Both the position numbers and the translations under genes were made by a program. Below, piece by piece: positions 1 through 64,000 of a DNA stretch of 64,000 nucleotides. Below the pieces are notes generated by a model that saw only the letters and a program-made list of their open reading frames with translations, made no database searches and had not been told where the DNA came from. Position 1 is the first letter of the stretch, and each line of letters starts with the position of its first letter. This DNA is from Stenotrophomonas sp. BIO128-Bstrain (GTDB lineage: Bacteria > Pseudomonadota > Gammaproteobacteria > Xanthomonadales > Xanthomonadaceae), in contig NZ_CP124620.1 in the NCBI RefSeq assembly GCF_030128875.1, positions 434,001 through 498,000 of the forward strand, read 5' to 3'.

Positions 1-844
1 CCACGCCGATCAGCGGGAACAGATCCTCCATGTCCTGCCCGCTCAGCATCAGCTCCAAATCGAATACCCGCAGCTGGAAGGGATTGGTGAGCGTGCCGCT
101 GGCGATCGCATGCGTGTTCCCCGCGCGCCCATCCAGATGGATGCGGAACGGATGCCCGGTATTGGTCAGCTCCAGCGGCGACTCGGTATTGCCATTCAGC
201 GAGAACGGATTGCCCTGCCAGCGTCCCTTGCCCTTGACCAGCAATGGCGGGCCACTGTCCTTGTCCCGCGGCTTGCCGCTGTTGAGCGAGACCAGCACAT
301 CCGTCCTGCCGGCCGTGTCCTGGAACTGCAGGCGCCCATCCTCGATCAGCAACCGTTGCAGCACCGGCGGGTCACCGTCGCTCGGGCCCAGGAAATCCCA
401 GTTGCCCGGCTGATTCTTCTCCGGCGCGGTTTCCAGCAGCAGATCCGGTCGCGTCAAGCGGATCTCCGGAATCCGCACCTGCCCGCGCAGCAAGGGCAAT
501 ACCCGCAGATCGATCTCCGCCCGATCCGCCGTCGCCATCTGCGGCTGCTTGGCCCAGGTCGCATTCGCGAACGTCAGCCCATCGCCTCGCACCGTCGTCA
601 CCCGGCCCAGATCGACATCCAGATCCCCATTGATATGGAACTCCCGGCCGGTCTTTGCCTGCACCGCCCGTTCCACCGGCCCCTTGAACCAGTTCCAGTC
701 CCATAACGCGATCAGGATCAACAGTGCCGCGAACAGAAACACCAGAATCGCCAACCACCGCTGCCCACGCTTACCGGGACGGCTCCAGCGCCAGCGGGAA
801 CGGGAAGAGACATCGGACGGAGCAGGGGAGGGGACAGTATTCAC
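1..844 (-). CDS. AsmA family protein (N-terminal part, truncated by window edge)
   Basis: The leftward frame is open from a GTG at 844 to the window edge, giving about 281 residues. It starts with a Ser/Arg-rich cytoplasmic stretch, then one hydrophobic helix near residues 34-49, then a periplasmic-type segment with the pattern of AsmA proteins: a conserved GREF followed by a G-D-L-D-V motif, then a beta-rich region with repeated 'LL..P.V.I..I.L..P.L.LE' phrases. AsmA-like proteins are inner-membrane anchored and are linked to outer-membrane biogenesis and phospholipid traffic; that role is family knowledge. The ATG codons just upstream run straight into stops, so GTG is the only reasonable start. 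The C-terminus lies outside the window. Confidence 0.8.
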   Translation of the reverse strand, partial: MNTVPSPAPSDVSSRSRWRWSRPGKRGQRWLAILVFLFAALLILIALWDWNWFKGPVERAVQAKTGREFHINGDLDVDLGRVTTVRGDGLTFANATWAKQPQMATADRAEIDLRVLPLLRGQVRIPEIRLTRPDLLLETAPEKNQPGNWDFLGPSDGDPPVLQRLLIEDGRLQFQDTAGRTDVLVSLNSGKPRDKDSGPPLLVKGKGRWQGNPFSLNGNTESPLELTNTGHPFRIHLDGRAGNTHAIASGTLTNPFQLRVFDLELMLSGQDMEDLFPLIGV

Positions 845-895
845 ATCCCCATGGTTGCCCTTGCATCGTGCAGGCAACGCGAAGCATTGGTAAGC

Positions 896-955
896 GTAGT
901 GTCAGGGTGGCTGGAGGATTGCCTTCAACCACCCGGCGCATGGCGCGGACACTAC
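896..955. repeat. Nested GTAG-type palindrome
   Basis: GTAGTGTC at 896-903 is mirrored by GACACTAC at 948-955, and inside it GGGTGG (905-910) is mirrored by CCACCC (929-934). The outer arms begin and end like the GTAG repeats seen elsewhere in the window, but the loop is much larger. It sits in the 282-bp stretch between the AsmA gene and trhA, which holds no convincing gene. The rest of that stretch contains a low-complexity tract (three CTTTCG units at 1044-1061, then leucine-codon-like triplets to about 1110). Confidence 0.5.
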
Positions 956-1126
956 TGGATCAGGCAGCCATGCCGTTGACCTTTCCGTGCGCGCCAGCCC
1001 ACCCGTGCCGCCCCAGCCTGGCGCATGCCTGAAGCCTTGGCTGCTTTCGCTTTCGCTTTCGCTGTTGCTGCTTCTGCCGCTGTTGCTGGTGTCGCTGCCG
1101 ATGCTCTTACTGCAGGAAAACAACAC

Positions 1127-1759
1127 TCAAAGAATCTGCGCCGTCACCGCAACGAAGTGGCACACACTCCCGCCGATCACGAACAGATGCCAGATCGCAT
1201 GCGAATACGGCACCGACTCCCGGTGATAGAACACCGTCCCCAACGTATAGAACACGCCGCCGGCCAGCAGCCATCCCAGCGTCCACGCATCCAACGAGTT
1301 CCACATCGGCTTGATCGCCACCATCACCATCCAGCCCATCGCGATATAGATGATCGTCGACAGCAGTTTGAACCGGCCCGTATAGAACAACTTGAAGACC
1401 ACCCCGAACAGCGCCAGTGCCCAGATCGCGGTGAACATCCCCCAGCCCCAGGGGCCGCGCAGGCCGATCAGCGTGAACGGCGTATACGTGCCGGCGATCA
1501 GCAGGTAGATCGCACAGTGATCGAACACCTTCAGCCGGCCCTTCGCGATCGGATGCTGGATCGCGTGGTAGAGCGTCGAGGCCGTGTACAACAGCAGCAA
1601 TGCCACCCCGAACACGATCGCGCTGGCCAACTGCCAGCCGTCGCCATAGATGGCGGCCAGGGTGATCAGTACCGCACTACCGGCCAGTGCAGCGACGGCG
1701 CCAAGCCCGTGGGTCAGGGCGCTGGCGATTTCTTCTCGAACGGAAACGACAGAGGTCAT
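1127..1759 (-). CDS. trhA: Hemolysin III / TrhA family membrane protein (PAQR superfamily)
   Basis: A 210-residue integral membrane protein with about seven hydrophobic helices. It carries the PAQR-type landmarks: an early 'EE.A..LTHG.GA' segment, 'S.LYHA' at the end of helix 2, 'DH.AIYLLIAGTYTPF' in the middle, and 'FYHRES.PYSHAIWHLFV..GS..HF' near the C-terminus, whose His residues form the metal site of the family. The ATG at 1759 begins the conserved part; the frame is open upstream but that extension is low-complexity and overlaps prfC. It lies 106 bp downstream of prfC on the same strand. The hemolysin name is historical; the bacterial members are thought to act in membrane homeostasis, which is not shown here. 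Confidence 0.87.
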   Translation of the reverse strand: MTSVVSVREEIASALTHGLGAVAALAGSAVLITLAAIYGDGWQLASAIVFGVALLLLYTASTLYHAIQHPIAKGRLKVFDHCAIYLLIAGTYTPFTLIGLRGPWGWGMFTAIWALALFGVVFKLFYTGRFKLLSTIIYIAMGWMVMVAIKPMWNSLDAWTLGWLLAGGVFYTLGTVFYHRESVPYSHAIWHLFVIGGSVCHFVAVTAQIL

Positions 1760-1865
1760 GGCGATGATGGGAGATGCGGGGAGGGGGAGCCCGCTCCCCC
1801 CTATCATCGCCGCGATGGCGCGCGCATGCACGCGCGCCTGTTCAGCCGGCAGCGCGGTCGCGCGA

Positions 1866-3470
<1,605 letters not shown>

Positions 3471-3545
3471 GGCGTGACGCGCCCGCCCGGGGCGCTTTTC
3501 ATGGAGATGAGCCGCCCAGTATAGCGGGGGCGGGCGTGGCCGGGG

Positions 3546-4448
3546 TCAGGGCAGGGCGGACGCCCCGGTCTCATCGGCGGTGCGGGCGAAGCGCAGCTCG
3601 CCCTGCGGGCTGACGATCCGGGCCGGAATCGAGCGCAGCCGCATCCCTGCATTGACCTGGACTGCGAAATGCAGATGCGGCGCGGCGCTGTAGCCGGTAT
3701 TGCCCGACAGGCCGATGCGCTGCCCGGCCTGGACCTGCTCGCCCTGGCGGACCAGCGCGCCGTTGTGCTGCAGGTGGGCGTACACGGCCATGCTGCCGTC
3801 CTCGTGCAGCACCCGCACCAGGTTGGCCCGGCCCAGATCGTGGTCGCGGTCCTGCCCATTGCCCTGGAAACCGGCCTGGACCTGCATGACGGTTCCCGCC
3901 CGCGCCGCAAGCACGGCCGTGCCCTCGGGCAGCGCGAAGTCGATGGCGTCGCGGCTTTCCGCGTCGCTGTGGCTGAAACGGCCCTGCGGCGCCTGGCTGA
4001 CCTGGATGCGGGCAGCGTCGAACGGCAGTTGGTAGGCCACGTCCTGCGGGCGGGCGGTGGGATCGCCGGGAACGGCGGTCAGCGCCAGCCGGATCGTCGT
4101 CGTGCCGGCCGGCGGCTGCACGTGGACCACCACGACGCTGGCCGAACCGGCCACCACGGTCTGCACGGGGAGCCCGGGCAGGGCGGGGGCACCGGGTGAG
4201 GACGCCAGTGCCACCTGGACCGGCCCCGCCAGGCGGTTGTCGACGCGTGCCTGCCAACGGTCGCCTTCCCCCTCCAGGGTCAGCACCGCCAAGGCCGACG
4301 CATCTGCCTGGCCGGCCGGTTGGGCGGAGGTGGCGGGCGTCGGCCGGTCGATCCGCCAGCCGTCCCGCCAGTTTGCGCCCGGCCCGGCCCAGGCGTTCAG
4401 CGCCGGCAGGATCAACACGGTCAGTACGGGCAGACGCAGGCAGCGCAA
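3546..4448 (-). CDS. Secreted M23 family metallopeptidase
   Basis: A 300-residue protein with a Sec signal peptide (residues 1-21, ending A-W-A-G), a variable beta-rich middle (about 50-145) and a C-terminal LytM/M23 domain. The metal and catalytic residues are visible: His160 and Asp170 in the 'FSH...DAIDF' motif, His225 in YAH, and the HLH motif at 258-260. M23 enzymes cut peptidoglycan peptide bridges in the periplasm, or act as amidase activators when metal ligands are missing; the ligands here look intact, so catalysis is likely. The gene is divergent from the met operon, and its start lies about 120 bp from the riboswitch. Confidence 0.88.
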   Translation of the reverse strand: MRCLRLPVLTVLILPALNAWAGPGANWRDGWRIDRPTPATSAQPAGQADASALAVLTLEGEGDRWQARVDNRLAGPVQVALASSPGAPALPGLPVQTVVAGSASVVVVHVQPPAGTTTIRLALTAVPGDPTARPQDVAYQLPFDAARIQVSQAPQGRFSHSDAESRDAIDFALPEGTAVLAARAGTVMQVQAGFQGNGQDRDHDLGRANLVRVLHEDGSMAVYAHLQHNGALVRQGEQVQAGQRIGLSGNTGYSAAPHLHFAVQVNAGMRLRSIPARIVSPQGELRFARTADETGASALP

Positions 4449-4532
4449 GGCATTCGCCGGTAAGCAGGGGAGTTGGAGTATGCGTGACTGATGATGATCT
4501 GGAATATATATCTCTTCATGCAGATGAAGGGA

Positions 4533-4561
4533 TTGACATCAGCCAAAAGCGCTGGCATCGT
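4533..4561 (+). promoter_or_regulatory. Probable sigma-70 promoter of the met operon
   Basis: A perfect TTGACA (4533-4538) is followed after 17 bp by CATCGT (4556-4561), a weak -10 box. Transcription would start near 4568, directly at the 5' strand of the riboswitch P1 helix. That agreement supports the call despite the poor -10 match. Confidence 0.55.
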
Positions 4562-4568
4562 GGCTGCA

Positions 4569-4684
4569 CCATCGAGACCGGCAGAGGGACAGGCCCTTTG
4601 AAGCCGGGGCAGCCCGCAGACGCGAAAGCGACCCTGCGTAGGTGCCAAATCCTGCGGAGACCGTTGGTGTCTTCCGAAAGATGG
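4569..4684 (+). ncRNA. SAM-I (S-box) riboswitch upstream of metX
   Basis: The leader has the S-box signature. P1 is formed by CCATC (4569-4573) and GATGG (4680-4684). Between them are GAGGGACAGGCCC, then TGAAGCCGGGGCAGCC (4599-4614 approx.), a P3-like hairpin with a GAAA loop, AGGTGCCAAATCC (4640-4652 approx.), a P4-like hairpin, and CCGAAAGATGG at the end. These are the conserved joining regions of the class that binds S-adenosylmethionine. Downstream are two further possible hairpins: GTTCGAA/TTCGAAC (4684-4690 with 4710-4716) and CGAGCT/AGCTCG (4718-4723 with 4731-4736), followed by a short T run near 4743. Either could be the expression platform. When SAM is plentiful, metX, metB and hom expression should fall. 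Confidence 0.9.
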
Positions 4685-4765
4685 TTCGAACCGTGCACCG
4701 TGCGTGCGCTTCGAACGCGAGCTCCGCGAAAGCTCGATGGCCGTTTTCCTCCTTTGGATACCGCC

Positions 4766-5827
4766 ATGAGCTTCGCCACCGCCGCCCCTGCCGCCACCGA
4801 AACTTTCGCCCCGCTCAGCGTCCCCGTCGACGCCGGGCTGAACGCCGTGCGCGGCGATATCGCGGCGGTGCTGTCGATGCGTCACGGTGGACCGCGGCCG
4901 GTGCGACTGCGCTACGAAATCGTGGGCCGCGCCGAGGCGCCGGTGGTGGTGCTGGCCGGTGGCATCTCCGCCCACCGCCACGTGGCGGCCAATGCCGAAT
5001 TCCCGGAAAAGGGCTGGGCCGAAGGCCTGGTGGCCCCAGGCCGCGCGCTGGATCCGGCCTCCCTGCGCATCCTGGCGTTCGACTTCATTGGCGCCGATGG
5101 GGCGCTGGACCTGCCGATCGATACTGCCGACCAGGCCGACGCGCTGGCCTTGCTGCTCGATCATCTCGGCATCGCCCGCCTGCAGTGCTTCGTCGGTTAC
5201 TCCTACGGGGCGCTGGTTGGCCAGCAGTTCGCGCTCCGTCACCGCCAGCGCCTGCAGAAGCTGATCGCGGTGAGCGGCGCGCACCGCCCGCATCCGTATG
5301 CCGCCGCCTGGCGCGCGCTGCAGCGTCGCGCGGTCGCGCTGGGCCAGCTGCAGTGCGCCGAAAGCCACGGGCTGTCGCTGGCGCGCCAGTTCGCCATGCT
5401 CAGCTACCGCACGCCGGAAGAATTCGGCGAACGCTTCGACGCCGCGCCGGAAGTGGTCAATGGCCGCGTGCGCGTCGCCGCTGAAGACTATCTGGATGCC
5501 GCCGGTGCGCAGTACGTCGCCCGTACCCCCGTCGATGCCTACCTGCGCCTGTCCGAATCGATCGACCTGCACCGCATCGACCCGGCCGCCATCCAGGTCC
5601 CGACCGTCGTGGTCGCCGTGGAAGGCGATCGCCTGGTCCCGCTGGCCGACTGCGTCGGTCTGGTGGAAGGGCTGGGCCCGCGCGGCAGCCTGCGCGTGCT
5701 GCGCTCCCCGTATGGCCACGACGCCTTCCTGAAAGAAACCGATCGCATCGACGCGATCCTCGCCACCGCTTTTCGATCCCCCGGAGAACCGCATGAGCCG
5801 TTCCGCTGGTACCGAGCCGTCCTGTAG
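4766..5827 (+). CDS. metX: Homoserine O-acyltransferase, MetX-type alpha/beta hydrolase
   Basis: A 353-residue alpha/beta-hydrolase-fold acyltransferase that activates homoserine (with acetyl- or succinyl-CoA) as the first step of the methionine branch. The catalytic triad can be placed: Ser146 in the elbow GYSYG, Asp288 in the 'EGDRLVP' motif and His318 in YGHD. The elbow differs from the GGSMGG of classical MetX enzymes; related Xanthomonadaceae proteins have been assigned as succinyltransferases, so the acyl donor is uncertain. The gene is 81 bp downstream of the SAM-I riboswitch and overlaps metB by 35 bp. The last 15 or so residues are encoded in that overlap and are probably not part of the fold. 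Confidence 0.87.
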   Translation: MSFATAAPAATETFAPLSVPVDAGLNAVRGDIAAVLSMRHGGPRPVRLRYEIVGRAEAPVVVLAGGISAHRHVAANAEFPEKGWAEGLVAPGRALDPASLRILAFDFIGADGALDLPIDTADQADALALLLDHLGIARLQCFVGYSYGALVGQQFALRHRQRLQKLIAVSGAHRPHPYAAAWRALQRRAVALGQLQCAESHGLSLARQFAMLSYRTPEEFGERFDAAPEVVNGRVRVAAEDYLDAAGAQYVARTPVDAYLRLSESIDLHRIDPAAIQVPTVVVAVEGDRLVPLADCVGLVEGLGPRGSLRVLRSPYGHDAFLKETDRIDAILATAFRSPGEPHEPFRWYRAVL

Positions 5828-7037
5828 CCGTGTCACCGCCGCCGTGCGTGCCGGCATCGACCGTGACACCGCCCATGGCGCGGTGACCCCGCCGATCGTG
5901 CTGTCCTCGAACTTCAGTTTCGATGGCTTCGGCAACAAGCGCCAGTACGACTACACGCGCAGCGGCAACCCCACCCGTGATCTGCTGGGTGAGGCGCTGG
6001 CCGAACTGGAGGGGGGCGCCGGTGGCGTGATCACGTCCACCGGCATGGGCGCGATCAACCTGGTGCTCAATGCGCTGCTGCAGCCCGGCGATACCCTGGT
6101 GGTGCCGCATGATGCGTACGGCGGCAGCTGGCGCCTGTTCAACGCGCTGGCGAAGAAGGGCCATTTCGGCCTGATCACCGCCGACCTGACCGATCCGCGT
6201 TCGCTGGCCGATGCGCTGGCGCAGTCGCCGACGCTGGTGCTGATCGAAACCCCGTCCAACCCGCTGCTGCGCATCACCGACCTGCGCTTCGTCATCGATG
6301 CCGCGCACAAGGCCGGTGCCAAGGTCGTCGTCGACAACACCTTCCTGTCGCCGGCGCTGCAGCAGCCGATCAGCTTCGGTGCCGACCTGGTGCTGCACTC
6401 CACCACCAAGTACATCAACGGGCACAGCGATGTGGTCGGCGGCGCGGTGGTCGCGCGCGATCCGGCGGTGCGCGAGCAGCTGGTGTGGTGGGCCAACGCA
6501 CTGGGCCTGACCGGCTCGCCGTTCGATGCGTTCCTGACCCTGCGTGGCCTGCGCACGCTCGGTGCACGGCTGCGCGCGCACCAGGAAAACACGGTGGCCG
6601 TGGTCGATCTGCTCACCGCCAGCGATGCGGTGGCCAGCGTGTACTACCCGGGCCTGGCCGATCATCCCGGCCATGCCATCGCGGCGCGCCAGCAGAGCGG
6701 CTTCGGTGCGATGCTGTCCTTCGAACTGGCCTCGTGCCCGGGCGATGATCCGCACGCCGCGGTGCGGGCCTTCGTCGATGGCCTGCGCTGTTTCACCCTG
6801 GCCGAATCGCTGGGCGGCGTCGAGAGCCTGGTCGCGCACCCGGCCACCATGACCCATGCAGCGATGACCCCGGAAGCGCGCGCGCATGCCGGCATCAGCG
6901 AAGGGCTGCTGCGCCTGTCGGTCGGCATTGAATCGCCGGAAGACCTGGTGGCCGATCTGCAGGCCGGGCTGGAACGCGCCCAGGTCGTGATCGATCAGCA
7001 CCGCGACGTGCAGCGCCGTAAACAGGTGGATGCATGA
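5793..7037 (+). CDS. metB: Cystathionine gamma-synthase (PLP-dependent)
   Basis: A 414-residue member of the Cys/Met-metabolism PLP enzyme family. The PLP-binding lysine is Lys206 in 'LHSTTKYINGHSD'; other landmarks are YTRSGNPT near residue 55, 'STGMGAI' near 82 and 'ETPSNP' near 152. It joins acyl-homoserine to cysteine to give cystathionine. A GGAGAA ribosome site precedes the ATG at 5793, which lies inside the end of metX, and the stop overlaps the hom start by ATGA. The family includes cystathionine gamma-lyases and sulfhydrylases, so the assignment to MetB leans on the operon. Regulated by the upstream SAM-I riboswitch. Confidence 0.87.
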   Translation: MSRSAGTEPSCSRVTAAVRAGIDRDTAHGAVTPPIVLSSNFSFDGFGNKRQYDYTRSGNPTRDLLGEALAELEGGAGGVITSTGMGAINLVLNALLQPGDTLVVPHDAYGGSWRLFNALAKKGHFGLITADLTDPRSLADALAQSPTLVLIETPSNPLLRITDLRFVIDAAHKAGAKVVVDNTFLSPALQQPISFGADLVLHSTTKYINGHSDVVGGAVVARDPAVREQLVWWANALGLTGSPFDAFLTLRGLRTLGARLRAHQENTVAVVDLLTASDAVASVYYPGLADHPGHAIAARQQSGFGAMLSFELASCPGDDPHAAVRAFVDGLRCFTLAESLGGVESLVAHPATMTHAAMTPEARAHAGISEGLLRLSVGIESPEDLVADLQAGLERAQVVIDQHRDVQRRKQVDA

Positions 7038-8101
7038 GCGCGGTGCTGAATCTGCCGCTGGTTGCCAACCGGAAACTGGCGCTGCTCGGCACCGGCACGG
7101 TCGGCACCGCTTTCGTGGAACGGTATGCCTCGTTGCAGCACCGTGGCGTCACGCTGCCGTCGTTTTCCTGGTTGGCCAATTCACGCACGGCGCGCACCTG
7201 CGAACACGCCCCCGCGCACGAACTTGCCCAGGCCAACCTGGCCGCACGCGGTGCGGTGACACTGCAGCCCTGGGCGGAAGCCGAGGGCCTGCAGCGCGGT
7301 GACGTGGTGGTCGATGCGACGGCCAGTGACGAGGTCGCCAACTGGCACGAGCAGTGGCTGGCGCGTGGCGTGCACGTGGTGACCGCCAACAAGCTCGGCC
7401 AGGGTGCGCAGCTCGCACGTGCCCAGGCCATCGCCGACAGCGGCCAGCAGGGCGACGCGCGCTACGGCGACAGCGCGACGGTGGGGGCTGGCCTGCCGCT
7501 GCTGAGCAGCCTGCGCGCGCTGGTTGCCGGTGGCGACCGCATCCATCGCGTGGAGGGCGTACTGTCCGGTTCGCTGGCGTGGCTGTTCCATCACTACGAT
7601 GGCCAGCGTCCGTTTTCTGCGTGGGTGCGTGAGGCAGCGGGCGCCGGGTACACCGAGCCGGACCCGCGTGTGGATCTGTCCGGTGAAGATGTCCGTCGCA
7701 AACTGCTGATCCTGGCGCGCGCCAGCGGCATCGCATTGCGGGCCGAGCAGGTGCGGGTCGCCTCACTGGTGCCCGACGCGCTGGCGGTGTTGCCGCCGGC
7801 CGATGCGTTGGCCCAGCTGTCACTGCTGGATGCCCCGCTGCAGCAGTATTGGCGGCAGGCCAGCGAGCAGGGCGGTTGCCTGCGTTTCGTCGGTGGCTTC
7901 GATCACGAGGGTGCGTCGGTGGGGCTGCGTGTGCTCCCGCGTGACCATCCGCTGGCCGGCGGTGCACAGACCGACAACCGGGTGGCGATTCATAGCGATC
8001 GGTATCACGCCCAGCCGCTGTTGATCCAGGGGCCGGGCGCCGGCGCGGAAGTCACCGCCGCCGCATTGCTGGACGACGTGCTGGCGATCGTGCGGGGCTG
8101 A
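7034..8101 (+). CDS. hom: Homoserine dehydrogenase (monofunctional, no ACT domain)
   Basis: A 355-residue protein with an N-terminal Rossmann fold (LLGTGTVGTAF, glycines 19, 21 and 24) and a C-terminal catalytic part containing 'TANK' and 'GVLSGSLAWLF', then 'GYTEPDPR.DLSG.DVRRKLLILAR', the substrate-binding signature of homoserine dehydrogenases. It reduces aspartate semialdehyde to homoserine, the substrate of MetX. It has neither a fused aspartate kinase nor the C-terminal ACT domain used for threonine feedback, so control is probably through the riboswitch. It starts within the metB stop (ATGA overlap), which implies translational coupling. Third and last gene of the met operon. Confidence 0.9.
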   Translation: MSAVLNLPLVANRKLALLGTGTVGTAFVERYASLQHRGVTLPSFSWLANSRTARTCEHAPAHELAQANLAARGAVTLQPWAEAEGLQRGDVVVDATASDEVANWHEQWLARGVHVVTANKLGQGAQLARAQAIADSGQQGDARYGDSATVGAGLPLLSSLRALVAGGDRIHRVEGVLSGSLAWLFHHYDGQRPFSAWVREAAGAGYTEPDPRVDLSGEDVRRKLLILARASGIALRAEQVRVASLVPDALAVLPPADALAQLSLLDAPLQQYWRQASEQGGCLRFVGGFDHEGASVGLRVLPRDHPLAGGAQTDNRVAIHSDRYHAQPLLIQGPGAGAEVTAAALLDDVLAIVRG

Positions 8102-8180
8102 CCGCCGCGAGATCCCACCAAGGCACGCGGTAGCGCCAAGGTGGGCTGGCTGCGTCGGCGGATAATGGTGAGGACGGCTG

Positions 8181-8201
8181 CTGCCACGCATGGCGTGGCA
8201 G
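8181..8201. repeat. REP-like palindrome between hom and a convergent hydrolase gene
   Basis: CTGCCACGC and GCGTGGCAG form a 9-bp perfect stem around ATG, followed by GTACC. It resembles the dispersed palindromes of Stenotrophomonas genomes. It lies in the 119-bp gap between two convergent genes and could work as a bidirectional transcription end, although no T tract follows. Confidence 0.6.
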
Positions 8202-8220
8202 TACCGGGGTGGTGGGCAGG

Positions 8221-9222
8221 TCAGTCGTGTGGTGAGATTGCCTTCAGCAGTGCCGCATTGAATCGCGCAGGGTCCTGCACCTGCGGCGAGTGGCCCAGGT
8301 CCTCGAAGCTCACCAGGGTGGCGCCGGGAATCGCCGCGGCCGCCGCCTTGCCCAGCGCAGGGTAGTTGCCCAGCGTCGCTTTCAGGGCGGGCGGCGCCAG
8401 GTCACGGCCGATCGCGGTGCGGTCGGTCTGGCCGATGAACAAGGTGGTCGGGACCATGAGTTTCGGCAGTTCATAGACGACGGGCTGGTTGAACACCATG
8501 TCCGAGGTCAGCGCCTGGCTCCACGCCACTGCCTGTTTGCCGGGGCCGTCGTACATGCGCGACTGCATGCGCACCCACTGCTCGTACTCGGGCTTCCACT
8601 GCCCGTTGTAATAAACGTCGAGCTGGTACTTCCTGATGCTGTCGAAGCTGGTCTTCAACTCGCCTGCGTACCAGGCATCGATACTGCGCCACGGCACGCC
8701 CTTGGCCTTCCAGTCTTCCAGTCCGATCGGGTTGATCAGTGACAGGCTGAGCAAGCGCTGGGGATACATCAACGCGAAGCGTGCCGCCAACATGCCGCCC
8801 ATCGAATGGCCGACGATGTGCAGCTTGCCCTCGCCGTAGCCCAGATGCTCCAGCAGCGCTTCGGTATTGGCGGCCAGCTGGCCGAACGAGTACTGGTAGC
8901 GTTCGGGCTTGCTCGATTTGCAGAAGCCGATCTGGTCCGGGGCGATCACCCGGTAGCCGGCCGCGCTCAGTGCCGCGATGGTGTCCTTCCAGGTGGCCGC
9001 GCAGAAGTTCTTCCCATGCAGCAGCACGACCGTACCGGCGAACCCTTTGCCGCCGGCGGGCACGTCGATGTACGCCATCTCCAGCGGCTGGCGCTGGGAC
9101 TCGAACCGGAAGATCTTGACCGGATAGGGGTAGTCGAAGCCTTCCAGTCGCGGGCCGTAGGTGTCGGCGGCGAGGGTGGTCAGCGGCAGGCAGGCGAGCA
9201 GGGCGGCGGCCAGGATGCGCAT
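8221..9222 (-). CDS. Exported alpha/beta hydrolase
   Basis: A 333-residue protein with a signal peptide (about residues 1-19, ending L-A-A). The hydrolase core shows the oxyanion segment LLHGKNF (67-73), the nucleophile Ser140 in VGHSMGG, Asp267 in 'GQTDRTA' and His311 in LGHSP, a complete triad. The substrate cannot be told; the fold covers esterases, lipases and haloperoxidase-like enzymes. I chose the ATG at 9222 because GGAGA stands at ribosome-site distance and the signal peptide starts there; an ATG at 9234 would add four residues. The promoter must lie in the repeat-rich region just upstream. Confidence 0.85.
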
Positions 9223-9273
9223 GGCGGTCTCCATCGGGGGAAGTCCTGACTGTACCGGAGTGGCCGTGCAGGG

Positions 9274-9412
9274 GTGCCGATGAGGCCACCGGGAGCAGCC
9301 GACCAACGGTCGGCTCTACATCCGAGCGATGTGCAGGGGTGCCGAACACCCGGGCGGTATGCGGGCGTGCCGATGAGGCCACCGGGAGCAGCCGACCAAC
9401 GGTCGGCTCTAC
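9274..9412. repeat. Duplicated 46-bp segment carrying a GTAG-type palindrome
   Basis: The segments 9274-9319 and 9367-9412 are identical over 46 bp. Each contains the palindrome AGCCGACCAACGGTCGGCT (9297-9315 and 9390-9408) followed by CTAC, the inverse of GTAG. A shorter shared piece, GTGCAGGGGTGCCGA, occurs at 9266-9280 and again at 9331-9345. The whole gap between the hydrolase and sdaA is thus an imperfect tandem duplication built around two repeats. Confidence 0.85.
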
Positions 9413-9428
9413 CGCCGGGGGCGGTGGA

Positions 9429-10811
9429 TCAGCACTCGATGACGTTGACCGCCAGCCCGCCGCGGCTGGTTTCCTTGTACTTGTCCTGCATGTCGCGGCC
9501 GGTGTCGCGCATGGTCTTGATGACCTTGTCCAGCGAGACCTTGTGCTTGCCATCGCCGCGCATCGCCATGCGCGAAGCGTTGATCGCCTTGACCGCGCCC
9601 ATCGCGTTGCGTTCGATGCAGGGGATCTGCACCAGGCCACCGATTGGATCGCAGGTCAGGCCGAGGTTGTGTTCCATGCCGATCTCGGCGGCATTCTCGA
9701 TCTGGCTCGGGTTGCCGCCGAGCGCGGCGACCAGGCCGCCGGCGGCCATCGAGCAGGCCACGCCCACTTCACCCTGGCAGCCCACTTCGGCACCGGAGAT
9801 CGAGGCATTTTCCTTGTACAGGATGCCGATCGCCGCCGAGGTCAGCAGGAAATCGAACACGCGCTGTTCGTTGGCACCGGGGCAGAAGCGGTCGAAGTAA
9901 TGCAGCACGGCCGGCAGCACGCCGGCGGCGCCGTTGGTCGGGGCGGTGACCACGCGGCCACCGGCGGCGTTTTCTTCGTTCACCGCCAGCGCGTACAGGT
10001 TGACCCAGTCCAGCGTGGTCAGCGGATCGCGCATCGCCGCTTCGGGCTTGGAGGACAGCTCGCGGTACAGCGCCGGTGCGCGGCGGGAGACATGCAGGCC
10101 GCCGGGCAGGGTGCCTTCCTGGCGGATGCCGCGTGCCACGCAGGCCTGCATGGCGCTCCAGATTTCACGCAGGCTCTCGCGGATCTCGTCCTCGGTACGC
10201 CAGCACTTCTCGTTCTCGAACATCATCTGGGCGATGCTCAAGCCACTGCGTGCGGTCTGGGCAAGCAGCTCGTCGCCGCTCTTGAACGGGTAGGGCAGCG
10301 GGGTTTCATCGGGCACGATCCGGTCATCGGCCGCATCGTCCTGGTTGACCACGAAACCGCCACCGACGGAGTAGTAGTCGCGCGTGGCGATCACCTGCTC
10401 ATCGGCGCCGTAGGCAGTGAAGCGCATGCCGTTGGTGTGGTATGGCAGTTTCTGGCGCTTGTTCAGGCCCAGGTCGCGCTTCTCGTCGAAGGCGATCTCG
10501 TGCTGGCCCATCAGGCGGATCCGCTTGCTGCTGCGGATCCGCTCCAGGGTCTCGGGGATGATGTCCGGATCGATCAGGTTCGGGCGCTGGCCTTCCAGCC
10601 CGAGCAGCACGGCCTTGTCGGTGCCATGGCCACGGCCGGTCAGGGCCAGCGAACCGTAGACGTCGGCGCGGATGCGCACCACGTCCTGCAGATGGCCCGG
10701 ATCGAGCAGCCAGCGGTGCACGAAACGTTCGGCAGCCTTCATCGGTCCCACGGTGTGGGAAGAACTCGGGCCAATGCCGATCTTGAAAACGTCGAACGTG
10801 CTGACAGCCAT
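9429..10811 (-). CDS. sdaA: L-serine ammonia-lyase (single-chain, iron-sulfur type)
   Basis: A 460-residue protein containing both the beta domain (N-terminal '[18 protein letters not shown]') and the alpha domain of iron-sulfur serine dehydratases in one chain. Cys353, Cys387 and Cys398 are in the expected places to hold the [4Fe-4S] cluster. The enzyme deaminates L-serine to pyruvate in the cytosol. The ATG at 10811 is preferred; an in-frame TTG lies three codons upstream. It is transcribed leftward and divergently from the glutaredoxin-like gene, with under 100 bp between the starts. Confidence 0.95.
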
Positions 10812-10908
10812 GATTGCCAAACTGCGGGTATCGGATGGAGCGCTATTCTATGCGCTTCATGCCGCCGGCTCTGGCTGCGGCGCAACATTTTCCAAGGCGG
10901 GTGGGCCG

Positions 10909-11127
10909 GTGTTTACCTTGTTCCAGCGTGATGACTGCCATTTGTGCGACCAGGCCCTGGCGGTACTGGCCCAGGCCCGGGTGGCCGATCTGAACAGTGT
11001 GTTCATCGATGACGATGCCGCGCTGGAGGCCCGCTACGGGCTCCGGGTACCGGTGCTGCGCGACGCACGGGGCCGGGAACTGGACTGGCCGTTCGACGTG
11101 CCCGCGGTAGAAGCCTGGATCCGGTAG
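10909..11127 (+). CDS. Small glutaredoxin-family protein
   Basis: A 72-residue thioredoxin-fold protein beginning at a GTG (10909) after a purine-rich stretch. The first strand runs straight into Cys10-His-Leu-Cys13, the redox CXXC. 'RVPVL' near residue 46 supplies the cis-proline loop. Proteins of this type (glutaredoxin-like, sometimes called DUF836) have an unknown thiol role in the cytosol. The frame is open far upstream but the fold begins only here. Its stop codon TAG is part of the GTAG that opens the following repeat. Confidence 0.75.
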   Translation: MFTLFQRDDCHLCDQALAVLAQARVADLNSVFIDDDAALEARYGLRVPVLRDARGRELDWPFDVPAVEAWIR

Positions 11128-11191
11128 AGCCGACCGTTGGTCGGCTGCCCGGGGATCATCGTTGCGGCAGCCGACCAACGGTCGGCTCTAC
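11124..11191. repeat. Inverted pair of GTAG repeats
   Basis: GTAG plus the palindrome AGCCGACCGTTGGTCGGCT (11124-11147) is mirrored by its reverse complement ending in CTAC (11168-11191 approx.), 20 bp apart. The two arms can fold separately or together as a long cruciform. It separates convergent genes, so it may end transcription from both sides, and its first bases supply the stop codon of the glutaredoxin-like gene. Confidence 0.88.
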
Positions 11192-11207
11192 CTGTAGCCG
11201 GCGCGGC

Positions 11208-11774
11208 TTATTTTGCTTTCAGTACGACCTTGGTGCTGATCGCGGTCTCGTTCGGGATGGTCTTGGTGTCGGCCCAGTCGCCGCCGCCCACACCGAAGTC
11301 CAGGCGCTTCACCGTCGCCTTGCCGGCCAGCACCGGCTGCGCGCCCGGGGTCCAGGTGAAGGTGAGCGTGACCGGCTTGCTCACGCCGCGCAGCTCCAGG
11401 GTGCCGTCTGCGGCGTACTGGTTGTTGCCCAGCGAACGGAACTTGGTGGCGCTGTACTTGGCCTGGGCGAACTTGCCCACGTTGAAGAAGTCCGCGCCCT
11501 GCAGGGTCGAGTCGCGGTCGCTGTTGCCACTCTTGGCGCTGGCCAGCGGAATGGTCACTTCCAGTTTGGCATCGTCCAGCTTGGCCGGATCGAAGCTGAT
11601 CCTGGTGTCGAAGCCGGGGAAGGTGCCGGTAAACACTTCACCGTCGTACTTGGTGGCAAAGGCCAGCACCGAGCCGGGCGCCTGCACGTAATCGGCGGCC
11701 AGCACCGGGGCGGTGGCCAGCAGGCCAGCCAGGGCGGCGGCGACCGCGGCGGGAGAGGTGAGCTTGATGTTCAT
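11208..11774 (-). CDS. YceI family periplasmic protein
   Basis: A 188-residue protein with a signal peptide (about residues 1-26, ending V-L-A-A) and a YceI lipocalin-like barrel: 'S.L.F.TK..G..F.G.F' near the start, 'GNSDRDSTLQGADFFNV.KF..A.Y.ATKF' in the middle and 'TLTF.W' later. YceI proteins bind long isoprenoid-type lipids; the cellular role is unsettled. AGAAGGA precedes the ATG. The gene follows cytochrome b561 by 2 bp and forms the third member of a YceI-cytochrome b561-YceI operon, a common grouping. Confidence 0.9.
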   Translation of the reverse strand: MNIKLTSPAAVAAALAGLLATAPVLAADYVQAPGSVLAFATKYDGEVFTGTFPGFDTRISFDPAKLDDAKLEVTIPLASAKSGNSDRDSTLQGADFFNVGKFAQAKYSATKFRSLGNNQYAADGTLELRGVSKPVTLTFTWTPGAQPVLAGKATVKRLDFGVGGGDWADTKTIPNETAISTKVVLKAK

Positions 11775-11776
11775 GG

Positions 11777-12349
11777 TCAATCCTTCTGGGGGGAGGCAAG
11801 CCAGCGCTGCGGGAGCATGCGCGCAAGCGTGGCATCGCGTTGGTAAAAATGGTGGTAAAGCGCAGCACTGGCATGGGCCACGACCACCGCGATCAGCAGC
11901 CAGAAGCCCCACTCGTGAATGGCGTGGGAGATCTGGGTGACACGTTCATCGGGCGGGCTGAGTTTGGGCACATCGACCAGACCGAACCAACGGAACGGGC
12001 GCAGGCCGCTGGCCGAGTCGTACAGCCAGCCTGACAGCGGAATGGCGAACATCAGCACGTACAGCAGCCAATGCGTGGCCGAGGCGATGCGTTCCTGCCA
12101 GGTTGGCGTGCCCGGCACCGGTTGCGGGGCGCCGGCGTACAGCCGCCACAGCAGCCGGGTCACCACCAGCGCCAGCACGGTGATGCCGATCGATTTGTGC
12201 ATGGTGTAGACCCAGAAGTACTTCGGGGTTTTGGGCAGTTCGCCCATGGTCAGCCCGACGATGCCCAGGGCGAGGATCAGTACGGCGATGAGCCAGTGCA
12301 GGGTCTGGCTGACGCCGCCCCAGCGGGTCGGGGTGTTCTTGGCGGTCAT
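11777..12349 (-). CDS. Cytochrome b561 family membrane protein
   Basis: A 190-residue inner-membrane protein with four hydrophobic helices. Histidines placed to bind two b-type hemes are His18 (TLHW), His51 (TMHKSIG), His93 (ATHW), His142/145 (ISHAIHEW) and His159 (VAHA). CybB-type proteins pass electrons from the quinone pool, and some act as superoxide oxidases. It overlaps the upstream YceI gene by four bases (ATGA) and is 2 bp from the downstream YceI gene. This tight packing suggests that the three proteins work on the same lipid or quinone-related task; that is inference. Confidence 0.9.
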   Translation of the reverse strand: MTAKNTPTRWGGVSQTLHWLIAVLILALGIVGLTMGELPKTPKYFWVYTMHKSIGITVLALVVTRLLWRLYAGAPQPVPGTPTWQERIASATHWLLYVLMFAIPLSGWLYDSASGLRPFRWFGLVDVPKLSPPDERVTQISHAIHEWGFWLLIAVVVAHASAALYHHFYQRDATLARMLPQRWLASPQKD

Positions 12350-13026
12350 GGCGTGGTCTCCTGGACCGGCTGTGGGGTATCTGAGTCGATCGGCGGGGCC
12401 GGAGTTCCCGGCACATCGGCAGGGGCAGGATCGCCCGGGTCGCTCGCGTTGCGATCGCGCACGGCCTCCGCTTCGATCCGCAGCTGCACCTCATCGCCGA
12501 TCATCGAGGCCCAGCCATCCACGCCGAAGGCACTGCGGCTGAGTGTGGCGGTGGCCGAGAAGCCGGCGGTGCGGCGGAACGGCGGCAGCGGATGACGCTT
12601 GAGCGCGTTCAGGGTGACCGCCAGCGTGACCTCGCGGGTCACCCCGCGCACGGTGAGCTGGCCGATCACGTTGGCGTGGGTGGGATCGATTGGTTCGACC
12701 CGGGTCGAGACGAACCGCGCGTCCGGGAAACGCTCACCGTCGAGCAGATTGCGCGCCAGCGTGGCCTTGTTCCATTTGTCATCGCCCAGGTCCAGGCGCT
12801 GGATCGGCACGCTGACCTCCAGGCGTGCCGTGCGCCAGTCGTCCGGGTCGAACACCAGCACGCCTTCGCTGCCGGACACGGTGCCCAACGCGTGGGAGAA
12901 GCCGGCATGCTCCACCGCGAACAGCACGCGGGTATGCACCGGGTCGAGGCGGTAGCTGTCGGGGGCGGCGATGGCGAGCAGCGGCAGGGCCGACAACAGC
13001 AGCGAAAGGGTCAGGCGCTTGAGCAA
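12346..13026 (-). CDS. YceI family protein with a proline-rich C-terminal tail
   Basis: A YceI-type lipocalin-like protein of 226 residues from the TTG at 13026, which gives a clean signal peptide ([20 protein letters not shown]) and has GGAG about 8 bp upstream. An in-frame ATG at 13059 would add 11 residues ahead of the signal and has no visible ribosome site. The barrel shows '[24 protein letters not shown]' style motifs at the start and '[13 protein letters not shown]' later. After about residue 187 there is an extra acidic, Pro-rich tail (D-P-G-D-P-A-P-A), not found in the neighbouring YceI. First gene of the operon, divergent from the kinase array. Confidence 0.82.
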
Positions 13027-13254
13027 GGCGCTGGCTCCATGAGGGTCTGGGGCGATCATACGCACAGCCGTGTCATGGGATGCAGCGTCATGGCTGCAAC
13101 AGATCGTGGTGCACCTGACAACAGCACGGGGCGCCCGTGCCGTGTTCCCTGTGCAGGACGGAAACAGCCCGTTCCATCCACGGCCGTCGGCCCGGAATGC
13201 GGACACCGTCCTGATCGCTGTGTGACAATCCGCACCAACAGGGAGACCGGATCG

Positions 13255-16200
13255 ATGAGCACGCGCCGCTGGGGTGCAGGCATCGTGCTGTTGGGGCTGT
13301 GGTTGTGCGCAGTGCCGTCAGTGTTGGAAGCCGCAGGGATATCGGCGGAAACGCCACGCTTGCGCCGCCTGGGCGCGGCCGAGGGCATGCCGTCGCGCAT
13401 GGTGCTGGCCCTGGCCCAGGATCGCCAGGGCTACATCTGGGCCGGGACCGATGACGGCCTGGCTCGCGTGGACGGCGTCGGCCTGCGGGTGTGGCGCAAT
13501 GATCCGGCCGACCCCGGCTCGCTTCCCGGCAACGAGGTGGAAACGCTGCTGATCGATCCGCTGGACCGCGTCTGGGTGGGCAGCAATGGCGCTGGCCTGG
13601 GCATGCTGGGTCCGGACCGGACGGCGTTCACCCGCTTTACCGCCCTGAGCGAGGCGTGCGAGGGCCAGTTCTGGTCGCTGGCCTATGCCGCGCAGTCGCT
13701 GTGGATCGGCACCAACCAGCACGGCATATGCCGGCGCAGCGAAGACGGGGCGCTGGTCAGGTACCAGGCCGACCCGAGCGATCCGCGCAGTCTGCCCGAC
13801 AACACCATCTACACCCTGTTGGCCGATCCGCAGGGGCGGGTCTGGGTGGGGACCTCCAACGGTGTCACCCGCTGGGATGGCGACGGTTTCACCCGGATCG
13901 CGCCGGCCCTGCTGGGCGGCAAGAGCGTGTTCCGCCTGACCCGCGAGCCCGATGGCACGGTCTGGGCGGGCACCGAAGGCGGGCTGTTCGAGATCGGTGC
14001 CGATGACCAGGCCCGTCCGGCGCCCTGGAAGCTCAGCGCCGATGTACGTGCGGCCACGGTGATCCACGACCGCAACGGCGGCTATTGGCTGGGCACGGCC
14101 GATGGTCTGTACCGCGGCGATGCCAGCACCGCGCGGCTGCTCGCCGGTGATGCCGGCAGTGGCTTCCTGACCGCGCGCAGTGGCGTGCTGGACATGCTGC
14201 AGGATCATGAAGGCGGCCTGTGGGTGGCGATGCTGACCCAGGGACTGGCCTACCTGCCACCGGACTGGAAGCGTTTCTCCAGCTGGTACCAGCTTGACGG
14301 CAAGCCGTTGGACAGTGTGTACCTGCTGGGCGCGGCAGCGGCGGGGGACGACTTCTACATTTCCGGCGCGCACGGGCTCTACTGTCTCGATGTGCAGGGG
14401 CAGCTGCGCCAGATCGCCGACGACAAACAGATCGGAGTGGGCGCGGCGTGGTCGCTGTTGCCCCGCGAGGACGGCGCCGTGTGGATCGGTCGCGCGGGCC
14501 GTCTGAATCTGTACCAGCCGGCCACCGGCACACTGCGCGAATGGAAGATCGGCGGTGGCGCCGATGTACGCCAGCGCATCGATCTGATCCGGCAGGCACC
14601 GGATGGCGAGCTGTGGCTGTCGATCATGAACTTCGGCATCCAGCGCCGCGACGCCCGCGGCAACGTGCTCGATACGATCCGCAACGACCAGAACCGCGGG
14701 CTGACCGAAAATCCGGTCGAGCAGATGGTGTTCGATCCGCGCGGGCAGCTCTGGGTGATGGGCGACCAGATGGGGCTGATGCGGTGGCGCAACGACCGTT
14801 TCGAACAGGTGCCCGGGATTTCCCGCGGCAGCATCTATGATGCCGCCTGGACCGGCCCGGATGAACTCTGGCTGGCGCGCCAGGGCGCGCTGGAACGGTA
14901 CCGCTGGGACGGGCTCAGCATGAGCCTGCGCGAACGCGTCGGCGCGGCCGAAGGGATGCCGGCGGTGTCGATGGGCGGGCTCGCGCTGGGCAGCCACGGG
15001 CAGGTATGGGCGACCACGCCACGCGGCCTGGTGTGCTGGCAGGGCAGCGAACGTCGATTGCGGCTGTATGGCGAACGCGACGGCTTGCCCGATGTGGAGT
15101 TCAGCAATCGCCCGCCCGTGCAGACACGCGACGGCCGGGTGCTGGCAGTGACCGCGACCGGGCTGGTTGGTTTCGATCCGGACGCGGCGGACATGGTGCT
15201 GCCGCCATCTCAGCTGGTGATCGACAGCGTGCAGGTGCGTCGTGACGATGCCGAGGGCCAGCAGATGCTGCCTCCGCAGGCACCGATCGTGCTGGGACCG
15301 CAGGACCGCGACCTGATCGTGTCCGCACGCCTGCTGTCGTTCGCCAACCCGCACGGCAACCGCTACCGCTACCGGGTGTCCGGCTATGACCAGAACTGGG
15401 TGATGCAGGCGGCCGATGGCGAACGCCTGCTGTCGCGCCTGCCCGCCGGGCACTATCGCATCGAGGTGCAGGCCGCGACGCCGCAGGGCGCGTGGACGCC
15501 GCCCAGCACGCTGGACCTGGAGGTGCGCCCGCCATGGTGGCGCAGTGGCTGGGCGATCGTGGGCTATGTGCTGCTGGGCCTGATCGGGATCGCCGCGCTG
15601 GCGTACGTCGCACGTGCGCGCCTGCGCCGTCGCCAGCAATGGCAATTGACGGTGCACAAACAACAGTTGGCCGAGCAGGCGTCACAGGCCAAGAGCCGCT
15701 TCCTGGCCACGCTGGGGCACGAAGTGCGCACACCGATGACCGGCGTGCTGGGCATGAGCGAACTGCTGTTGTCGACCCCACTGGATGAGGTGCAGCGGGG
15801 GTATGCCGGCTCGATCCAGCATGCCGGCAAACATCTGCTGCGGCTGGTCAACGACGCGCTGGATCTGGCCCGTATCGAGGCAGGGCGGCTGGAGCTGGAT
15901 CTGCGTCCGTTTGATCTGATGTCGTTGCTGGAGCAGGTGGAAGCCCTGATGGAACCGATGGCCCACCACCGTGGGCTGGCGTTCGAACGCAGCTTCAACC
16001 TGCCCGGTCCGGTGCAGGTCAGCGGCGATGAGATGCGTGTGCGGCAGATCCTGATGAACCTGCTCGGCAATGCGATCAAGTTCACCGAGCATGGCCATGT
16101 CGGCCTGGGGGTCGAACTGGGCGAGGAGGGTCGCGCGATCATTTTCGAGGTCTCCGATACGGGGCCGGGCATCAACCAGGACCAGCAGGAACGGTTGTTC

Positions 16201-16803
16201 CATCGCTTTGAACAGGCCGATGGCCCACGGACCGCATCGCGCTACGGTGGCAGTGGCCTGGGCCTGGCGATCTGCCAGGAACTGGCGGTGGCGATGGGCG
16301 GCCGGATCGAGATCGACAGCCGGCTGGGCGATGGCGCCCGATTCACCGTATCGCTGCCGTTGCCCTGGACCGTACAGCCGCTCGGCACGCCGCGTGAGGC
16401 GGGCCACGACACGCGCACGCAACTGCCGCCGCTGCGCATCCTGCTGGTTGAGGACGATGCCACCGTGGCCGATGTCATCGCCGGGCTGCTGCGCTCGCGC
16501 GGGCACGAGGTGGTGCACGTGCTGCACGGCCTGGCGGCGTTGTCCGAGGTGGCGGCAGCCCACTTCGATGTGGGTCTGCTGGACCTGGACCTGCCGGCGC
16601 TGGACGGCATCGCGATCGCGGGACAACTGCGTGCGATGGGCTATGAGCTGCCCCTGATCGCGGTGACCGCACGCTCGGATGCCTACGCCGAGCAGCAGGT
16701 GCTGGCGGCCGGATTCAACGGTTTCCTGCGCAAGCCGGTGACCGGTGACATGCTGATCGATGCGATCGTGCAGGCGCGCGCCGGGAAGTCGCCCCGACAC
16801 TGA
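13255..16803 (+). CDS. Hybrid sensor histidine kinase/response regulator with propeller sensor (array member 1, catalytically complete)
   Basis: A 1182-residue membrane-bound hybrid kinase. In order: signal or anchor sequence (1-27), two-component-propeller repeats (about 35-660, with recurring '[18 protein letters not shown]' phrases), a Y_Y_Y domain (about 665-760), one transmembrane helix (766-786), HisKA with His822 in GHEVRTP, HATPase with intact N ('[10 protein letters not shown]'), G1 ('SDTGPGI') and G2 ('GGSGLGL') boxes, and a receiver from residue 1060 with VEDD, Asp1110 and Lys1160. All catalytic residues are present. Similar architectures in Bacteroidetes sense sugars and end in a DNA-binding domain; here nothing follows the receiver, so output must pass to another protein. 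GGGAG precedes the ATG. Confidence 0.93.
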
Positions 16804-16997
16804 TCAGCCGAAGCACTGCGCGCACCGGTGCGATCAATGCCATGCCTCGTAGTTTCTTTTTTGATCTGAAATTTGATTGATCGGACTGTGACCGGGTCCA
16901 GACCCTGCCAGCCCGCTTCGCGTGGCTTCGGCATACCTTGCTGTTCATGCAGGAGAGGACGGTCGGGGTACGCGTGGGGGGAGGCCGATCCGCATCA
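16804..16997. promoter_or_regulatory. AT-rich spacer between kinase genes 1 and 2, possible promoter
   Basis: The 194-bp gap is the only sizeable one inside the kinase array. It contains a 12-bp palindrome CGCACCGGTGCG (16821-16832) and a markedly AT-rich island (about 16850-16880), unusual in this GC-rich DNA. The island is where a separate promoter for genes 2-4 would be expected; no clear -35/-10 pair can be named. In-frame TTG (16938) and ATG (16947) codons near its end are alternative starts for gene 2. Confidence 0.35.
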
Positions 16998-19900
16998 ATG
17001 GGCCATCGCTGGGCTGCGGTGATGCTGGGTCTCGCGCTCTGGCTGCCGGTCCCTGTTCTGGCCGGCGATCCCGTCACGGCACCCTGGCCCCGGCCGCTGG
17101 GCCCCGCCGAGGCGCTGCCGACCGCGGCGCTGCGTGCGGTCGTGGAAGACCGCGACGGTTATCTGTGGTTCGCCAGCGACGATGGACTCCTGCGCTTTGA
17201 TGGTCACCGTTTCCGCGCGTGGCGAAGGGAGCAGGGGCTGCTGGATGTGGACGTACGCGCGCTGCATCTGGATGCGCAGAACCAGCTCTGGCTGGCGACC
17301 GCCTCGCAGGGCCTGCTGACGCTGTCTGCTGATCGCCGCGAGATCCAGAGCATGCCGGGCAATGGCGCGGTGGTCCTGCCCCGCATCGGCGTCATGCAGA
17401 TCACCAGCACCCCCGACGGTGTGGTGTGGGTGGGTACCCTCGACGACGGCCTGTTCGCACGGCATCCGGACGGCCGCTGGCAACGCGTGCCGTTGCAGTT
17501 GCACGGTGGCCCCGTGCGCCGGGTGACTGCCCTGGTCACCGACCGCCAGGGCCGGCTGTGGATCGGGACGCCGGCAGGGGCATTGCGGCGTGAGGAACAT
17601 CGTTTCACCCAGGTGCCGCTGCAGGACGACCAGGGCGTTGACGTGCGCGTGCTCTGGCCCGATCCGGACGGCGGGGTGTGGGTGCACACACCGCAGGGGG
17701 TGCACCGGTGGCGCGATGGCGAGCTGCATCGGATGCCGGAGGGCACGGCGATGCCGGTGCTGCGCAGTAGCGCGGGCGACCTCTGGAGCGCCGGCGCAAC
17801 CGGACTGCGGCTTCACGCGCGCGGGCAGGCGCCGCAGCCGGTGCCGCTGCGTGGATACGCCGGCGCCGTGATGAGCACGGCCGCGGTCAGCCATGCCCTG
17901 GAGGACCGGGTCGGCGGCCTGTGGTGGGTCGGCCGCGGCGAGGGCCTGTGGCACCTGCCCGCGCGGTGGCGCCAGTTCACGCTGCTGGCGGCCGCCCGTG
18001 ATGGTTGGCCCGGACTCGATGGCGACCACGTGCTGGCCCTGGCGCCCTCCCATGGCAGGCGGGTGTGGATCGCCGGCGATCGCGGGCGCCTGCAGCGCGT
18101 TGACACGGTGAGCGGGCGCAGCGACCTGGGCGTCGACTACCGCCCCGATCACCTGCGTGCGGGCACCGTGGCCATCGCCGAAGACCGTCGCGGCCAGGTA
18201 TGGGTGGCCAGTGGCAATACGTTGTCGCGCTACCTGCCGGGCAGCGGTGGCCGCCGTCACTGGTTGCTGGGCGTGGGCGGCGACGCGGGGAGGGTCGATC
18301 TGCAGGCCTGCGGCGATGGATCGTTGTGGCTCGGGCGTGCCGACCGCATCCAGCGACGCGATGCCGACGGTGTGCTGCAGTTGTCCGCCGCGCCGCACAC
18401 CCTCGGGCTGGTGCCGCCGAGCCATGGCCCGCAGTTGCTGTGCGATGACGATGGCCGGCTGTGGGCAACCGACCGCAGCGGCGTCAAACGCTGGCTGCCG
18501 GCGCAGGAACGCTTCGCGGTCGTGGAGGGAGCGCCGCGCGGCGAAGTGGGGGCGATCGCCCGCGGCGAGGATGGCCACTACTGGATCAGCAGCCTCGGGG
18601 TACTGCGGCGCTACCGCTGGGATGGCCAGCAGCTGCGCAAGACGCACAGCTTCGGCCCTGCGCACGGGTATCCGCGTCTGCTGGCACGCGCACTGGTGGT
18701 CGACGCAGCGGGCGTTGCATGGGCAGGCGATGCACGTGGCCTGGTCCGGGTCGACCCGCACGGCGGCGGCGTGCGCCACTTCGGCGGCGATGAGGGGCTG
18801 CCGGCGCAGGGCGTGGTGCCGCACGGGCTGGTGCGCACCGCCGACGGTCGGCTTGCCGCTGCGGTCAGCGAAGGCGGTCTGTTGCTGATTGATCCGGCCG
18901 GTGTCACGGGCCCTGAGCGCGCGCCGGGTCTGGTCATCCATGCGATCACTGCTCGCCGTGGCAAGGCGCAGATCACGCTGCCGGTCGGCGCCGGCCCGGT
19001 GCCGCTCTCGGGTGCTGATCGGCATGTGCGCGTTGCCGCGCGGCTGCTCAGCAGCGGTGCGCCGTCGCACGTGCAGTATCGGTTCCGGCTGCAGGATCAC
19101 GAGGCCCAGTGGCAGGAAAGTGATGCCGCCGGGCTGCGCGTGTTCGAACGTCTGCCGGTGGGGCTGCAGACGCTGGAGGTGCAGGCCCGGCAGGGAAACG
19201 GCCGATGGTCGCCGGTGCGCCGGGTGACATTGCAGGTGGCCCCGGCATGGTGGCAGGCGCCGCCGGCCCGGTGGGCCGCCGCGGCCGCGGGGCTGGGCGC
19301 GGTGTGGCTCTGGGGATGGCGCTTTCACGTACGCCGCGGTCGCCAGCGGCGCTGGCGCTGGTTGCGTGCCCGGCAGGGGCATGCCGAGCGCGCATCCGTG
19401 CAGCGCACCCGTTTCCTGACCACGCTGGGGACCCGCATCCGGGTGCCGATGACCGCGGTGCTGGGATGGAGCGAACTGCTGCTGCGCTCACCGCTTCCGC
19501 CAGACCAGCGCAGCCGGGTCAACAGCCTGCACCATGCCGGTGAGCACCTGCTGCGGCTGATGGATGACGCACTGGATCTGGCCAGCATCGAATCAGGGGA
19601 ACTGCAGTTGCAGCCGGCACCGTTCGTGCTGCAGCGGATGATCGAAGCACTGCACGCGCTGCTGCTGCCGGTGGCGCAGGGCAAGGCGCTTGCGTTGGAG
19701 TGGCACAGCACGCTGCCGGCCTCGGCGTGCGTCATCGGCGATGCGCGTCGCCTGCGCCAGATCCTGCTCAACCTGCTCGGCAACGCGCTGAAGTTCACCG
19801 CGCAGGGAACGGTGCGGCTGGAGGCGCACGGCGGACACGATGGCCAAGGGATCGTGCTGCGGGTGTGCGATACCGGACCGGGTATGACGCCGGCGCAGTG

Positions 19901-20504
19901 CCAGCGCCTGTTCCAGCGCTTTGAACAGGCCGATGGCGCGCAGACCGCGGCCCGTTACGGCGGCAGTGGGCTGGGATTGTCGATCTCACGCGATCTGGCA
20001 GTGGCCATGGACGGCGATATCACCGTGACCAGCGTTCCCGGCCAGGGCACCTGTTTCCAGGTGGCGCTGCCCTTGCCGCGCGGTGAGCTCCCCACCGGCA
20101 TCGTTGCAGCGTGTGCGCTGCCGGGGCCGGCTGCGGCCGGCGCACTGCGCGTGCTGGTGGTGTATCCCTCAGCGGTCGTTGCCGAGGTGCTGCTGGCCAT
20201 GCTGGCCTCCCTGGGCCATCTGCCCACCCACTTTCCCGGCGCGGATGCACTGCCGCCCACCGCCGCGGACGGTGCGGGTTGGGACGTCATCGTGGTCGAT
20301 CCCGCCCTTAGGGTGGATGGCGAACGCGTGGGGGCACGGCTGTCGCGGCGGTGGCCGGGGGTGCCACGGGTAGCACTGACTGCGCGTGCGGATGCCGCTG
20401 CGCAGCGCGAGGCGATCGCGGCCGGCTTCGAGCTGTTCCTGCGCCTGCCCGTGAGCCGGGCGGCGTTGGGCGATGGACTGGCCAGATGCCGGCGCAGCGC
20501 ATGA
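16998..20504 (+). CDS. Degenerate hybrid histidine kinase with propeller sensor (array member 2: no phosphoacceptor His, ruined receiver, intact ATPase)
   Basis: A 1168-residue paralogue of its neighbours: signal peptide (1-21), propeller repeats, Y_Y_Y domain, transmembrane helix (about 758-775), dimerization helix, HATPase, receiver. The H-box GHEVRTP is replaced by GTRIRVP, so the phosphoacceptor His is Thr812 and the adjoining acidic residue is Arg813. The ATPase still has 'NLLGNALKFT', 'CDTGPGM' and 'GGSGLGL'. The receiver keeps only Asp1101; its acidic pocket is Tyr1056-Pro-Ser and the conserved Lys is Leu1150. The frame is open and well coded, so this is not a pseudogene by decay of the frame. 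It overlaps gene 3 by ATGA. The start at 16998 is chosen for the signal peptide; starts at 16938, 16947 or 17023 are possible. Confidence 0.9.
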   Translation: MGHRWAAVMLGLALWLPVPVLAGDPVTAPWPRPLGPAEALPTAALRAVVEDRDGYLWFASDDGLLRFDGHRFRAWRREQGLLDVDVRALHLDAQNQLWLATASQGLLTLSADRREIQSMPGNGAVVLPRIGVMQITSTPDGVVWVGTLDDGLFARHPDGRWQRVPLQLHGGPVRRVTALVTDRQGRLWIGTPAGALRREEHRFTQVPLQDDQGVDVRVLWPDPDGGVWVHTPQGVHRWRDGELHRMPEGTAMPVLRSSAGDLWSAGATGLRLHARGQAPQPVPLRGYAGAVMSTAAVSHALEDRVGGLWWVGRGEGLWHLPARWRQFTLLAAARDGWPGLDGDHVLALAPSHGRRVWIAGDRGRLQRVDTVSGRSDLGVDYRPDHLRAGTVAIAEDRRGQVWVASGNTLSRYLPGSGGRRHWLLGVGGDAGRVDLQACGDGSLWLGRADRIQRRDADGVLQLSAAPHTLGLVPPSHGPQLLCDDDGRLWATDRSGVKRWLPAQERFAVVEGAPRGEVGAIARGEDGHYWISSLGVLRRYRWDGQQLRKTHSFGPAHGYPRLLARALVVDAAGVAWAGDARGLVRVDPHGGGVRHFGGDEGLPAQGVVPHGLVRTADGRLAAAVSEGGLLLIDPAGVTGPERAPGLVIHAITARRGKAQITLPVGAGPVPLSGADRHVRVAARLLSSGAPSHVQYRFRLQDHEAQWQESDAAGLRVFERLPVGLQTLEVQARQGNGRWSPVRRVTLQVAPAWWQAPPARWAAAAAGLGAVWLWGWRFHVRRGRQRRWRWLRARQGHAERASVQRTRFLTTLGTRIRVPMTAVLGWSELLLRSPLPPDQRSRVNSLHHAGEHLLRLMDDALDLASIESGELQLQPAPFVLQRMIEALHALLLPVAQGKALALEWHSTLPASACVIGDARRLRQILLNLLGNALKFTAQGTVRLEAHGGHDGQGIVLRVCDTGPGMTPAQCQRLFQRFEQADGAQTAARYGGSGLGLSISRDLAVAMDGDITVTSVPGQGTCFQVALPLPRGELPTGIVAACALPGPAAAGALRVLVVYPSAVVAEVLLAMLASLGHLPTHFPGADALPPTAADGAGWDVIVVDPALRVDGERVGARLSRRWPGVPRVALTARADAAAQREAIAAGFELFLRLPVSRAALGDGLARCRRSA

Positions 20505-23500
20505 GCGGCACGCCGCACCGAGGGTGCCGATGGGGGCGGTGGGGGCTGCTGGTCTGGCTGCTGCAGGCGTTTCCGGTGCTGGCGCTGCCCAGCCATGGCA
20601 TACGGATGACGACCGTCGACGGATTGCCGTCCAACGTGGTGCATCAGATCGTGGAGGACCGTAAGGGCTATCTCTGGTTCGCGACGGGCGACGGCCTGGC
20701 GCGCTATGACGGCAGCGGTTTCCGGATCTGGCGCATGGAACACGGCCTGGCCGACAACGTGGTGCGCAGCCTGGCCCTCGATGCTCGTGACCAGCTATGG
20801 ATCGGCACCGGCAACGGTTATCTGCAGCGTCTTTCCGCTGACCGCCAGCAGTTCGCCCGGTGGGCGGGGCCGGCGGTACCCACGGTGGCGGCCAGCCCGA
20901 TCCTGGCGATCCAGCCCATGGACGATGGCAGCGTCTGGTTTGGTACCCGCGATGCCGGTCTGTTCCGGCTCGACCGCGATCACTTCCTGCGTCAGCACCT
21001 GCCGGCCGCTGGCGGTGGTGGTTTGCCGTCGGCACGGGTGGAGCGGCTCGTGTCCGATCCGCACGGCGGCCTGTGGATCGGCAGTGCCGCCGGGCTGGCG
21101 AGGTGGCAGCACGACCGGTTCCAGGCGCCTGCGATGCTCGGCGCTTCCCCTCGGCCGGTGACCGCGCTCGGCCTGGATTCGCAGGGGCGGCTGCATTCCA
21201 GCACGGGCGAGGGTTCGCGGGTGCGGCAGCTGCCGTCCTTGCAACCCGTTTCCGGGCACCGCACACCGGCCCGTTGGCTCGGCGCAGCGCGGCGTGGCGG
21301 GGACTGGTTCGGCGATGGCGACCAGGTGTGGTGGCAGGATCAGCACGGCCGGAACCACCACGCGCTCCAACTGCCCCGGCCGCACGGGCGCGAGGTGTCG
21401 CGCATCGGGCAGGCGTTCGAGGACCGGCAGGGGCGGGTCTGGTTGTCGGGAAGCCGCCAGGGCGTATGGCGACTCGGCGCCCAGTGGCGGCACTTCGAGC
21501 GTTTCGCCGCACCGGCCGGACCCATCGCCGGTGCGGCAGGCAGCCTGGCCCCGGCGGCAGACGCACACGCATGGTGGGCACGCGGCGGCACGCTCGCCCG
21601 TCTCTCGCCGGAGCAGGGCTTCTCCCCCGCGCGGTGGTCCTATGCACAGGATCCAGCACGTGCCGATCGCCACGTGGTGGTTGAAGATCCGCAGGGCGTG
21701 GTGTGGGTCTTCGCGGCGCCGTGGCTAACCCGGATCGATCCGCTGCGCCGGCGTCGGCAGCGCTGGCAGGTGGGGGCGGCCAGTGTGTCGCCGGGCACGT
21801 CGCCGCAGGCCGCGTTGCTGGCCTGTGGCGATCACGTGTGGCTGGCCGGCAATGGCCGCGTGGAGCAGCGTGCGGGCGATGGCCGCGTCCTGGCCAGTGC
21901 TGCCTACGCGGCGGCGGGCCTGCGCCCGGGCGTGGCGGAGTTCGCGCTCCAGTGCAGCCCTGGCGGAGAGGTATGGTTGGGGGACGGCGAGGGTCTCAAA
22001 CAGTGGCACGTGGCGGCCAGCCGTTTTCTCCCGGTGCCGGGCAGCGGCCGGCGGGAGATCGGCGCGCTGCATCTAGCCTCCGATGGGTGGCTGTGGGCAG
22101 CCGATGCGGAGGGCTGGTCGGCCTACCAGCATGCGCCCGGCCGCCCGCCTCACAGCCAACGGGTTGACGCGGCGCAGGGAGTACCGGCCGCGTTGCCACG
22201 CGGATTGAGCGGCGCCCCGGATGGTGCCTTATGGGCCACCACGGCGCGCGGGGTGGTGCGCCTGGCCCCGGAGCGAGGCAGTGCGCGGCTGTACACCGCC
22301 GATGATGGCCTGCCGCTGATGGTGTTCGATACTGGCCTGGTTGCTGCCGGAGCGCATCTGCTCGCCCTGGAAGCCAACGGCGATGTGCTCGCATTGCATC
22401 CGGCGGGCATGGTCGACGCCACGACGCCGGCATCGCTGGTGATCGACCGGGTGAAGGTGCGCCGACAACGGCGCTGGGTCGAGCTGCCTTCCACCGATCC
22501 ACTGCAGCTCAACGCCGATGATCGCGACATCCAGTTGTCGGCGCGCCTGCTGAGCGGCCGGCCCGACGGTGTGAGCGGGTATCGATTCCGGCTGCGGGGC
22601 GAAGACCCCGAATGGGTCCGCGCCGGGCGACGCGGCGCGCGCGGCTTCCCCCGCCTGCCGGCCGGCGAGCATGTACTGGAATTCCAGGCACGTGACGTGG
22701 ATGGGCAATGGTCGGCCCTGCAGCAGGTGCACCTGCACGTGGCCTACAACGGTTGGGCGCATCCCGGGGCGTGGGCGTTGCTGTGGCTGCTCGCCGCCAG
22801 TGCCGGCACGTTGCTGGTGTGGACGCTGAGGCAGCGGCGGCAGCGCGCGCTCGCCTGGCGGGCGGCCACGCGCCGCCAGGCACGTGCCGAGCAGGCCGCG
22901 CAGGCCAAGGCGCGCTACATGGCCACGCTGGGCCATGAAGTCCGGACACCGCTCACCGGCGTGCTTGGCATGAGCGAACTGCTGTTGGCTACGCCGTTAC
23001 CCGCAGGCGCGCGCGAACAGGTGCTGCATATCCAGCAGGGCGGGCGTGCATTGCTGCAGGTGGTCGACGAGGCGTTGGAGATGGCCAGGCTGCAGGCCGG
23101 CAAGGTGATGCTGCATCCACGGGGCTTTGCCATCGGTCCGTGGTGGGACGAGGTACATGCCGCCGTGGCCGGGGGTCTGGAGGCGGGTGGCTGCCGCCTC
23201 GTGTTGGCCCCGCCATTGCAACCCGGTGCCAGCGCCGTGGGCGACCCGGACCGGTTGCGACAAGCCGTGGAACTGCTCGCGTGCGGGTTGGCAGAGCAGA
23301 CCGGGGCTGTCCGGTTGACCCTGCGCATCGCCTGGCGGCCGGGCTGCAGTGGCCTGCTGCTGGATGTGCTCGCCGAACCGGGGGCCTGTCCGTCCCCAGC
23401 GCCGTTGCAGGTACGCGAGGCCTTGGCCGATGTCGACGTGCTGATCGGCGCGATGCACGGGCACCTGCGCGTGTCGCGGTTGCCTGATCACCGCTGGCAG

Positions 23501-24010
23501 GGGACGCTGAGTGCCCCGCTGGAAGGCTGCCAGGCGATCGGGCCCCACGCGACCGCACCGCAGGGCGATGCGCTCGATGCCCTTCAGGTCATGCTGGTGG
23601 AAGATGATCCGCTGGTGGCCGAGGTGGTCGGCGCACTGCTGCGGCTGCGCGGTCACACCGTCGTGCATGCCGCGCACGCGCTGGCGGCACTGACCGCGCT
23701 GGCCCGCCCCGGCACCCAGCTGATGCTGTTGGACCTGGACCTGCCGGGCATGGACGGGCTGTCACTGCTGCGCCTGCTGCGTCAGCAGGGCAAACGCCTG
23801 CCGATACTGGTGCTGACGGCGCGACGGGAGCTGGACCTGGAGCTGCAGGTCATCGCCGCCGGCGCGGACGGTCTGGTGCACAAGCCACTGCAGGGCGATG
23901 CGCTGCACACAGCGATGCAACGGCTCGCCTTGCCGCGCGTGGATCGTGCCGGCGCGGGGAACGGTTTACTATGCGGGGCGTTGCCCGACGACCGGGGTGG
24001 TCAGGGGTGA
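20501..24010 (+). CDS. Degenerate hybrid histidine kinase with propeller sensor (array member 3: intact His and receiver, ruined ATPase)
   Basis: A 1169-residue paralogue translationally coupled to gene 2 (ATGA overlap). It has an N-terminal hydrophobic signal, propeller repeats, Y_Y_Y domain, transmembrane helix (about 756-776) and a normal H-box with His812 in GHEVRTP. The ATPase is not functional by sequence: where the paralogues have [15 protein letters not shown] it reads RQAVELLACGLAEQT (metal-binding Asn replaced by Gly929), the G1 Asp is lost ('LAEPGAC'), and the ATP lid with F and G2 boxes is missing. The receiver (from 1028) is complete: VEDD, Asp1078, Lys1128. It therefore cannot phosphorylate itself but could accept phosphate from a partner and pass it to its own receiver. 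Confidence 0.9.
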   Translation: MSGTPHRGCRWGRWGLLVWLLQAFPVLALPSHGIRMTTVDGLPSNVVHQIVEDRKGYLWFATGDGLARYDGSGFRIWRMEHGLADNVVRSLALDARDQLWIGTGNGYLQRLSADRQQFARWAGPAVPTVAASPILAIQPMDDGSVWFGTRDAGLFRLDRDHFLRQHLPAAGGGGLPSARVERLVSDPHGGLWIGSAAGLARWQHDRFQAPAMLGASPRPVTALGLDSQGRLHSSTGEGSRVRQLPSLQPVSGHRTPARWLGAARRGGDWFGDGDQVWWQDQHGRNHHALQLPRPHGREVSRIGQAFEDRQGRVWLSGSRQGVWRLGAQWRHFERFAAPAGPIAGAAGSLAPAADAHAWWARGGTLARLSPEQGFSPARWSYAQDPARADRHVVVEDPQGVVWVFAAPWLTRIDPLRRRRQRWQVGAASVSPGTSPQAALLACGDHVWLAGNGRVEQRAGDGRVLASAAYAAAGLRPGVAEFALQCSPGGEVWLGDGEGLKQWHVAASRFLPVPGSGRREIGALHLASDGWLWAADAEGWSAYQHAPGRPPHSQRVDAAQGVPAALPRGLSGAPDGALWATTARGVVRLAPERGSARLYTADDGLPLMVFDTGLVAAGAHLLALEANGDVLALHPAGMVDATTPASLVIDRVKVRRQRRWVELPSTDPLQLNADDRDIQLSARLLSGRPDGVSGYRFRLRGEDPEWVRAGRRGARGFPRLPAGEHVLEFQARDVDGQWSALQQVHLHVAYNGWAHPGAWALLWLLAASAGTLLVWTLRQRRQRALAWRAATRRQARAEQAAQAKARYMATLGHEVRTPLTGVLGMSELLLATPLPAGAREQVLHIQQGGRALLQVVDEALEMARLQAGKVMLHPRGFAIGPWWDEVHAAVAGGLEAGGCRLVLAPPLQPGASAVGDPDRLRQAVELLACGLAEQTGAVRLTLRIAWRPGCSGLLLDVLAEPGACPSPAPLQVREALADVDVLIGAMHGHLRVSRLPDHRWQGTLSAPLEGCQAIGPHATAPQGDALDALQVMLVEDDPLVAEVVGALLRLRGHTVVHAAHALAALTALARPGTQLMLLDLDLPGMDGLSLLRLLRQQGKRLPILVLTARRELDLELQVIAAGADGLVHKPLQGDALHTAMQRLALPRVDRAGAGNGLLCGALPDDRGGQG

Positions 24011-24063
24011 CAGGCCCGTTCCGGGCGACGGCAGTGAATCGAGGGACAGACCCGGGAGAGCCA

Positions 24064-27000
24064 GTGGTGTTGCGTGTGCTGTGGCCGCTGCTGATCGGCC
24101 TGTGTGTGCTCTGGCCGGCGCTTGCGTCGGCCCAGCCGGTACCGCCGACGCCGCGGCAGCTCACCGTGTTCGATGGCCTGCCATCCAACACCGTCAATCG
24201 CATGGCCGAGGATCGCTACGGCTATCTGTGGATTGCCACCAATGATGGGCTGGCCCGTTACGACGGTCGCAATTACCGCATCTGGCGCGCCGAGGACGGC
24301 CTGCGCGACAACCACGTCTGGAGCGTCCACGTGGATGCGCGCAATCAGCTGTGGATCGGTACGGAGAACGCCGGCCTGGCGATGATGTCGGCCGATCGCC
24401 GCGAGATCCGCTTCTACGATCGCGACAGCCATCCGGAGATGGGCAGCAACACGATCTGGAGCGTGGCTTCCACGCCGGACGGTGCGATCTGGTTCGGCAC
24501 TTACCAGGGCGGCCTGCACCGGCTGGAGCGTGATGGCACGCTGACCCGCTTCATGCCCGAGCCCGGCAACCCGCGCAGCCTGCCGGCGGCATCGATCGGC
24601 AATCTGGCCACCACCCTGGATGGCACCTTGTGGATCGGATCCAAAGCCGGCCTGGCGCGCTGGACCGGACACGATTTCGAACCGGTGCCCAGTGCCCAGT
24701 TGTCGGCGCGCGTCATCAACGGCCTCACCGCCGAGGCCGATGGCAGCCTGTGGATCAGCAGCAATGTCGGGGTGGCGGTGCGCCGCCCGGATGGCCGCTT
24801 CGAACCGGCGCCCTGGGCCGTTGCCGATGGCGATCAGATCCTGGGCATGATGCTGCGCGACGAGCAGGGCGGGTATTGGTTGGATACCCGCTCGGGCCTG
24901 GGCCGTGCGATGGACGGCCAGTTCCAGCAGGTGCCGCTGTACAGCGCGATCGCGCGCGGGCAGGTGCGGCCGAACTGGACCGGCGCCTACGAAGACCGCG
25001 AGGGTGGCATCTGGCTGGCCAGCACCAACGGCGGCCTGTGGCATCTGCTGCCGCGATGGTGGCAGTTCTCGGTGCTGTCGCGGTTGGAAGATGACCCGGC
25101 CTCGCTGCGCAATGCGTATGTGCTGGGCATGGGCGCGGCCGCCGACGGCGGTGTGTGGACGGTGGGCACGCACGGCGCCCTGGACAAGTTCGACCCGGTC
25201 AGCGGGAAAATCGAACAGCACCGGACCTGGGTGGACGGCACGCAATGGCTGCAGTCGGTGCTGGAGGATCCGCGAGGGCAGGTCTGGATCGGCTCCTGGG
25301 ACGCGCTGCTGCGCTATGACCCCCGGCAGAAGCGGATGCGGCGCTGGGGCAGCGACGCGGCGGTGGACGCCACGATGGAGGGCGCGATCGAATCATTGGC
25401 GCTGTGCGACGGGCAGCGCCTGTGGACAGCGTCGGCCACCGGGCTGCAGCAGCGCGATCTCGATGGACGCGTCCTGCATCGCATCGCGCTGGGCCACGCT
25501 GGATTGAGCGCGGGCCAGAACGCGCTCGATATCCGGTGCGGTCCCCAGGACCGCCTGTGGGTGGCCACCGGGCAGGGACTGCTGCAGTGGGTCGCGGCGC
25601 GCTCGCGTTTCGAGCCGCTGCCCGGTGGCCCCGCGGCGAGCGTGCATGCGATGGCGCTGGCCGGCGATGACAGTGTCTGGCTTTCCGAGGAAGGCAAGCT
25701 CTCGCACTACGGCTGGCAGGGCGATCGGCTGACCCTGCAGGAAGTGATCGGCAGCAGTGCCGGCTACCCCGCGATCACCGCCACCGGTCTGGTGGTGGAC
25801 CGGCAGGGGGTAGTCTGGGCAGCGAATGCACGCGGCCTGGTGCGTGTCGATCCGGAAGCCGGCAGCGTGCGCCAGTACGGCGTCCATGATGGCCTGCCCA
25901 GCCAGGAATTCCGCCGCCGCACGCTGACGCTGACCCCGAGTGGTCGCATCGTGGGTGGCACGCCGGCCGGCGTGGTGGTGTTCGATCCGGCACAGGTCAA
26001 GCCGGCGACGCGACGCGCGCCCCTGGTGATCGAGCGGGTCGAGGTGCGCCGTGGCGAGCGTGTCCTGGACCTGACCCATGCGGTGCCGCTGGACATCGCC
26101 GACGGCGACCGCGACCTGCGGATCGTCGCGCGGCTGCTGTCCTTCGCCGATTCCACCTCGAACAACTACCGTTACCGGCTGGCCGGCTACGACCCGGATT
26201 GGGTGGAAGTGGGACCCGGCGGCGAACGTCTGTTCTCGCGCCTGCCGCCGGGCCGCTACCGGCTGGAAGTGCAGGCTCGCTCGGCCGACCACATCTGGTC
26301 GCGGGTGCAGGTGCTGGAGTTCCGGGTGCTGCCGCCGTGGTGGCGGAGCCTGTCGGGCCTGCTGCTGCTGACCTCGGCCGTGTTGCTGCTGCTCAGTCTG
26401 TTCGCCTGGTTGTACCGGCGCCGGCTGCAGCGCCGGCATGCGTACCAGCTGGCCCTGCAGAAGCAGGAACTGGCCGAGCAGGCTTCGGCGGCCAAGACCC
26501 GTTTCCTGGCGAACCTGGGCCATGAGGTGCGCACGCCGATGACCGGGGTGCTGGGCATGAGCGAGCTGCTCTTGTCCTCGCCATTGAACCCCCAGCAGCG
26601 TGGCTATACCGAGTCGATCCGCCACGCCGGCGAGCACCTGCTGCATCTGGTCAACGACGCGCTGGACCTGGCCCGGATCGAGTCGGGGCGCCTGGAACTG
26701 CAGGCGCAGCCGTTCCAGCTGCAGCGACCGATCGACGATGTCTGTGCGTTGATGGCCGCGCTGGCCGGGCAGAAGGGGCTGCGGTTCGTGGTCGACAACA
26801 CCTTGCCGGCCGGCACCCGCACGGTCGGTGACGAGCTGCGCGTGCGCCAGATCCTGCTGAACCTGCTGGGCAACGCCGTCAAGTTCACCAGCCACGGCGA
26901 AGTACGGTTGACGTTGCGCGCGATCACGGCCGGCCGCGGGTTGCACATCGAGGTATCCGATACCGGGCCGGGCATCAGCACCGATCAGCAGGAGCGATTG

Positions 27001-27615
27001 TTCCGCCGCTTCGAGCAGGCCGATGGCGCCCGCACCGCCGCGCAGTACGGGGGCAGCGGGCTGGGCCTGGCGATCTGCCGCGAACTGGCACTGGCGATGC
27101 AGGGGCAGATCGGCGTGCAGAGCCAGCTCGGCGTGGGAACGCGTTTCACGGTGACCCTGCCGTTGCCCCTGGAGCAGGGAACCACCGGCGTGCCGGGTGC
27201 GGCCGAGGGCGAGCAGTGGGTGTTGCCGCCACTGCGCATCCTGCTGGTGGAGGACGATCTGACCGTGGCCGAGGTGGTCAGCGGCCTGCTGTCGGCGCGT
27301 GGCCACCAGGTGGTGCATGCCGAGCACGCGTTGTCGGCGCTGCGCGAGGTCAGCGAGGCGCCGTTCGAGGTGGTGCTGATGGATCTGGATCTGCCCGGGC
27401 TGGGCGGCATCGCATTGGCTGAGCATCTGCGCAGCCAAGGGTTCGAGATGCCGCTGATCGCGGTCACGGCGCGCACCGATCCATCGATCGAGCAGCAGGC
27501 CCGCGACGCAGGCTTCGATGCCTTCCTGCGCAAGCCGGTCACCGGCGATCTGCTGGTGGAGGCGATCGCGCGGGTGCTGCACGCTCCCGGTAGCAGCGGA
27601 CCGTTGGTCCGCTGA
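24064..27615 (+). CDS. Hybrid sensor histidine kinase/response regulator with propeller sensor (array member 4, catalytically complete)
   Basis: A 1183-residue hybrid kinase with the same order of domains as member 1: signal sequence (1-26, ending A-S-A-Q), propeller repeats, Y_Y_Y domain, transmembrane helix (about 763-785), His820 in GHEVRTP, intact 'NLLGNAVKFT', 'SDTGPGI' and 'GGSGLGL' boxes, and a receiver from 1057 with VEDD, Asp1107 and Lys1157. Its kinase core is closest to member 1. The GTG at 24064 follows GGGAGAG; a second GTG directly after it is equally good, and an ATG at 23971 would overlap gene 3. The last nine residues are encoded by a GTAG repeat that also runs into the stop codon. 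Confidence 0.92.
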   Translation: MVLRVLWPLLIGLCVLWPALASAQPVPPTPRQLTVFDGLPSNTVNRMAEDRYGYLWIATNDGLARYDGRNYRIWRAEDGLRDNHVWSVHVDARNQLWIGTENAGLAMMSADRREIRFYDRDSHPEMGSNTIWSVASTPDGAIWFGTYQGGLHRLERDGTLTRFMPEPGNPRSLPAASIGNLATTLDGTLWIGSKAGLARWTGHDFEPVPSAQLSARVINGLTAEADGSLWISSNVGVAVRRPDGRFEPAPWAVADGDQILGMMLRDEQGGYWLDTRSGLGRAMDGQFQQVPLYSAIARGQVRPNWTGAYEDREGGIWLASTNGGLWHLLPRWWQFSVLSRLEDDPASLRNAYVLGMGAAADGGVWTVGTHGALDKFDPVSGKIEQHRTWVDGTQWLQSVLEDPRGQVWIGSWDALLRYDPRQKRMRRWGSDAAVDATMEGAIESLALCDGQRLWTASATGLQQRDLDGRVLHRIALGHAGLSAGQNALDIRCGPQDRLWVATGQGLLQWVAARSRFEPLPGGPAASVHAMALAGDDSVWLSEEGKLSHYGWQGDRLTLQEVIGSSAGYPAITATGLVVDRQGVVWAANARGLVRVDPEAGSVRQYGVHDGLPSQEFRRRTLTLTPSGRIVGGTPAGVVVFDPAQVKPATRRAPLVIERVEVRRGERVLDLTHAVPLDIADGDRDLRIVARLLSFADSTSNNYRYRLAGYDPDWVEVGPGGERLFSRLPPGRYRLEVQARSADHIWSRVQVLEFRVLPPWWRSLSGLLLLTSAVLLLLSLFAWLYRRRLQRRHAYQLALQKQELAEQASAAKTRFLANLGHEVRTPMTGVLGMSELLLSSPLNPQQRGYTESIRHAGEHLLHLVNDALDLARIESGRLELQAQPFQLQRPIDDVCALMAALAGQKGLRFVVDNTLPAGTRTVGDELRVRQILLNLLGNAVKFTSHGEVRLTLRAITAGRGLHIEVSDTGPGISTDQQERLFRRFEQADGARTAAQYGGSGLGLAICRELALAMQGQIGVQSQLGVGTRFTVTLPLPLEQGTTGVPGAAEGEQWVLPPLRILLVEDDLTVAEVVSGLLSARGHQVVHAEHALSALREVSEAPFEVVLMDLDLPGLGGIALAEHLRSQGFEMPLIAVTARTDPSIEQQARDAGFDAFLRKPVTGDLLVEAIARVLHAPGSSGPLVR

Positions 27616-27651
27616 CGGTCCCTATAGCTGACCGCAGACCGCAGACCGCAG
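27590..27651. repeat. GTAG palindrome at the 3' end of kinase gene 4, followed by a triple heptamer
   Basis: GTAG (27590-27593) and the palindrome AGCGGACCGTTGGTCCGCT (27596-27613) overlap the last codons and the stop of the kinase. Just after it ACCGCAG occurs three times in tandem (27631-27651). Both lie at the junction of convergent genes, where the palindrome may help end transcription. Confidence 0.75.
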
Positions 27652-27666
27652 GACGTCTGCCCGCGG

Positions 27667-29070
27667 TTACTCGGCGACTTCCTCGACATCGCGCGGCGAG
27701 GGCCGCGTGTCCGGCAGCTGCCAGAAGATCAGCGTGGAGGTCAGGGTAATGGCGCCGACGCAGACGAAGGTGGCGTGCAGCGCGGCCGTCGCGCCGTGCG
27801 ACGCATCGAGATGATTGAACGCGGCCAGCAGGCTGCCGGCCGCGGCCGCACCGAAACCGGTCGCGAGCATCATCACCATCGAAAGAAGACTGTTGCCGGC
27901 ACTGGCGAAGTCGCGGTCCAGATCGCGCAGGGTCACGGTGTTCATCACGGTGAACTGCAGTGAATTGACCGCACCGAACAGGGCCAGCTGGATGATGCGG
28001 ATCCACAGCGGCTGGCCGGGCGTCATGAAGATGAAACTGGCCATCGCCAGGCCGACCAGCACGGTGTTGACCATCAGCACGCGGCGGTAGCCGAAGCGCT
28101 CGACGAGCTTGACCGCGTAGCGCTTGGAGACCATGCCCGCCGCAGCGACCGGGATCATCAACAGGCCGGCCTTCATCGGGCTCATGCCCATGCCGACCTG
28201 CAGCAGCAGTGGAATCAGCAGCGGCATGGCGCTGCTGCCGATGCGTGAGAACAGATTGCCGAGGATGCCGATGCGGTAGCTGGGCACGTGGAACAGTGCC
28301 AGCGAGAACAGCGGTGCCGTGGAGTTGGCGGCGTGCAGCCAGTAACCGACGAGGGCGGCCAGGCCGGCGACGGTCATGAGCATGACCAGTGCATGCGGGG
28401 TGGCCATGCCGGAGATGCCGTCCAGCGCGAGGGACAGTACGACCATGCCGAAGGCAAGCATGAGGTAGCCGGCGATGTCGAAGCGGGTGCGGTGTTCGGC
28501 GTAGTGGTCCGGCATGATCTTCATCGCCGCGATGTAGCCGATGATGCCGATCGGGAGGTTGATCAGGAACACCCAGTGCCAGGAGGCGACTTCGACCAGC
28601 CAGCCACCGAGGGTCGGGCCGATCAGGGGGCCGATCAGGGCGGGGATGGCGATGAAACTCATCGCGCGAAGGAATTCTTCGCGCGAGACGGAGCGCATGA
28701 CGGCCAGGCGCCCGACCGGCAGCAGCATGGCGCCGCCGATGCCCTGCAGGACGCGCGCACCGACGAGCTGGTGCAGGGTCTGGGCGAGAGCGCAGGCGAG
28801 CGAGCCGAGGGTAAACAGGATGATCGCGACGAGGAAAGTGCGTCGTGTGCCGAAGCGGTCGGCGATCCAGCCGGAGGCGGGGATGAAGGTGGCGACGGCC
28901 AGGGCGTAGCTGAAGACGACGGACTGCATCTGCAGCGGGCTTTCGCCGAGGCTGCGGGCCATGGCAGGCAATGCGGTGTTGACGATGGTGGAGTCCAGCA
29001 TCTGCATGAAGATGGCCAGCGATACGAGCCACAACAGGGGCCGGATCGAGGCGTAGCTGCTGGTCGTCAT
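27667..29070 (-). CDS. MFS multidrug efflux transporter, DHA2 (14-helix) family, MdtD-like
   Basis: A 467-residue membrane transporter with about 14 hydrophobic helices. It has the drug:H+ antiporter landmarks 'LDSTIVNTALP' in helix 1, 'ADRFGTRR' (motif A) after helix 2, 'R.LQGIGGAMLLP' (motif B) in helix 4 and 'GP.IGPTLGGWL' (motif C) in helix 5. DHA2 proteins pump varied cationic or lipophilic compounds out through the inner membrane; the substrate is not predictable. Overall phrasing is closest to the MdtD branch, but no RND partner genes are next to it. It is convergent with the kinase array, so a direct functional link is not implied. Confidence 0.88.
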   Translation of the reverse strand: MTTSSYASIRPLLWLVSLAIFMQMLDSTIVNTALPAMARSLGESPLQMQSVVFSYALAVATFIPASGWIADRFGTRRTFLVAIILFTLGSLACALAQTLHQLVGARVLQGIGGAMLLPVGRLAVMRSVSREEFLRAMSFIAIPALIGPLIGPTLGGWLVEVASWHWVFLINLPIGIIGYIAAMKIMPDHYAEHRTRFDIAGYLMLAFGMVVLSLALDGISGMATPHALVMLMTVAGLAALVGYWLHAANSTAPLFSLALFHVPSYRIGILGNLFSRIGSSAMPLLIPLLLQVGMGMSPMKAGLLMIPVAAAGMVSKRYAVKLVERFGYRRVLMVNTVLVGLAMASFIFMTPGQPLWIRIIQLALFGAVNSLQFTVMNTVTLRDLDRDFASAGNSLLSMVMMLATGFGAAAAGSLLAAFNHLDASHGATAALHATFVCVGAITLTSTLIFWQLPDTRPSPRDVEEVAE

Positions 29071-29168
29071 GGTGCGGAGCCTTCGTCAACGAGGGCGATA
29101 TGATCGCCGATGTGGGATCAGGGTGTGGTCAAGAGCCGAAGCCGAAGCATTGGGGCGTGCAACAACGA

Positions 29169-29200
29169 AAGCACGCGTCCTGGGTGCAGAACGCGTGCTT
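29169..29200 (-). terminator. Probable terminator of the aroK-aroB-WGR-hemE operon
   Basis: Read leftward, AAGCACGCGT, a 12-base loop and ACGCGTGCTT form a 10-bp stem, followed by TTTCGTTGTT. It lies 55 bp beyond the hemE stop. The T tract is weak but the stem is perfect. Confidence 0.6.
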
Positions 29201-29216
29201 CGTCGGCCGTGCCCGT

Positions 29217-29239
29217 GTAGTGCCGGCCGCTGGCCGGCT
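29217..29239. repeat. GTAG repeat downstream of hemE
   Basis: GTAG followed by TGCCGGCCGCTGGCCGGC, the standard form of the second repeat subfamily in this window. It lies between the hemE stop and the terminator-like hairpin. Confidence 0.8.
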
Positions 29240-29254
29240 ACCTGCCGATGGCGA

Positions 29255-30328
29255 TCAGCGTCGGCTCAAACGATGTACGGCTTCCACCAGCACCTGCACG
29301 TGCTCGGGATTCATGTCCGGGGACATGCCGTGGCCGAGGTTGAAGACATGGCCTTCGCGGGAGCCGCCGTTGCCTTGGGCGTAGCTGTCGAGCACTTGCC
29401 CGGCGGCGCGTTCGATGGCGGCCGGATTGCCGTAGAGCGTGGTCGGGTCGAGGTTGCCCTGGAGGGCGACGCGGCCGCCGGTGCGGGCGACGGCGTCGGC
29501 GAGGTCCAGGGTCCAGTCCACGCCGAGCGCGTCGGCGCCGGTGTCGGCCAGGGCGCCGAGGTGCAGGCCGGTGCCTTTGCCGAACAGGATCAGCGGGGTG
29601 CGGTCGCTGCCTTCACCGCGTTCGAGTTCCTGGGCGATGCGGGTCAGGTAACGCAGGGAGAATTCGCGGTACATGGTCGGGCTGAGTACCCCGCCCCAAG
29701 TGTCGAAGACCTGCAGGACCTGGGCGCCAGCCGCGCGCTGGGCGGCGAGGTAGGCGATCACCGCATCGGTGACGACCGAGAGCAGCTGGTGCAGGGCGGC
29801 CGGTTCGTTCAGGGCCATCGCCTTGATGCGGGCGAAGTCCTTGCTGCCGCCGCCTTCAACCATGTAGCAGGCCAGCGTCCACGGGCTGCCGGAGAAGCCG
29901 ATCAGGGGCACGCTGCCGTCCAGTTCGCGGCGGATCACGCGTACAGCGTCCATCACGTAGCGCAGTTCGGTTTCCATGTCCGGCACGGCCAGTCTGGCGA
30001 TGGCGGCGGCGTCGCGGACGGGGTGGCGGAACTTCGGGCCTTCGCCTTCGACGAAATACAGCTCCAGGCCCATCGCATCGGGGATGGTCAGGATGTCCGA
30101 GAACAGGATCGCCGCGTCGAGGTCGAAGCGGCGCAGCGGCTGCAGGGTGACTTCGCAGGCGATGTCCGGGTTCTTGGCCATCGCCAGGAAGCTGCCGGCC
30201 TTGGCGCGGGTGGCGCGGTACTCGGGCAGGTAACGACCGGCCTGGCGCATCAGCCAGACGGGGGTGCAGTCCACCGGTTCGCGGCGCAGGGCGCGCAGCA
30301 GGCGATCATGGCGGGAGGGGCTGGTCAC
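29255..30328 (-). CDS. hemE: Uroporphyrinogen decarboxylase
   Basis: A 357-residue enzyme of normal length. The N-terminal signature [12 protein letters not shown] (27-38), which holds the Arg residues that bind the substrate's carboxylates, is complete, as is '[13 protein letters not shown]' in the middle and the C-terminal 'FNLGHGMSP'. It removes four acetate carboxyls from uroporphyrinogen III to give coproporphyrinogen III in heme synthesis, in the cytosol. It is the last gene of a leftward run aroK-aroB-WGR-hemE, 61 bp after the WGR gene, so chorismate and heme synthesis genes probably share a transcript. Confidence 0.97.
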
Positions 30329-30389
30329 GGAACGCTTCCTTGGGATCTGGTGGCGCGGGGCCGAATGGGGTCAGTGCGGCGGTGGCCGC

Positions 30390-30641
30390 TCAGTGCGGCG
30401 CGTCGCCGCTGGTGTAGGTCACTTCGTAGCCGCGGTGCAGGTGCGCATCGCGTGCCTTTTCGAACGCGGCCAGCGCCAGGTCTTCCTGCAGGTACAGCTC
30501 GCGGCGCAGTTGCCCGCGCCCGCCGATCGGGCCGGACTCCAGCAGCAGCTCCCAGCCGCCGAACAGGTCCGGTTGCAGGGTGAGCTGGAGATAGCGGGCC
30601 GGATCGGCACCGCGGGGATGTTGGTGCAGGAAGACGCGCAT
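30390..30641 (-). CDS. Stand-alone WGR domain protein
   Basis: An 83-residue cytosolic protein that is essentially one WGR domain: an N-terminal strand, 'YLQLTLQPDLFGGWELLLESGPIGGRGQL' and a helix ending 'F.KARDAHLHRGY'. WGR domains occur in PARPs, where they read DNA ends, and as small single-domain proteins in bacteria with no known job. The ATG at 30641 begins the conserved part; the upstream Arg-rich extension overlaps aroB and is unlikely to be translated. It sits between aroB and hemE on the same strand with short gaps, so it is probably cotranscribed. Confidence 0.82.
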   Translation of the reverse strand: MRVFLHQHPRGADPARYLQLTLQPDLFGGWELLLESGPIGGRGQLRRELYLQEDLALAAFEKARDAHLHRGYEVTYTSGDAPH

Positions 30642-30712
30642 GCCCCGATTGTAGCCGTGAACGCCGGAGGCGGCCGTCAGCAACGGGGCAGGTGCGGCGG
30701 AACGTCGCAGGC

Positions 30713-31822
30713 TCAGCCGGCGGCCAGCACGCGCAGCACGTCGGCCTCGTCGACGTCGGCGACGACTTCGGCGCGGCCGATGCCACGCCACAGCACCAGC
30801 CGCAACCGGCCGGCGACATTCTTCTTGTCCAGCCGCATCCGGGCCAGCAGCGCCTCGGGCGCCAGGCCGGCCGGAATGGCCACCGGCAGTTCGTAGCGCA
30901 GCAGCAGCTCGCGCAGCTGCTCGGTGTCTGCCTCCTCGCTCATGCCCAGCTGGGCCGACAGGCGCGCGGCCAGCACCATGCCGACCGCGACTGCTTCGCC
31001 GTGGTTGAGGTTGTCGTTGCCCGGCGCGCCGTAGCCCTGTTCGGTCTCGATCGCGTGGCCGAAGGTATGGCCGAGGTTGAGCAGGGCGCGTTCGCCCTTT
31101 TCCAGCGGATCGCGCGCGACGATCTCGGCCTTGTGCTCGCAGCTGCGCGCGATGGCCTGGGCCAGCGCGGTGTCATCGCCGGCCAGCAGCGCGGCATGTT
31201 CGGCCTGCAGCCACTGGAAGAACAGCGGATCGCGGATCGCGCCGTACTTGATCACTTCGGCCAGGCCGGCGCGCAGCTCGCGGGGCGGCAGGGTGCGCAG
31301 GGCGGCGGTGTCGGCGATGACGGCGCGCGGCGGGTGGAACGCCCCGACCAGGTTCTTGCCTTCGGGGATGTCCACCGCGGTTTTGCCGCCGACCGAGGAA
31401 TCGACCATCGCCAGCAGCGAGGTCGGCAGCTGCACGCAGTCCACGCCGCGCATCCAGCAGGCCGCGGCGAAGCCGGCCAGATCACCGGCCACGCCACCGC
31501 CGAGGGCCATTACGCAGGCATCGCGGGTGGCGCCGAGGGCGGCCAGGGCGGTGATCGCATCGCCGAAGTGGGCCAGGGTCTTGGAGGCTTCGCCGGCCGG
31601 CAGCACCAGCTCGCCGATCAGCAGGTCCGGGCGCGTGGCCAGCAGCGCCGCCTTCACCCCTGCCAGGTAAAGCGGGGCGACCGAGGAGTCGCTGAGCAGC
31701 AGCACGTGGCGGCCACGCACATGGCGGGCAAGCAGTTCTCCCTGGCCAAGCAGGCCGGGGCCGATGTGGATGGTGTAGGGGGTGTCGCCGCTGACGGCAA
31801 CGGTACGCGGGGCGGGGGTCAT
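30713..31822 (-). CDS. aroB: 3-dehydroquinate synthase
   Basis: A 369-residue enzyme with NAD-binding '[11 protein letters not shown]', the '[19 protein letters not shown]' active-site loop and the metal-binding '[11 protein letters not shown]' and '[10 protein letters not shown]' motifs, all intact. It converts DAHP to 3-dehydroquinate in the shikimate pathway, using NAD+ and a divalent metal (zinc in studied homologues). Its ATG overlaps the aroK stop by four bases, the usual aroKB coupling of gammaproteobacteria. In the cytosol. No unusual features. Confidence 0.97.
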
Positions 31823-32361
31823 TCAGGTGTTTCCTGTCGCTGCCACTGCGCGGCCAGGCGCAGCACCAGCTGCGCAGTGGCCTCGGCGGGCGTGTAGAGA
31901 TCGGTATCCAGCGTGAGGTCGGCCAGGCCCTGGTAGAGCGGATCGCGGGCGGCGGCCATTTCGTGCAGCACCTGCTCGCGGTCCGGGCGCTGCAGCAGCG
32001 GGCGGCCGCGGTCGCGGGCCAGCCGCTCCAGCTGGGCCGGCACGCTGACCCGCAGGTAGACCACGAAGCCGCGCCGGGCGATGGCCGCGCGGTTGTCCGG
32101 GTCCAGCACGGCGCCCCCCCCGGTGGAGATCAACTGGCCGTGGCCGTCCAGCAGAGCGTGCAGGACATGGCGTTCGTGCTGGCGGAACCCGGCTTCCCCG
32201 GCGAGTTCGAAGATCGCCGGAATGCTGGCCCCGGTGCTGTCCACGATGGCCTGGTCGGCATCCACGAAGTCCAGCGTGAAGCGCTCGGCCAGCCGGCGCC
32301 CGATGCAGGTTTTGCCGGCGCCCATCGGGCCAATCAGGATCAGGTTCGGAGCGGGATTCAT
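31819..32361 (-). CDS. aroK: Shikimate kinase
   Basis: A 180-residue P-loop kinase: Walker A GPMGAGKT (11-18), 'DADQAI' for Mg and shikimate binding, 'GFRQHE', 'STGGGAV' and the lid 'RDRGRPLLQ'. It phosphorylates shikimate at the 3-position with ATP. The usual Ser or Thr after GK is present as Thr18, with the less common Cys next to it. The ATG at 32361 is preferred; one at 32379 would add six residues. First gene of the operon, divergent from the dodecin gene with 95 bp between starts. Confidence 0.95.
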
Positions 32362-32456
32362 TACCCTCGATCCTAACATCTCCGTGCCATCGCCTTTACG
32401 CGGCGGCCCCCATGGTGGGCGGGTGCGGACTGTCCCGCGCGCCACCGGAGCGAACC

Positions 32457-32660
32457 ATGTCTGTCGCCAAGATCATCGAGATCAACGCCTCGTCCAAGAC
32501 CAGCGTCGAAGACGCCGTGCGCAGCGGCCTGAAGAAGGTCTCCGAGACGGTCAAAGGCATCCAGGGCGCCTGGATCAATGAAACCAAGGTGGTGACCGAT
32601 GGCGAAGGCAACATCACCGAGTGGCGGGTGAACCTGCGCGTGACCTTCCTGGTCAGCTGA
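32457..32660 (+). CDS. Dodecin family flavin-binding protein
   Basis: A 67-residue protein with the dodecin pattern: '[31 protein letters not shown]' and a C-terminal beta strand '[12 protein letters not shown]'. Dodecins assemble as hollow dodecamers that store flavin (FMN, riboflavin) or CoA in the cytosol. The aromatic Trp near residue 40, which stacks on the flavin, is present. GGAG lies 8 bp before the ATG. It is a single-gene unit, convergent with the P-loop kinase. Confidence 0.93.
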
Positions 32661-32687
32661 TCGCCGCGGGCTCGGCTCCGGCGCCGG

Positions 32688-33515
32688 TCAGCGCGTGGCG
32701 ACGATCCGGCGCTGCTCGTCCAGCGCGATCACCTTGTCCGCCCGTTCCGGCAGGGTGCGCAGGGCCTGGCGGCTGACCCGTTCGTAGTACTGCACGAACC
32801 GCTCCAACTGGGCGCGGCTCATGCTGCTGCGGTCGGGCTGGGCGGCCTGCAGGTTCTGCTCCTGCTGCCAGCGCCAGCGCGGGATCACCGAGAAATCCGG
32901 CGGCTGCAGGAACCACAGCCGGTCGCATCGCTGCCACAGCGCGGGGTACTGCTCGGCCAGTGCCTGATTGCACCAGCGCCGCCAGCGGCCATCCACATCG
33001 GCCTCGCGCTCGAGTGCATTGAGCGGTGGCTCCAATTCGGCCTCACCCTGCGCGGGCGTGCCAAGGAACCAGCCTTCGAACACCAGCAGGTCGAGGGGAC
33101 CGTCGATGCGTGTCCAGTCTTTCTCCGGCAGGCGCTCGTCAGCGAGCTTGTCGAACCGGGGCAAGGCGACCGGCCCACCAGCGGCGACCGCGTCCAGCGT
33201 GGCATGGGCCAAGGCCAGATCGTGGGTGCCCGGCGGGCCGCGGGTCAGCAGCAGCGGGTGGACCTGCCGCGCCAGGCGTTGGCGCTGGGCACGGGTCAGG
33301 TAGACATCATCGATGGAAAGCATGGCCGCGCGCAGGCCGCGCGTTTCCGCCAGCGCCACGACCTGGGCGGCCAGCGTCGATTTGCCACTCCCCTGCAGGC
33401 CGCTGATCGCCAATACTGGGATGGCCGCACCGCAGCTCAATGCGTCATCCAGCGCCTGCGCGACCAGCGCATCCGGAAAACCTTTTGTCGGGGGCATGTA
33501 CGCAGGTGCAGGCAT
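32688..33515 (-). CDS. P-loop kinase, D-glycerate 3-kinase type
   Basis: A 275-residue protein with Walker A '[10 protein letters not shown]' near residue 40, 'SIDDVYL' near 67 and '[14 protein letters not shown]', a string typical of the plant- and yeast-type glycerate kinase branch. 'VFEGWFLG' follows as Walker B. Members phosphorylate D-glycerate at the 3-position, but many bacterial relatives are untested, so the substrate is inference. Start at 33515; an inner ATG at 33497 is possible. It is divergent from pdxH with 41 bp between starts. Confidence 0.8.
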
Positions 33516-33556
33516 GCAGCGACAATAAACCCAAACCGCGTGACAAGAAAACCGCC

Positions 33557-34156
33557 ATGACCGATCTGTATGCCGAAGCGTTGTCCACCTTTGCCGGGCT
33601 GTTTGAAGAAGCCAAGGCGAGCCGGGAAGTCGAACCCAATGCGATGACCGTGGCCACGGCCGACCAGAACCGCCAGCCTTCGGCGCGCACAGTGCTGCTC
33701 AAGGCGTTCGACGAACGCGGTTTCGTGTTCTACACCCACCTGGACAGCCACAAGGGCCGTGAGCTGCAGGCCAATCCGCAGGCCGCGCTGCTGTTCCTGT
33801 GGCGCAGCCTGCGCGAGGCCGGCATCCAGGTGCGCATCGAAGGGCGGGTGGAGCAGGTCAGCGATGCCGAGGCTGATGCGTACTTCGCCTCGCGCCCGCG
33901 CATGAGCCAGATTGGCGCGTGGGCGTCGCTGCAATCGAAGACGCTGGCCTCACGCGAGGAGTTCGATGCACGCGTGGCGACCACCGAGGCCAGCTTCGAC
34001 GGCCGCGATGTGCCGCGCCCGGACGGCTGGAGCGGCCTGCGCGTGGTGCCGCAGCGGATCGAGTTCTGGTACGGCGCGCAGTTCCGCCTGCACGAGCGCT
34101 GGTGCTATGAGGTCGGCGCCGATGGCCAGTGGAGCAAGCGGATGCTGTTCCCGTAA
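33557..34156 (+). CDS. pdxH: Pyridoxamine/pyridoxine 5'-phosphate oxidase
   Basis: A 199-residue FMN flavoprotein with '[28 protein letters not shown]', 'F.WRSL.RQV'-like segment (here [17 protein letters not shown]) and the C-terminal '[27 protein letters not shown]'. It makes pyridoxal 5'-phosphate, the cofactor needed by MetB in this window among others. The ATG at 33557 gives the expected length. The stop (34154-34156) directly abuts the stop of the convergent prpR (34157), with no bases between the two genes. Confidence 0.96.
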
Positions 34157-35779
34157 TCACCCCGGCGTCGCCTCGCGCAGCCATCGCCACAGCGTGGTCC
34201 GCGAAACCCCCAGCTGTGCGCAGGCCTGCTCGCGGTTGCCGCCGCAGTCGGCCAGCAGTTGCTGTAGTGCGTCCGCATCCGGCCGCGCCGCCGTTGCAGC
34301 GGTGAGTGCCCCGGGTGGGGTGGTGGCTCGGCTCGCGGGCACGGTGTGCACTGCATGCAGCTCCGGCAGCCAGTGCAGCATCTGCGGCAACGACAGCTCA
34401 CCCGGCTGCTGCTGCCAGTGGATGCGCAGCCGGTCCACCATGTTGCGAAGTTCACGCACATTGCCGGGCCACGGGTAGTCGCGCAGCCGCGCCAGTGCCT
34501 CGGCGGAGAGCGGGGCGTCCGTACCTGCGAGCTGCCGGAAGAAGTGGCTCACCAGCAAGGGGACATCCTCTCGCCGTTCGTGCAGCGTCGGCAGCGCGAT
34601 GCGCAGTGCGGCCAGGCGGTAGTAAAGGTCACGGCGGAAGCGCTGCGCCTCCACCAGTGATTCCAGCGTCTGCAGCGTGGCGGCGACCACGCGTACGTCC
34701 ACCGGCGTCGGCTCGGTGGCGCCCACGCGCAGCACTTCGCGCTCTTCCAGAACACGCAGCAACCGGGTCTGCAGCGGCAACGGCAGTTCGCCGATTTCAT
34801 CCAGGAACAGGGTGCCGCCGTCGGCCGCTTCCACCAGGCCCACGCGACCGCCGCGGCGGGCCCCGGTGAACGCCCCTTCGTTGTAACCGAACAGCTCGGC
34901 TTCGAGCAGGGATTCGCTGATCGCCCCGCAGTTCAGCGCGACGAAGCGGCCACGCCGGCCGCTGGCGCTGTGCAGTTGCCGCGCCACCAGTTCCTTGCCG
35001 GTGCCGGTGGCGCCCGTGATCAGCACCGTGCTGTCGTAAGGCGCATACAGTGCGATGTGCTCGCGCACCTGCTGCATCGCGGCACTGTCGCCGAGCAGCG
35101 CATGGTCGGCATCGCGTCGCTTGGGCGGTGCCCGCCGCCGCAGCGAGGACGCACCGGAGCGGGCCAGGGTCTGGGTCAGCTCCAGCGCATGTTCGAAGGC
35201 CTGTCGTACCGAGTCGGCCGAGTACAGCAGCACGCCGGGCAGTCCGACCTGCTCGGCATGGTCGATCGCCATGCCGGTGCCGACGATGACCTCGATGCCA
35301 TTGGCGCGCATGTCCGCGATGCAGTCGCGCGCGTCCTCGCGGGTGACGAAGCGGCGATGCTCGATGTCCAGCCCGAAGCTGTGCTGGAAACTGCCGAAGG
35401 TCGGCACATCGGTGGCATGGGTGACCAGGCCGATCCTGGGGGCGATCCGGCGTGCGCGCGCCAGCGCTTCCATCAGGTCGAAGCCGTTGGCCTGGATCGG
35501 GACCAGCGGCACCTCCAGCCGGCTGCGCAGGTAGGCCGCATTCGAGCCGCCGGCGATCACCACGTCGCAGTGTTCGCGGCGCAGGCGCTGGCCGATCACA
35601 TCCACCGCCTCCTCGAAGCCGAGGTTGATGGGCACGATGCGGGCGCGGCGGTCGAACTCCGGGATCACATCGCCGAGCAGGCCGGTCAAGCGCGACACGC
35701 TGACCGTCCAGATCACCGGCAGCTGGCCGGCTTCCGGATCAGACAGGCGGGAGCGGTGGCGGGGCAGGCTGATCGACAT
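34157..35779 (-). CDS. prpR: Sigma-54 dependent propionate catabolism regulator PrpR
   Basis: A 540-residue enhancer-binding protein: N-terminal PrpR sensor domain (about 20-200), AAA+ domain with Walker A 'GATGTGKE', the sigma-54 loop GAFTGA and Walker B '[12 protein letters not shown]', then a Fis-type helix-turn-helix at the end ('[20 protein letters not shown]'). In enteric homologues it is switched on by 2-methylcitrate. The gene is divergent from prpB. Its start lies 6 bp from the first of several TGTTTCA boxes, so it probably also limits its own expression. The GAFTGA loop agrees with the consensus sigma-54 promoter in front of prpB. Confidence 0.95.
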
Positions 35780-35784
35780 GGGCG

Positions 35785-35844
35785 TGTTTCAGTGTTTCAG
35801 TTCCAGCCATGTTACAGGTGTTTCAATGTTTCAAGGTGAAACAT
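35785..35844. promoter_or_regulatory. PrpR operator array
   Basis: TGTTTCA occurs directly at 35785-35791, 35793-35799, 35819-35825 and 35827-35833, and inverted (TGAAACA) at 35837-35843. The last two form a perfect palindrome, ATGTTTCA-AGG-TGAAACAT (35826-35844). The array sits 44 to 100 bp upstream of the -24 element of prpB and directly before prpR, as expected for an enhancer site of a sigma-54 activator that also controls itself. Confidence 0.78.
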
Positions 35845-35887
35845 CCTCGTCCCGGTGTTGAATCAATGAAATCAGTTACTTGCGAGC

Positions 35888-35902
35888 TGGCACGGCCCTT
35901 GC
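35888..35902 (+). promoter_or_regulatory. Sigma-54 promoter of the prp operon
   Basis: TGGCACGGCCCTTGC matches the -24/-12 consensus (TGGCACG-N4-TTGC) at every fixed position. Transcription should begin near 35914, 23 bp before the prpB start. Confidence 0.9.
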
Positions 35903-35936
35903 GCTTATCCACCGGTCAACCACGATGGAATGCCGC

Positions 35937-36827
35937 ATGAGCACCCCTGTTTCCTCCGCTGGCGCCCGTTTCCGCGCCGCACTGGCCGCCGAATCCCCGT
36001 TGCAGGTGATCGGTGCAATCAACGCCAACCACGCGCTGCTGGCCAAGCGTGCCGGTTACCGGGCCATCTACCTGTCCGGCGGCGGCGTCGCGGCCGGCTC
36101 GCTGGGCCTGCCGGACCTGGGCATCAACACGCTGGAAGACGTGCTGATCGACGTGCGCCGCATCACCGATGTGTGCGACCTGCCGCTGATGGTGGACATC
36201 GACACCGGGTTCGGCCCGAGCGCGTTCAACATCGCGCGCACCGTCAAGTCGCTGATCAAGGCCGGCGCGGCTGCCTGCCATATCGAAGACCAGGTCGGCG
36301 CCAAGCGCTGCGGTCACCGGCCGGGCAAGGAGATCGTGTCGCAGGGGGAGATGGTGGACCGGGTCAAGGCCGCCGCCGATGCCAAGACCGATCCGGACTT
36401 CTTCCTGATCGCGCGCACCGATGCCATCCAGGTGGACGGTGTGGATGCCGCGATCGAGCGCGCCATCGCCTGCGTCGAGGCCGGTGCCGACGGCATCTTC
36501 GCCGAGGCCGCCTACGATCTGGACACCTATCGCCGTTTCGTCGATGCGGTGAAGGTGCCGGTGCTGGCCAACATCACCGAGTTCGGTGCCACGCCGCTGT
36601 TCAGCCGCGATGAACTGGCTTCGGCCGGCGTCGCCATCCATCTGTTCCCGCTGTCCGCGTTCCGTGCTGCCAACAAGGCGGCCGAGAACGTGTATGAGAC
36701 CATTCGCCGCGAGGGCCACCAGCGTAATGTGGTGGAGGCGATGCAGACCCGCGAGGAACTTTACGACCGTATCGGTTACCACGCCTTCGAGCGGCAGCTC
36801 GATGCGTTGTTCGCCGCCAAGAAGTAA
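35937..36827 (+). CDS. prpB: 2-methylisocitrate lyase
   Basis: A 296-residue enzyme of the isocitrate lyase/PEP mutase family. It has the catalytic KRCGH motif (123-127, Cys125), the metal-binding 'VDIDTGFG' (86-93) and 'HIEDQ'. PrpB splits 2-methylisocitrate into pyruvate and succinate, the last step of the methylcitrate cycle. The ATG at 35937 begins the conserved part; one at 35925 would add four residues. First gene of the operon behind the sigma-54 promoter, followed by prpC after 28 bp. Confidence 0.96.
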
Positions 36828-36855
36828 GACCGCACACTAGTTTTCTGGAGGGATC

Positions 36856-38013
36856 ATGAGCGACACCACTACCGCCCCCGGCTTCAAGCCGAAGAAATCC
36901 GTCGCCCTGTCGGGCACCGCCGCCGGCAACACCGCGCTGTGCACCGTCGGCCGCAGCGGCAATGACCTGCACTACCGCGGGTATGACATCGCCGATCTGG
37001 CCAACACCAGCGAGTTCGAGGAAATCGCGCATCTGCTGGTTCACGGCAAACTGCCGACCCGCGCCGAGCTGGTGGCCTACAAGACCAAGCTGAAGTCGCT
37101 GCGGGGCATCCCGGCCGCGGTCAAGGCCGCGCTGGAAGAACTGCCGCCGTCGGCGCACCCGATGGACGTGATGCGCACCGGCGTCTCCGTGCTGGGCTGC
37201 GTGTCGCCGGAGAAGGATGACCACAACCATCCAGGCGCGCGCGACATCGCCGACAAGCTGATGGCCTGCCTGGGCTCGATGCTGCTGTACTGGTACCACT
37301 GGAGCCACAACGGTCGTGCGATCGACGTGGAGACCGACGATGACTCCATCGGTGGCCACTTCCTGCACCTGCTGCACGGTGAGAAGCCGCAGGATTCGTG
37401 GGTCAAGGCGATGCACACCTCGCTGATCCTGTACGCCGAGCACGAGTTCAACGCCTCCACCTTCGCCTGCCGTGTCATCGCCGGCACCGGCAGCGACATG
37501 TACAGTGCGATCACCGGCGGCATTGGTGCCCTGCGCGGTCCCAAGCATGGTGGCGCCAATGAAGTGGCCTTCGAAGTGCAGAAGCGCTACGACAGCCCGG
37601 ATGATGCCGAGGCCGATATCAAGGCCCGCGTGGAGCGCAAGGAAGTCGTGATCGGTTTCGGCCACCCGGTCTATACCGTCAGCGACCCGCGCAACAACAT
37701 CATCAAGGAGGTCGCGCGCGACCTGTCCGCCGAGCAGCAGAACGTCAAGATGTACGACATCGCCGAGCGTCTGGAATCGGTGATGTGGGACATCAAGAAG
37801 ATGTTCCCGAACCTGGATTGGTTCAGCGCGGTCAGCTATCACATGATGGGCGTGCCGACGGCGATGTTCACCCCGCTGTTCGTAATCGCGCGTACCTCCG
37901 GTTGGAGCGCGCACATCATCGAACAGCGCATCGACGGCAAGATCATCCGCCCGAGTGCGAACTACACCGGCCCGGAAGACCAGGCCTTCGTGCCGATCGA
38001 CCAGCGCAAGTAA
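36856..38013 (+). CDS. prpC: 2-methylcitrate synthase
   Basis: A 385-residue citrate-synthase-family enzyme with the active-site His segments 'GPKHGGANE' and 'GFGHPVYT' and the early 'YRGYDI.DLA'. It condenses propionyl-CoA with oxaloacetate to 2-methylcitrate. The length and the '[10 protein letters not shown]'-like N-terminus point to PrpC and not the larger TCA citrate synthase. A strong GGAGGG ribosome site precedes the ATG. Second gene of the prp operon. Confidence 0.95.
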
Positions 38014-38025
38014 GACCGACGTACC

Positions 38026-38046
38026 GCACCCGTTCGCGGGTGCTTT
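38026..38046 (+). terminator. UUCG-tetraloop hairpin between prpC and acnD
   Basis: GCACCCG, a TTCG loop and CGGGTGC form a very stable 7-bp hairpin (38026-38043) followed by TTT. It starts 13 bp after the prpC stop. It may reduce read-through into acnD or protect the prpBC message from 3' decay; the T run is too short for a strong terminator. Confidence 0.5.
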
Positions 38047-38152
38047 GCGGAACAGGCCGGCGCGATGCCGGTCTGCTCCGTTGCGGCGTCGCTACTCCTT
38101 CTTCGCCGGTGTCACGACGCCCCGGCCCGCCAACAAGCAGCTATCGCCAGCC

Positions 38153-40768
38153 ATGAATACTCAGTACCGCAAGAACCTCCCCGGCACCGCGCTGGACTAT
38201 TTCGATACCCGTGCCGCGGTCGATGCGATCCAGCCCGGTGCCTATGCCACGCTGCCGTATACCTCGCGCGTGCTGGCCGAAAACCTGGTGCGCCGCTGCG
38301 ACCCGGCCACGCTGGAGGCCTCGCTGCGCCAGCTGATCGAGCGCCGCCAGGACCTGGATTTCCCGTGGTTCCCGGCGCGCGTGGTGTGCCATGACATTCT
38401 CGGCCAGACCGCCCTGGTCGATCTGGCCGGCCTGCGCGATGCCATCGCCGATGCCGGCGGTGACCCGGCGCAGATCAACCCGGTGGTGCCGACCCAGCTG
38501 ATCGTGGATCACTCGCTGGCGGTGGAATTCCCGGGCTTCGACAAGGCCGCGTTCGAGAAGAACCGCGCCGTCGAAGACCGCCGCAATGAAGACCGGTTCC
38601 ACTTCATCAACTGGACCAAGAAGGCGTTCAAGAACGTCGACGTGATTCCGCCAGGCAACGGGATCATGCATCAGATCAATCTGGAGAAAATGTCGCCGGT
38701 CGTGCAGGTGCGCGACGGGGTGGCCTTCCCCGATACCTGCGTGGGCACCGACAGCCACACCCCGCACGTGGACGCGCTGGGCGTGATCGCGATCGGCGTG
38801 GGCGGCCTGGAAGCGGAGAGCGTGATGCTCGGCCGTGCCTCGTGGATGCGCCTGCCCGACATCATCGGCGTGGAACTCACCGGTCGCCCGCAGCCGGGCA
38901 TCACCTGCACCGACGTGGTGCTGGCGCTGACCGAGTTCCTGCGCAAGGAGCGCGTGGTCGGTGCGTGGATCGAGTTCTACGGCGAGGGCGCCAACGCGCT
39001 GACCATCGGCGACCGCGCCACCATTTCCAACATGACGCCGGAGTTCGGCGCCACCGCGGCGATGTTCTACATCGACCAGCAGACCCTGGATTACCTGCGC
39101 CTGACCGGCCGCGAGGACGACCAGGTCGCACTCGTGGAAACCTACGCCAAGGCCACCGGCCTGTGGGCCGATGATCTGGTCACCGCGCAGTACGAGCGCG
39201 TGCTGCAGTTCGACCTGTCCAGCGTGGTGCGCAACATGGCCGGCCCGTCGAACCCGCACAAGCGTGTGGCGACCACCGACCTGGCCGCGCGCGGCATCGC
39301 CGACGAAGGCAAGCTGGCCTCGGGCAAGCAGGAACAGGCCGATGGCCTGATGCCCGATGGCGCCGTGATCATCGCCGCGATCACCAGCTGCACCAACACC
39401 AGCAACCCGCGCAACGTCATCTCCGCCGCCTTGCTGGCCCGCAATTCCAACCGCGCCGGGCTGACCCGCAAGCCGTGGGTGAAAAGCTCGCTGGCGCCCG
39501 GTTCCAAGGCCGTGCAGCTGTACCTGGAAGAAGCCGGCCTGCTGACCGAACTGGAGCAGATGGGCTTTGGCATCGTGGCCTTCGCCTGCACCACCTGCAA
39601 CGGCATGAGCGGCGCGCTGGACCCGAAGATCCAGCAGGAAGTGATCGACCGCGACCTGTATGCCACCGCCGTGCTTTCGGGCAACCGCAACTTCGACGGC
39701 CGCATCCATCCGTACGCCAAGCAGGCGTTTCTGGCCTCGCCGCCGCTGGTGGTGGCGTATGCGATCGCCGGTACGGTGCGCTTCGATATCGAAAAGGACG
39801 CGCTCGGCCACGATGCCGATGGCAACCCGATCACGCTGAAGGACCTGTGGCCGAGCGATGCCGAGATCGATGCGGTGGTCAAGGCCTGCGTCAAGCCGGA
39901 GCAGTTCCGCAAGGTCTACGACCCGATGTTCACTTTCAAGGTGGAACATGGCGCACCGATCAGCCCGCTGTACGACTGGCGCCCGCAGAGCACCTACATC
40001 CGTCGCCCGCCGTACTGGGAAGGCGCGCTGGCCGGTGCTCGCAGCCTGACCGGCATGCGCCCGCTGGCGGTGCTGGGCGACAACATCACGACAGACCATC
40101 TGTCGCCTTCCAACGCGATCATGGCCAGCAGCGCGGCCGGTGAGTACCTGGCCAAGATGGGCCTGCCCGAGGAAGACTTCAATTCCTATGCGACCCACCG
40201 TGGCGACCATCTCACCGCGCAGCGTGCGACGTTCGCCAACCCGAAGCTGATCAACGAAATGGCCGTGGTTGATGGCCAGGTCAAGCAGGGGTCGCTGGCG
40301 CGCGTGGAGCCGGAAGGCGAGGTCACCCGCATGTGGGAAGCGATCGAAACCTACATGGACCGCAAGCAGCCGCTGATCATCATCGCCGGTGCCGACTACG
40401 GCCAGGGCAGCTCGCGTGACTGGGCCGCCAAGGGCGTGCGCCTGGCCGGTGTGGAAGCGATCGCGGCCGAAGGCTTCGAGCGCATCCACCGCACCAACCT
40501 GATCGGCATGGGCGTGCTGCCGCTGGAGTTCAAGGAAGGCGTGAACCGCAAGACGCTGGGCATCGACGGCACCGAGACCTTCGACGTGCTCGGCGAGCGT
40601 GTGCCGCGTGCTGAGCTGACCCTGGTCATTCATCGCCGCAACGGTGAACAGCTGCGGGTGCCGGTCACCTGCCGCCTGGATACCGCTGAAGAGGTCTCGA
40701 TCTACGAGGCGGGCGGCGTGCTGCAGCGGTTCGCCCAGGACTTCCTGGAATCGGCGCAGGTGATGTGA
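38153..40768 (+). CDS. acnD: Fe/S-dependent 2-methylcitrate dehydratase AcnD
   Basis: An 871-residue aconitase-family protein. The three cluster cysteines are visible, one in 'ITSCTNTSNP' and two in 'ACTTCNG'. 'GTDSHTPH' and the C-terminal 'GADYGQGSSRDWAAKG' are also complete. Length, the PrpF gene in the same operon and the YRK-N-L-P-G-T start place it in AcnD, not AcnA. AcnD dehydrates 2-methylcitrate to a 2-methylaconitate isomer that PrpF converts further. The start at 38153 follows a 139-bp spacer with a hairpin. The operon also has prpD, which catalyses an overlapping step. Confidence 0.94.
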   Translation: MNTQYRKNLPGTALDYFDTRAAVDAIQPGAYATLPYTSRVLAENLVRRCDPATLEASLRQLIERRQDLDFPWFPARVVCHDILGQTALVDLAGLRDAIADAGGDPAQINPVVPTQLIVDHSLAVEFPGFDKAAFEKNRAVEDRRNEDRFHFINWTKKAFKNVDVIPPGNGIMHQINLEKMSPVVQVRDGVAFPDTCVGTDSHTPHVDALGVIAIGVGGLEAESVMLGRASWMRLPDIIGVELTGRPQPGITCTDVVLALTEFLRKERVVGAWIEFYGEGANALTIGDRATISNMTPEFGATAAMFYIDQQTLDYLRLTGREDDQVALVETYAKATGLWADDLVTAQYERVLQFDLSSVVRNMAGPSNPHKRVATTDLAARGIADEGKLASGKQEQADGLMPDGAVIIAAITSCTNTSNPRNVISAALLARNSNRAGLTRKPWVKSSLAPGSKAVQLYLEEAGLLTELEQMGFGIVAFACTTCNGMSGALDPKIQQEVIDRDLYATAVLSGNRNFDGRIHPYAKQAFLASPPLVVAYAIAGTVRFDIEKDALGHDADGNPITLKDLWPSDAEIDAVVKACVKPEQFRKVYDPMFTFKVEHGAPISPLYDWRPQSTYIRRPPYWEGALAGARSLTGMRPLAVLGDNITTDHLSPSNAIMASSAAGEYLAKMGLPEEDFNSYATHRGDHLTAQRATFANPKLINEMAVVDGQVKQGSLARVEPEGEVTRMWEAIETYMDRKQPLIIIAGADYGQGSSRDWAAKGVRLAGVEAIAAEGFERIHRTNLIGMGVLPLEFKEGVNRKTLGIDGTETFDVLGERVPRAELTLVIHRRNGEQLRVPVTCRLDTAEEVSIYEAGGVLQRFAQDFLESAQVM

Positions 40769-40774
40769 CGGTAT

Positions 40775-40805
40775 GCCAGGCCCGCCCGCGAGGTGCGGGC
40801 CTGGC
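40775..40805 (+). promoter_or_regulatory. Strong GC-rich hairpin just after acnD
   Basis: GCCAGGCCCGC (40775-40785) pairs perfectly with GCGGGCCTGGC (40795-40805) around a 9-base loop, six bases after the acnD stop codon. No T tract follows, so a rho-independent terminator is unlikely. An mRNA-stabilising or processing hairpin that separates prpBC-acnD from the downstream genes is a better guess. Confidence 0.55.
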
Positions 40806-40865
40806 GCGTCGCTGGCATGGGGCCATCGGCGCGTAGGTTCCACAATAACCGGGACAGGCGGCGAC

Positions 40866-41582
40866 ATGTTTTACACCGTGGCGGGCGCGATCAATACCGC
40901 CTTCATCCTGCTGAGCCTGGTGGGTGTGTGGGCCCAGCTGCGCAAGGTGTGGCAGCGCCGCGCGAGCGCGACGGCGGGCGCAGTCGCCACCGATATCCTG
41001 TCGCTCAACCAGTTCACGGTCGGTTTCCTCGCCTACCTGTCGTTCTTCGTCTACGGCTACAGCATCCAGCCGTTCAACCACTTCATCGTGTGGCCGCGCC
41101 TGCTTGCCTCGGTGCTTATGTTGCTGATCCTGAGAGAGATCTGGACGGACCGGCGCAGCCGCGCTGCGACCGCCAGCCTTGTCGTGGCGTGCGTGGCGCT
41201 GTTGTGCGCACTGCTGGGCCTGGTGTGGGGGCAGCGTCACGTGGATGAGGGCCGCGTGCTCGCATCGGCGATGATCGTGGCCGTTACCGCGCTGCTGGCC
41301 CAGGGCTATGCGCACCAGATCCTGCTGATCTGGCGCTCCGGCCGCACGGGCGCGGTGTCGCTGCGGATGAGCCAGCTGATCCTGCTGATGGACATCTCCA
41401 CCATCGTGTTCGCCTTCGCCATGGGCCTGCGTCTGGGCTGGCCGTTGCTGCTGCTGGCCGTGGTCAGCGGGAGCACCAAGCTGATCATCCTGTGGCTGTT
41501 CCGCTGGGAGCGTCGTAGCGCGTTGGCCGAAACAGCGAAGCGGCGGGATGAACGAGGCGGAGTTGCGATCAATGAGATGTAG
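40866..41582 (+). CDS. Multi-pass membrane protein, PQ-loop/SWEET-like
   Basis: A 238-residue integral membrane protein with about seven hydrophobic helices and a basic C-terminal tail. Two segments resemble PQ-loop repeats: 'GVWAQLRKVWQRRASATAGAVATDILSLNQ' and, after helix 4, 'AHQILLIWRSGRTGAVSLRMSQ', each a Q-x-x-K/I-W phrase followed by a short loop and S-L. PQ-loop proteins move sugars or amino acids, but this family resemblance is by eye and weak. It lies inside the prp operon, 97 bp after acnD on the same strand, and is not a known part of propionate catabolism. Confidence 0.6.
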   Translation: MFYTVAGAINTAFILLSLVGVWAQLRKVWQRRASATAGAVATDILSLNQFTVGFLAYLSFFVYGYSIQPFNHFIVWPRLLASVLMLLILREIWTDRRSRAATASLVVACVALLCALLGLVWGQRHVDEGRVLASAMIVAVTALLAQGYAHQILLIWRSGRTGAVSLRMSQLILLMDISTIVFAFAMGLRLGWPLLLLAVVSGSTKLIILWLFRWERRSALAETAKRRDERGGVAINEM

Positions 41583-41595
41583 GTGCACACTTTTA

Positions 41596-41610
41596 TGGCA
41601 AAAATTGCCA
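41596..41610. promoter_or_regulatory. Probable ParD autoregulation operator
   Basis: TGGCAA-AAA-TTGCCA is a perfect inverted repeat 13 bp before the antitoxin start, in a locally AT-rich stretch. Ribbon-helix-helix antitoxins usually bind such a palindrome over their own promoter. It implies the toxin-antitoxin pair has a promoter separate from the prp operon. Confidence 0.6.
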
Positions 41611-41623
41611 AAGAGGTCTGATC

Positions 41624-41881
41624 ATGGCCACGATGAACATCTCGCTCACCGATCCGCTCAAGCAGTTTGTCGATGAGGAAGTCAGCCAGGGGGGGTACTC
41701 CAGTACGTCCGACTACGTGCGCGACCTGATCCGCCAGCGCCAGCGGCAAAAGGCCGAAGAGCTGCTGCGCAGGTTGATTGCGGAGGGCTTGGCGTCTGGC
41801 CCAAGTGCCCCGGTCACCTCGGCAACTTTCGAGCGGATGCGCCGTGACCTGGCAGAGCGGTTGGACCGTGAAGCGGATTGA
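41624..41881 (+). CDS. parD: ParD-family antitoxin
   Basis: An 85-residue protein with an N-terminal ribbon-helix-helix fold ('MNISLTDPLKQFVDEEVSQGGYSSTSDYVRDLIRQRQ') typical of CopG/ParD antitoxins, then a charged C-terminal helix that would bind the toxin. It should neutralise the partner ParE and repress the pair's own promoter through the palindrome upstream. The toxin gene starts 14 bp before its stop. It is unusual that the pair lies between acnD and prpF of a catabolic operon. Confidence 0.9.
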   Translation: MATMNISLTDPLKQFVDEEVSQGGYSSTSDYVRDLIRQRQRQKAEELLRRLIAEGLASGPSAPVTSATFERMRRDLAERLDREAD

Positions 41882-42278
41882 GTGGCGGCCACGCGCGGAA
41901 CAGGACGTGGCCGACGCTGCGCTCTGGTTCGCGCGTCAGGGAGGGTTGGCGCTGGGCGAACGGTTCATCGCGACGGTGGATGCCACACTGCTGCGGAACG
42001 CGGCATTTCCTGGGTCAGGGTCCGCTCGGCACGCTTGGGTCAGCGATGACCTGCCGGTCCCACTGCGATTCGTGATCTTGCCCATCTTTGATCGCTATTT
42101 GGTCTATTACCTTGACCTTCCGGACCGCGTTGACATCCTTCGCGTCTGGGATACCTCGCGCGGGCTCGATGCATTGATGGATCAGACGCCATCACCGTCC
42201 TCCGGTGCACGCAGCGCCATTCAAGCGGATGACGCATCCGCTCGTCCCCATCCATCCTGCACGGACATGATTTCATGA
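41868..42278 (+). CDS. parE: ParE/RelE-family toxin with C-terminal extension into prpF
   Basis: A 136-residue protein beginning at a GTG (41868) within the end of parD. Residues 1-104 show the ParE/RelE fold: 'EWRPRAEQDVADAALWFARQGG..LGERFIATVDATL', 'FPGSGS', 'FVILPIFDRYLVYYLDLPDRVDILRVWDTSR'. ParE toxins poison DNA gyrase; RelE relatives cut mRNA, and the target cannot be told here. Family members end near 100 residues; this one continues for about 32 more (105-136, rich in Ser, Ala, Asp) and its TGA overlaps the prpF ATG (ATGA). The tail looks like translated spacer joining the toxin frame to prpF, possibly coupling their translation. Confidence 0.8.
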   Translation: MKRIEWRPRAEQDVADAALWFARQGGLALGERFIATVDATLLRNAAFPGSGSARHAWVSDDLPVPLRFVILPIFDRYLVYYLDLPDRVDILRVWDTSRGLDALMDQTPSPSSGARSAIQADDASARPHPSCTDMIS

Positions 42279-43465
42279 CCCATCTCCCCCAGCTCCGCAT
42301 CCCTGCCACCTACCTGCGCGGCGGCACCAGCAAGGGCGTGTTCTTCAAGCTGACCGATCTGCCTGCCGCGGCGCAGGTGCCGGGACCCGCCCGCGATGCG
42401 CTGCTGATGCGCGTGATCGGCTCGCCCGATCCGTATGCCAAACACACCGATGGCATGGGCGGCGCGACCTCCAGCACCAGCAAGTGCGTGATCATTTCCG
42501 CGCCGTCGGTGCCGGATCACGACGTGGACTACCTGTACGGCCAGGTCTCGATCGAGACCGCCTTCGTGGACTGGAGCGGCAACTGCGGCAACCTCAGCAC
42601 CGCGGTCGGCCCGTTCGCGATCAGCAACGGACTGATTGACCCGGCCCGGATCCCGCACAACGGTTTGTGCACCGTGCGGATCTGGCAGGCCAATATCGGC
42701 AAGACCATCCTGGCGCATGTGCCGATCGTGGACGGCCAGGTGCAGGAGGATGGCGATTTCGAGTTGGACGGGGTGACCTTCCCGGCGGCGGAGATCCAGC
42801 TGGAGTTCCTCGACCCGTCCGATGATGGCGACGGCGAGGGCGGGTCGATGTTCCCGACCGGCAATCTGGTCGACACGCTCGACGTGCCCGGCGTGGGCAG
42901 CTTCCAGGTGACGATGATCACCGCCGGCATTCCCACCATCTTCCTCAACGCAGCCGACCTGGGCTACACCGGCACCGAACTGCAGCCGGCGATCAACGAG
43001 GACAAGGCCGCACTGGCCCGCTTCGAGGCGATCCGCGCGCACGGCGCGGTGCGCATGGGGCTGATCGAGACCATCGAGCAGGCCGCGACCCGCCAGCACA
43101 CGCCGAAGGTCGCGTTCGTCGCCCCGGCGCAGGACTACGTGTCTTCCAGCGGCAAGCAGATCGCGGCCGGTGATATCGATCTGCACGCACGCGCGCTGTC
43201 CATGGGCAAGTTGCACCACGCGATGATGGGCACTGCCGCAGTCGCCATCGGCACTGCCGCCGCGATCCCGGGCACCCTGGTGAACCTGGCCGCCGGGGGC
43301 GGCGAGCGCGAATCGGTGAGCTTCGGTCATCCCTCCGGCACCTTGCGCGTGGGCGCGCAGGCGGCCCTCGTTGACGGTCAGTGGGCGGTCACCAAGGCCA
43401 TCATGAGCCGCAGTGCCCGCGTGTTGATGGACGGTGCCGTACGGGTGCCCGCGACGACCTTGTAA
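42275..43465 (+). CDS. prpF: 2-methylaconitate cis-trans isomerase PrpF
   Basis: A 396-residue member of the PrpF/diaminopimelate-epimerase fold family. Landmarks: 'P.TYLRGGTSKGVFF' at the start, 'GMGGATSSTSKCVI', 'DWSGNCGNLSTAVGPFAI' with its active-site Cys, and 'HPSGTLRVGA' near the end. It isomerises the trans-2-methylaconitate made by AcnD to the cis form used by aconitase B. The ATG overlaps the stop of the toxin-like frame, and no strong ribosome site is visible, so it may depend on translation of the upstream frame. It is followed by prpD after 20 bp. Confidence 0.94.
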   Translation: MTHLPQLRIPATYLRGGTSKGVFFKLTDLPAAAQVPGPARDALLMRVIGSPDPYAKHTDGMGGATSSTSKCVIISAPSVPDHDVDYLYGQVSIETAFVDWSGNCGNLSTAVGPFAISNGLIDPARIPHNGLCTVRIWQANIGKTILAHVPIVDGQVQEDGDFELDGVTFPAAEIQLEFLDPSDDGDGEGGSMFPTGNLVDTLDVPGVGSFQVTMITAGIPTIFLNAADLGYTGTELQPAINEDKAALARFEAIRAHGAVRMGLIETIEQAATRQHTPKVAFVAPAQDYVSSSGKQIAAGDIDLHARALSMGKLHHAMMGTAAVAIGTAAAIPGTLVNLAAGGGERESVSFGHPSGTLRVGAQAALVDGQWAVTKAIMSRSARVLMDGAVRVPATTL

Positions 43466-43485
43466 CACCCAACAGGAGAATCACG

Positions 43486-44943
43486 ATGTCCGGTCATGAC
43501 AGCCACAGCAACCAGCGCCCACCATGGGACACGGTCCTGACCGACATCGTCGATTACGTTCGCGACTATCAGGTCAGCTCGCCGCTGGCGTATACCACCG
43601 CGCGGCACTGCCTGATCGATACGCTGGGCTGCGGGCTGGCCGCGCTCTCGTTCCCGGCCTGCAGCAAGCTGCTCGGGCCGGTGGTGCCGGGCATGCGCGT
43701 GATCAACGGGGCACGCGTGCCCGGCACCCGGTTCGAGCTCGACCCGGTGCAGGCGGCCTTCAACATCGGCGCGATGATTCGCTGGCTGGATTTCAACGAC
43801 ACCTGGCTGGCGGCGGAGTGGGGGCACCCCTCCGACAATCTCGGCGGCATCCTCGCCACGGCCGATTGGCTCAGCCGCAATGCCGAGGCGCTGCGGCGCG
43901 CCCCGCTGACCATGCGTGATGTGCTCGCCGCGATGGTCAAGGCGCATGAGATCCAGGGCTGCCTGGCGCTGGAGAACGCCTTCAACCGGGTCGGGCTGGA
44001 TCATGTGGTGCTGGTCAAGGTGGCCTCCACGGCGGTCGTGTCGCATATGCTCGGCCTGGATCGCGAGCGCATGCTCAATGCCGTGTCGCTGGCGTGGGTG
44101 GATGGGCAGTCGCTGCGCACGTACCGGCACGCGCCCAACACCGGCTCGCGCAAGAGCTGGGCGGCGGGCGACGCCACCAGCCGTGCGGTGCGCCTGTCGC
44201 TGATGGCCGCGGCCGGGGAGATGGGTTACCCCAGCGCGCTGACCGCGCCGACCTGGGGCTTCTATGATGTCTCCTTCGGCGGGCAGCCGTTCCGCTTCCA
44301 GCGGCCGTACGGCAGCTACGTGATGGAGAACGTGCTGTTCAAGATCAGCTATCCGGCCGAGTTCCATGGCCAGACCGCGGTCGAAGCGGCAATGGACGTG
44401 CATGCGCAGATGCGCGCCACCGGAAAACGCAGCGAGGACATCGCGCAGATCACCCTGCGCACCCAGCAGGCCTGCCTGCGCATCATCGACAAGCCCGGCC
44501 CGCTGCATAACCCGGCCGACCGCGACCACTGCGTGCAGTACATGGTGGCGATCGGGCTGATCTTCGGCCGGCTGGTCGCCGAGGACTATGAGGATGACGT
44601 CGCTGCCGATCCGCGCATCGATCCGCTGCGGGCGAAGATCACCTGCGTGGAAGACCCGCAGTTCACCGCCGACTACCTGGACCCGGACAAGCGCAGCATC
44701 GCCAACGCGCTGCACGTCACCTTCTCTGACGGCAGCACGGTGGACGCAGTGGTCGAGTACCCGCTGGGCCACGCCCGGCGCCGGGCCGAGGGCATCCCGC
44801 TGCTGGAGGACAAGTTCCGCCGGCACCTGGCCGGGGTGTTCCCGACCGTGCAGCAGCGCCAGATCCTCGAGGCCTCGCTGGACCCGGTCGCGCTGGAGGC
44901 AATGCCCGTCCACGAGTACGTGGACCTCTACCTCGCCACGTAG
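43486..44943 (+). CDS. prpD: 2-methylcitrate dehydratase PrpD
   Basis: A 485-residue MmgE/PrpD-family protein with 'DTLGCGLAAL', 'ARVPGTRFELDP..AAF..GAMIRWLDFNDTWLAAEWGHPSDNLG' and 'GWVDGQSLRTYRHAPNTGSRKSWAAGDA'-like segments (here AWVDGQ), all as in PrpD. It dehydrates 2-methylcitrate without an Fe/S cluster. AGGAGAA precedes the ATG. Having both PrpD and AcnD-PrpF in one operon means two routes for the same step. The TAG stop belongs to the GTAG of a repeat, which probably marks the end of the operon. Confidence 0.95.
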   Translation: MSGHDSHSNQRPPWDTVLTDIVDYVRDYQVSSPLAYTTARHCLIDTLGCGLAALSFPACSKLLGPVVPGMRVINGARVPGTRFELDPVQAAFNIGAMIRWLDFNDTWLAAEWGHPSDNLGGILATADWLSRNAEALRRAPLTMRDVLAAMVKAHEIQGCLALENAFNRVGLDHVVLVKVASTAVVSHMLGLDRERMLNAVSLAWVDGQSLRTYRHAPNTGSRKSWAAGDATSRAVRLSLMAAAGEMGYPSALTAPTWGFYDVSFGGQPFRFQRPYGSYVMENVLFKISYPAEFHGQTAVEAAMDVHAQMRATGKRSEDIAQITLRTQQACLRIIDKPGPLHNPADRDHCVQYMVAIGLIFGRLVAEDYEDDVAADPRIDPLRAKITCVEDPQFTADYLDPDKRSIANALHVTFSDGSTVDAVVEYPLGHARRRAEGIPLLEDKFRRHLAGVFPTVQQRQILEASLDPVALEAMPVHEYVDLYLAT

Positions 44944-44962
44944 AGCCGACCGTTGGTCGGCT
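44940..44962. repeat. GTAG repeat at the prpD stop codon
   Basis: GTAG (44940-44943) is followed by the palindrome AGCCGACCGTTGGTCGGCT (44944-44962). The TAG of the repeat is the stop codon of prpD, as at the glutaredoxin-like gene. It could serve as the 3' stabilising or terminating element of the prp message. Confidence 0.88.
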
Positions 44963-45077
44963 GCCGTCCGCCGCGCACCTGCCCGCCCACCATGACGCCC
45001 GCACTGGCAGGGCTCCCCGCCCTCCGGACGGACCGGGACGGCCCGTATACTGGCCGCCTTGTTCAAGGAGTGACGTC

Positions 45078-48000
45078 ATGGCTAGCCGCAGTCGGTTCGG
45101 GCAGTGGAGCTGGAAGGGAATCGCAGGCCTGGCGCTGGTCGTCGGCCTGGCCATCGGCGTCGGGGGCTGCAAACGCAACGACAGTGGCCAGCTGCCAGCC
45201 CCGTCCGGCGCACCGATCGCGGCCAAGGCCGAGGCCATCACCGAGTTCACCCTGGTCCGGGCCTACCCCGATCAGAAAAGTGACGGCCTGTCGCTGGCGC
45301 TGGAGTTCTCGCGCCCGCTGGTCGGCACCCAGGATTTCGATGCGCTGGTCCGCTTCGCCGAGAAGGTCGGCACCGAGGACAGCAGCTGGTCGCTGTCCGA
45401 TGACGGCAAGACCCTGCGCTATCCGTTCGTGGAAGCGGCCAAGGAATACTCGCTGATCGTCTCCCCCGATCTGCTCGCCGCCGATGGCAGCCGGATCGGC
45501 AAGGAGCTGCGCCAGAAGGTCTTCACCGGCGAGCTCAAGCCGGTGGCCGGGTTTGCTTCACAGGGCAGCGTGCTGCCGGCCAAGGACAGCCGCGGCCTGC
45601 CGGTGGTCTCGGTCAACGTGCCGGAAGTGGACGTGGAGTTCCTGCGCGTGCGCGAGAAGGAACTGCCGAACTTCTTCAGCCAGTACCAGCGCGGCGGCCG
45701 CCGCGGCAGCTGGGAGCTGGACAGCGACTACGGTGACAAGACGCCGATGTCGCAGCTGGCCGAGCCGGTCTACGTCAACCGCTTCGTGATCGGCGGCAAG
45801 CAGAACGAGCGCGTGCTCACCTACCTGCCGACCCAGGACATCAAGGAGCTGCAGCAGCCGGGCCTGTACTTCGCGGTGATGAAGCGCAGCGGTTCGTTCG
45901 AAGGTGAGTACGACACCGCCTTCTTCACCGTCAGCGACATCGGCCTGCATACGCGCGCCTACAAGGACAAACTGTTCGTGCACACCGCCTCGCTGCAGAG
46001 CGGAGCGTCGCTGAAGAAAATCGAGCTGCGCATCCTGGATGGAAAAGGCGAGGTGGTGCTCAAAGGCGCAACCGACGGCAATGGCAATGCGCTGCTCAAT
46101 TACACGTTGGATGCCAGCCACGTGCTGATCGCCAGCAGTGGCGGTGACACCTCGATGCTGCCGTTCAACCAGCCCGCGCTGGACCTGAGCGAGTTCGCCG
46201 TGGCCGGGCGCGACAACGCCTGGTTCGACGTGTTCACCTGGTCGGGCCGCGATCTGTACCGCCCGGGCGAGACCGTGCGCATCTCCGCCCTCCTGCGCGA
46301 CAACGACGGCAAGCCGGTGAAGCCACAGCCGGTGTTCCTGCGCCTGAAGCAGCCCGACGGCAAGACCTTCCGCGAGACCCGCCTGACCCCGGGCGAGCAG
46401 GGCTATTTCAGCTTCGAACAGCTGATCCCGGCCGAAGCGCCAACTGGGCGTTGGCAGGTGGAGTTCCGCACCAACCCGGCCAGCAAGGAAGCGATCCAGG
46501 GCATGACCCTGCGCATCGAGGAATTCCTGCCCGAGCGCATGAAGCTGGACCTGGACAGCGCCCAGAAGACGCTCAAGCCGGGCGAGCCGCTCAAACTGCA
46601 GGCCGATGCCGCGTATCTGTACGGTGCACCGGCTGACGGCAACCGCTTCACCGCACGGTTGGCCGTGGCGGCCGAACAGTCGCCGGTCGAGTCGCTGCCG
46701 GGCTATTTCTTCGGCGACCCGACCACCGCGCTGCCGCGCGAGGCGCGTGACGTCATCGATACCGAGTTCCCGGCCGACGGCAAGCTGCGCCAGGACGTGG
46801 AGCTGCCGGCCGAGGTGAAGCCGACCGCGCCGATCGCCGTCGTACTGTCCGGCAGCGTGTATGAAACCGGTGGCCGCACGGTGACCCGCACCCTGAAGCG
46901 GGTGATGTGGCCAGCAGCCGCCCTGGTCGGTGTGCGCCCGCTGTTCGATCCCAAGGACGGCGCCGACGCCAACAGCACGGCGCGCTTCGAGCTGATGCGC
47001 GTGGACGCGGCGGGCAAGCCGCAGCCGGCCAAGGGCCTGAAGGTCACGCTGGTGCGCGAGCTGCGCGACTATCACTGGACCTTCAACGACAACCGCTGGG
47101 ATTACGACTTCACCCGTCGCTTCGAGAACAAGGACACCCGTACCGTCGACGCCGGCAGTGCCGCGGTCGGTGTTGATTTCCCGGTGGAGTGGGGCGAGTA
47201 CCGGCTGGACGTGTTCGACCCGGCCACCGGGCTGACCAGCCGCTATCCGTTCAACGCCGGCTGGAGCTGGAACGACGACAACCGCGGCCTGGATGCGCGC
47301 CCGGACAAGGTCAAGCTGGCCCTGGACAAGACCGGCTACAAGGCCGGCGATACCGTGCGCGTCACCGTGACCCCGCCGCATGCCGGCAAGGGCGTGCTGA
47401 TGGTCGAGAGCGACAAGATGCTCTACGTCCAGGATATCGACGCCAAGCCGGGCAGCACCTACGACATTCCGGTCACGGCCGAGTGGGAACGCCACGACGT
47501 CTACATCACCGCACTGGTGTTCCGTGGCGGCAGTGCCCCGAGCAAGATCACCCCGGCCCGTGCGGTCGGCGTGGTGCATGTGCCGATGGACCGCAAGGCA
47601 CGCCAGATCGCGGTCGGCCTGGTCGCACCCAAGCAGATGCGTCCGGAGCAGACGCTGCCGGTCACCGTGAGTGCCCCGCAGCTGGCCGGCAAGGTCGCGC
47701 ATGTGACCGTCTCGGCGGTGGATGTGGGCATCCTCAACATCACCCGCTTCCCGGTGCCCGATGCCGCCGCGCACTTCTTCGCGCAGCGCCGCTTGGGTGT
47801 GGATGCCTATGACATCTACAGCCGCGTGATCGAAAGCTTCGACGGCAGCAGCGGCAAGTTGAAGTTCGGCGGCGACATGGCGCTGGCGGCGATGCCGCAG
47901 GCCAAGCGCCCGACCGCGCGCGTGCAGACAGTGGACCTGTTCTCCGGCCCGGTGAAGCTCGATGCCAAGGGCATCGCCCGGGTCGCGCTGAAGGTGCCGG

Positions 48001-49997
48001 ACTTCAACGGCACCCTGCGTGTGTCGGCGCTGGTGTATGCCGATGACCAGTATGGCAAGCGTGACGTGGAGACCGTGGTGCGCGCGCCGATCCTGGCCGA
48101 GGCGAGCATGCCGCGCGTGATGGCGCCCGGCGATACCAGCACCGTGACCCTGGACGTGCAGAACTTCACCGGCACGCCGGGCGAGTTCAAGGTGCAGGTG
48201 GATGGCATCGGGCCGCTCACCCTGGGCGAGTCCAGCCGCACGCTCAAGCTCAACGCCGACGCCAAGAGCACGCTGAGCTTCCCGCTGACCGCGCGCGAGG
48301 GCTACACGGTAGCCAAGGTGCGCGTACGCGTGGATGGCAACGGCTTCAAGGTCGATCGCCGCTATGACCTGCCGGTGCGCGCGGCGTGGCCGCAGGTACT
48401 GCGCGCACAGACCCGCACGCTGGATCCGCTGGCCGCGGTCACGATGGAAGCCGGGCTGGCCGATGGCCTGATGAACGACTCGGTGACCGCGCGCATGCTG
48501 GTCAGCGCGCTGCCGCCGATTCCGTTCGCCAGTGCCTTGAACGGCGCGCTCAATTATCCGTATGGCTGCGCCGAGCAGACCACCAGCAAGGGCTACGCCG
48601 CGCTGATGCTGGATGAGGCGACCTCGGCCATGCTCGGAGCGGACGGGCTGGATGCCAAGACCCGCCGCGAGCGCATGGAAGGTGCGTTCGGCCGCCTGGC
48701 CTCGATGCAGGTCGCCAACGGCAACTTCTCGATGTGGGGCGACGACGGCTACATCAACCCCTGGCTGACCCCGTACATCGCCGAGTTCCTGCTCGATGCC
48801 AAGGAGGCCGGCTTCGCCGTGCCGGACAACGTGCTGCAGAAGGCACTGAACCGGCTGAGCGAAGACCTGCTCTCCGGTGGCAACCAGTTCTATGGCGAGG
48901 ATCGCCGCGAGAACCTGAGGTTCGCCAACCAGGCCTATTCGGGCTACGTGCTGGCCCGGGTCAACCGTGCGCCGCTGGGGACACTGCGCGCGCTGTATGA
49001 CAACGAGCGCAGCAAATCACTGACCGGCCTGTCGCTGGTGCACCTGGGCATCGCGCTGTCGCTGCAGGGCGATCACAAGCGCGGCGATGCGGCCATTGCC
49101 GCCGGCTTTGCCAAGCGCGCGGACGACCGTCCGGCCTACTTCGGCGATTACGGCAGCGCGGTGCGCGATGACGCGCTGATGATCGCACTGCTGCACGAGC
49201 GCAAGCTGTCCAAGCCGGCCTACGATGCACGTGCGGTCGATCTCGGCCGCGCGCTGGACGCCCGCCGCAACAGTGGCTGGATGTGGCTGAGCACCCAGGA
49301 GCAGGTGGCGCTGGCGCGCATGGGCAAGGCGCTGTCGGCCAACCAGAAGAAGCTGGTATCCGGTGAGCTGGTGGTCGGTGGCGAAAGCGAGAGCATCTCG
49401 GCGCGCCGCATGTTCGGCCGCAGCTTCGACTACGCCGCGCTGGCCAAGGGCGTGCGCTTCACCCCGCAGGGGGAGCCGCCGATGTTCGCCAGCCTGGAAG
49501 TGGCCGGCATTCCGCGCAACCCGCCGGAACCGGACAGCCGCACGCTGGGCGTGGAGCGCAGCTGGTACACCACCGACGGCAAGCCGTGGACGCCGCGTCC
49601 GCTGAAGGAAGGCGAGGCCCTGATCGTGCGGGTCAGTGTCACCCCGAATGTGGACATGCCCGATGCACTGCTGACCGATCTGCTGCCGGCCGGGTTGGAG
49701 ATCGAGAACTTCAACCTGGGCGATGCCAAGCAGTGGGCCGATGTGGCGGTCGATGGGTTGAGCGTCAACGACCGCGGCGATGCGGCCAACATCAAGCACG
49801 AAGAGTTCCGCGACGATCGCTATGTGGCCGCGCTGAAACTCTCCCGTGGCAGCACCGCCAAGGTGTTCTACCTGGTACGTGCGGTCACGCCGGGCACCTA
49901 CCGCGTGCCGCCACCGCTGGTGGAGGACATGTACCGTCCGGACCTGCGCGGCGTAGGGCGCAGCCTCCCGGCATCGCTGACCGTGGTGCAGCCCTGA
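45078..49997 (+). CDS. Alpha-2-macroglobulin family lipoprotein (YfhM-like, thioester-containing)
   Basis: A 1639-residue periplasmic lipoprotein: transmembrane-like signal with a lipobox ending at Cys31 (IGVGGC), multiple MG beta domains, a bait-like region and the thioester domain with Cys1164-Ala-Glu-Gln1167 in 'YPYGCAEQTTSKGY'. The intact CxEQ means it can form the internal thioester and covalently trap proteases that enter the periplasm. GGAGTGACGTC precedes the ATG. pbpC follows after 53 bp; this A2M-PbpC pair is widespread and is taken to protect and repair the cell wall. Residue 32 after the lipid Cys is Lys, not Asp, which may allow outer-membrane sorting. Confidence 0.94.
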   Translation: MASRSRFGQWSWKGIAGLALVVGLAIGVGGCKRNDSGQLPAPSGAPIAAKAEAITEFTLVRAYPDQKSDGLSLALEFSRPLVGTQDFDALVRFAEKVGTEDSSWSLSDDGKTLRYPFVEAAKEYSLIVSPDLLAADGSRIGKELRQKVFTGELKPVAGFASQGSVLPAKDSRGLPVVSVNVPEVDVEFLRVREKELPNFFSQYQRGGRRGSWELDSDYGDKTPMSQLAEPVYVNRFVIGGKQNERVLTYLPTQDIKELQQPGLYFAVMKRSGSFEGEYDTAFFTVSDIGLHTRAYKDKLFVHTASLQSGASLKKIELRILDGKGEVVLKGATDGNGNALLNYTLDASHVLIASSGGDTSMLPFNQPALDLSEFAVAGRDNAWFDVFTWSGRDLYRPGETVRISALLRDNDGKPVKPQPVFLRLKQPDGKTFRETRLTPGEQGYFSFEQLIPAEAPTGRWQVEFRTNPASKEAIQGMTLRIEEFLPERMKLDLDSAQKTLKPGEPLKLQADAAYLYGAPADGNRFTARLAVAAEQSPVESLPGYFFGDPTTALPREARDVIDTEFPADGKLRQDVELPAEVKPTAPIAVVLSGSVYETGGRTVTRTLKRVMWPAAALVGVRPLFDPKDGADANSTARFELMRVDAAGKPQPAKGLKVTLVRELRDYHWTFNDNRWDYDFTRRFENKDTRTVDAGSAAVGVDFPVEWGEYRLDVFDPATGLTSRYPFNAGWSWNDDNRGLDARPDKVKLALDKTGYKAGDTVRVTVTPPHAGKGVLMVESDKMLYVQDIDAKPGSTYDIPVTAEWERHDVYITALVFRGGSAPSKITPARAVGVVHVPMDRKARQIAVGLVAPKQMRPEQTLPVTVSAPQLAGKVAHVTVSAVDVGILNITRFPVPDAAAHFFAQRRLGVDAYDIYSRVIESFDGSSGKLKFGGDMALAAMPQAKRPTARVQTVDLFSGPVKLDAKGIARVALKVPDFNGTLRVSALVYADDQYGKRDVETVVRAPILAEASMPRVMAPGDTSTVTLDVQNFTGTPGEFKVQVDGIGPLTLGESSRTLKLNADAKSTLSFPLTAREGYTVAKVRVRVDGNGFKVDRRYDLPVRAAWPQVLRAQTRTLDPLAAVTMEAGLADGLMNDSVTARMLVSALPPIPFASALNGALNYPYGCAEQTTSKGYAALMLDEATSAMLGADGLDAKTRRERMEGAFGRLASMQVANGNFSMWGDDGYINPWLTPYIAEFLLDAKEAGFAVPDNVLQKALNRLSEDLLSGGNQFYGEDRRENLRFANQAYSGYVLARVNRAPLGTLRALYDNERSKSLTGLSLVHLGIALSLQGDHKRGDAAIAAGFAKRADDRPAYFGDYGSAVRDDALMIALLHERKLSKPAYDARAVDLGRALDARRNSGWMWLSTQEQVALARMGKALSANQKKLVSGELVVGGESESISARRMFGRSFDYAALAKGVRFTPQGEPPMFASLEVAGIPRNPPEPDSRTLGVERSWYTTDGKPWTPRPLKEGEALIVRVSVTPNVDMPDALLTDLLPAGLEIENFNLGDAKQWADVAVDGLSVNDRGDAANIKHEEFRDDRYVAALKLSRGSTAKVFYLVRAVTPGTYRVPPPLVEDMYRPDLRGVGRSLPASLTVVQP

Positions 49998-50050
49998 TCG
50001 CAGGGCGGGCCGTCCGCCTGACGGCCCGCCTGCCTCGTTGCTGACCTGAC

Positions 50051-52426
50051 ATGACGTCTCTTATTTCCAAGCGGTGGTGGGCGTCGGCGCTACGCAGCGT
50101 GCTGCCGTACCTGCGTTGGGGTACGGCTGCGGTGCTCACGCTGCTGCTGGTGCTGGATCTCGCGTTTCCGCCACCGCTGCCCAGGCAGCGTGACACCAGC
50201 ACCCTGGTGGTCGCGCGCGATGGCACCCCGTTGCGCGCGTTCGCCGATGCCGACGGCGTGTGGCGCTACCCGGCCTCGGCCGACAGTGTGTCGCCGCTGT
50301 ATCTGCAGGCACTGCTGAACTACGAAGACCGCTGGTTCTGGCGGCATCCGGGTATCAATCCGTGGGGGCTGCTGCGGGCCGGCAAGCAATGGCTGTTCGA
50401 GCAGCGGATCGTCTCCGGTGGTTCAACCCTGACCATGCAGGTCGCGCGTATTCTCGATCCGCATACGCGCACGCCCTGGGGAAAGGCCAAGCAGCTGCTG
50501 CGCGCGGTGCAGCTGGAACTGCACCTGAGCAAGACTCAGATCCTGGCGCTGTACCTGGAGCGTGCGCCCTACGGTGGCACCATCGAAGGCGTGGAAGCGG
50601 CGAGCTGGGCCTATCTGGGCAAACCGGCCTCGCAGCTCTCGCACGCCGAGGCGGCGTTGCTGGCGGTGCTGCCGCAGTCACCCAGCCGGTTGCGCCCGGA
50701 CCGCCACCCGGAAGCGGCCCAACGCGCGCGCGACAAGGTGCTCGAACGCATGGTGTCCCTCGGTGTGTGGTCACGCGAGGAGGTCGACGACGCCCGCATC
50801 GAACCGGTGGTCACCCGCGCCCTGCAGCCGCCGCTGCATGCCGCACTGCTCGCCCAGCGCCTGCGTTCGGCACAGCCACGGGCCGCGCGGATCGAGAGCA
50901 CGCTGGATATCGGCCTGCAGCGCACGCTGGAGGAACGGGTGTCCTCGTACTTTTCGCAACTGCCCGAGCGCACCTCGGCGGCGCTGCTGGTGGTGGACAA
51001 CCGCACGCTGGAAGCCCGCGCGTACGTCGGCTCGGTGGCCTTCGGTGACAAGCAGCGGCTGGGCCATGTGGATATGGTCCAGGCGTGGCGCTCGCCGGGC
51101 TCCACGCTCAAGCCGTTCCTGTACGGCATGGCGCTGGACGATGGCCTGATCCATTCCGAAAGCCTGATGGTGGATGCGCCGCAGAGTTTTGGCGGCTATC
51201 GCCCCGGCAACTTCGATGCGGCCTTCAACGGGCCGGTCAGTGCCGCCACGGCCCTGCGCTTGTCGCTCAACGTGCCCGCGGTGGACCTGCTCGACCGGGT
51301 CGGCTCGGCCCGTTTCGCCGCACGCCTGTCGCATGCCGGCATCAACCTGCGGTTTCCCCACGGCAGTGCGCCGAACCTGTCGCTGATCCTCGGCGGCACC
51401 GGTGCGCGGCTGGAGGATCTGGTCGGTACTTTCGCCGCGTTCAACCGCAACGGCATCGCCGGGCGGGTGCGTTACACCGCCGGGGATGCGGTGATCGAGC
51501 GGCGCCTGATGTCGCCCGGCGCGGCGTGGATCACGCGGGAGGTGCTCGAGTCCAATCCACGCCCGGGCTACGGCACCGGTACCTTTGATGTCACCGGCCG
51601 CCCGCGCGTGGCCTGGAAGACCGGCACCAGCTACGGCTACCGCGATGCCTGGGCGATCGGCACCACGCGGCATTACACGGTGGGCGTCTGGGTCGGGCGA
51701 CCGGATGGCACGCCGCTGCCCGGCCAGTACGGTGCGGTGACCGCCCTGCCGTTGATGTTTGAAGTGGTCGACAGTCTGCCGCGCCAGGCCGGCGATGCGA
51801 GCGCGGCACCGATGTCGGCGAGCGTGGCGCAGACCGACATCTGCTGGCCCACCGGTGGGCTCGCCGAACAGACTGCAGCGACACTATGCCAACGGCGGAT
51901 GCCGGCCTTCGTGCTGGATGGCGTGGTGCCGCCGACCTTTGCCGAGCGCGAGGCGCGGCTGTGGCAACCGGGTCTGCAGCGGTTCCAGGTGGATGCGCGC
52001 ACCGGGCTGCGGCTGTCGCCCGAGTGCAGTCGGCCGCACGAAGCAGAGCAGCGCGAGATCGCGCGCTGGCCGGCGCTGTTGTCACCGTGGCTGCCGCAGG
52101 CCCAGCGCCAGGCCTCGCAGTTGCCGGCCCTGTCGCCGGATTGCAGCGACGATGGGCGTGAAAGCGGTGGCACCCTGCACATCGAAGGGTTGAACGACCG
52201 CGCCACCCTCGCACGCGCACCGAATGCCGAACACGGTGTGCGCCTGCAACTGCGGGCGCTGGGCAATGAGACCACGGTCGATTGGTTGCTGGACGACCGC
52301 TGGATCGCCCGCACCGAAGGCGCGCGACTGTTCCAGCGTGATTTCGACGAGGTGGGCGAGCACACGCTGACCGCATTGGCCGCCGACGGTGCCTGGACGC
52401 AGGTGCGGTTCCGTATCCTGCGCTGA
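50051..52426 (+). CDS. pbpC: Penicillin-binding protein 1C
   Basis: A 791-residue bifunctional class A PBP: one N-terminal membrane helix (about 23-40), a glycosyltransferase family 51 domain with catalytic Glu92 in 'NYEDRWFWRHPG', a transpeptidase domain with Ser351-x-x-Lys354 (SPGSTLKPF), SLN (405-407) and Lys523-Thr-Gly, and a C-terminal BiPBP domain ending 'WTQVRFRIL'. It polymerises and crosslinks peptidoglycan in the periplasm. Probably cotranscribed with the alpha-2-macroglobulin upstream. Three GTAG repeats follow. Confidence 0.96.
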   Translation: MTSLISKRWWASALRSVLPYLRWGTAAVLTLLLVLDLAFPPPLPRQRDTSTLVVARDGTPLRAFADADGVWRYPASADSVSPLYLQALLNYEDRWFWRHPGINPWGLLRAGKQWLFEQRIVSGGSTLTMQVARILDPHTRTPWGKAKQLLRAVQLELHLSKTQILALYLERAPYGGTIEGVEAASWAYLGKPASQLSHAEAALLAVLPQSPSRLRPDRHPEAAQRARDKVLERMVSLGVWSREEVDDARIEPVVTRALQPPLHAALLAQRLRSAQPRAARIESTLDIGLQRTLEERVSSYFSQLPERTSAALLVVDNRTLEARAYVGSVAFGDKQRLGHVDMVQAWRSPGSTLKPFLYGMALDDGLIHSESLMVDAPQSFGGYRPGNFDAAFNGPVSAATALRLSLNVPAVDLLDRVGSARFAARLSHAGINLRFPHGSAPNLSLILGGTGARLEDLVGTFAAFNRNGIAGRVRYTAGDAVIERRLMSPGAAWITREVLESNPRPGYGTGTFDVTGRPRVAWKTGTSYGYRDAWAIGTTRHYTVGVWVGRPDGTPLPGQYGAVTALPLMFEVVDSLPRQAGDASAAPMSASVAQTDICWPTGGLAEQTAATLCQRRMPAFVLDGVVPPTFAEREARLWQPGLQRFQVDARTGLRLSPECSRPHEAEQREIARWPALLSPWLPQAQRQASQLPALSPDCSDDGRESGGTLHIEGLNDRATLARAPNAEHGVRLQLRALGNETTVDWLLDDRWIARTEGARLFQRDFDEVGEHTLTALAADGAWTQVRFRILR

Positions 52427-52447
52427 CGTCGCGCCGCGAAGACGCCG

Positions 52448-52597
52448 GTAGTGCCGGCCGCTGGCCGGCATTGCACCCTGACCGGTAGTGCCGGCCGCTG
52501 GCCGGCATTGCAGTGCGTTCGAATCCTGTGCGGAGCCGGCCAGCGGCCGGCACTACACGTCTGTTCGGGTCCTGCGCGGAGCCGGTACGTGGCCGGG
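52448..52597. repeat. Cluster of GTAG repeats between pbpC and a ferritin-like gene
   Basis: Two direct copies of GTAGTGCCGGCCGCTGGCCGGC (52448-52471 and 52485-52508) are followed by one inverted copy (52535-52556) and a decayed one (about 52579-52597, GAGCCGGTACGTGGCCGG). They fill the 172-bp gap between convergent genes and can fold into alternative large hairpins. Confidence 0.9.
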
Positions 52598-52598
52598 G

Positions 52599-53183
52599 TT
52601 ACTCCCCGATCCAGCCGTCGAGCAGATCGGCGAATTCGTCGGCGTGTTCCTCTTCCTGGGCGAGGATCTCTTCGAGGATGCGCTTGGTCGTGGTGTCCTT
52701 GTCGCCCACGAAGTTGATCATCTCGCGGTAGCTATCGATCGCGATGCGTTCGGCGATCAGGTTCTCACGGACCATGTCGCGCAGGTCGCTGCCTTCCTTG
52801 TACTCGGCGTGCGAGCGCGCGGTAAGCGTATCCGGGTTGAGGTCCGGTTCGCCGCCGAGCTGCACGATGCGTTCGGCCAGCTTGCCGGCGTGCGCCTGTT
52901 CCTGCTGTGCATGCTCCAGGAACTCGGCTTTGATCGAGTCGGCGAGCATGCCCTTGGCCATGAAGTAATGGCGGTAGTAGCGCAGCACGCACACGTATTC
53001 GGTGGCGAGCGCATCGTTGAGCAGCTTGATCACCGCCTCGCGGTCGGCGCTGTAACTGTCGGTGATCGCGCCGTCTTCGATATCCTTGCGGGCCTTGGCG
53101 CGCAGGGTCGCGGTGTCGCTGATGCCCGGCGGACGGGCGTTGTCGGGAGCGGCGTTGTGTTGCTTGTTGGCTGGCTTGGACAT
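52599..53183 (-). CDS. Ferritin-like/bacterioferritin-type protein
   Basis: A 194-residue four-helix-bundle protein. After a polar N-terminal extension (about 50 residues) come the di-iron ligands: 'ATEYVCVLRYYRHYF', 'EFLEHAQQEQAHA' (ExxH type), 'ENLIAERIAIDSYREM' and 'EEILAQEEEHADEF' (second ExxH type). It should oxidise and store iron or protect against peroxide in the cytosol. It is upstream of nothing else on its strand and only 29 bp downstream of the peroxiredoxin gene, so the two may be cotranscribed as an oxidative stress pair. The exact subfamily (Dps-like or bacterioferritin) is unsettled. Confidence 0.88.
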   Translation of the reverse strand: MSKPANKQHNAAPDNARPPGISDTATLRAKARKDIEDGAITDSYSADREAVIKLLNDALATEYVCVLRYYRHYFMAKGMLADSIKAEFLEHAQQEQAHAGKLAERIVQLGGEPDLNPDTLTARSHAEYKEGSDLRDMVRENLIAERIAIDSYREMINFVGDKDTTTKRILEEILAQEEEHADEFADLLDGWIGE

Positions 53184-53212
53184 GGCTGGCCGGTTTCCTT
53201 TGTTGCGTGGGT

Positions 53213-53695
53213 CTAGCGGGGGAGATGCTCCAGCACGTACTGCGCTGAAGACACCTCGAATTTTCCGGGTTCCTCGATGAAGGTTTCGCGCACGACACCG
53301 TCTTCCACATACAGCGCGAAGCGACGCGAGCGCGTGCCCATGCCCGAACTGCTGGCATCCATTTCCAGGCCCAGCGCCCGGGTGAATTCACCGTTGCCGT
53401 CGGACAGCATCTGCAGCCCCTCGGGGACCTGTTGGCTCTCGCCCCAGGCCTTCATGACAAACGGGTCGTTGACCGCCATGCAGAACACCTCGATGCCGCG
53501 GTGGCGGAATTCGGGGAACTGCTCGATGAAGCCGGGCAGGTGCCGGGCCGAACAGGTCGGGGTGAATGCGCCGGGCACGCCGAACAGCACCGCCTTGCGC
53601 GAATCGAACAGGGCATGGGTATCGATGGTCTCCATGCCCTCGCGGATGCGCTTGAGGGTGACTTCGGGGATGCGGTCGCCAACGTGGATGGTCAT
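53213..53695 (-). CDS. Peroxiredoxin (Prx5 type)
   Basis: A 160-residue thiol peroxidase with the peroxidatic Cys48 in 'GVPGAFTPTCSARHLPG', the Prx5 signature. A second Cys near 71 (VFCMAVND) is at the site found in many Prx5 enzymes. It reduces H2O2 and organic peroxides, probably with glutaredoxin or thioredoxin; it has no fused glutaredoxin domain. The ATG at 53695 starts the conserved 'GDRIPEVTL'. It is divergent from the DnaJ-like gene across 250 bp that hold no other gene, and upstream of the ferritin-like gene. Confidence 0.93.
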   Translation of the reverse strand: MTIHVGDRIPEVTLKRIREGMETIDTHALFDSRKAVLFGVPGAFTPTCSARHLPGFIEQFPEFRHRGIEVFCMAVNDPFVMKAWGESQQVPEGLQMLSDGNGEFTRALGLEMDASSSGMGTRSRRFALYVEDGVVRETFIEEPGKFEVSSAQYVLEHLPR

Positions 53696-53945
53696 GCGGA
53701 CTCCTTGGACACAGGCAGGGTAGTGAGGGGCATGGGATGGCCATGTCAACATGTTGAAAACCGGCCGTGCAGACCCATCTTCAGCGGGAAAGGCGGGCCA
53801 CGGGGGCAGCGTAGCCGCCCGGGATGTCCGCCGCATTGCGCAGGATCATTCGCCCCCGGCGTCACGGTGGGCCGACCCGCAGCAGCTAGAATTGCGCGGA
53901 CGGCGCCCGCCCACGCGGGTGGCCGAACTTAGTCGAGGTGTTTGG

Positions 53946-54842
53946 ATGGAATTCAAGGATTACTACGCCACGCTCGGGGTGGAACCCACCGCGGGCGATG
54001 CTGAGATCAAGACCGCTTACCGCCGCCTGGCGCGCAAGTACCACCCGGATGTGAGCAAGGAAGCCGGGGCCGAGGACAAATTCAAGGCGGTCAACGAGGC
54101 GTATGAGGCGCTGCGCGATCCGCAGAAGCGCGCGGCCTATGACCAGCTCAAGGCGCAGGGCTACCGGCCCGGCGAGGAGTTCCATACCCCGCCGAACTAC
54201 GGCGGTGGGCAGGGCTATGATTTCGAGGAGGTGTTCGGGGGCGGCGCCGGTGGCGGCGGCTTCAGCGATTTCTTCGAAAGTCTGTTCGCGCGCCAGCGCG
54301 GCGGTGGCGGCGGGCGTGCCAGCGGTTTCGGCGGTGCCAGCCAGGGCCCGCAGCCGACCCGCGACACCCGCGCCAAGCTGTCGGTCCCGCTGGAGGCCGC
54401 CTACCAGGGCGACAGCCTGCGCATCAACGTCAACGGCAAGCAGCTGGATGTGCGCGTGCCCAAGGGCATCCGCCCGGGCCAGGTGATCCGCCTGACCGGG
54501 CAGGGCACCGGTGGCGGCAACCTGCTGCTGGAAGTGGAGTACGCCGAGCACCCGCAGTTCGAGGTGGATGGCCGCAACATCCTGTACACCCTGCAGGTGA
54601 CCCCGTGGCAGGCGGCGCTGGGCACCAGCATCAGCGTGCCGACTCTGGGCGGTGCGGTGGACCTGAAGGTGCCGGCCGAGTCCGATGCCGGGCGCAAGCT
54701 GCGCCTGCGTGGCCGTGGCCTGCCGGGCAACCCGGATGGCGATCAGATCGTGGAGCTGGAAATCATCGCACCGGCGCCCACCGATGAGGCGCAGAAGAAG
54801 GCCTACAAGGCGCTGGCCAAGGCCTTCGGCGAGAAGGTGTGA
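53946..54842 (+). CDS. DnaJ-class co-chaperone (CbpA-like, no zinc finger)
   Basis: A 298-residue protein: J-domain (1-70) with the HPD motif at 33-35, a Gly/Phe-rich linker (about 90-125, with poly-Gly runs), and the two-part C-terminal substrate domain ('VRVPKGIRPGQVIRLTGQG', 'RGRGLPG...GDQIVELEI'). The Cys-rich zinc domain of DnaJ is absent, which matches CbpA/DjlA-type co-chaperones. It stimulates DnaK's ATPase in the cytosol. GAGG lies 9-12 bp before the ATG. No chaperone partner gene is next to it. Confidence 0.92.
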   Translation: MEFKDYYATLGVEPTAGDAEIKTAYRRLARKYHPDVSKEAGAEDKFKAVNEAYEALRDPQKRAAYDQLKAQGYRPGEEFHTPPNYGGGQGYDFEEVFGGGAGGGGFSDFFESLFARQRGGGGGRASGFGGASQGPQPTRDTRAKLSVPLEAAYQGDSLRINVNGKQLDVRVPKGIRPGQVIRLTGQGTGGGNLLLEVEYAEHPQFEVDGRNILYTLQVTPWQAALGTSISVPTLGGAVDLKVPAESDAGRKLRLRGRGLPGNPDGDQIVELEIIAPAPTDEAQKKAYKALAKAFGEKV

Positions 54843-54852
54843 GGCATCGGCA

Positions 54853-55236
54853 TCACGCCGTCGGCGGTTCCTGGTGGCTGAAAACGCGCTCCAGCACCTC
54901 CGACAGCTCGTCTTCGGAGAACGGCTTGGTGATGTAGGCCTTCGCCCCCTGCCGCATGCCCCACATGCGGTCGGTGTCCTGGTCCTTGGTGGTCACCAGG
55001 ATCACCGGAATGTGCCTGGTCGAGGCGTCGCGGGCCAGCGTCCGGGTCGCCTGGAAACCGTTGAGGTTGGGCATCACCACGTCCATCAGCACCAGATCGG
55101 GCAGCTCGGCCTTGGCCGCTTCCACCCCGGCCGCGCCGTCGGTGGCGGTCAGGATCTGGTGCCCGAGTTTCTCGACGATCCGCTGTATCCCCAACAGCTG
55201 CGACGGTGAATCGTCGACGATCAGAATGCGTGCCAT
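54853..55236 (-). CDS. Single-domain response regulator, PilH-like
   Basis: A 127-residue stand-alone receiver with all key residues: Asp8-Asp9, Asp52 in 'LVLMDVVMPNLNGF', Thr82/83 and Lys104 in 'YITKPF'. The phrases 'LIVDDSPSQL', 'ATDGAAGVE' and 'GMRQGAKAYITKPF' are those of twitching-motility receivers PilH and PilG. It has no output domain, so it would act by binding a partner. No pil or chemotaxis genes adjoin it, and no kinase is close. It could accept phosphate from the hybrid kinases of this window, but nothing shows that. Confidence 0.85.
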   Translation of the reverse strand: MARILIVDDSPSQLLGIQRIVEKLGHQILTATDGAAGVEAAKAELPDLVLMDVVMPNLNGFQATRTLARDASTRHIPVILVTTKDQDTDRMWGMRQGAKAYITKPFSEDELSEVLERVFSHQEPPTA

Positions 55237-55325
55237 GGTGTTCCCCGTGTGATGCCCGCAGTGTAGTGCGGGCATCGCGCCGTCGTGAAGCGCCGGGCGT
55301 GCCGTCCGTCGCCCGGCTGCCACGC

Positions 55326-56321
55326 TCAGTCGATTCGTACCACCGTGCGGCCGTGGTTGCCGCCCGCAAGCAGGGTATCGAACGCCGCCGGCAGGCCATC
55401 CAGCCCGATTTCGCCCGTACAGATCGCGTCCAGATGCGCCGGCTTCCACGCACCACCCAGCTTCTCCCAGACCGCTTCGCGCAGCTCGCGCGGTGCACTG
55501 GAGGAGGACACCCCGATCAGCGACACGCCGCGGATGATGAAAGGCATCACCGTCATCTCCAGCTCCGCGCTGGCGGCCAGGCCGGCACCGACCACGGACC
55601 CGTAAGGCACGGTCTGGGCCAGCAGGCTGGTCAGCATCGCGCCACCCGCGTTGTCCAGCCCACCGCCGAAGCGCGCCGACTCCATCGGGCGGGTGGTTGC
55701 CAGCACCTCACGCGGCAGGACCTCGCGCGCACCCAGGCCACGCAGGTAGTCGGCCTGGTCGGGCTTGCCACTGATCGCATGCACCTCGAAGCCCGCGCGG
55801 GTAAAGATGTCCACGGCCAGCGAGCCGACCCCGCCGGTGGCCCCCGTGACGGCCAGCGGCCCGTGGGCAGGGGTCTGCCGGTTGTCCAGCATCCGCACCA
55901 GGGCCAGTGCGGCGGTGAAGCCGGCCGTGCCCAGGATCATCGCCTCGCGCGGGGTCAGTCCCGTCGGTTGCCGGATCACTGCGCTGGCGGCCAGGCGCAC
56001 ATAGGGGCTGTAGCCGCCATCGCGGGTCTCGCTCAGCCCGCAGCCGGTAGCGAGCACCGCATCACCCTCGCGGTAGGCCGGATCGGTCGAGGCGACCACC
56101 GTGCCTGCCACGTCGATGCCGCCGACCAGCGGGAAACGCCGCAGGATCCTGCCCTTGCCGGTGCCAGCCAATGCATCTTTATAGTTGACCGAGGACCAGT
56201 GCGCGCGGATCACCACCTCGCCCGGGTTGAGCTGCGCCAGCCCGATCGGTTCCAGCCCGGCGTGGTAGCCGGTATCGTCCTGGTGGATGCGGAAGGCGTT
56301 GAACCGGTCGGGAATTGCCAT
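55326..56321 (-). CDS. Acrylyl-CoA reductase-type oxidoreductase (AcuI/YhdH family)
   Basis: A 331-residue medium-chain dehydrogenase/reductase without catalytic zinc. The nucleotide motif is 'TGATGGVGSLAVDIF', and the family phrases 'SSVNYKDALAGTGKG', 'GIDVAGTV' and 'GTAGFTAALAL' are complete. AcuI/YhdH enzymes reduce acryloyl-CoA to propionyl-CoA with NADPH, which would feed the methylcitrate cycle encoded at 36-45 kb; that connection is inference from the family. Divergent from hflK over 176 bp. Confidence 0.9.
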   Translation of the reverse strand: MAIPDRFNAFRIHQDDTGYHAGLEPIGLAQLNPGEVVIRAHWSSVNYKDALAGTGKGRILRRFPLVGGIDVAGTVVASTDPAYREGDAVLATGCGLSETRDGGYSPYVRLAASAVIRQPTGLTPREAMILGTAGFTAALALVRMLDNRQTPAHGPLAVTGATGGVGSLAVDIFTRAGFEVHAISGKPDQADYLRGLGAREVLPREVLATTRPMESARFGGGLDNAGGAMLTSLLAQTVPYGSVVGAGLAASAELEMTVMPFIIRGVSLIGVSSSSAPRELREAVWEKLGGAWKPAHLDAICTGEIGLDGLPAAFDTLLAGGNHGRTVVRID

Positions 56322-56497
56322 GAAGATGCCTGACGGGGGGAAACCACTACCTTACCCGCTGCGGTTATGAATCGTTCCCGGAGATGCGTGACCCCTTCCA
56401 ATCCTGTCGATCTGCCCCATCTAGTAGAATCGACAACGTTTTAACGGTTGACGGTGCGGGAGTGGCCCGCAGGCAACCTTACCTTGATGGAGCGTGC

Positions 56498-57619
56498 ATG
56501 GCCTGGAATACACCCGGCGGCAACAAGGGCGGACAAGGCCCCGACGAGAATCGACGTGGGCCGTTCGGTCCTCGCGGTGGCGGCAATGGCGGCGGTTGGG
56601 GCGGTTTGCCCGGTCCGTTGAAAGACCTGTTCGATGGCGGCATCCTGCGGTGGGTCGCGGTGGCTGCAGTGTTGCTGCTGCTGTTCTCCAGCTTCCAGCT
56701 GATCGGCGAGCAGCAACGCGGTGTGGTCCTGCGCTTCGGCCAGTTCCATCGCATCCTGCAGCCTGGCCCCAACTTCAAGCTGCCCTGGCCGCTGGAATCG
56801 GTCACCAAGGTCAATGCCACCGAGATCAAGACGTTCAGCAGCCAGGTGCCGGTCCTGACCCGCGACGAGAACATCGTCAACGTCTCGCTCAACGTCCAGT
56901 ACCGCATCGATGATCCGCGCCTGTACCTGTTCGGCTCGGTCGATGCCGACCAGGTGCTGGAGCAGACCGCGCAGAGCGCGGTGCGTGAGCAGGTGGGTCG
57001 TGCCGACCTCAACAACGTGCTCAACAACCGTGGCCCGCTGGCCGTGGCCGCCGAAGAGCGCCTGCAGGCCTCGCTCGGCATCTACCGCACCGGTCTGTCG
57101 GTGACCGGCCTGACCCTGCCCGATGCCCGCCCGCCCGAGGAGGTCAAGCCGGCCTTTGACGAGGTCAACGGTGCCCAGCAGGTCAAGGAGCGTCTGATCA
57201 ACGAAGCCCAGGCTTATGCGGCCAAGGTGGTCCCGGAAGCGCGCGGCCAGGCCTCGCGGGCCCGGACCACCGCTGAAGGCTACAAGCAGGCCGTGGTTGC
57301 CAAGGCCGAGGGTGATGCCGAGCGCTTCAGCCTGCTGCAGGCCCAGTACAAGGACGCCCCGGACGTCACCCGCAAGCGCCTGTGGCTGGAAACGGTGCAG
57401 ACGGTGCTCTCGGAGAACCGCAAGATCATCGGCGGCGATGGCCGCCAGCTGATCTACGTGCCGATGCCGGGCGACACCCGCACCAGCACCAACGCCGCTC
57501 CGGCGGTGACCCCGGAAGTCATGCTGCCGTCGCTGCCTGCCAGCACGGCCGTGGATGGCGTTCGCAATCCGGAGCGTCCGACGACGCGCCCGACCGGTCG
57601 TGAGGAGGGCAGCCGATGA
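56498..57619 (+). CDS. hflK: FtsH protease modulator HflK
   Basis: A 373-residue SPFH/band 7 protein with a Gly/Pro-rich cytosolic start (1-45), a membrane helix (51-68) and the band 7 domain ('QQRGVVLRFGQF', 'SLNVQYRIDDP', 'NEAQAYAAKVVPEARGQA'). With HflC it forms a large inner-membrane cage around the FtsH protease and limits its action on membrane proteins. GGAG precedes the ATG. The stop overlaps the hflC start by ATGA, which agrees with 1:1 assembly. Confidence 0.96.
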   Translation: MAWNTPGGNKGGQGPDENRRGPFGPRGGGNGGGWGGLPGPLKDLFDGGILRWVAVAAVLLLLFSSFQLIGEQQRGVVLRFGQFHRILQPGPNFKLPWPLESVTKVNATEIKTFSSQVPVLTRDENIVNVSLNVQYRIDDPRLYLFGSVDADQVLEQTAQSAVREQVGRADLNNVLNNRGPLAVAAEERLQASLGIYRTGLSVTGLTLPDARPPEEVKPAFDEVNGAQQVKERLINEAQAYAAKVVPEARGQASRARTTAEGYKQAVVAKAEGDAERFSLLQAQYKDAPDVTRKRLWLETVQTVLSENRKIIGGDGRQLIYVPMPGDTRTSTNAAPAVTPEVMLPSLPASTAVDGVRNPERPTTRPTGREEGSR

Positions 57620-58479
57620 GAAGTTCACTGTGGATTGGTCTGGCCGTAGCGGTCCTGCTCGGCCTGCTGGGTTCGGTCTACGTGGTCCGTGAGGACCAGA
57701 CCGCGATGGTGCTGAACCTGGGCAAGGTGGTCCGTGCGGACATCAAGCCGGGCCTGCACTTCAAGGTGCCGCTGGTGGAGACGGTGCGCGTGTTCGATCG
57801 CCGCTTCCAGGTGCTCGATACCGCCCCGGCGCGTTACTTCACCGCCGAGCAGAAGGACGTCAGCGTCGACTTCTTCGCCATCGGTTACATCTCCGACGTG
57901 CGCGCGTACTTCCGTGCGACCGGCGGCGATGCCCGCGTGGCCAACGCCCGTCTGGCCCCGATCATCACCGACTCGCTGCGCAACCAGATCAACTCGCGTT
58001 CGTTGCAGCAGCTGGTCTCCGGGGATCGCAGCGAACTGATCGCCAACCAGCTGACCGGCATCAACGAGTCGGTCAAGGCGCTCGGCATGCAGATCATCGA
58101 CCTGCGCATCAAGCAGATCGACCTGCCGACCGACAGCCAGGTGATCAACGATGTGTACGAGCGCATGCGCGCCCAGCGCAAGCAGGAAGCAGCCAAGCTG
58201 CGCGCCGAGGGTGAAGAGCAGTCGCTGACCATCCGTGCCCAGGCCGACCGCGAGAGCACCGTGATCGTGGCCGAAGCCGAGCGCGACGCCCAGCAGCTGC
58301 GCGGTGCCGGCGATGCCGATGCCGCCCGCATCTACGGCAAGGCCGGCTCGGCCGACCCGTCGTTCTACGCCTTCTACCGCAGCCTGGAGGCCTACCGTGG
58401 ATCCATGACCGACGGCAACGGCGTGATCGTGCTCGACAAGAACGACCCGTTCCTGCAGTACCTCAAGAGCGATCGCTGA
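57616..58479 (+). CDS. hflC: FtsH protease modulator HflC
   Basis: A 287-residue SPFH protein with a membrane helix at the very N-terminus (about 6-22), 'VVREDQTAMVLNLGKV' and a long alpha-helical C-terminal half rich in Ala, Glu and Gln ('RAEGEEQSLTIRAQADRESTVIVAEAERDAQ'). It pairs with HflK. The reading frame starts inside the hflK stop codon. A strong hairpin with a T tail follows 20 bp after the stop. Confidence 0.96.
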   Translation: MRSSLWIGLAVAVLLGLLGSVYVVREDQTAMVLNLGKVVRADIKPGLHFKVPLVETVRVFDRRFQVLDTAPARYFTAEQKDVSVDFFAIGYISDVRAYFRATGGDARVANARLAPIITDSLRNQINSRSLQQLVSGDRSELIANQLTGINESVKALGMQIIDLRIKQIDLPTDSQVINDVYERMRAQRKQEAAKLRAEGEEQSLTIRAQADRESTVIVAEAERDAQQLRGAGDADAARIYGKAGSADPSFYAFYRSLEAYRGSMTDGNGVIVLDKNDPFLQYLKSDR

Positions 58480-58500
58480 GGCCGCAGGCGGTAGTCATCC

Positions 58501-58533
58501 ACGGGGACCCGGTGCAGACCGGGTCCCCGTTTT
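58501..58533 (+). terminator. Rho-independent terminator after hflC
   Basis: ACGGGGACCCGGT and ACCGGGTCCCCGT form a 13-bp perfect stem around a 4-base loop, followed by TTTTGTTTG. It should stop most hflKC transcripts, leaving the next small gene with read-through or its own promoter. Confidence 0.82.
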
Positions 58534-58548
58534 GTTTGTGGAGATGTC

Positions 58549-58737
58549 ATGAAAGATCTGTTCTCGGCGCTGTGCCTGGTCGCCGTGCTGGAAGGCCTGT
58601 TCCTGTTCGCCGCCCCGTTGGCCTGGAAGCGCATGGCCGAGCAGCTGTTGATGCTGCGCAGCAGCGCCCTGCGTGCGTGGGGCGGGGTGATCCTGCTGGC
58701 CGGCCTGACCACGCTCTGGTGGATCCGTCACGCATAG
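58549..58737 (+). CDS. DUF2065 family small membrane protein
   Basis: A 62-residue protein with two hydrophobic helices (about 5-22 and 40-57) around 'P.AWKRMAEQLL.L....LR.WG', the pattern of DUF2065 (YjeT). This family sits between hflC and purA in many gammaproteobacteria, exactly as here. Its function is unknown. GGAGATGTC precedes the ATG. It lies just after the hflC terminator. Confidence 0.87.
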   Translation: MKDLFSALCLVAVLEGLFLFAAPLAWKRMAEQLLMLRSSALRAWGGVILLAGLTTLWWIRHA

Positions 58738-60402
<1,665 letters not shown>

Positions 60403-60450
60403 TCAGGCGCGGGCGTGCCGGGCATGCCCGGTAGTGCCTGAAGGTGCAGG

Positions 60451-60477
60451 AAAAGCCCCGCGAAAGCGGGGCTTTTT
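60451..60477. terminator. Terminator between purA and the EF-hand gene
   Basis: AAAAGCCCCGC-GAAA-GCGGGGCTTTTT is an 11-bp perfect stem with a GAAA loop and T and A runs, so it can end both convergent transcripts. Confidence 0.92.
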
Positions 60478-60492
60478 CGTGGCGGGGGCGCC

Positions 60493-60909
60493 TCAGCGCT
60501 GGCCGATGCCCATCCGCACTTCGGACAACTCCAGGTTGCCGTCCTGGTTCGCATCCAGCTGTTGGAAACGCATCTCCGAGGAGCGGCGCATCTCTTCGGC
60601 ACTCAGTTCACCGTCACCATTCTGGTCGGCGATGCGTAGCCACTCGGTAGCGGAGAACTCACCGTCGCGTTGCGGTCCCAGTACCGCCTGTACTTCATCG
60701 ACGCTCACGCGGTAGTTGTGATCCGCATCGACCAGACGGAAGAACGCGTCACCGTCATACTCATCACGGCTGACCTTGCCATCGCCATTGCGATCCAGCA
60801 TCGCGAAGCGGTCCGATGCGGTGGCAGGCAGGTCCTGCGCCGCGGCAGCACCTGCTGCGAGTACGCCAGACAACGCGAGCAGGGCGATACGGGGCGCGGA
60901 CATCGTCAC
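60493..60909 (-). CDS. Exported EF-hand calcium-binding protein
   Basis: A 138-residue protein with a signal peptide (about 1-24, ending A-A-A-A-Q) and four EF-hand-like loops: 'DRNGDGKVSRDE', 'DADHNYRVSVDE', 'DQNGDGELSAEE' and 'DANQDGNLELSE'. The first, third and fourth have the usual acidic ligands; the second is degenerate (Asn-Tyr where D/N-G is usual). It should bind Ca2+ in the periplasm; no enzyme domain is attached. GGAGAAGACC places the start at the GTG at 60909; an ATG two codons later is the alternative. A single-gene unit. Confidence 0.87.
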   Translation of the reverse strand: MTMSAPRIALLALSGVLAAGAAAAQDLPATASDRFAMLDRNGDGKVSRDEYDGDAFFRLVDADHNYRVSVDEVQAVLGPQRDGEFSATEWLRIADQNGDGELSAEEMRRSSEMRFQQLDANQDGNLELSEVRMGIGQR

Positions 60910-61104
60910 GGTCTTCTCCAGAACGGGCAGGGCGTGCCGTCAGGGCCCAGTGTCCGCCGCGTGGATGACCACGACAACGGCAATTTCCCGCATTCGCGCC
61001 AGTAGTTTTACTGAGTGCGCCCGGGCAGCTGACCGCAACGTTCGCGCCCGCGCCATCGACACCATGGCATGCTGTGCAGCCACTCAACGAGACACCGGGG
61101 CGGC

Positions 61105-61461
61105 ATGGAAACGGGAGATCAGGCGGGCATCGGCATGAGCAGCGCGAACCGCGCCCTGCATGCGGTGGTATCCGAGCTTGAAGCGCTGTTGCGCGGCGAC
61201 GGCGAACGCCACTGGGCGGACTGGATGCGGCGCGTCATCACCCAGCTCGAGCAGGGCAATCCCGGCGCGCCGGAAAGCCTGCTGCGCGCCTACGGTGGCA
61301 TGGGGTCTTTCAACGACCTCGCGCTTGGCCAGGATTACAGCAACGGCCACTTCCAGTGGAAGGCAGACGCTGGCGAGCTCAATGACCGCCTGGATGCGCT
61401 GCGCGGCCGTGCCTGGGAACTGGCGCGGGCGATCCGGGACGGTACCCCCGGCCCCCGTTGA
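61105..61461 (+). CDS. Small conserved-type hypothetical protein
   Basis: I do not recognise this 118-residue soluble protein with certainty. It has a helical N-terminal half ('LHAVVSELEALLRGDGERHWADWMRRVITQLEQG'), then 'LLRAYGGMGSFNDLAL', and a helical end. The Y-G-G-M-G-S-x-N-D-L phrase recurs in small bacterial proteins of unknown function, some near immunity genes. Starts at 61105 or 61135 are both possible; the first follows GGGGCGG. It is convergent with the M23 peptidase gene, the two stops being adjacent (61461/61462). Confidence 0.65.
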   Translation: METGDQAGIGMSSANRALHAVVSELEALLRGDGERHWADWMRRVITQLEQGNPGAPESLLRAYGGMGSFNDLALGQDYSNGHFQWKADAGELNDRLDALRGRAWELARAIRDGTPGPR

Positions 61462-62160
61462 TCAGAGCGCCTGCTGACCTTTCAGCACCGGATAGGGGTT
61501 GATGGATTCGCCTTTCCACCACTGCTTTTCCGGGCCCAGTACGTGGATCTCGAAATGCAGGTGCGGCGCTTCGGGGCTGGCATTGCCGGTGCTGCCGACA
61601 TAGCCGATCACCTCGCCACGCTTGATGGTCTTCTTCTCGGCCAGACCGTCGGCATAACGGTCCAGGTGCGCGTAGTAGTAGCAGTAGCGGCCGCTCGGCT
61701 CGAACTGGTACACGGTCAGCCCGCCCCGCACGCTGTCAAACAACTTTTCGACCGTCCCATCGGCAACCGCCAGCACCGGCGTGCCCTTTGGCGCAAGGAT
61801 GTCGATCGCATCGTGCACGCGACCTTCGCTGCGTGCATCGGTGAAGGTGTCCTGCAGTTGCTCGGCACCGATGCCCTGCACCGGGAGCAGCAAGGCGCCG
61901 GCCGCGTTTGCCGGTGCCGGTGCGGCACCGCCCGCGTCAGGCGCGGGCGGTGTGGGCGTGGTCTGGATCGGTACCGGCGTCGGGGCCGGGGTGGCAGCAG
62001 GTGGCGGTGGCGCATCGAGTGCGGCGCGGGTGGAACTCGTGGCCGAGCCTATCTTGGCCGGCTCGGCGGCTCCCAGGCGGGCAGAGGGGCCAGGCCCCAG
62101 CAGCCAATACCCGACCACGCCGATGACCAGGCCCACCGCCAGCAGTCGCAGGATCTTCAT
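61462..62160 (-). CDS. Membrane-anchored M23 family metallopeptidase
   Basis: A 232-residue protein with an N-terminal hydrophobic anchor (about 5-22), a Pro/Ala-rich flexible linker (about 45-90) and a compact M23 domain: His116 and Asp120 in 'HDAIDI', His165 in YAH and HLH at 200-202, a full zinc site. It would cut peptidoglycan cross-bridges in the periplasm. The L,D-transpeptidase gene starts upstream and ends 4 bp before this start on the same strand, so the two cell-wall enzymes form an operon. Confidence 0.9.
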   Translation of the reverse strand: MKILRLLAVGLVIGVVGYWLLGPGPSARLGAAEPAKIGSATSSTRAALDAPPPPAATPAPTPVPIQTTPTPPAPDAGGAAPAPANAAGALLLPVQGIGAEQLQDTFTDARSEGRVHDAIDILAPKGTPVLAVADGTVEKLFDSVRGGLTVYQFEPSGRYCYYYAHLDRYADGLAEKKTIKRGEVIGYVGSTGNASPEAPHLHFEIHVLGPEKQWWKGESINPYPVLKGQQAL

Positions 62161-62164
62161 CTGC

Positions 62165-63145
62165 TTACTCCTGCATCACGACCGGCACGGAGGCATCCAC
62201 TGCGTCGGCCACCTGCAGCGCATCCCAGTTGGTCATGCGCACGCAGCCGTGCGATTCGGTCTTGCCGACGTGGCCGGGCTCCGGGGTGCCGTGCAGGCCG
62301 TAGTGCGGCTTGGAGATATCGATCCAGACCACGCCGACCGGGTTGTTCGGGCCGGGCGGCAGCACCGCTTTGCTGTCACCGGCCTTGGCGTCCCAGAACA
62401 GCTTGGGGTTGTAGTGGAAGGTCGGATCGCGCGAAATGCCCAGGATCTTCCACTTCCCGATCGGCAGCGGGTCATGCTTGCTGCCCGAGGAAACCGGGAA
62501 CTGCGCATAGACCTTGCCGTCGGCATCGAACAGGCGCAGCGTCGAGTCGGATTTGTCGATCACCAGCTTGCTGGCCTTGGCCAACGGCGTGACGGAGATG
62601 TTCGGTACCTGGATCACACTGCCGGCCTTGCCCAGGTCCACGCCCGGGTTAAGGGTTTTGAGCAGTTCCGGCGAGGCATGGAAGCGTTCGCCCAGCGCCT
62701 CTTCCACCGAGCCGAAGCCGAGCGCTTTCAACTTGGCCTGTTCGGCCGGGCCCTTCGGCACGGGGTGGAACGGGCCGGCAACGTCCTCGGCGGTCAGCGT
62801 ATAGCGCACCAAGGGCGGAGCGCTGTCCGGCTGCAGGGCCTTCCACGTCGCATCGTCCAGTTCGCCGGTGACCTTCAATCCTCGTGCAGCCTGGAAGCCG
62901 GAGACCGCGCGTTTCTGGTTCGAGCCGACTTCGCCATCGATCTGCCCCGGCGAGAAATGGGCACGATCCAGCAGCACCTGCGCGTGCAGATCAGAGCGGA
63001 CGCCGGTCGCCACGGGTGTCTTGGCGGTGGCCGTGTCAGTGGGAGTGGGCGCGGGTGCCGTCTGTGCGACCGCCCAGCCGGAGGACGCTCCCAAGGCGAG
63101 CGCGAGCGCGGTGAGGCGGGCGATTCGGTGCAGGCGAAGGGACAT
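62165..63145 (-). CDS. L,D-transpeptidase (YkuD) with N-terminal peptidoglycan-binding domain
   Basis: A 326-residue exported protein: signal peptide (1-28, ending A-V-A-Q), a peptidoglycan-binding helix bundle ('LLDRAHFSPGQIDGEVGSNQKRAVSGFQ', about 57-105), a LysM-like stretch (about 150-182) and a YkuD domain with His285 and the catalytic 'SHGCVRM' (Cys301). It makes 3-3 crosslinks or attaches proteins to peptidoglycan in the periplasm. GGAG precedes the ATG at 63145. First gene of the pair with the M23 peptidase. Confidence 0.93.
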   Translation of the reverse strand: MSLRLHRIARLTALALALGASSGWAVAQTAPAPTPTDTATAKTPVATGVRSDLHAQVLLDRAHFSPGQIDGEVGSNQKRAVSGFQAARGLKVTGELDDATWKALQPDSAPPLVRYTLTAEDVAGPFHPVPKGPAEQAKLKALGFGSVEEALGERFHASPELLKTLNPGVDLGKAGSVIQVPNISVTPLAKASKLVIDKSDSTLRLFDADGKVYAQFPVSSGSKHDPLPIGKWKILGISRDPTFHYNPKLFWDAKAGDSKAVLPPGPNNPVGVVWIDISKPHYGLHGTPEPGHVGKTESHGCVRMTNWDALQVADAVDASVPVVMQE

Positions 63146-63294
63146 CGGCAACTCCAGCGGGAACGTGTTTCCACCATGCCTGCCCGGTGTGCGCACTCGC
63201 CGTGAAAACCCTGACGCGCGGCTGAGTGGCGTACGGGAACCCGCCTACGGCGCGCCTAAGGTGAATCCATTCACAGCGTGATCACGGCAGTCGG

Positions 63295-63321
63295 TCAAGC
63301 CGCTGGCCCTGGCGCCGATAC
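63295..63321 (+). promoter_or_regulatory. Sigma-28 (FliA)-like promoter of the chemoreceptor gene
   Basis: TCAA (63295-63298) and GCCGATAC (63314-63321) are separated by exactly 15 bp, close to the TAAA-N15-GCCGATAA consensus. It is 30 bp upstream of the chemoreceptor start, the class of gene that FliA controls. Confidence 0.6.
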
Positions 63322-63351
63322 CAGCCCACCCCCCACGTTTTTGGATGTCTC

Positions 63352-64000
63352 ATGAATTATCTGCGCAACGTCAGTGTTGTCTGGCGTCTAGGTATGGGTT
63401 TTGGCCTGTTGTTGCTGCTGGTGGCGGCCGTGGTGGCCACCGGCGCGACTGGCAGCGCCGTGCAGAAGCGCGCGATGCAGCAGGTGGTCGAGGTCAACGT
63501 GACCAAGGTGAGGCTGCTCTCGGACATGCTCGATGCCAACAACCAGATGATGGTCGTGCGCCGGGAGATGCTGATCCGCCAGGGCGACGGTCTGGCCGAT
63601 GACGAAGCGCGCATCGCCGCGCTGGTCGCGCGCTATGAAGCCAGCTGGGCCGCCTACCTGGCGCTGCCCACGCAGCCCCAGGACAAGGCCATCGGCGAGG
63701 CCATCGCGGCGGCCCGCGCGGTGGCGCGTCCGCTCAACAAGCAGATGAGCGAACAGCTGCAGCAGGGCGATGTTGCCGGTGCGACGGCGCTCACCCTGGG
63801 CGCCGTGCAGCAGGCGGCCAATGGCTGGAACCAGGCGCTCAGCAATGGCGTGGTCTACGAGGAAAAGCAAAGCCGCCAGGCCGCTGCCGAGGCGATCCGG
63901 CTGGGTGAGCGGACCCTGCTGCAGCTGCTGGTGCTGGGGGCGATCGCGTTGGTGGTCGGCATCGCCGCCTCCGTGCTGATCGGCCGCAGCCTGACCGGTC
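63352..64000 (+). CDS. Methyl-accepting chemotaxis protein (N-terminal part, truncated by window edge)
   Basis: The frame from the ATG at 63352 stays open to the window end (216 residues). It has a cytosolic start 'MNYLRNVSVVWRLGMG', a first membrane helix (about 14-33), a four-helix-bundle periplasmic domain of Tar type (34-185, with 'DMLDANNQMMVVRREMLI'), and a second membrane helix (about 190-210) ending in 'GRSLTG', where the HAMP domain begins. The signalling domain lies beyond the window. The ligand is unknown. A FliA-like promoter lies upstream. Confidence 0.9.
   Translation, partial: MNYLRNVSVVWRLGMGFGLLLLLVAAVVATGATGSAVQKRAMQQVVEVNVTKVRLLSDMLDANNQMMVVRREMLIRQGDGLADDEARIAALVARYEASWAAYLALPTQPQDKAIGEAIAAARAVARPLNKQMSEQLQQGDVAGATALTLGAVQQAANGWNQALSNGVVYEEKQSRQAAAEAIRLGERTLLQLLVLGAIALVVGIAASVLIGRSLTG

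Follow-up and report, generated by a model that had tools for sequence, protein, structure and literature searches.

The question raised by this locus is whether two adjacent hybrid histidine kinases, each of which lacks part of its catalytic machinery, are the two halves of one enzyme. The genes lie in a window of 64,000 nucleotides of the Stenotrophomonas contig NZ_CP124620.1 (positions 434,001 to 498,000), which is the whole stretch of DNA analysed here; the host belongs to the same species as S. bentonitica. Four genes, A to D, and the parts of B and C were located as follows (window positions).

13222..16803, + strand: gene A, complete propeller hybrid kinase (Pfam, intact motifs); start codon uncertain
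16998..20504, + strand: gene B, propeller hybrid kinase; ATPase present, acceptor His absent, receiver a pseudo-receiver
19401..19598, + strand: HisKA domain of B; acceptor position 812 is Thr (19431-19433)
19737..20078, + strand: HATPase_c of B, N/G1/F/G2 residues intact (N925, D958, GGSGLGL from 988)
20145..20477, + strand: pseudo-receiver of B; Asp1101 present, acidic pair gone, Leu for Lys
20501..20504, + strand: stop/start overlap of B and C, ATGA
20501..24010, + strand: gene C, propeller hybrid kinase with acceptor His, receiver and pseudo-ATPase
22907..23101, + strand: HisKA domain of C (Pfam 4.5e-12), GHEVRTPLTG; His812 is 22934-22936
23213..23545, + strand, limits approximate: pseudo-ATPase of C, without N, G1 and G2 boxes
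23588..23917, + strand: receiver of C (Pfam 3.8e-23); acidic pair, Asp1078, Thr and Lys1128
24067..27615, + strand: gene D, complete propeller hybrid kinase (Pfam, motifs)

Reg_prop repeats, Y_Y_Y and HisKA were found by Pfam in all four window proteins, the Y_Y_Y match of C (25.4 bits) being slightly below the cut-off of 26.6; A also has HATPase_c and a receiver, and by their motifs A and D are complete paralogues on either side of B and C. A promoter and terminator scan 5' of B found none, and an in-frame GTG at 24007, upstream of the D start, would overlap the C stop.

Full-length B matches HisKA and HATPase_c (6e-29) in Pfam, with no Response_reg match at E ≤ 0.001; its cytoplasmic part alone gives a weak Response_reg match (5e-4), below the curated cut-off. 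Around the acceptor position, Glu at H+1 is replaced by Arg and Thr at H+4 by Val. Across the 20 four-gene arrays described below, the N, G1, F and G2 residues are intact in every B, and HATPase_c was matched in all 19 B scanned. The acceptor His is absent in 19 of the 20 (the site holds A, E, G, H, Q, R, S or T), the HExxT motif is missing in all, and a Trp at H+12 is common to all. The B of genome G074 has the His but lacks the accompanying Glu and Thr, and that of genome G072, next to an intact C, is broken across two frames. The receiver of B in the window genome has Asp and Thr, both acidic residues are gone and Lys is replaced by Leu; the acidic pair and Lys are missing, and Asp present, in all 20 arrays. 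A pseudo-receiver is described as a receiver domain without key residues of the DD/D/T/K set (PMC12632262), and the receiver of B is of this kind.

Gene C has kept and lost the opposite parts. Full-length C matches HisKA and Response_reg (4e-23) and has no HATPase_c match in Pfam, nor was one found in any of the 20 C at E ≤ 0.1. It retains His812, HExxT, Asp1078 and Lys1128 in the window genome; the H, E and T of HExxT are present, and the N, G1 and G2 set absent, in all 20 C. The ATP-lid region of the pseudo-ATPase is shorter than that of B, and the domain is predicted from its model to retain a Bergerat-like strand/helix order. In the AlphaFold2 single-chain models (pTM 0.55 and 0.62) the domain arrangement is uncertain; the top fold match of C was ShkA, and the DivL structure 4q20 was also among the fold matches. 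The sequence-only reading had described B as having an intact ATPase, no acceptor His and a ruined receiver, and C as having the His and a complete receiver without a usable ATPase; for the window genome both descriptions are borne out by Pfam and the motif alignment, its numbering of His812 and Asp1078 is exact, and its ATGA overlap is present. Its further claim, that the pair holds one complete catalytic set, stands for the split of His and ATPase, which is present in the 20 arrays (with the His of the G074 B), but not for the receiver of C, which is complete in 12 arrays but partial in 4 others and dead in the remaining 4; relay within C is therefore not the conserved core.

Among 44 HisKA matches in the genome (E ≤ 0.001; 40 others and the four array genes, each read for His), B is the sole one without His, and C is the sole one without a HATPase_c match downstream, within 400 bases 3' of the HisKA match; each being unique, the losses are not attributable to chance. 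A scan of genome contigs gave 20 loci, three of them being this A-B-C-D array and the rest matching C partially. In the family-wide search of 247 genomes, 127 had a match among the matches listed, with a profile that matches propeller kinases generally and is insufficient by itself to distinguish C from its paralogues A and D. In other genera there were 114 matching genomes among the matches listed, and 20 were opened, mostly picked for visible neighbouring matches, which makes this a non-random control. At the same locus, other Reg_prop hybrid kinases of the family share the domains and the tandem arrangement of genes A to D, and most of these loci also have relatives of the genes that flank the array; unlike B and C, however, the array kinases read from nine other genera are catalytically complete in 50 of 50 cases.

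Within Stenotrophomonas, 89 loci comprise 20 A-B-C-D arrays, 61 A-D loci and 8 with D only, which makes the two-gene A-D locus the usual arrangement in the genus; no locus holds just one of B and C. The complementary losses fall in one clade; the tree calls for a single gain of the pair and for its loss once or twice, so the 20 arrays do not count as independent events. Genome G059, a likely reversal, is nested inside this clade yet lacks both genes; the 126 bases 5' of its D match, on alignment, the spacer between C and D in nine four-gene arrays and gave no alignment to seven A-D loci outside the clade. All 19 arrays examined (every one but G072) offer a candidate start of C that overlaps the stop of B. 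The sequence-only reading held that orthologues with only one of the pair degenerate or present would speak against it; none occurs among the 89 loci, the nearest exceptions being G074 and G072, and the two losses that it asked about occur together in the 20 arrays (with the His of the G074 B), B and C being under purifying selection.

The loss and retention of opposite halves in many related species suggests that B and C probably function only as a two-signal pair. It is reasonably probable that each is one half of a split hybrid histidine kinase in the membrane, B phosphorylating C in trans. B and C would join via their DHp helices; once each of the two periplasmic propellers, which differ, had its correct signal, B would use its ATPase to phosphorylate His812 of C in trans, and the phosphoryl group would pass to Asp1078 where the receiver of C is intact, or else to the receiver of A or D. 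Unpaired or inactive C would act as a phosphatase through the same HExxT motif, and as this motif is on C, the pair would have its kinase activity on one protein, B, and its phosphatase activity on the other. Since B has its ATP residues in all 20 arrays, no HExxT and no receiver chemistry, the His of a partner would be its only evident use.

The evolutionary rates are consistent with such a pair. In a tree of 12 arrays, the B and the C sequences each group in a clade of their own, and the branching order of the two clades agrees wherever it is resolved; both have long branches, and the tree does not fix their position relative to A and D. The log end-branch lengths of B and C, taken from this tree and thus covering 12 of the 20 arrays, correlate at r 0.96 (0.90 without G049), with a partial r given A and D of 0.95 (0.88 without G049); A-D gives 0.82 (0.79 without G049) and the four mixed pairs 0.34-0.61. 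Distance correlations over 17 of the 20 arrays also favour B-C, with partial values of 0.55 for DHp and 0.94 for the sensor, although such values can be raised by relatedness and by saturation. For the remaining DHp pairs the partial values are 0.32-0.37, equalled or exceeded by no more than 18 of 500 shuffles; all six DHp correlations, not only B-C, exceed most shuffles. The sensor values are 0.39 for B-D and 0.45 for C-D, while those of A against B, C and D are artefacts, because species distance was itself taken from the sensors of A and D.

Could B and C instead be duplicates drifting to pseudogenes, their complementarity accidental? Both evolve faster than A and D, the B of G072 lies in two frames and G059 has neither gene, as such decay would have it. 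Against this, the frame is open in every one of the 20 C and in 19 of the 20 B over about 50% protein divergence, the H-box residues of C and the ATPase boxes of B are invariant, and dN/dS is below 0.6 in every B and C domain (0.05-0.42 in B, 0.05-0.58 in C; computed inside four groups of near relatives, G049 being in none). Both genes are thus under purifying selection, and decay, a very improbable explanation, was ruled out. Conservation tracks the split: mean identity is 0.70 in DHp, 0.69 in CA, 0.52 in the receiver and 0.51 in the sensor of B (19 arrays, the broken G072 B being omitted here and from dN/dS), and 0.68, 0.40, 0.50 and 0.50, respectively, in C (20 arrays). For A in the S. bentonitica group, the dN/dS values of 0.29 (CA) and 0.84 (receiver) are inflated by a frame break in the A of G007.

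The partners may also be mixed, as A and D, complete in the same cluster, could partner B or C. In the full form of this idea, A or D would offer its His as phosphoacceptor for B and would serve as kinase for C, and the four sensors would form a hub. A and D are complete and flank the pair, most loci of the genus (61 of 89) have A and D but neither B nor C, the phosphoryl group would need another receiver in the four arrays with a dead C receiver, and in the window genome the DHp of B is closer to those of D (63%) and A (56%) than to that of C (37%), so that B may dimerize with D or A. Yet such a hub is unlikely, because B and C co-occur and share an evolutionary rate unlike those of A and D, and because it gives no account of B losing only the His and C only the ATPase. 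Another arrangement follows RetS of Pseudomonas aeruginosa: C would be both a phosphatase and a sink for phosphate, and B a subunit that acts allosterically, depending on ATP, without passing a phosphoryl group to C. Were C to inhibit a partner kinase in the RetS manner, A and D would be possible targets. RetS has the anatomy of C, an H-box with HExxT, an ATPase without G-boxes and a receiver, and contacts another kinase, as proposed for C (PMC5992135). All 20 C have this intact HExxT H-box and an ATPase without G-boxes, and RetS and the RetS-GacS complex 7n0e are among the fold neighbours of C. However, RetS has two receivers, whereas a single Response_reg stretch was found in C by Pfam beside its propeller sensor, and GacS autophosphorylates, for which B has no His (PMC5992135). 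ShkA rather than RetS is the best fold match, and B keeps its ATP-binding residues in 20 arrays with the His gone in 19 and HExxT and receiver chemistry gone in 20, which makes this arrangement improbable.

For the split kinase with trans phosphorylation, a more specific form can be put forward tentatively. Obligate heterodimers are thought to arise as duplicated self-pairing enzymes lose complementary parts. B and C might likewise be an obligate two-receptor kinase formed by duplication and complementary loss, chimeric down to the DHp, with helix 1 and the His from C and helix 2 and the ATPase from B; as neither receptor would signal alone, this would be a two-signal AND gate feeding or draining the receivers of A and D. 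With helix limits drawn from the AlphaFold2 model, helix 1 of the DHp has 7 class-wide changes in B against 3 in C, and helix 2 has 4 in B against 8 in C. It has been reported that ArcB and EvgS autophosphorylate in cis and BarA in trans (PMC4734776), so that a trans mode is not to be taken for granted. Alignment of the DHp hairpin needs no gap with either BarA (trans) or ArcB (cis) and a single gap column with EvgS (cis); ArcB and EvgS, reported to act in cis, have hairpins of equal or near-equal length, and a cis mode would leave a B:C dimer dead.

EspA/EspC of Myxococcus is a hybrid-kinase pair. The division of parts between B and C, which the sequence-only reading set apart from dead-kinase partners such as RetS-GacS and DivL, is not new in principle: according to PMC3591291, CheA3/CheA4 of Rhodobacter sphaeroides carry the kinase (ATP-binding) and phosphoacceptor functions on two proteins and divide kinase and phosphatase activities between them, as proposed for B and C; possible split bifunctional kinases make up 1.7% of HisKA proteins, and the splitting was modelled to give switch-like output. 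By sequence motifs, B and C likewise carry the usable ATPase and acceptor His on separate proteins. CheA3/CheA4 differ in their CheA architecture, their cytoplasmic chemotaxis cluster and the complete absence of domains, whereas B and C are propeller hybrid kinases between two complete paralogues, with the full domain order and lost catalytic residues. The CheA domain architecture was not found in B or C by Pfam, which gave a HisKA, HATPase_c and receiver hybrid instead, so the pair may work like CheA3/CheA4, but outside that family. It offers a natural histidine-kinase case, with 20 split arrays, A-D arrays to compare and one likely reversal (G059), in which trans phosphorylation by a hybrid kinase, or its absence, and switch-like output from separating kinase and phosphatase become directly testable.

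In DivL, the acceptor site is a Tyr. Tyr is absent at this position in 20 of 20 B, and B, unlike DivL, has an apparently usable ATPase; DivL of Caulobacter resembles B as a pseudo-histidine kinase retaining the kinase fold (PMC9430884). Hik36/Hik43 of Synechocystis, termed a split histidine kinase in PMC7656254, carry the phosphotransfer domain on one protein and the kinase core on the other, with the two parts interacting in two-hybrid assays, and differ from B and C in being a CheA homologue split over two distant genes.

Four tandem propeller hybrid kinase genes, A to D, form an array whose products all match the Pfam domains Reg_prop, Y_Y_Y and HisKA, and which is arranged in the window as follows:

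13222–16803, + strand, gene A, propeller hybrid kinase (Pfam)
16998–20504, + strand, gene B, propeller hybrid kinase (Pfam)
20501–24010, + strand, gene C, propeller hybrid kinase (Pfam)
about 24067–27615, + strand, gene D, propeller hybrid kinase (Pfam)

B has a strong match to the ATPase domain HATPase_c (6e-29) with every ATP-binding box present; its acceptor position is Thr, not His, and its receiver keeps Asp1101 and has lost the acidic pair and Lys. In C, His812 and HExxT are present, as are Asp1078, Thr, Lys1128 and the acidic pair of the receiver; HATPase_c gives no match there, and the N, G1 and G2 boxes are missing. B and C correspond to genes 2 and 3 of the sequence-only reading, whose description of B as an intact ATPase without its His and with a ruined receiver agrees with these residues, as does its description of C as having the His and a complete receiver without a usable ATPase; the frame overlap it described consists of four bases common to both genes. 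Among the 44 HisKA matches in the genome (E ≤ 0.001), B is the sole one without an acceptor His, and C the sole one without HATPase_c within 400 bases downstream. It has been reported in public surveys that 0.9% of HisKA domains (722/76,471) lack the His (PMC12632262) and that 3.66% of HisKA proteins (1556/42,417) lack HATPase (PMC3591291); thus, each of two genes with four bases in common carries a defect that is uncommon.

The search with C and with B, the latter among the matches listed, covered 91 genomes of the genus including that of the window; loci were readable in 89, the fragmentary array of genome G067 being placed outside the counts, and G070 gave no match with B among the matches listed. 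The locus is A-B-C-D in 20 genomes, A-D in 61 and D only in 8, a class that includes G027, whose contig stops just before D, and G054, with a contig of just 5.2 kb. In none of the 89 loci does either of B and C occur alone. The third gene of G049 was called C from its place and motifs; by best single match it would marginally be D. B lacks the acceptor His in 19/20 arrays and has its ATPase residues intact in all 20; C retains H, E and T in 20/20 and lacks the N/G1/G2 set in 20/20, with a few single letters remaining, e.g., one Gly of G1 or G2. When scanned one by one, HATPase_c was matched in B of 19/19 arrays (B of G072 lying outside that alignment) and in C of 0/20. The two losses, which it had been proposed to follow across orthologues, occur together in the 20 arrays of the genus, with B of G074 as the exception. 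In this protein (locus L047), the acceptor position is His (GHRIRVP), with Arg for Glu next to it and Val for Thr at +4; the corresponding residues in its relatives G026, G030, G056 and G072 are Q, R, R and G, so the His looks like a secondary change. B of G072 (L059) is read in two overlapping frames (277 + 888 aa) split inside the sensor, a draft error or early decay, and its C is intact. All 20 B receivers, that of the window at 20145–20477 included, keep Asp-Pro and Arg-Leu-Pro, with Lys changed to Leu, and have lost the acidic pair; judged from sequence, this pseudo-receiver is a conserved, putatively non-catalytic receiver.

Scored on copies of more than 800 aa, A is complete in 78/80 and D in 87/89; in three of the exceptions (A of G007, A of G048 and D of G054), the copy is short or broken. 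In the public draft of G007 (S. bentonitica VV6, L007/L064), the same species as the window, where A is intact, gene A lies in two frames of about 990 + 203 aa, reflecting a sequencing error or recent loss. In G036 (L085), D has Tyr at the His position in the alignment and an internal TAG, and A is in two pieces. Beyond the genus, array kinases were read at 20 loci (L118–L137) of nine further genera in the family, and 50/50 are complete; the loci come from 20 of the 114 matched genomes outside the genus, chosen mostly for neighbouring hits. Each of these loci has two to four complete propeller kinases in tandem, and at least several share the flanking genes, so kinases appear to have been duplicated at this site over a long time.

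When the arrays are compared in pairs, B has a mean identity of 0.70 in the dimerization domain (DHp), 0.69 in the ATPase domain (CA), 0.52 in the receiver and 0.51 in the sensor, and 0.68, 0.40, 0.50 and 0.50, respectively, for C; DHp of both proteins and CA of B are therefore kept, and CA of C is not. Per-domain dN/dS is 0.05–0.42 in B and 0.05–0.58 in C, where CA has the top value; it is below 0.15 in A and D, save two values inflated because gene A is broken in frame in G007. In the tree of D, all B/C arrays belong to one clade of 22 with two other members, G027, whose contig stops before the place, and G059, which has neither gene. In G059, the 126-base stretch preceding D aligns to the C–D spacer of 9/12 four-gene arrays compared and to 0/7 A-D loci outside the clade; this match and its nested place in the clade point to B and C having been lost at once. 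The B and C trees branch alike where resolved (12 arrays), and their end branches correlate with a log r of 0.96 (0.90 without G049), or 0.95 (0.88) as a partial value given A and D, compared with 0.82 (0.79) for A–D and 0.34–0.61 for mixed pairs. A candidate C start overlaps the B stop in 19/19 arrays examined; other nearby starts are possible in most. These observations describe a single origin of the B/C pair maintained by selection rather than repeated origins.

B should bind ATP, and it lacks its own His, the HExxT phosphatase motif and receiver chemistry, while C has His and HExxT without the usual ATP-binding motifs. The simplest and most likely mechanism would be a B:C pair where B phosphorylates its partner C in trans, as one protein phosphorylates the other in CheA3/CheA4 of Rhodobacter sphaeroides; modelling of that system indicates that keeping kinase apart from phosphatase can yield switch-like responses (PMC3591291). 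The overlapping frames could help equalize protein amounts, and two-input AND logic is a possible, hypothetical consequence. Helix 1 of DHp (limits from the C model) carries 7 class-wide changes in B versus 3 in C, those of B including the acceptor His, the adjacent Glu and Thr, a Gly and a fixed Trp at +12, and helix 2 has 8 sites changed in C versus 4 in B. Helix 2 runs on into the ATPase domain, so it is natural to suppose that C gives helix 1 and the His, and B helix 2 and the ATPase. The cytoplasmic model of C (mean pLDDT 81, pTM 0.55) has a predicted DHp, pseudo-ATPase and receiver, the pseudo-ATPase following a Bergerat-like order with a lid region that is shorter than in the B model. 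Foldseek neighbours of C by E-value are ShkA, RetS, the RetS-GacS complex, GacS, CpxA and, lower, DivL, all at low whole-chain TM-scores; those of B are ShkA, GacS, RetS and HK853.

Three points bear against this mechanism. The DHp of B is closer to those of D and A than to that of C, which counts against B:C pairing, and such a dimer would function only with trans phosphorylation, so a cis mode would also count against it. In Escherichia coli, ArcB and EvgS have been reported to act in cis and BarA in trans, the authors being cautious on the cis results (PMC4734776); comparison of DHp hairpins does not separate the two modes. Third, a relay from His812 to Asp1078 inside C, the output first suggested, does not hold as a general one, because only 12/20 arrays have a complete C receiver; in 4 it is partial and in another 4 dead. 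C may pass its phosphoryl group to A or D, or the function that is conserved may be to control A and D; ten Hpt matches occur in the genome, 0 of them inside the window.

Split kinases and degenerate kinases are each already known, possible split bifunctional kinases making up 1.7% of HisKA proteins (PMC3591291). Among the papers listed in searches of the open-access literature, none described neighbouring hybrid kinases whose losses complement each other. The array is flanked, as read from translations, by a putative cytochrome b561, YceI, an MFS transporter and hemE, relatives of which occur in 98, 102, 89 and 46 of 111 loci, respectively, many loci ending before hemE.
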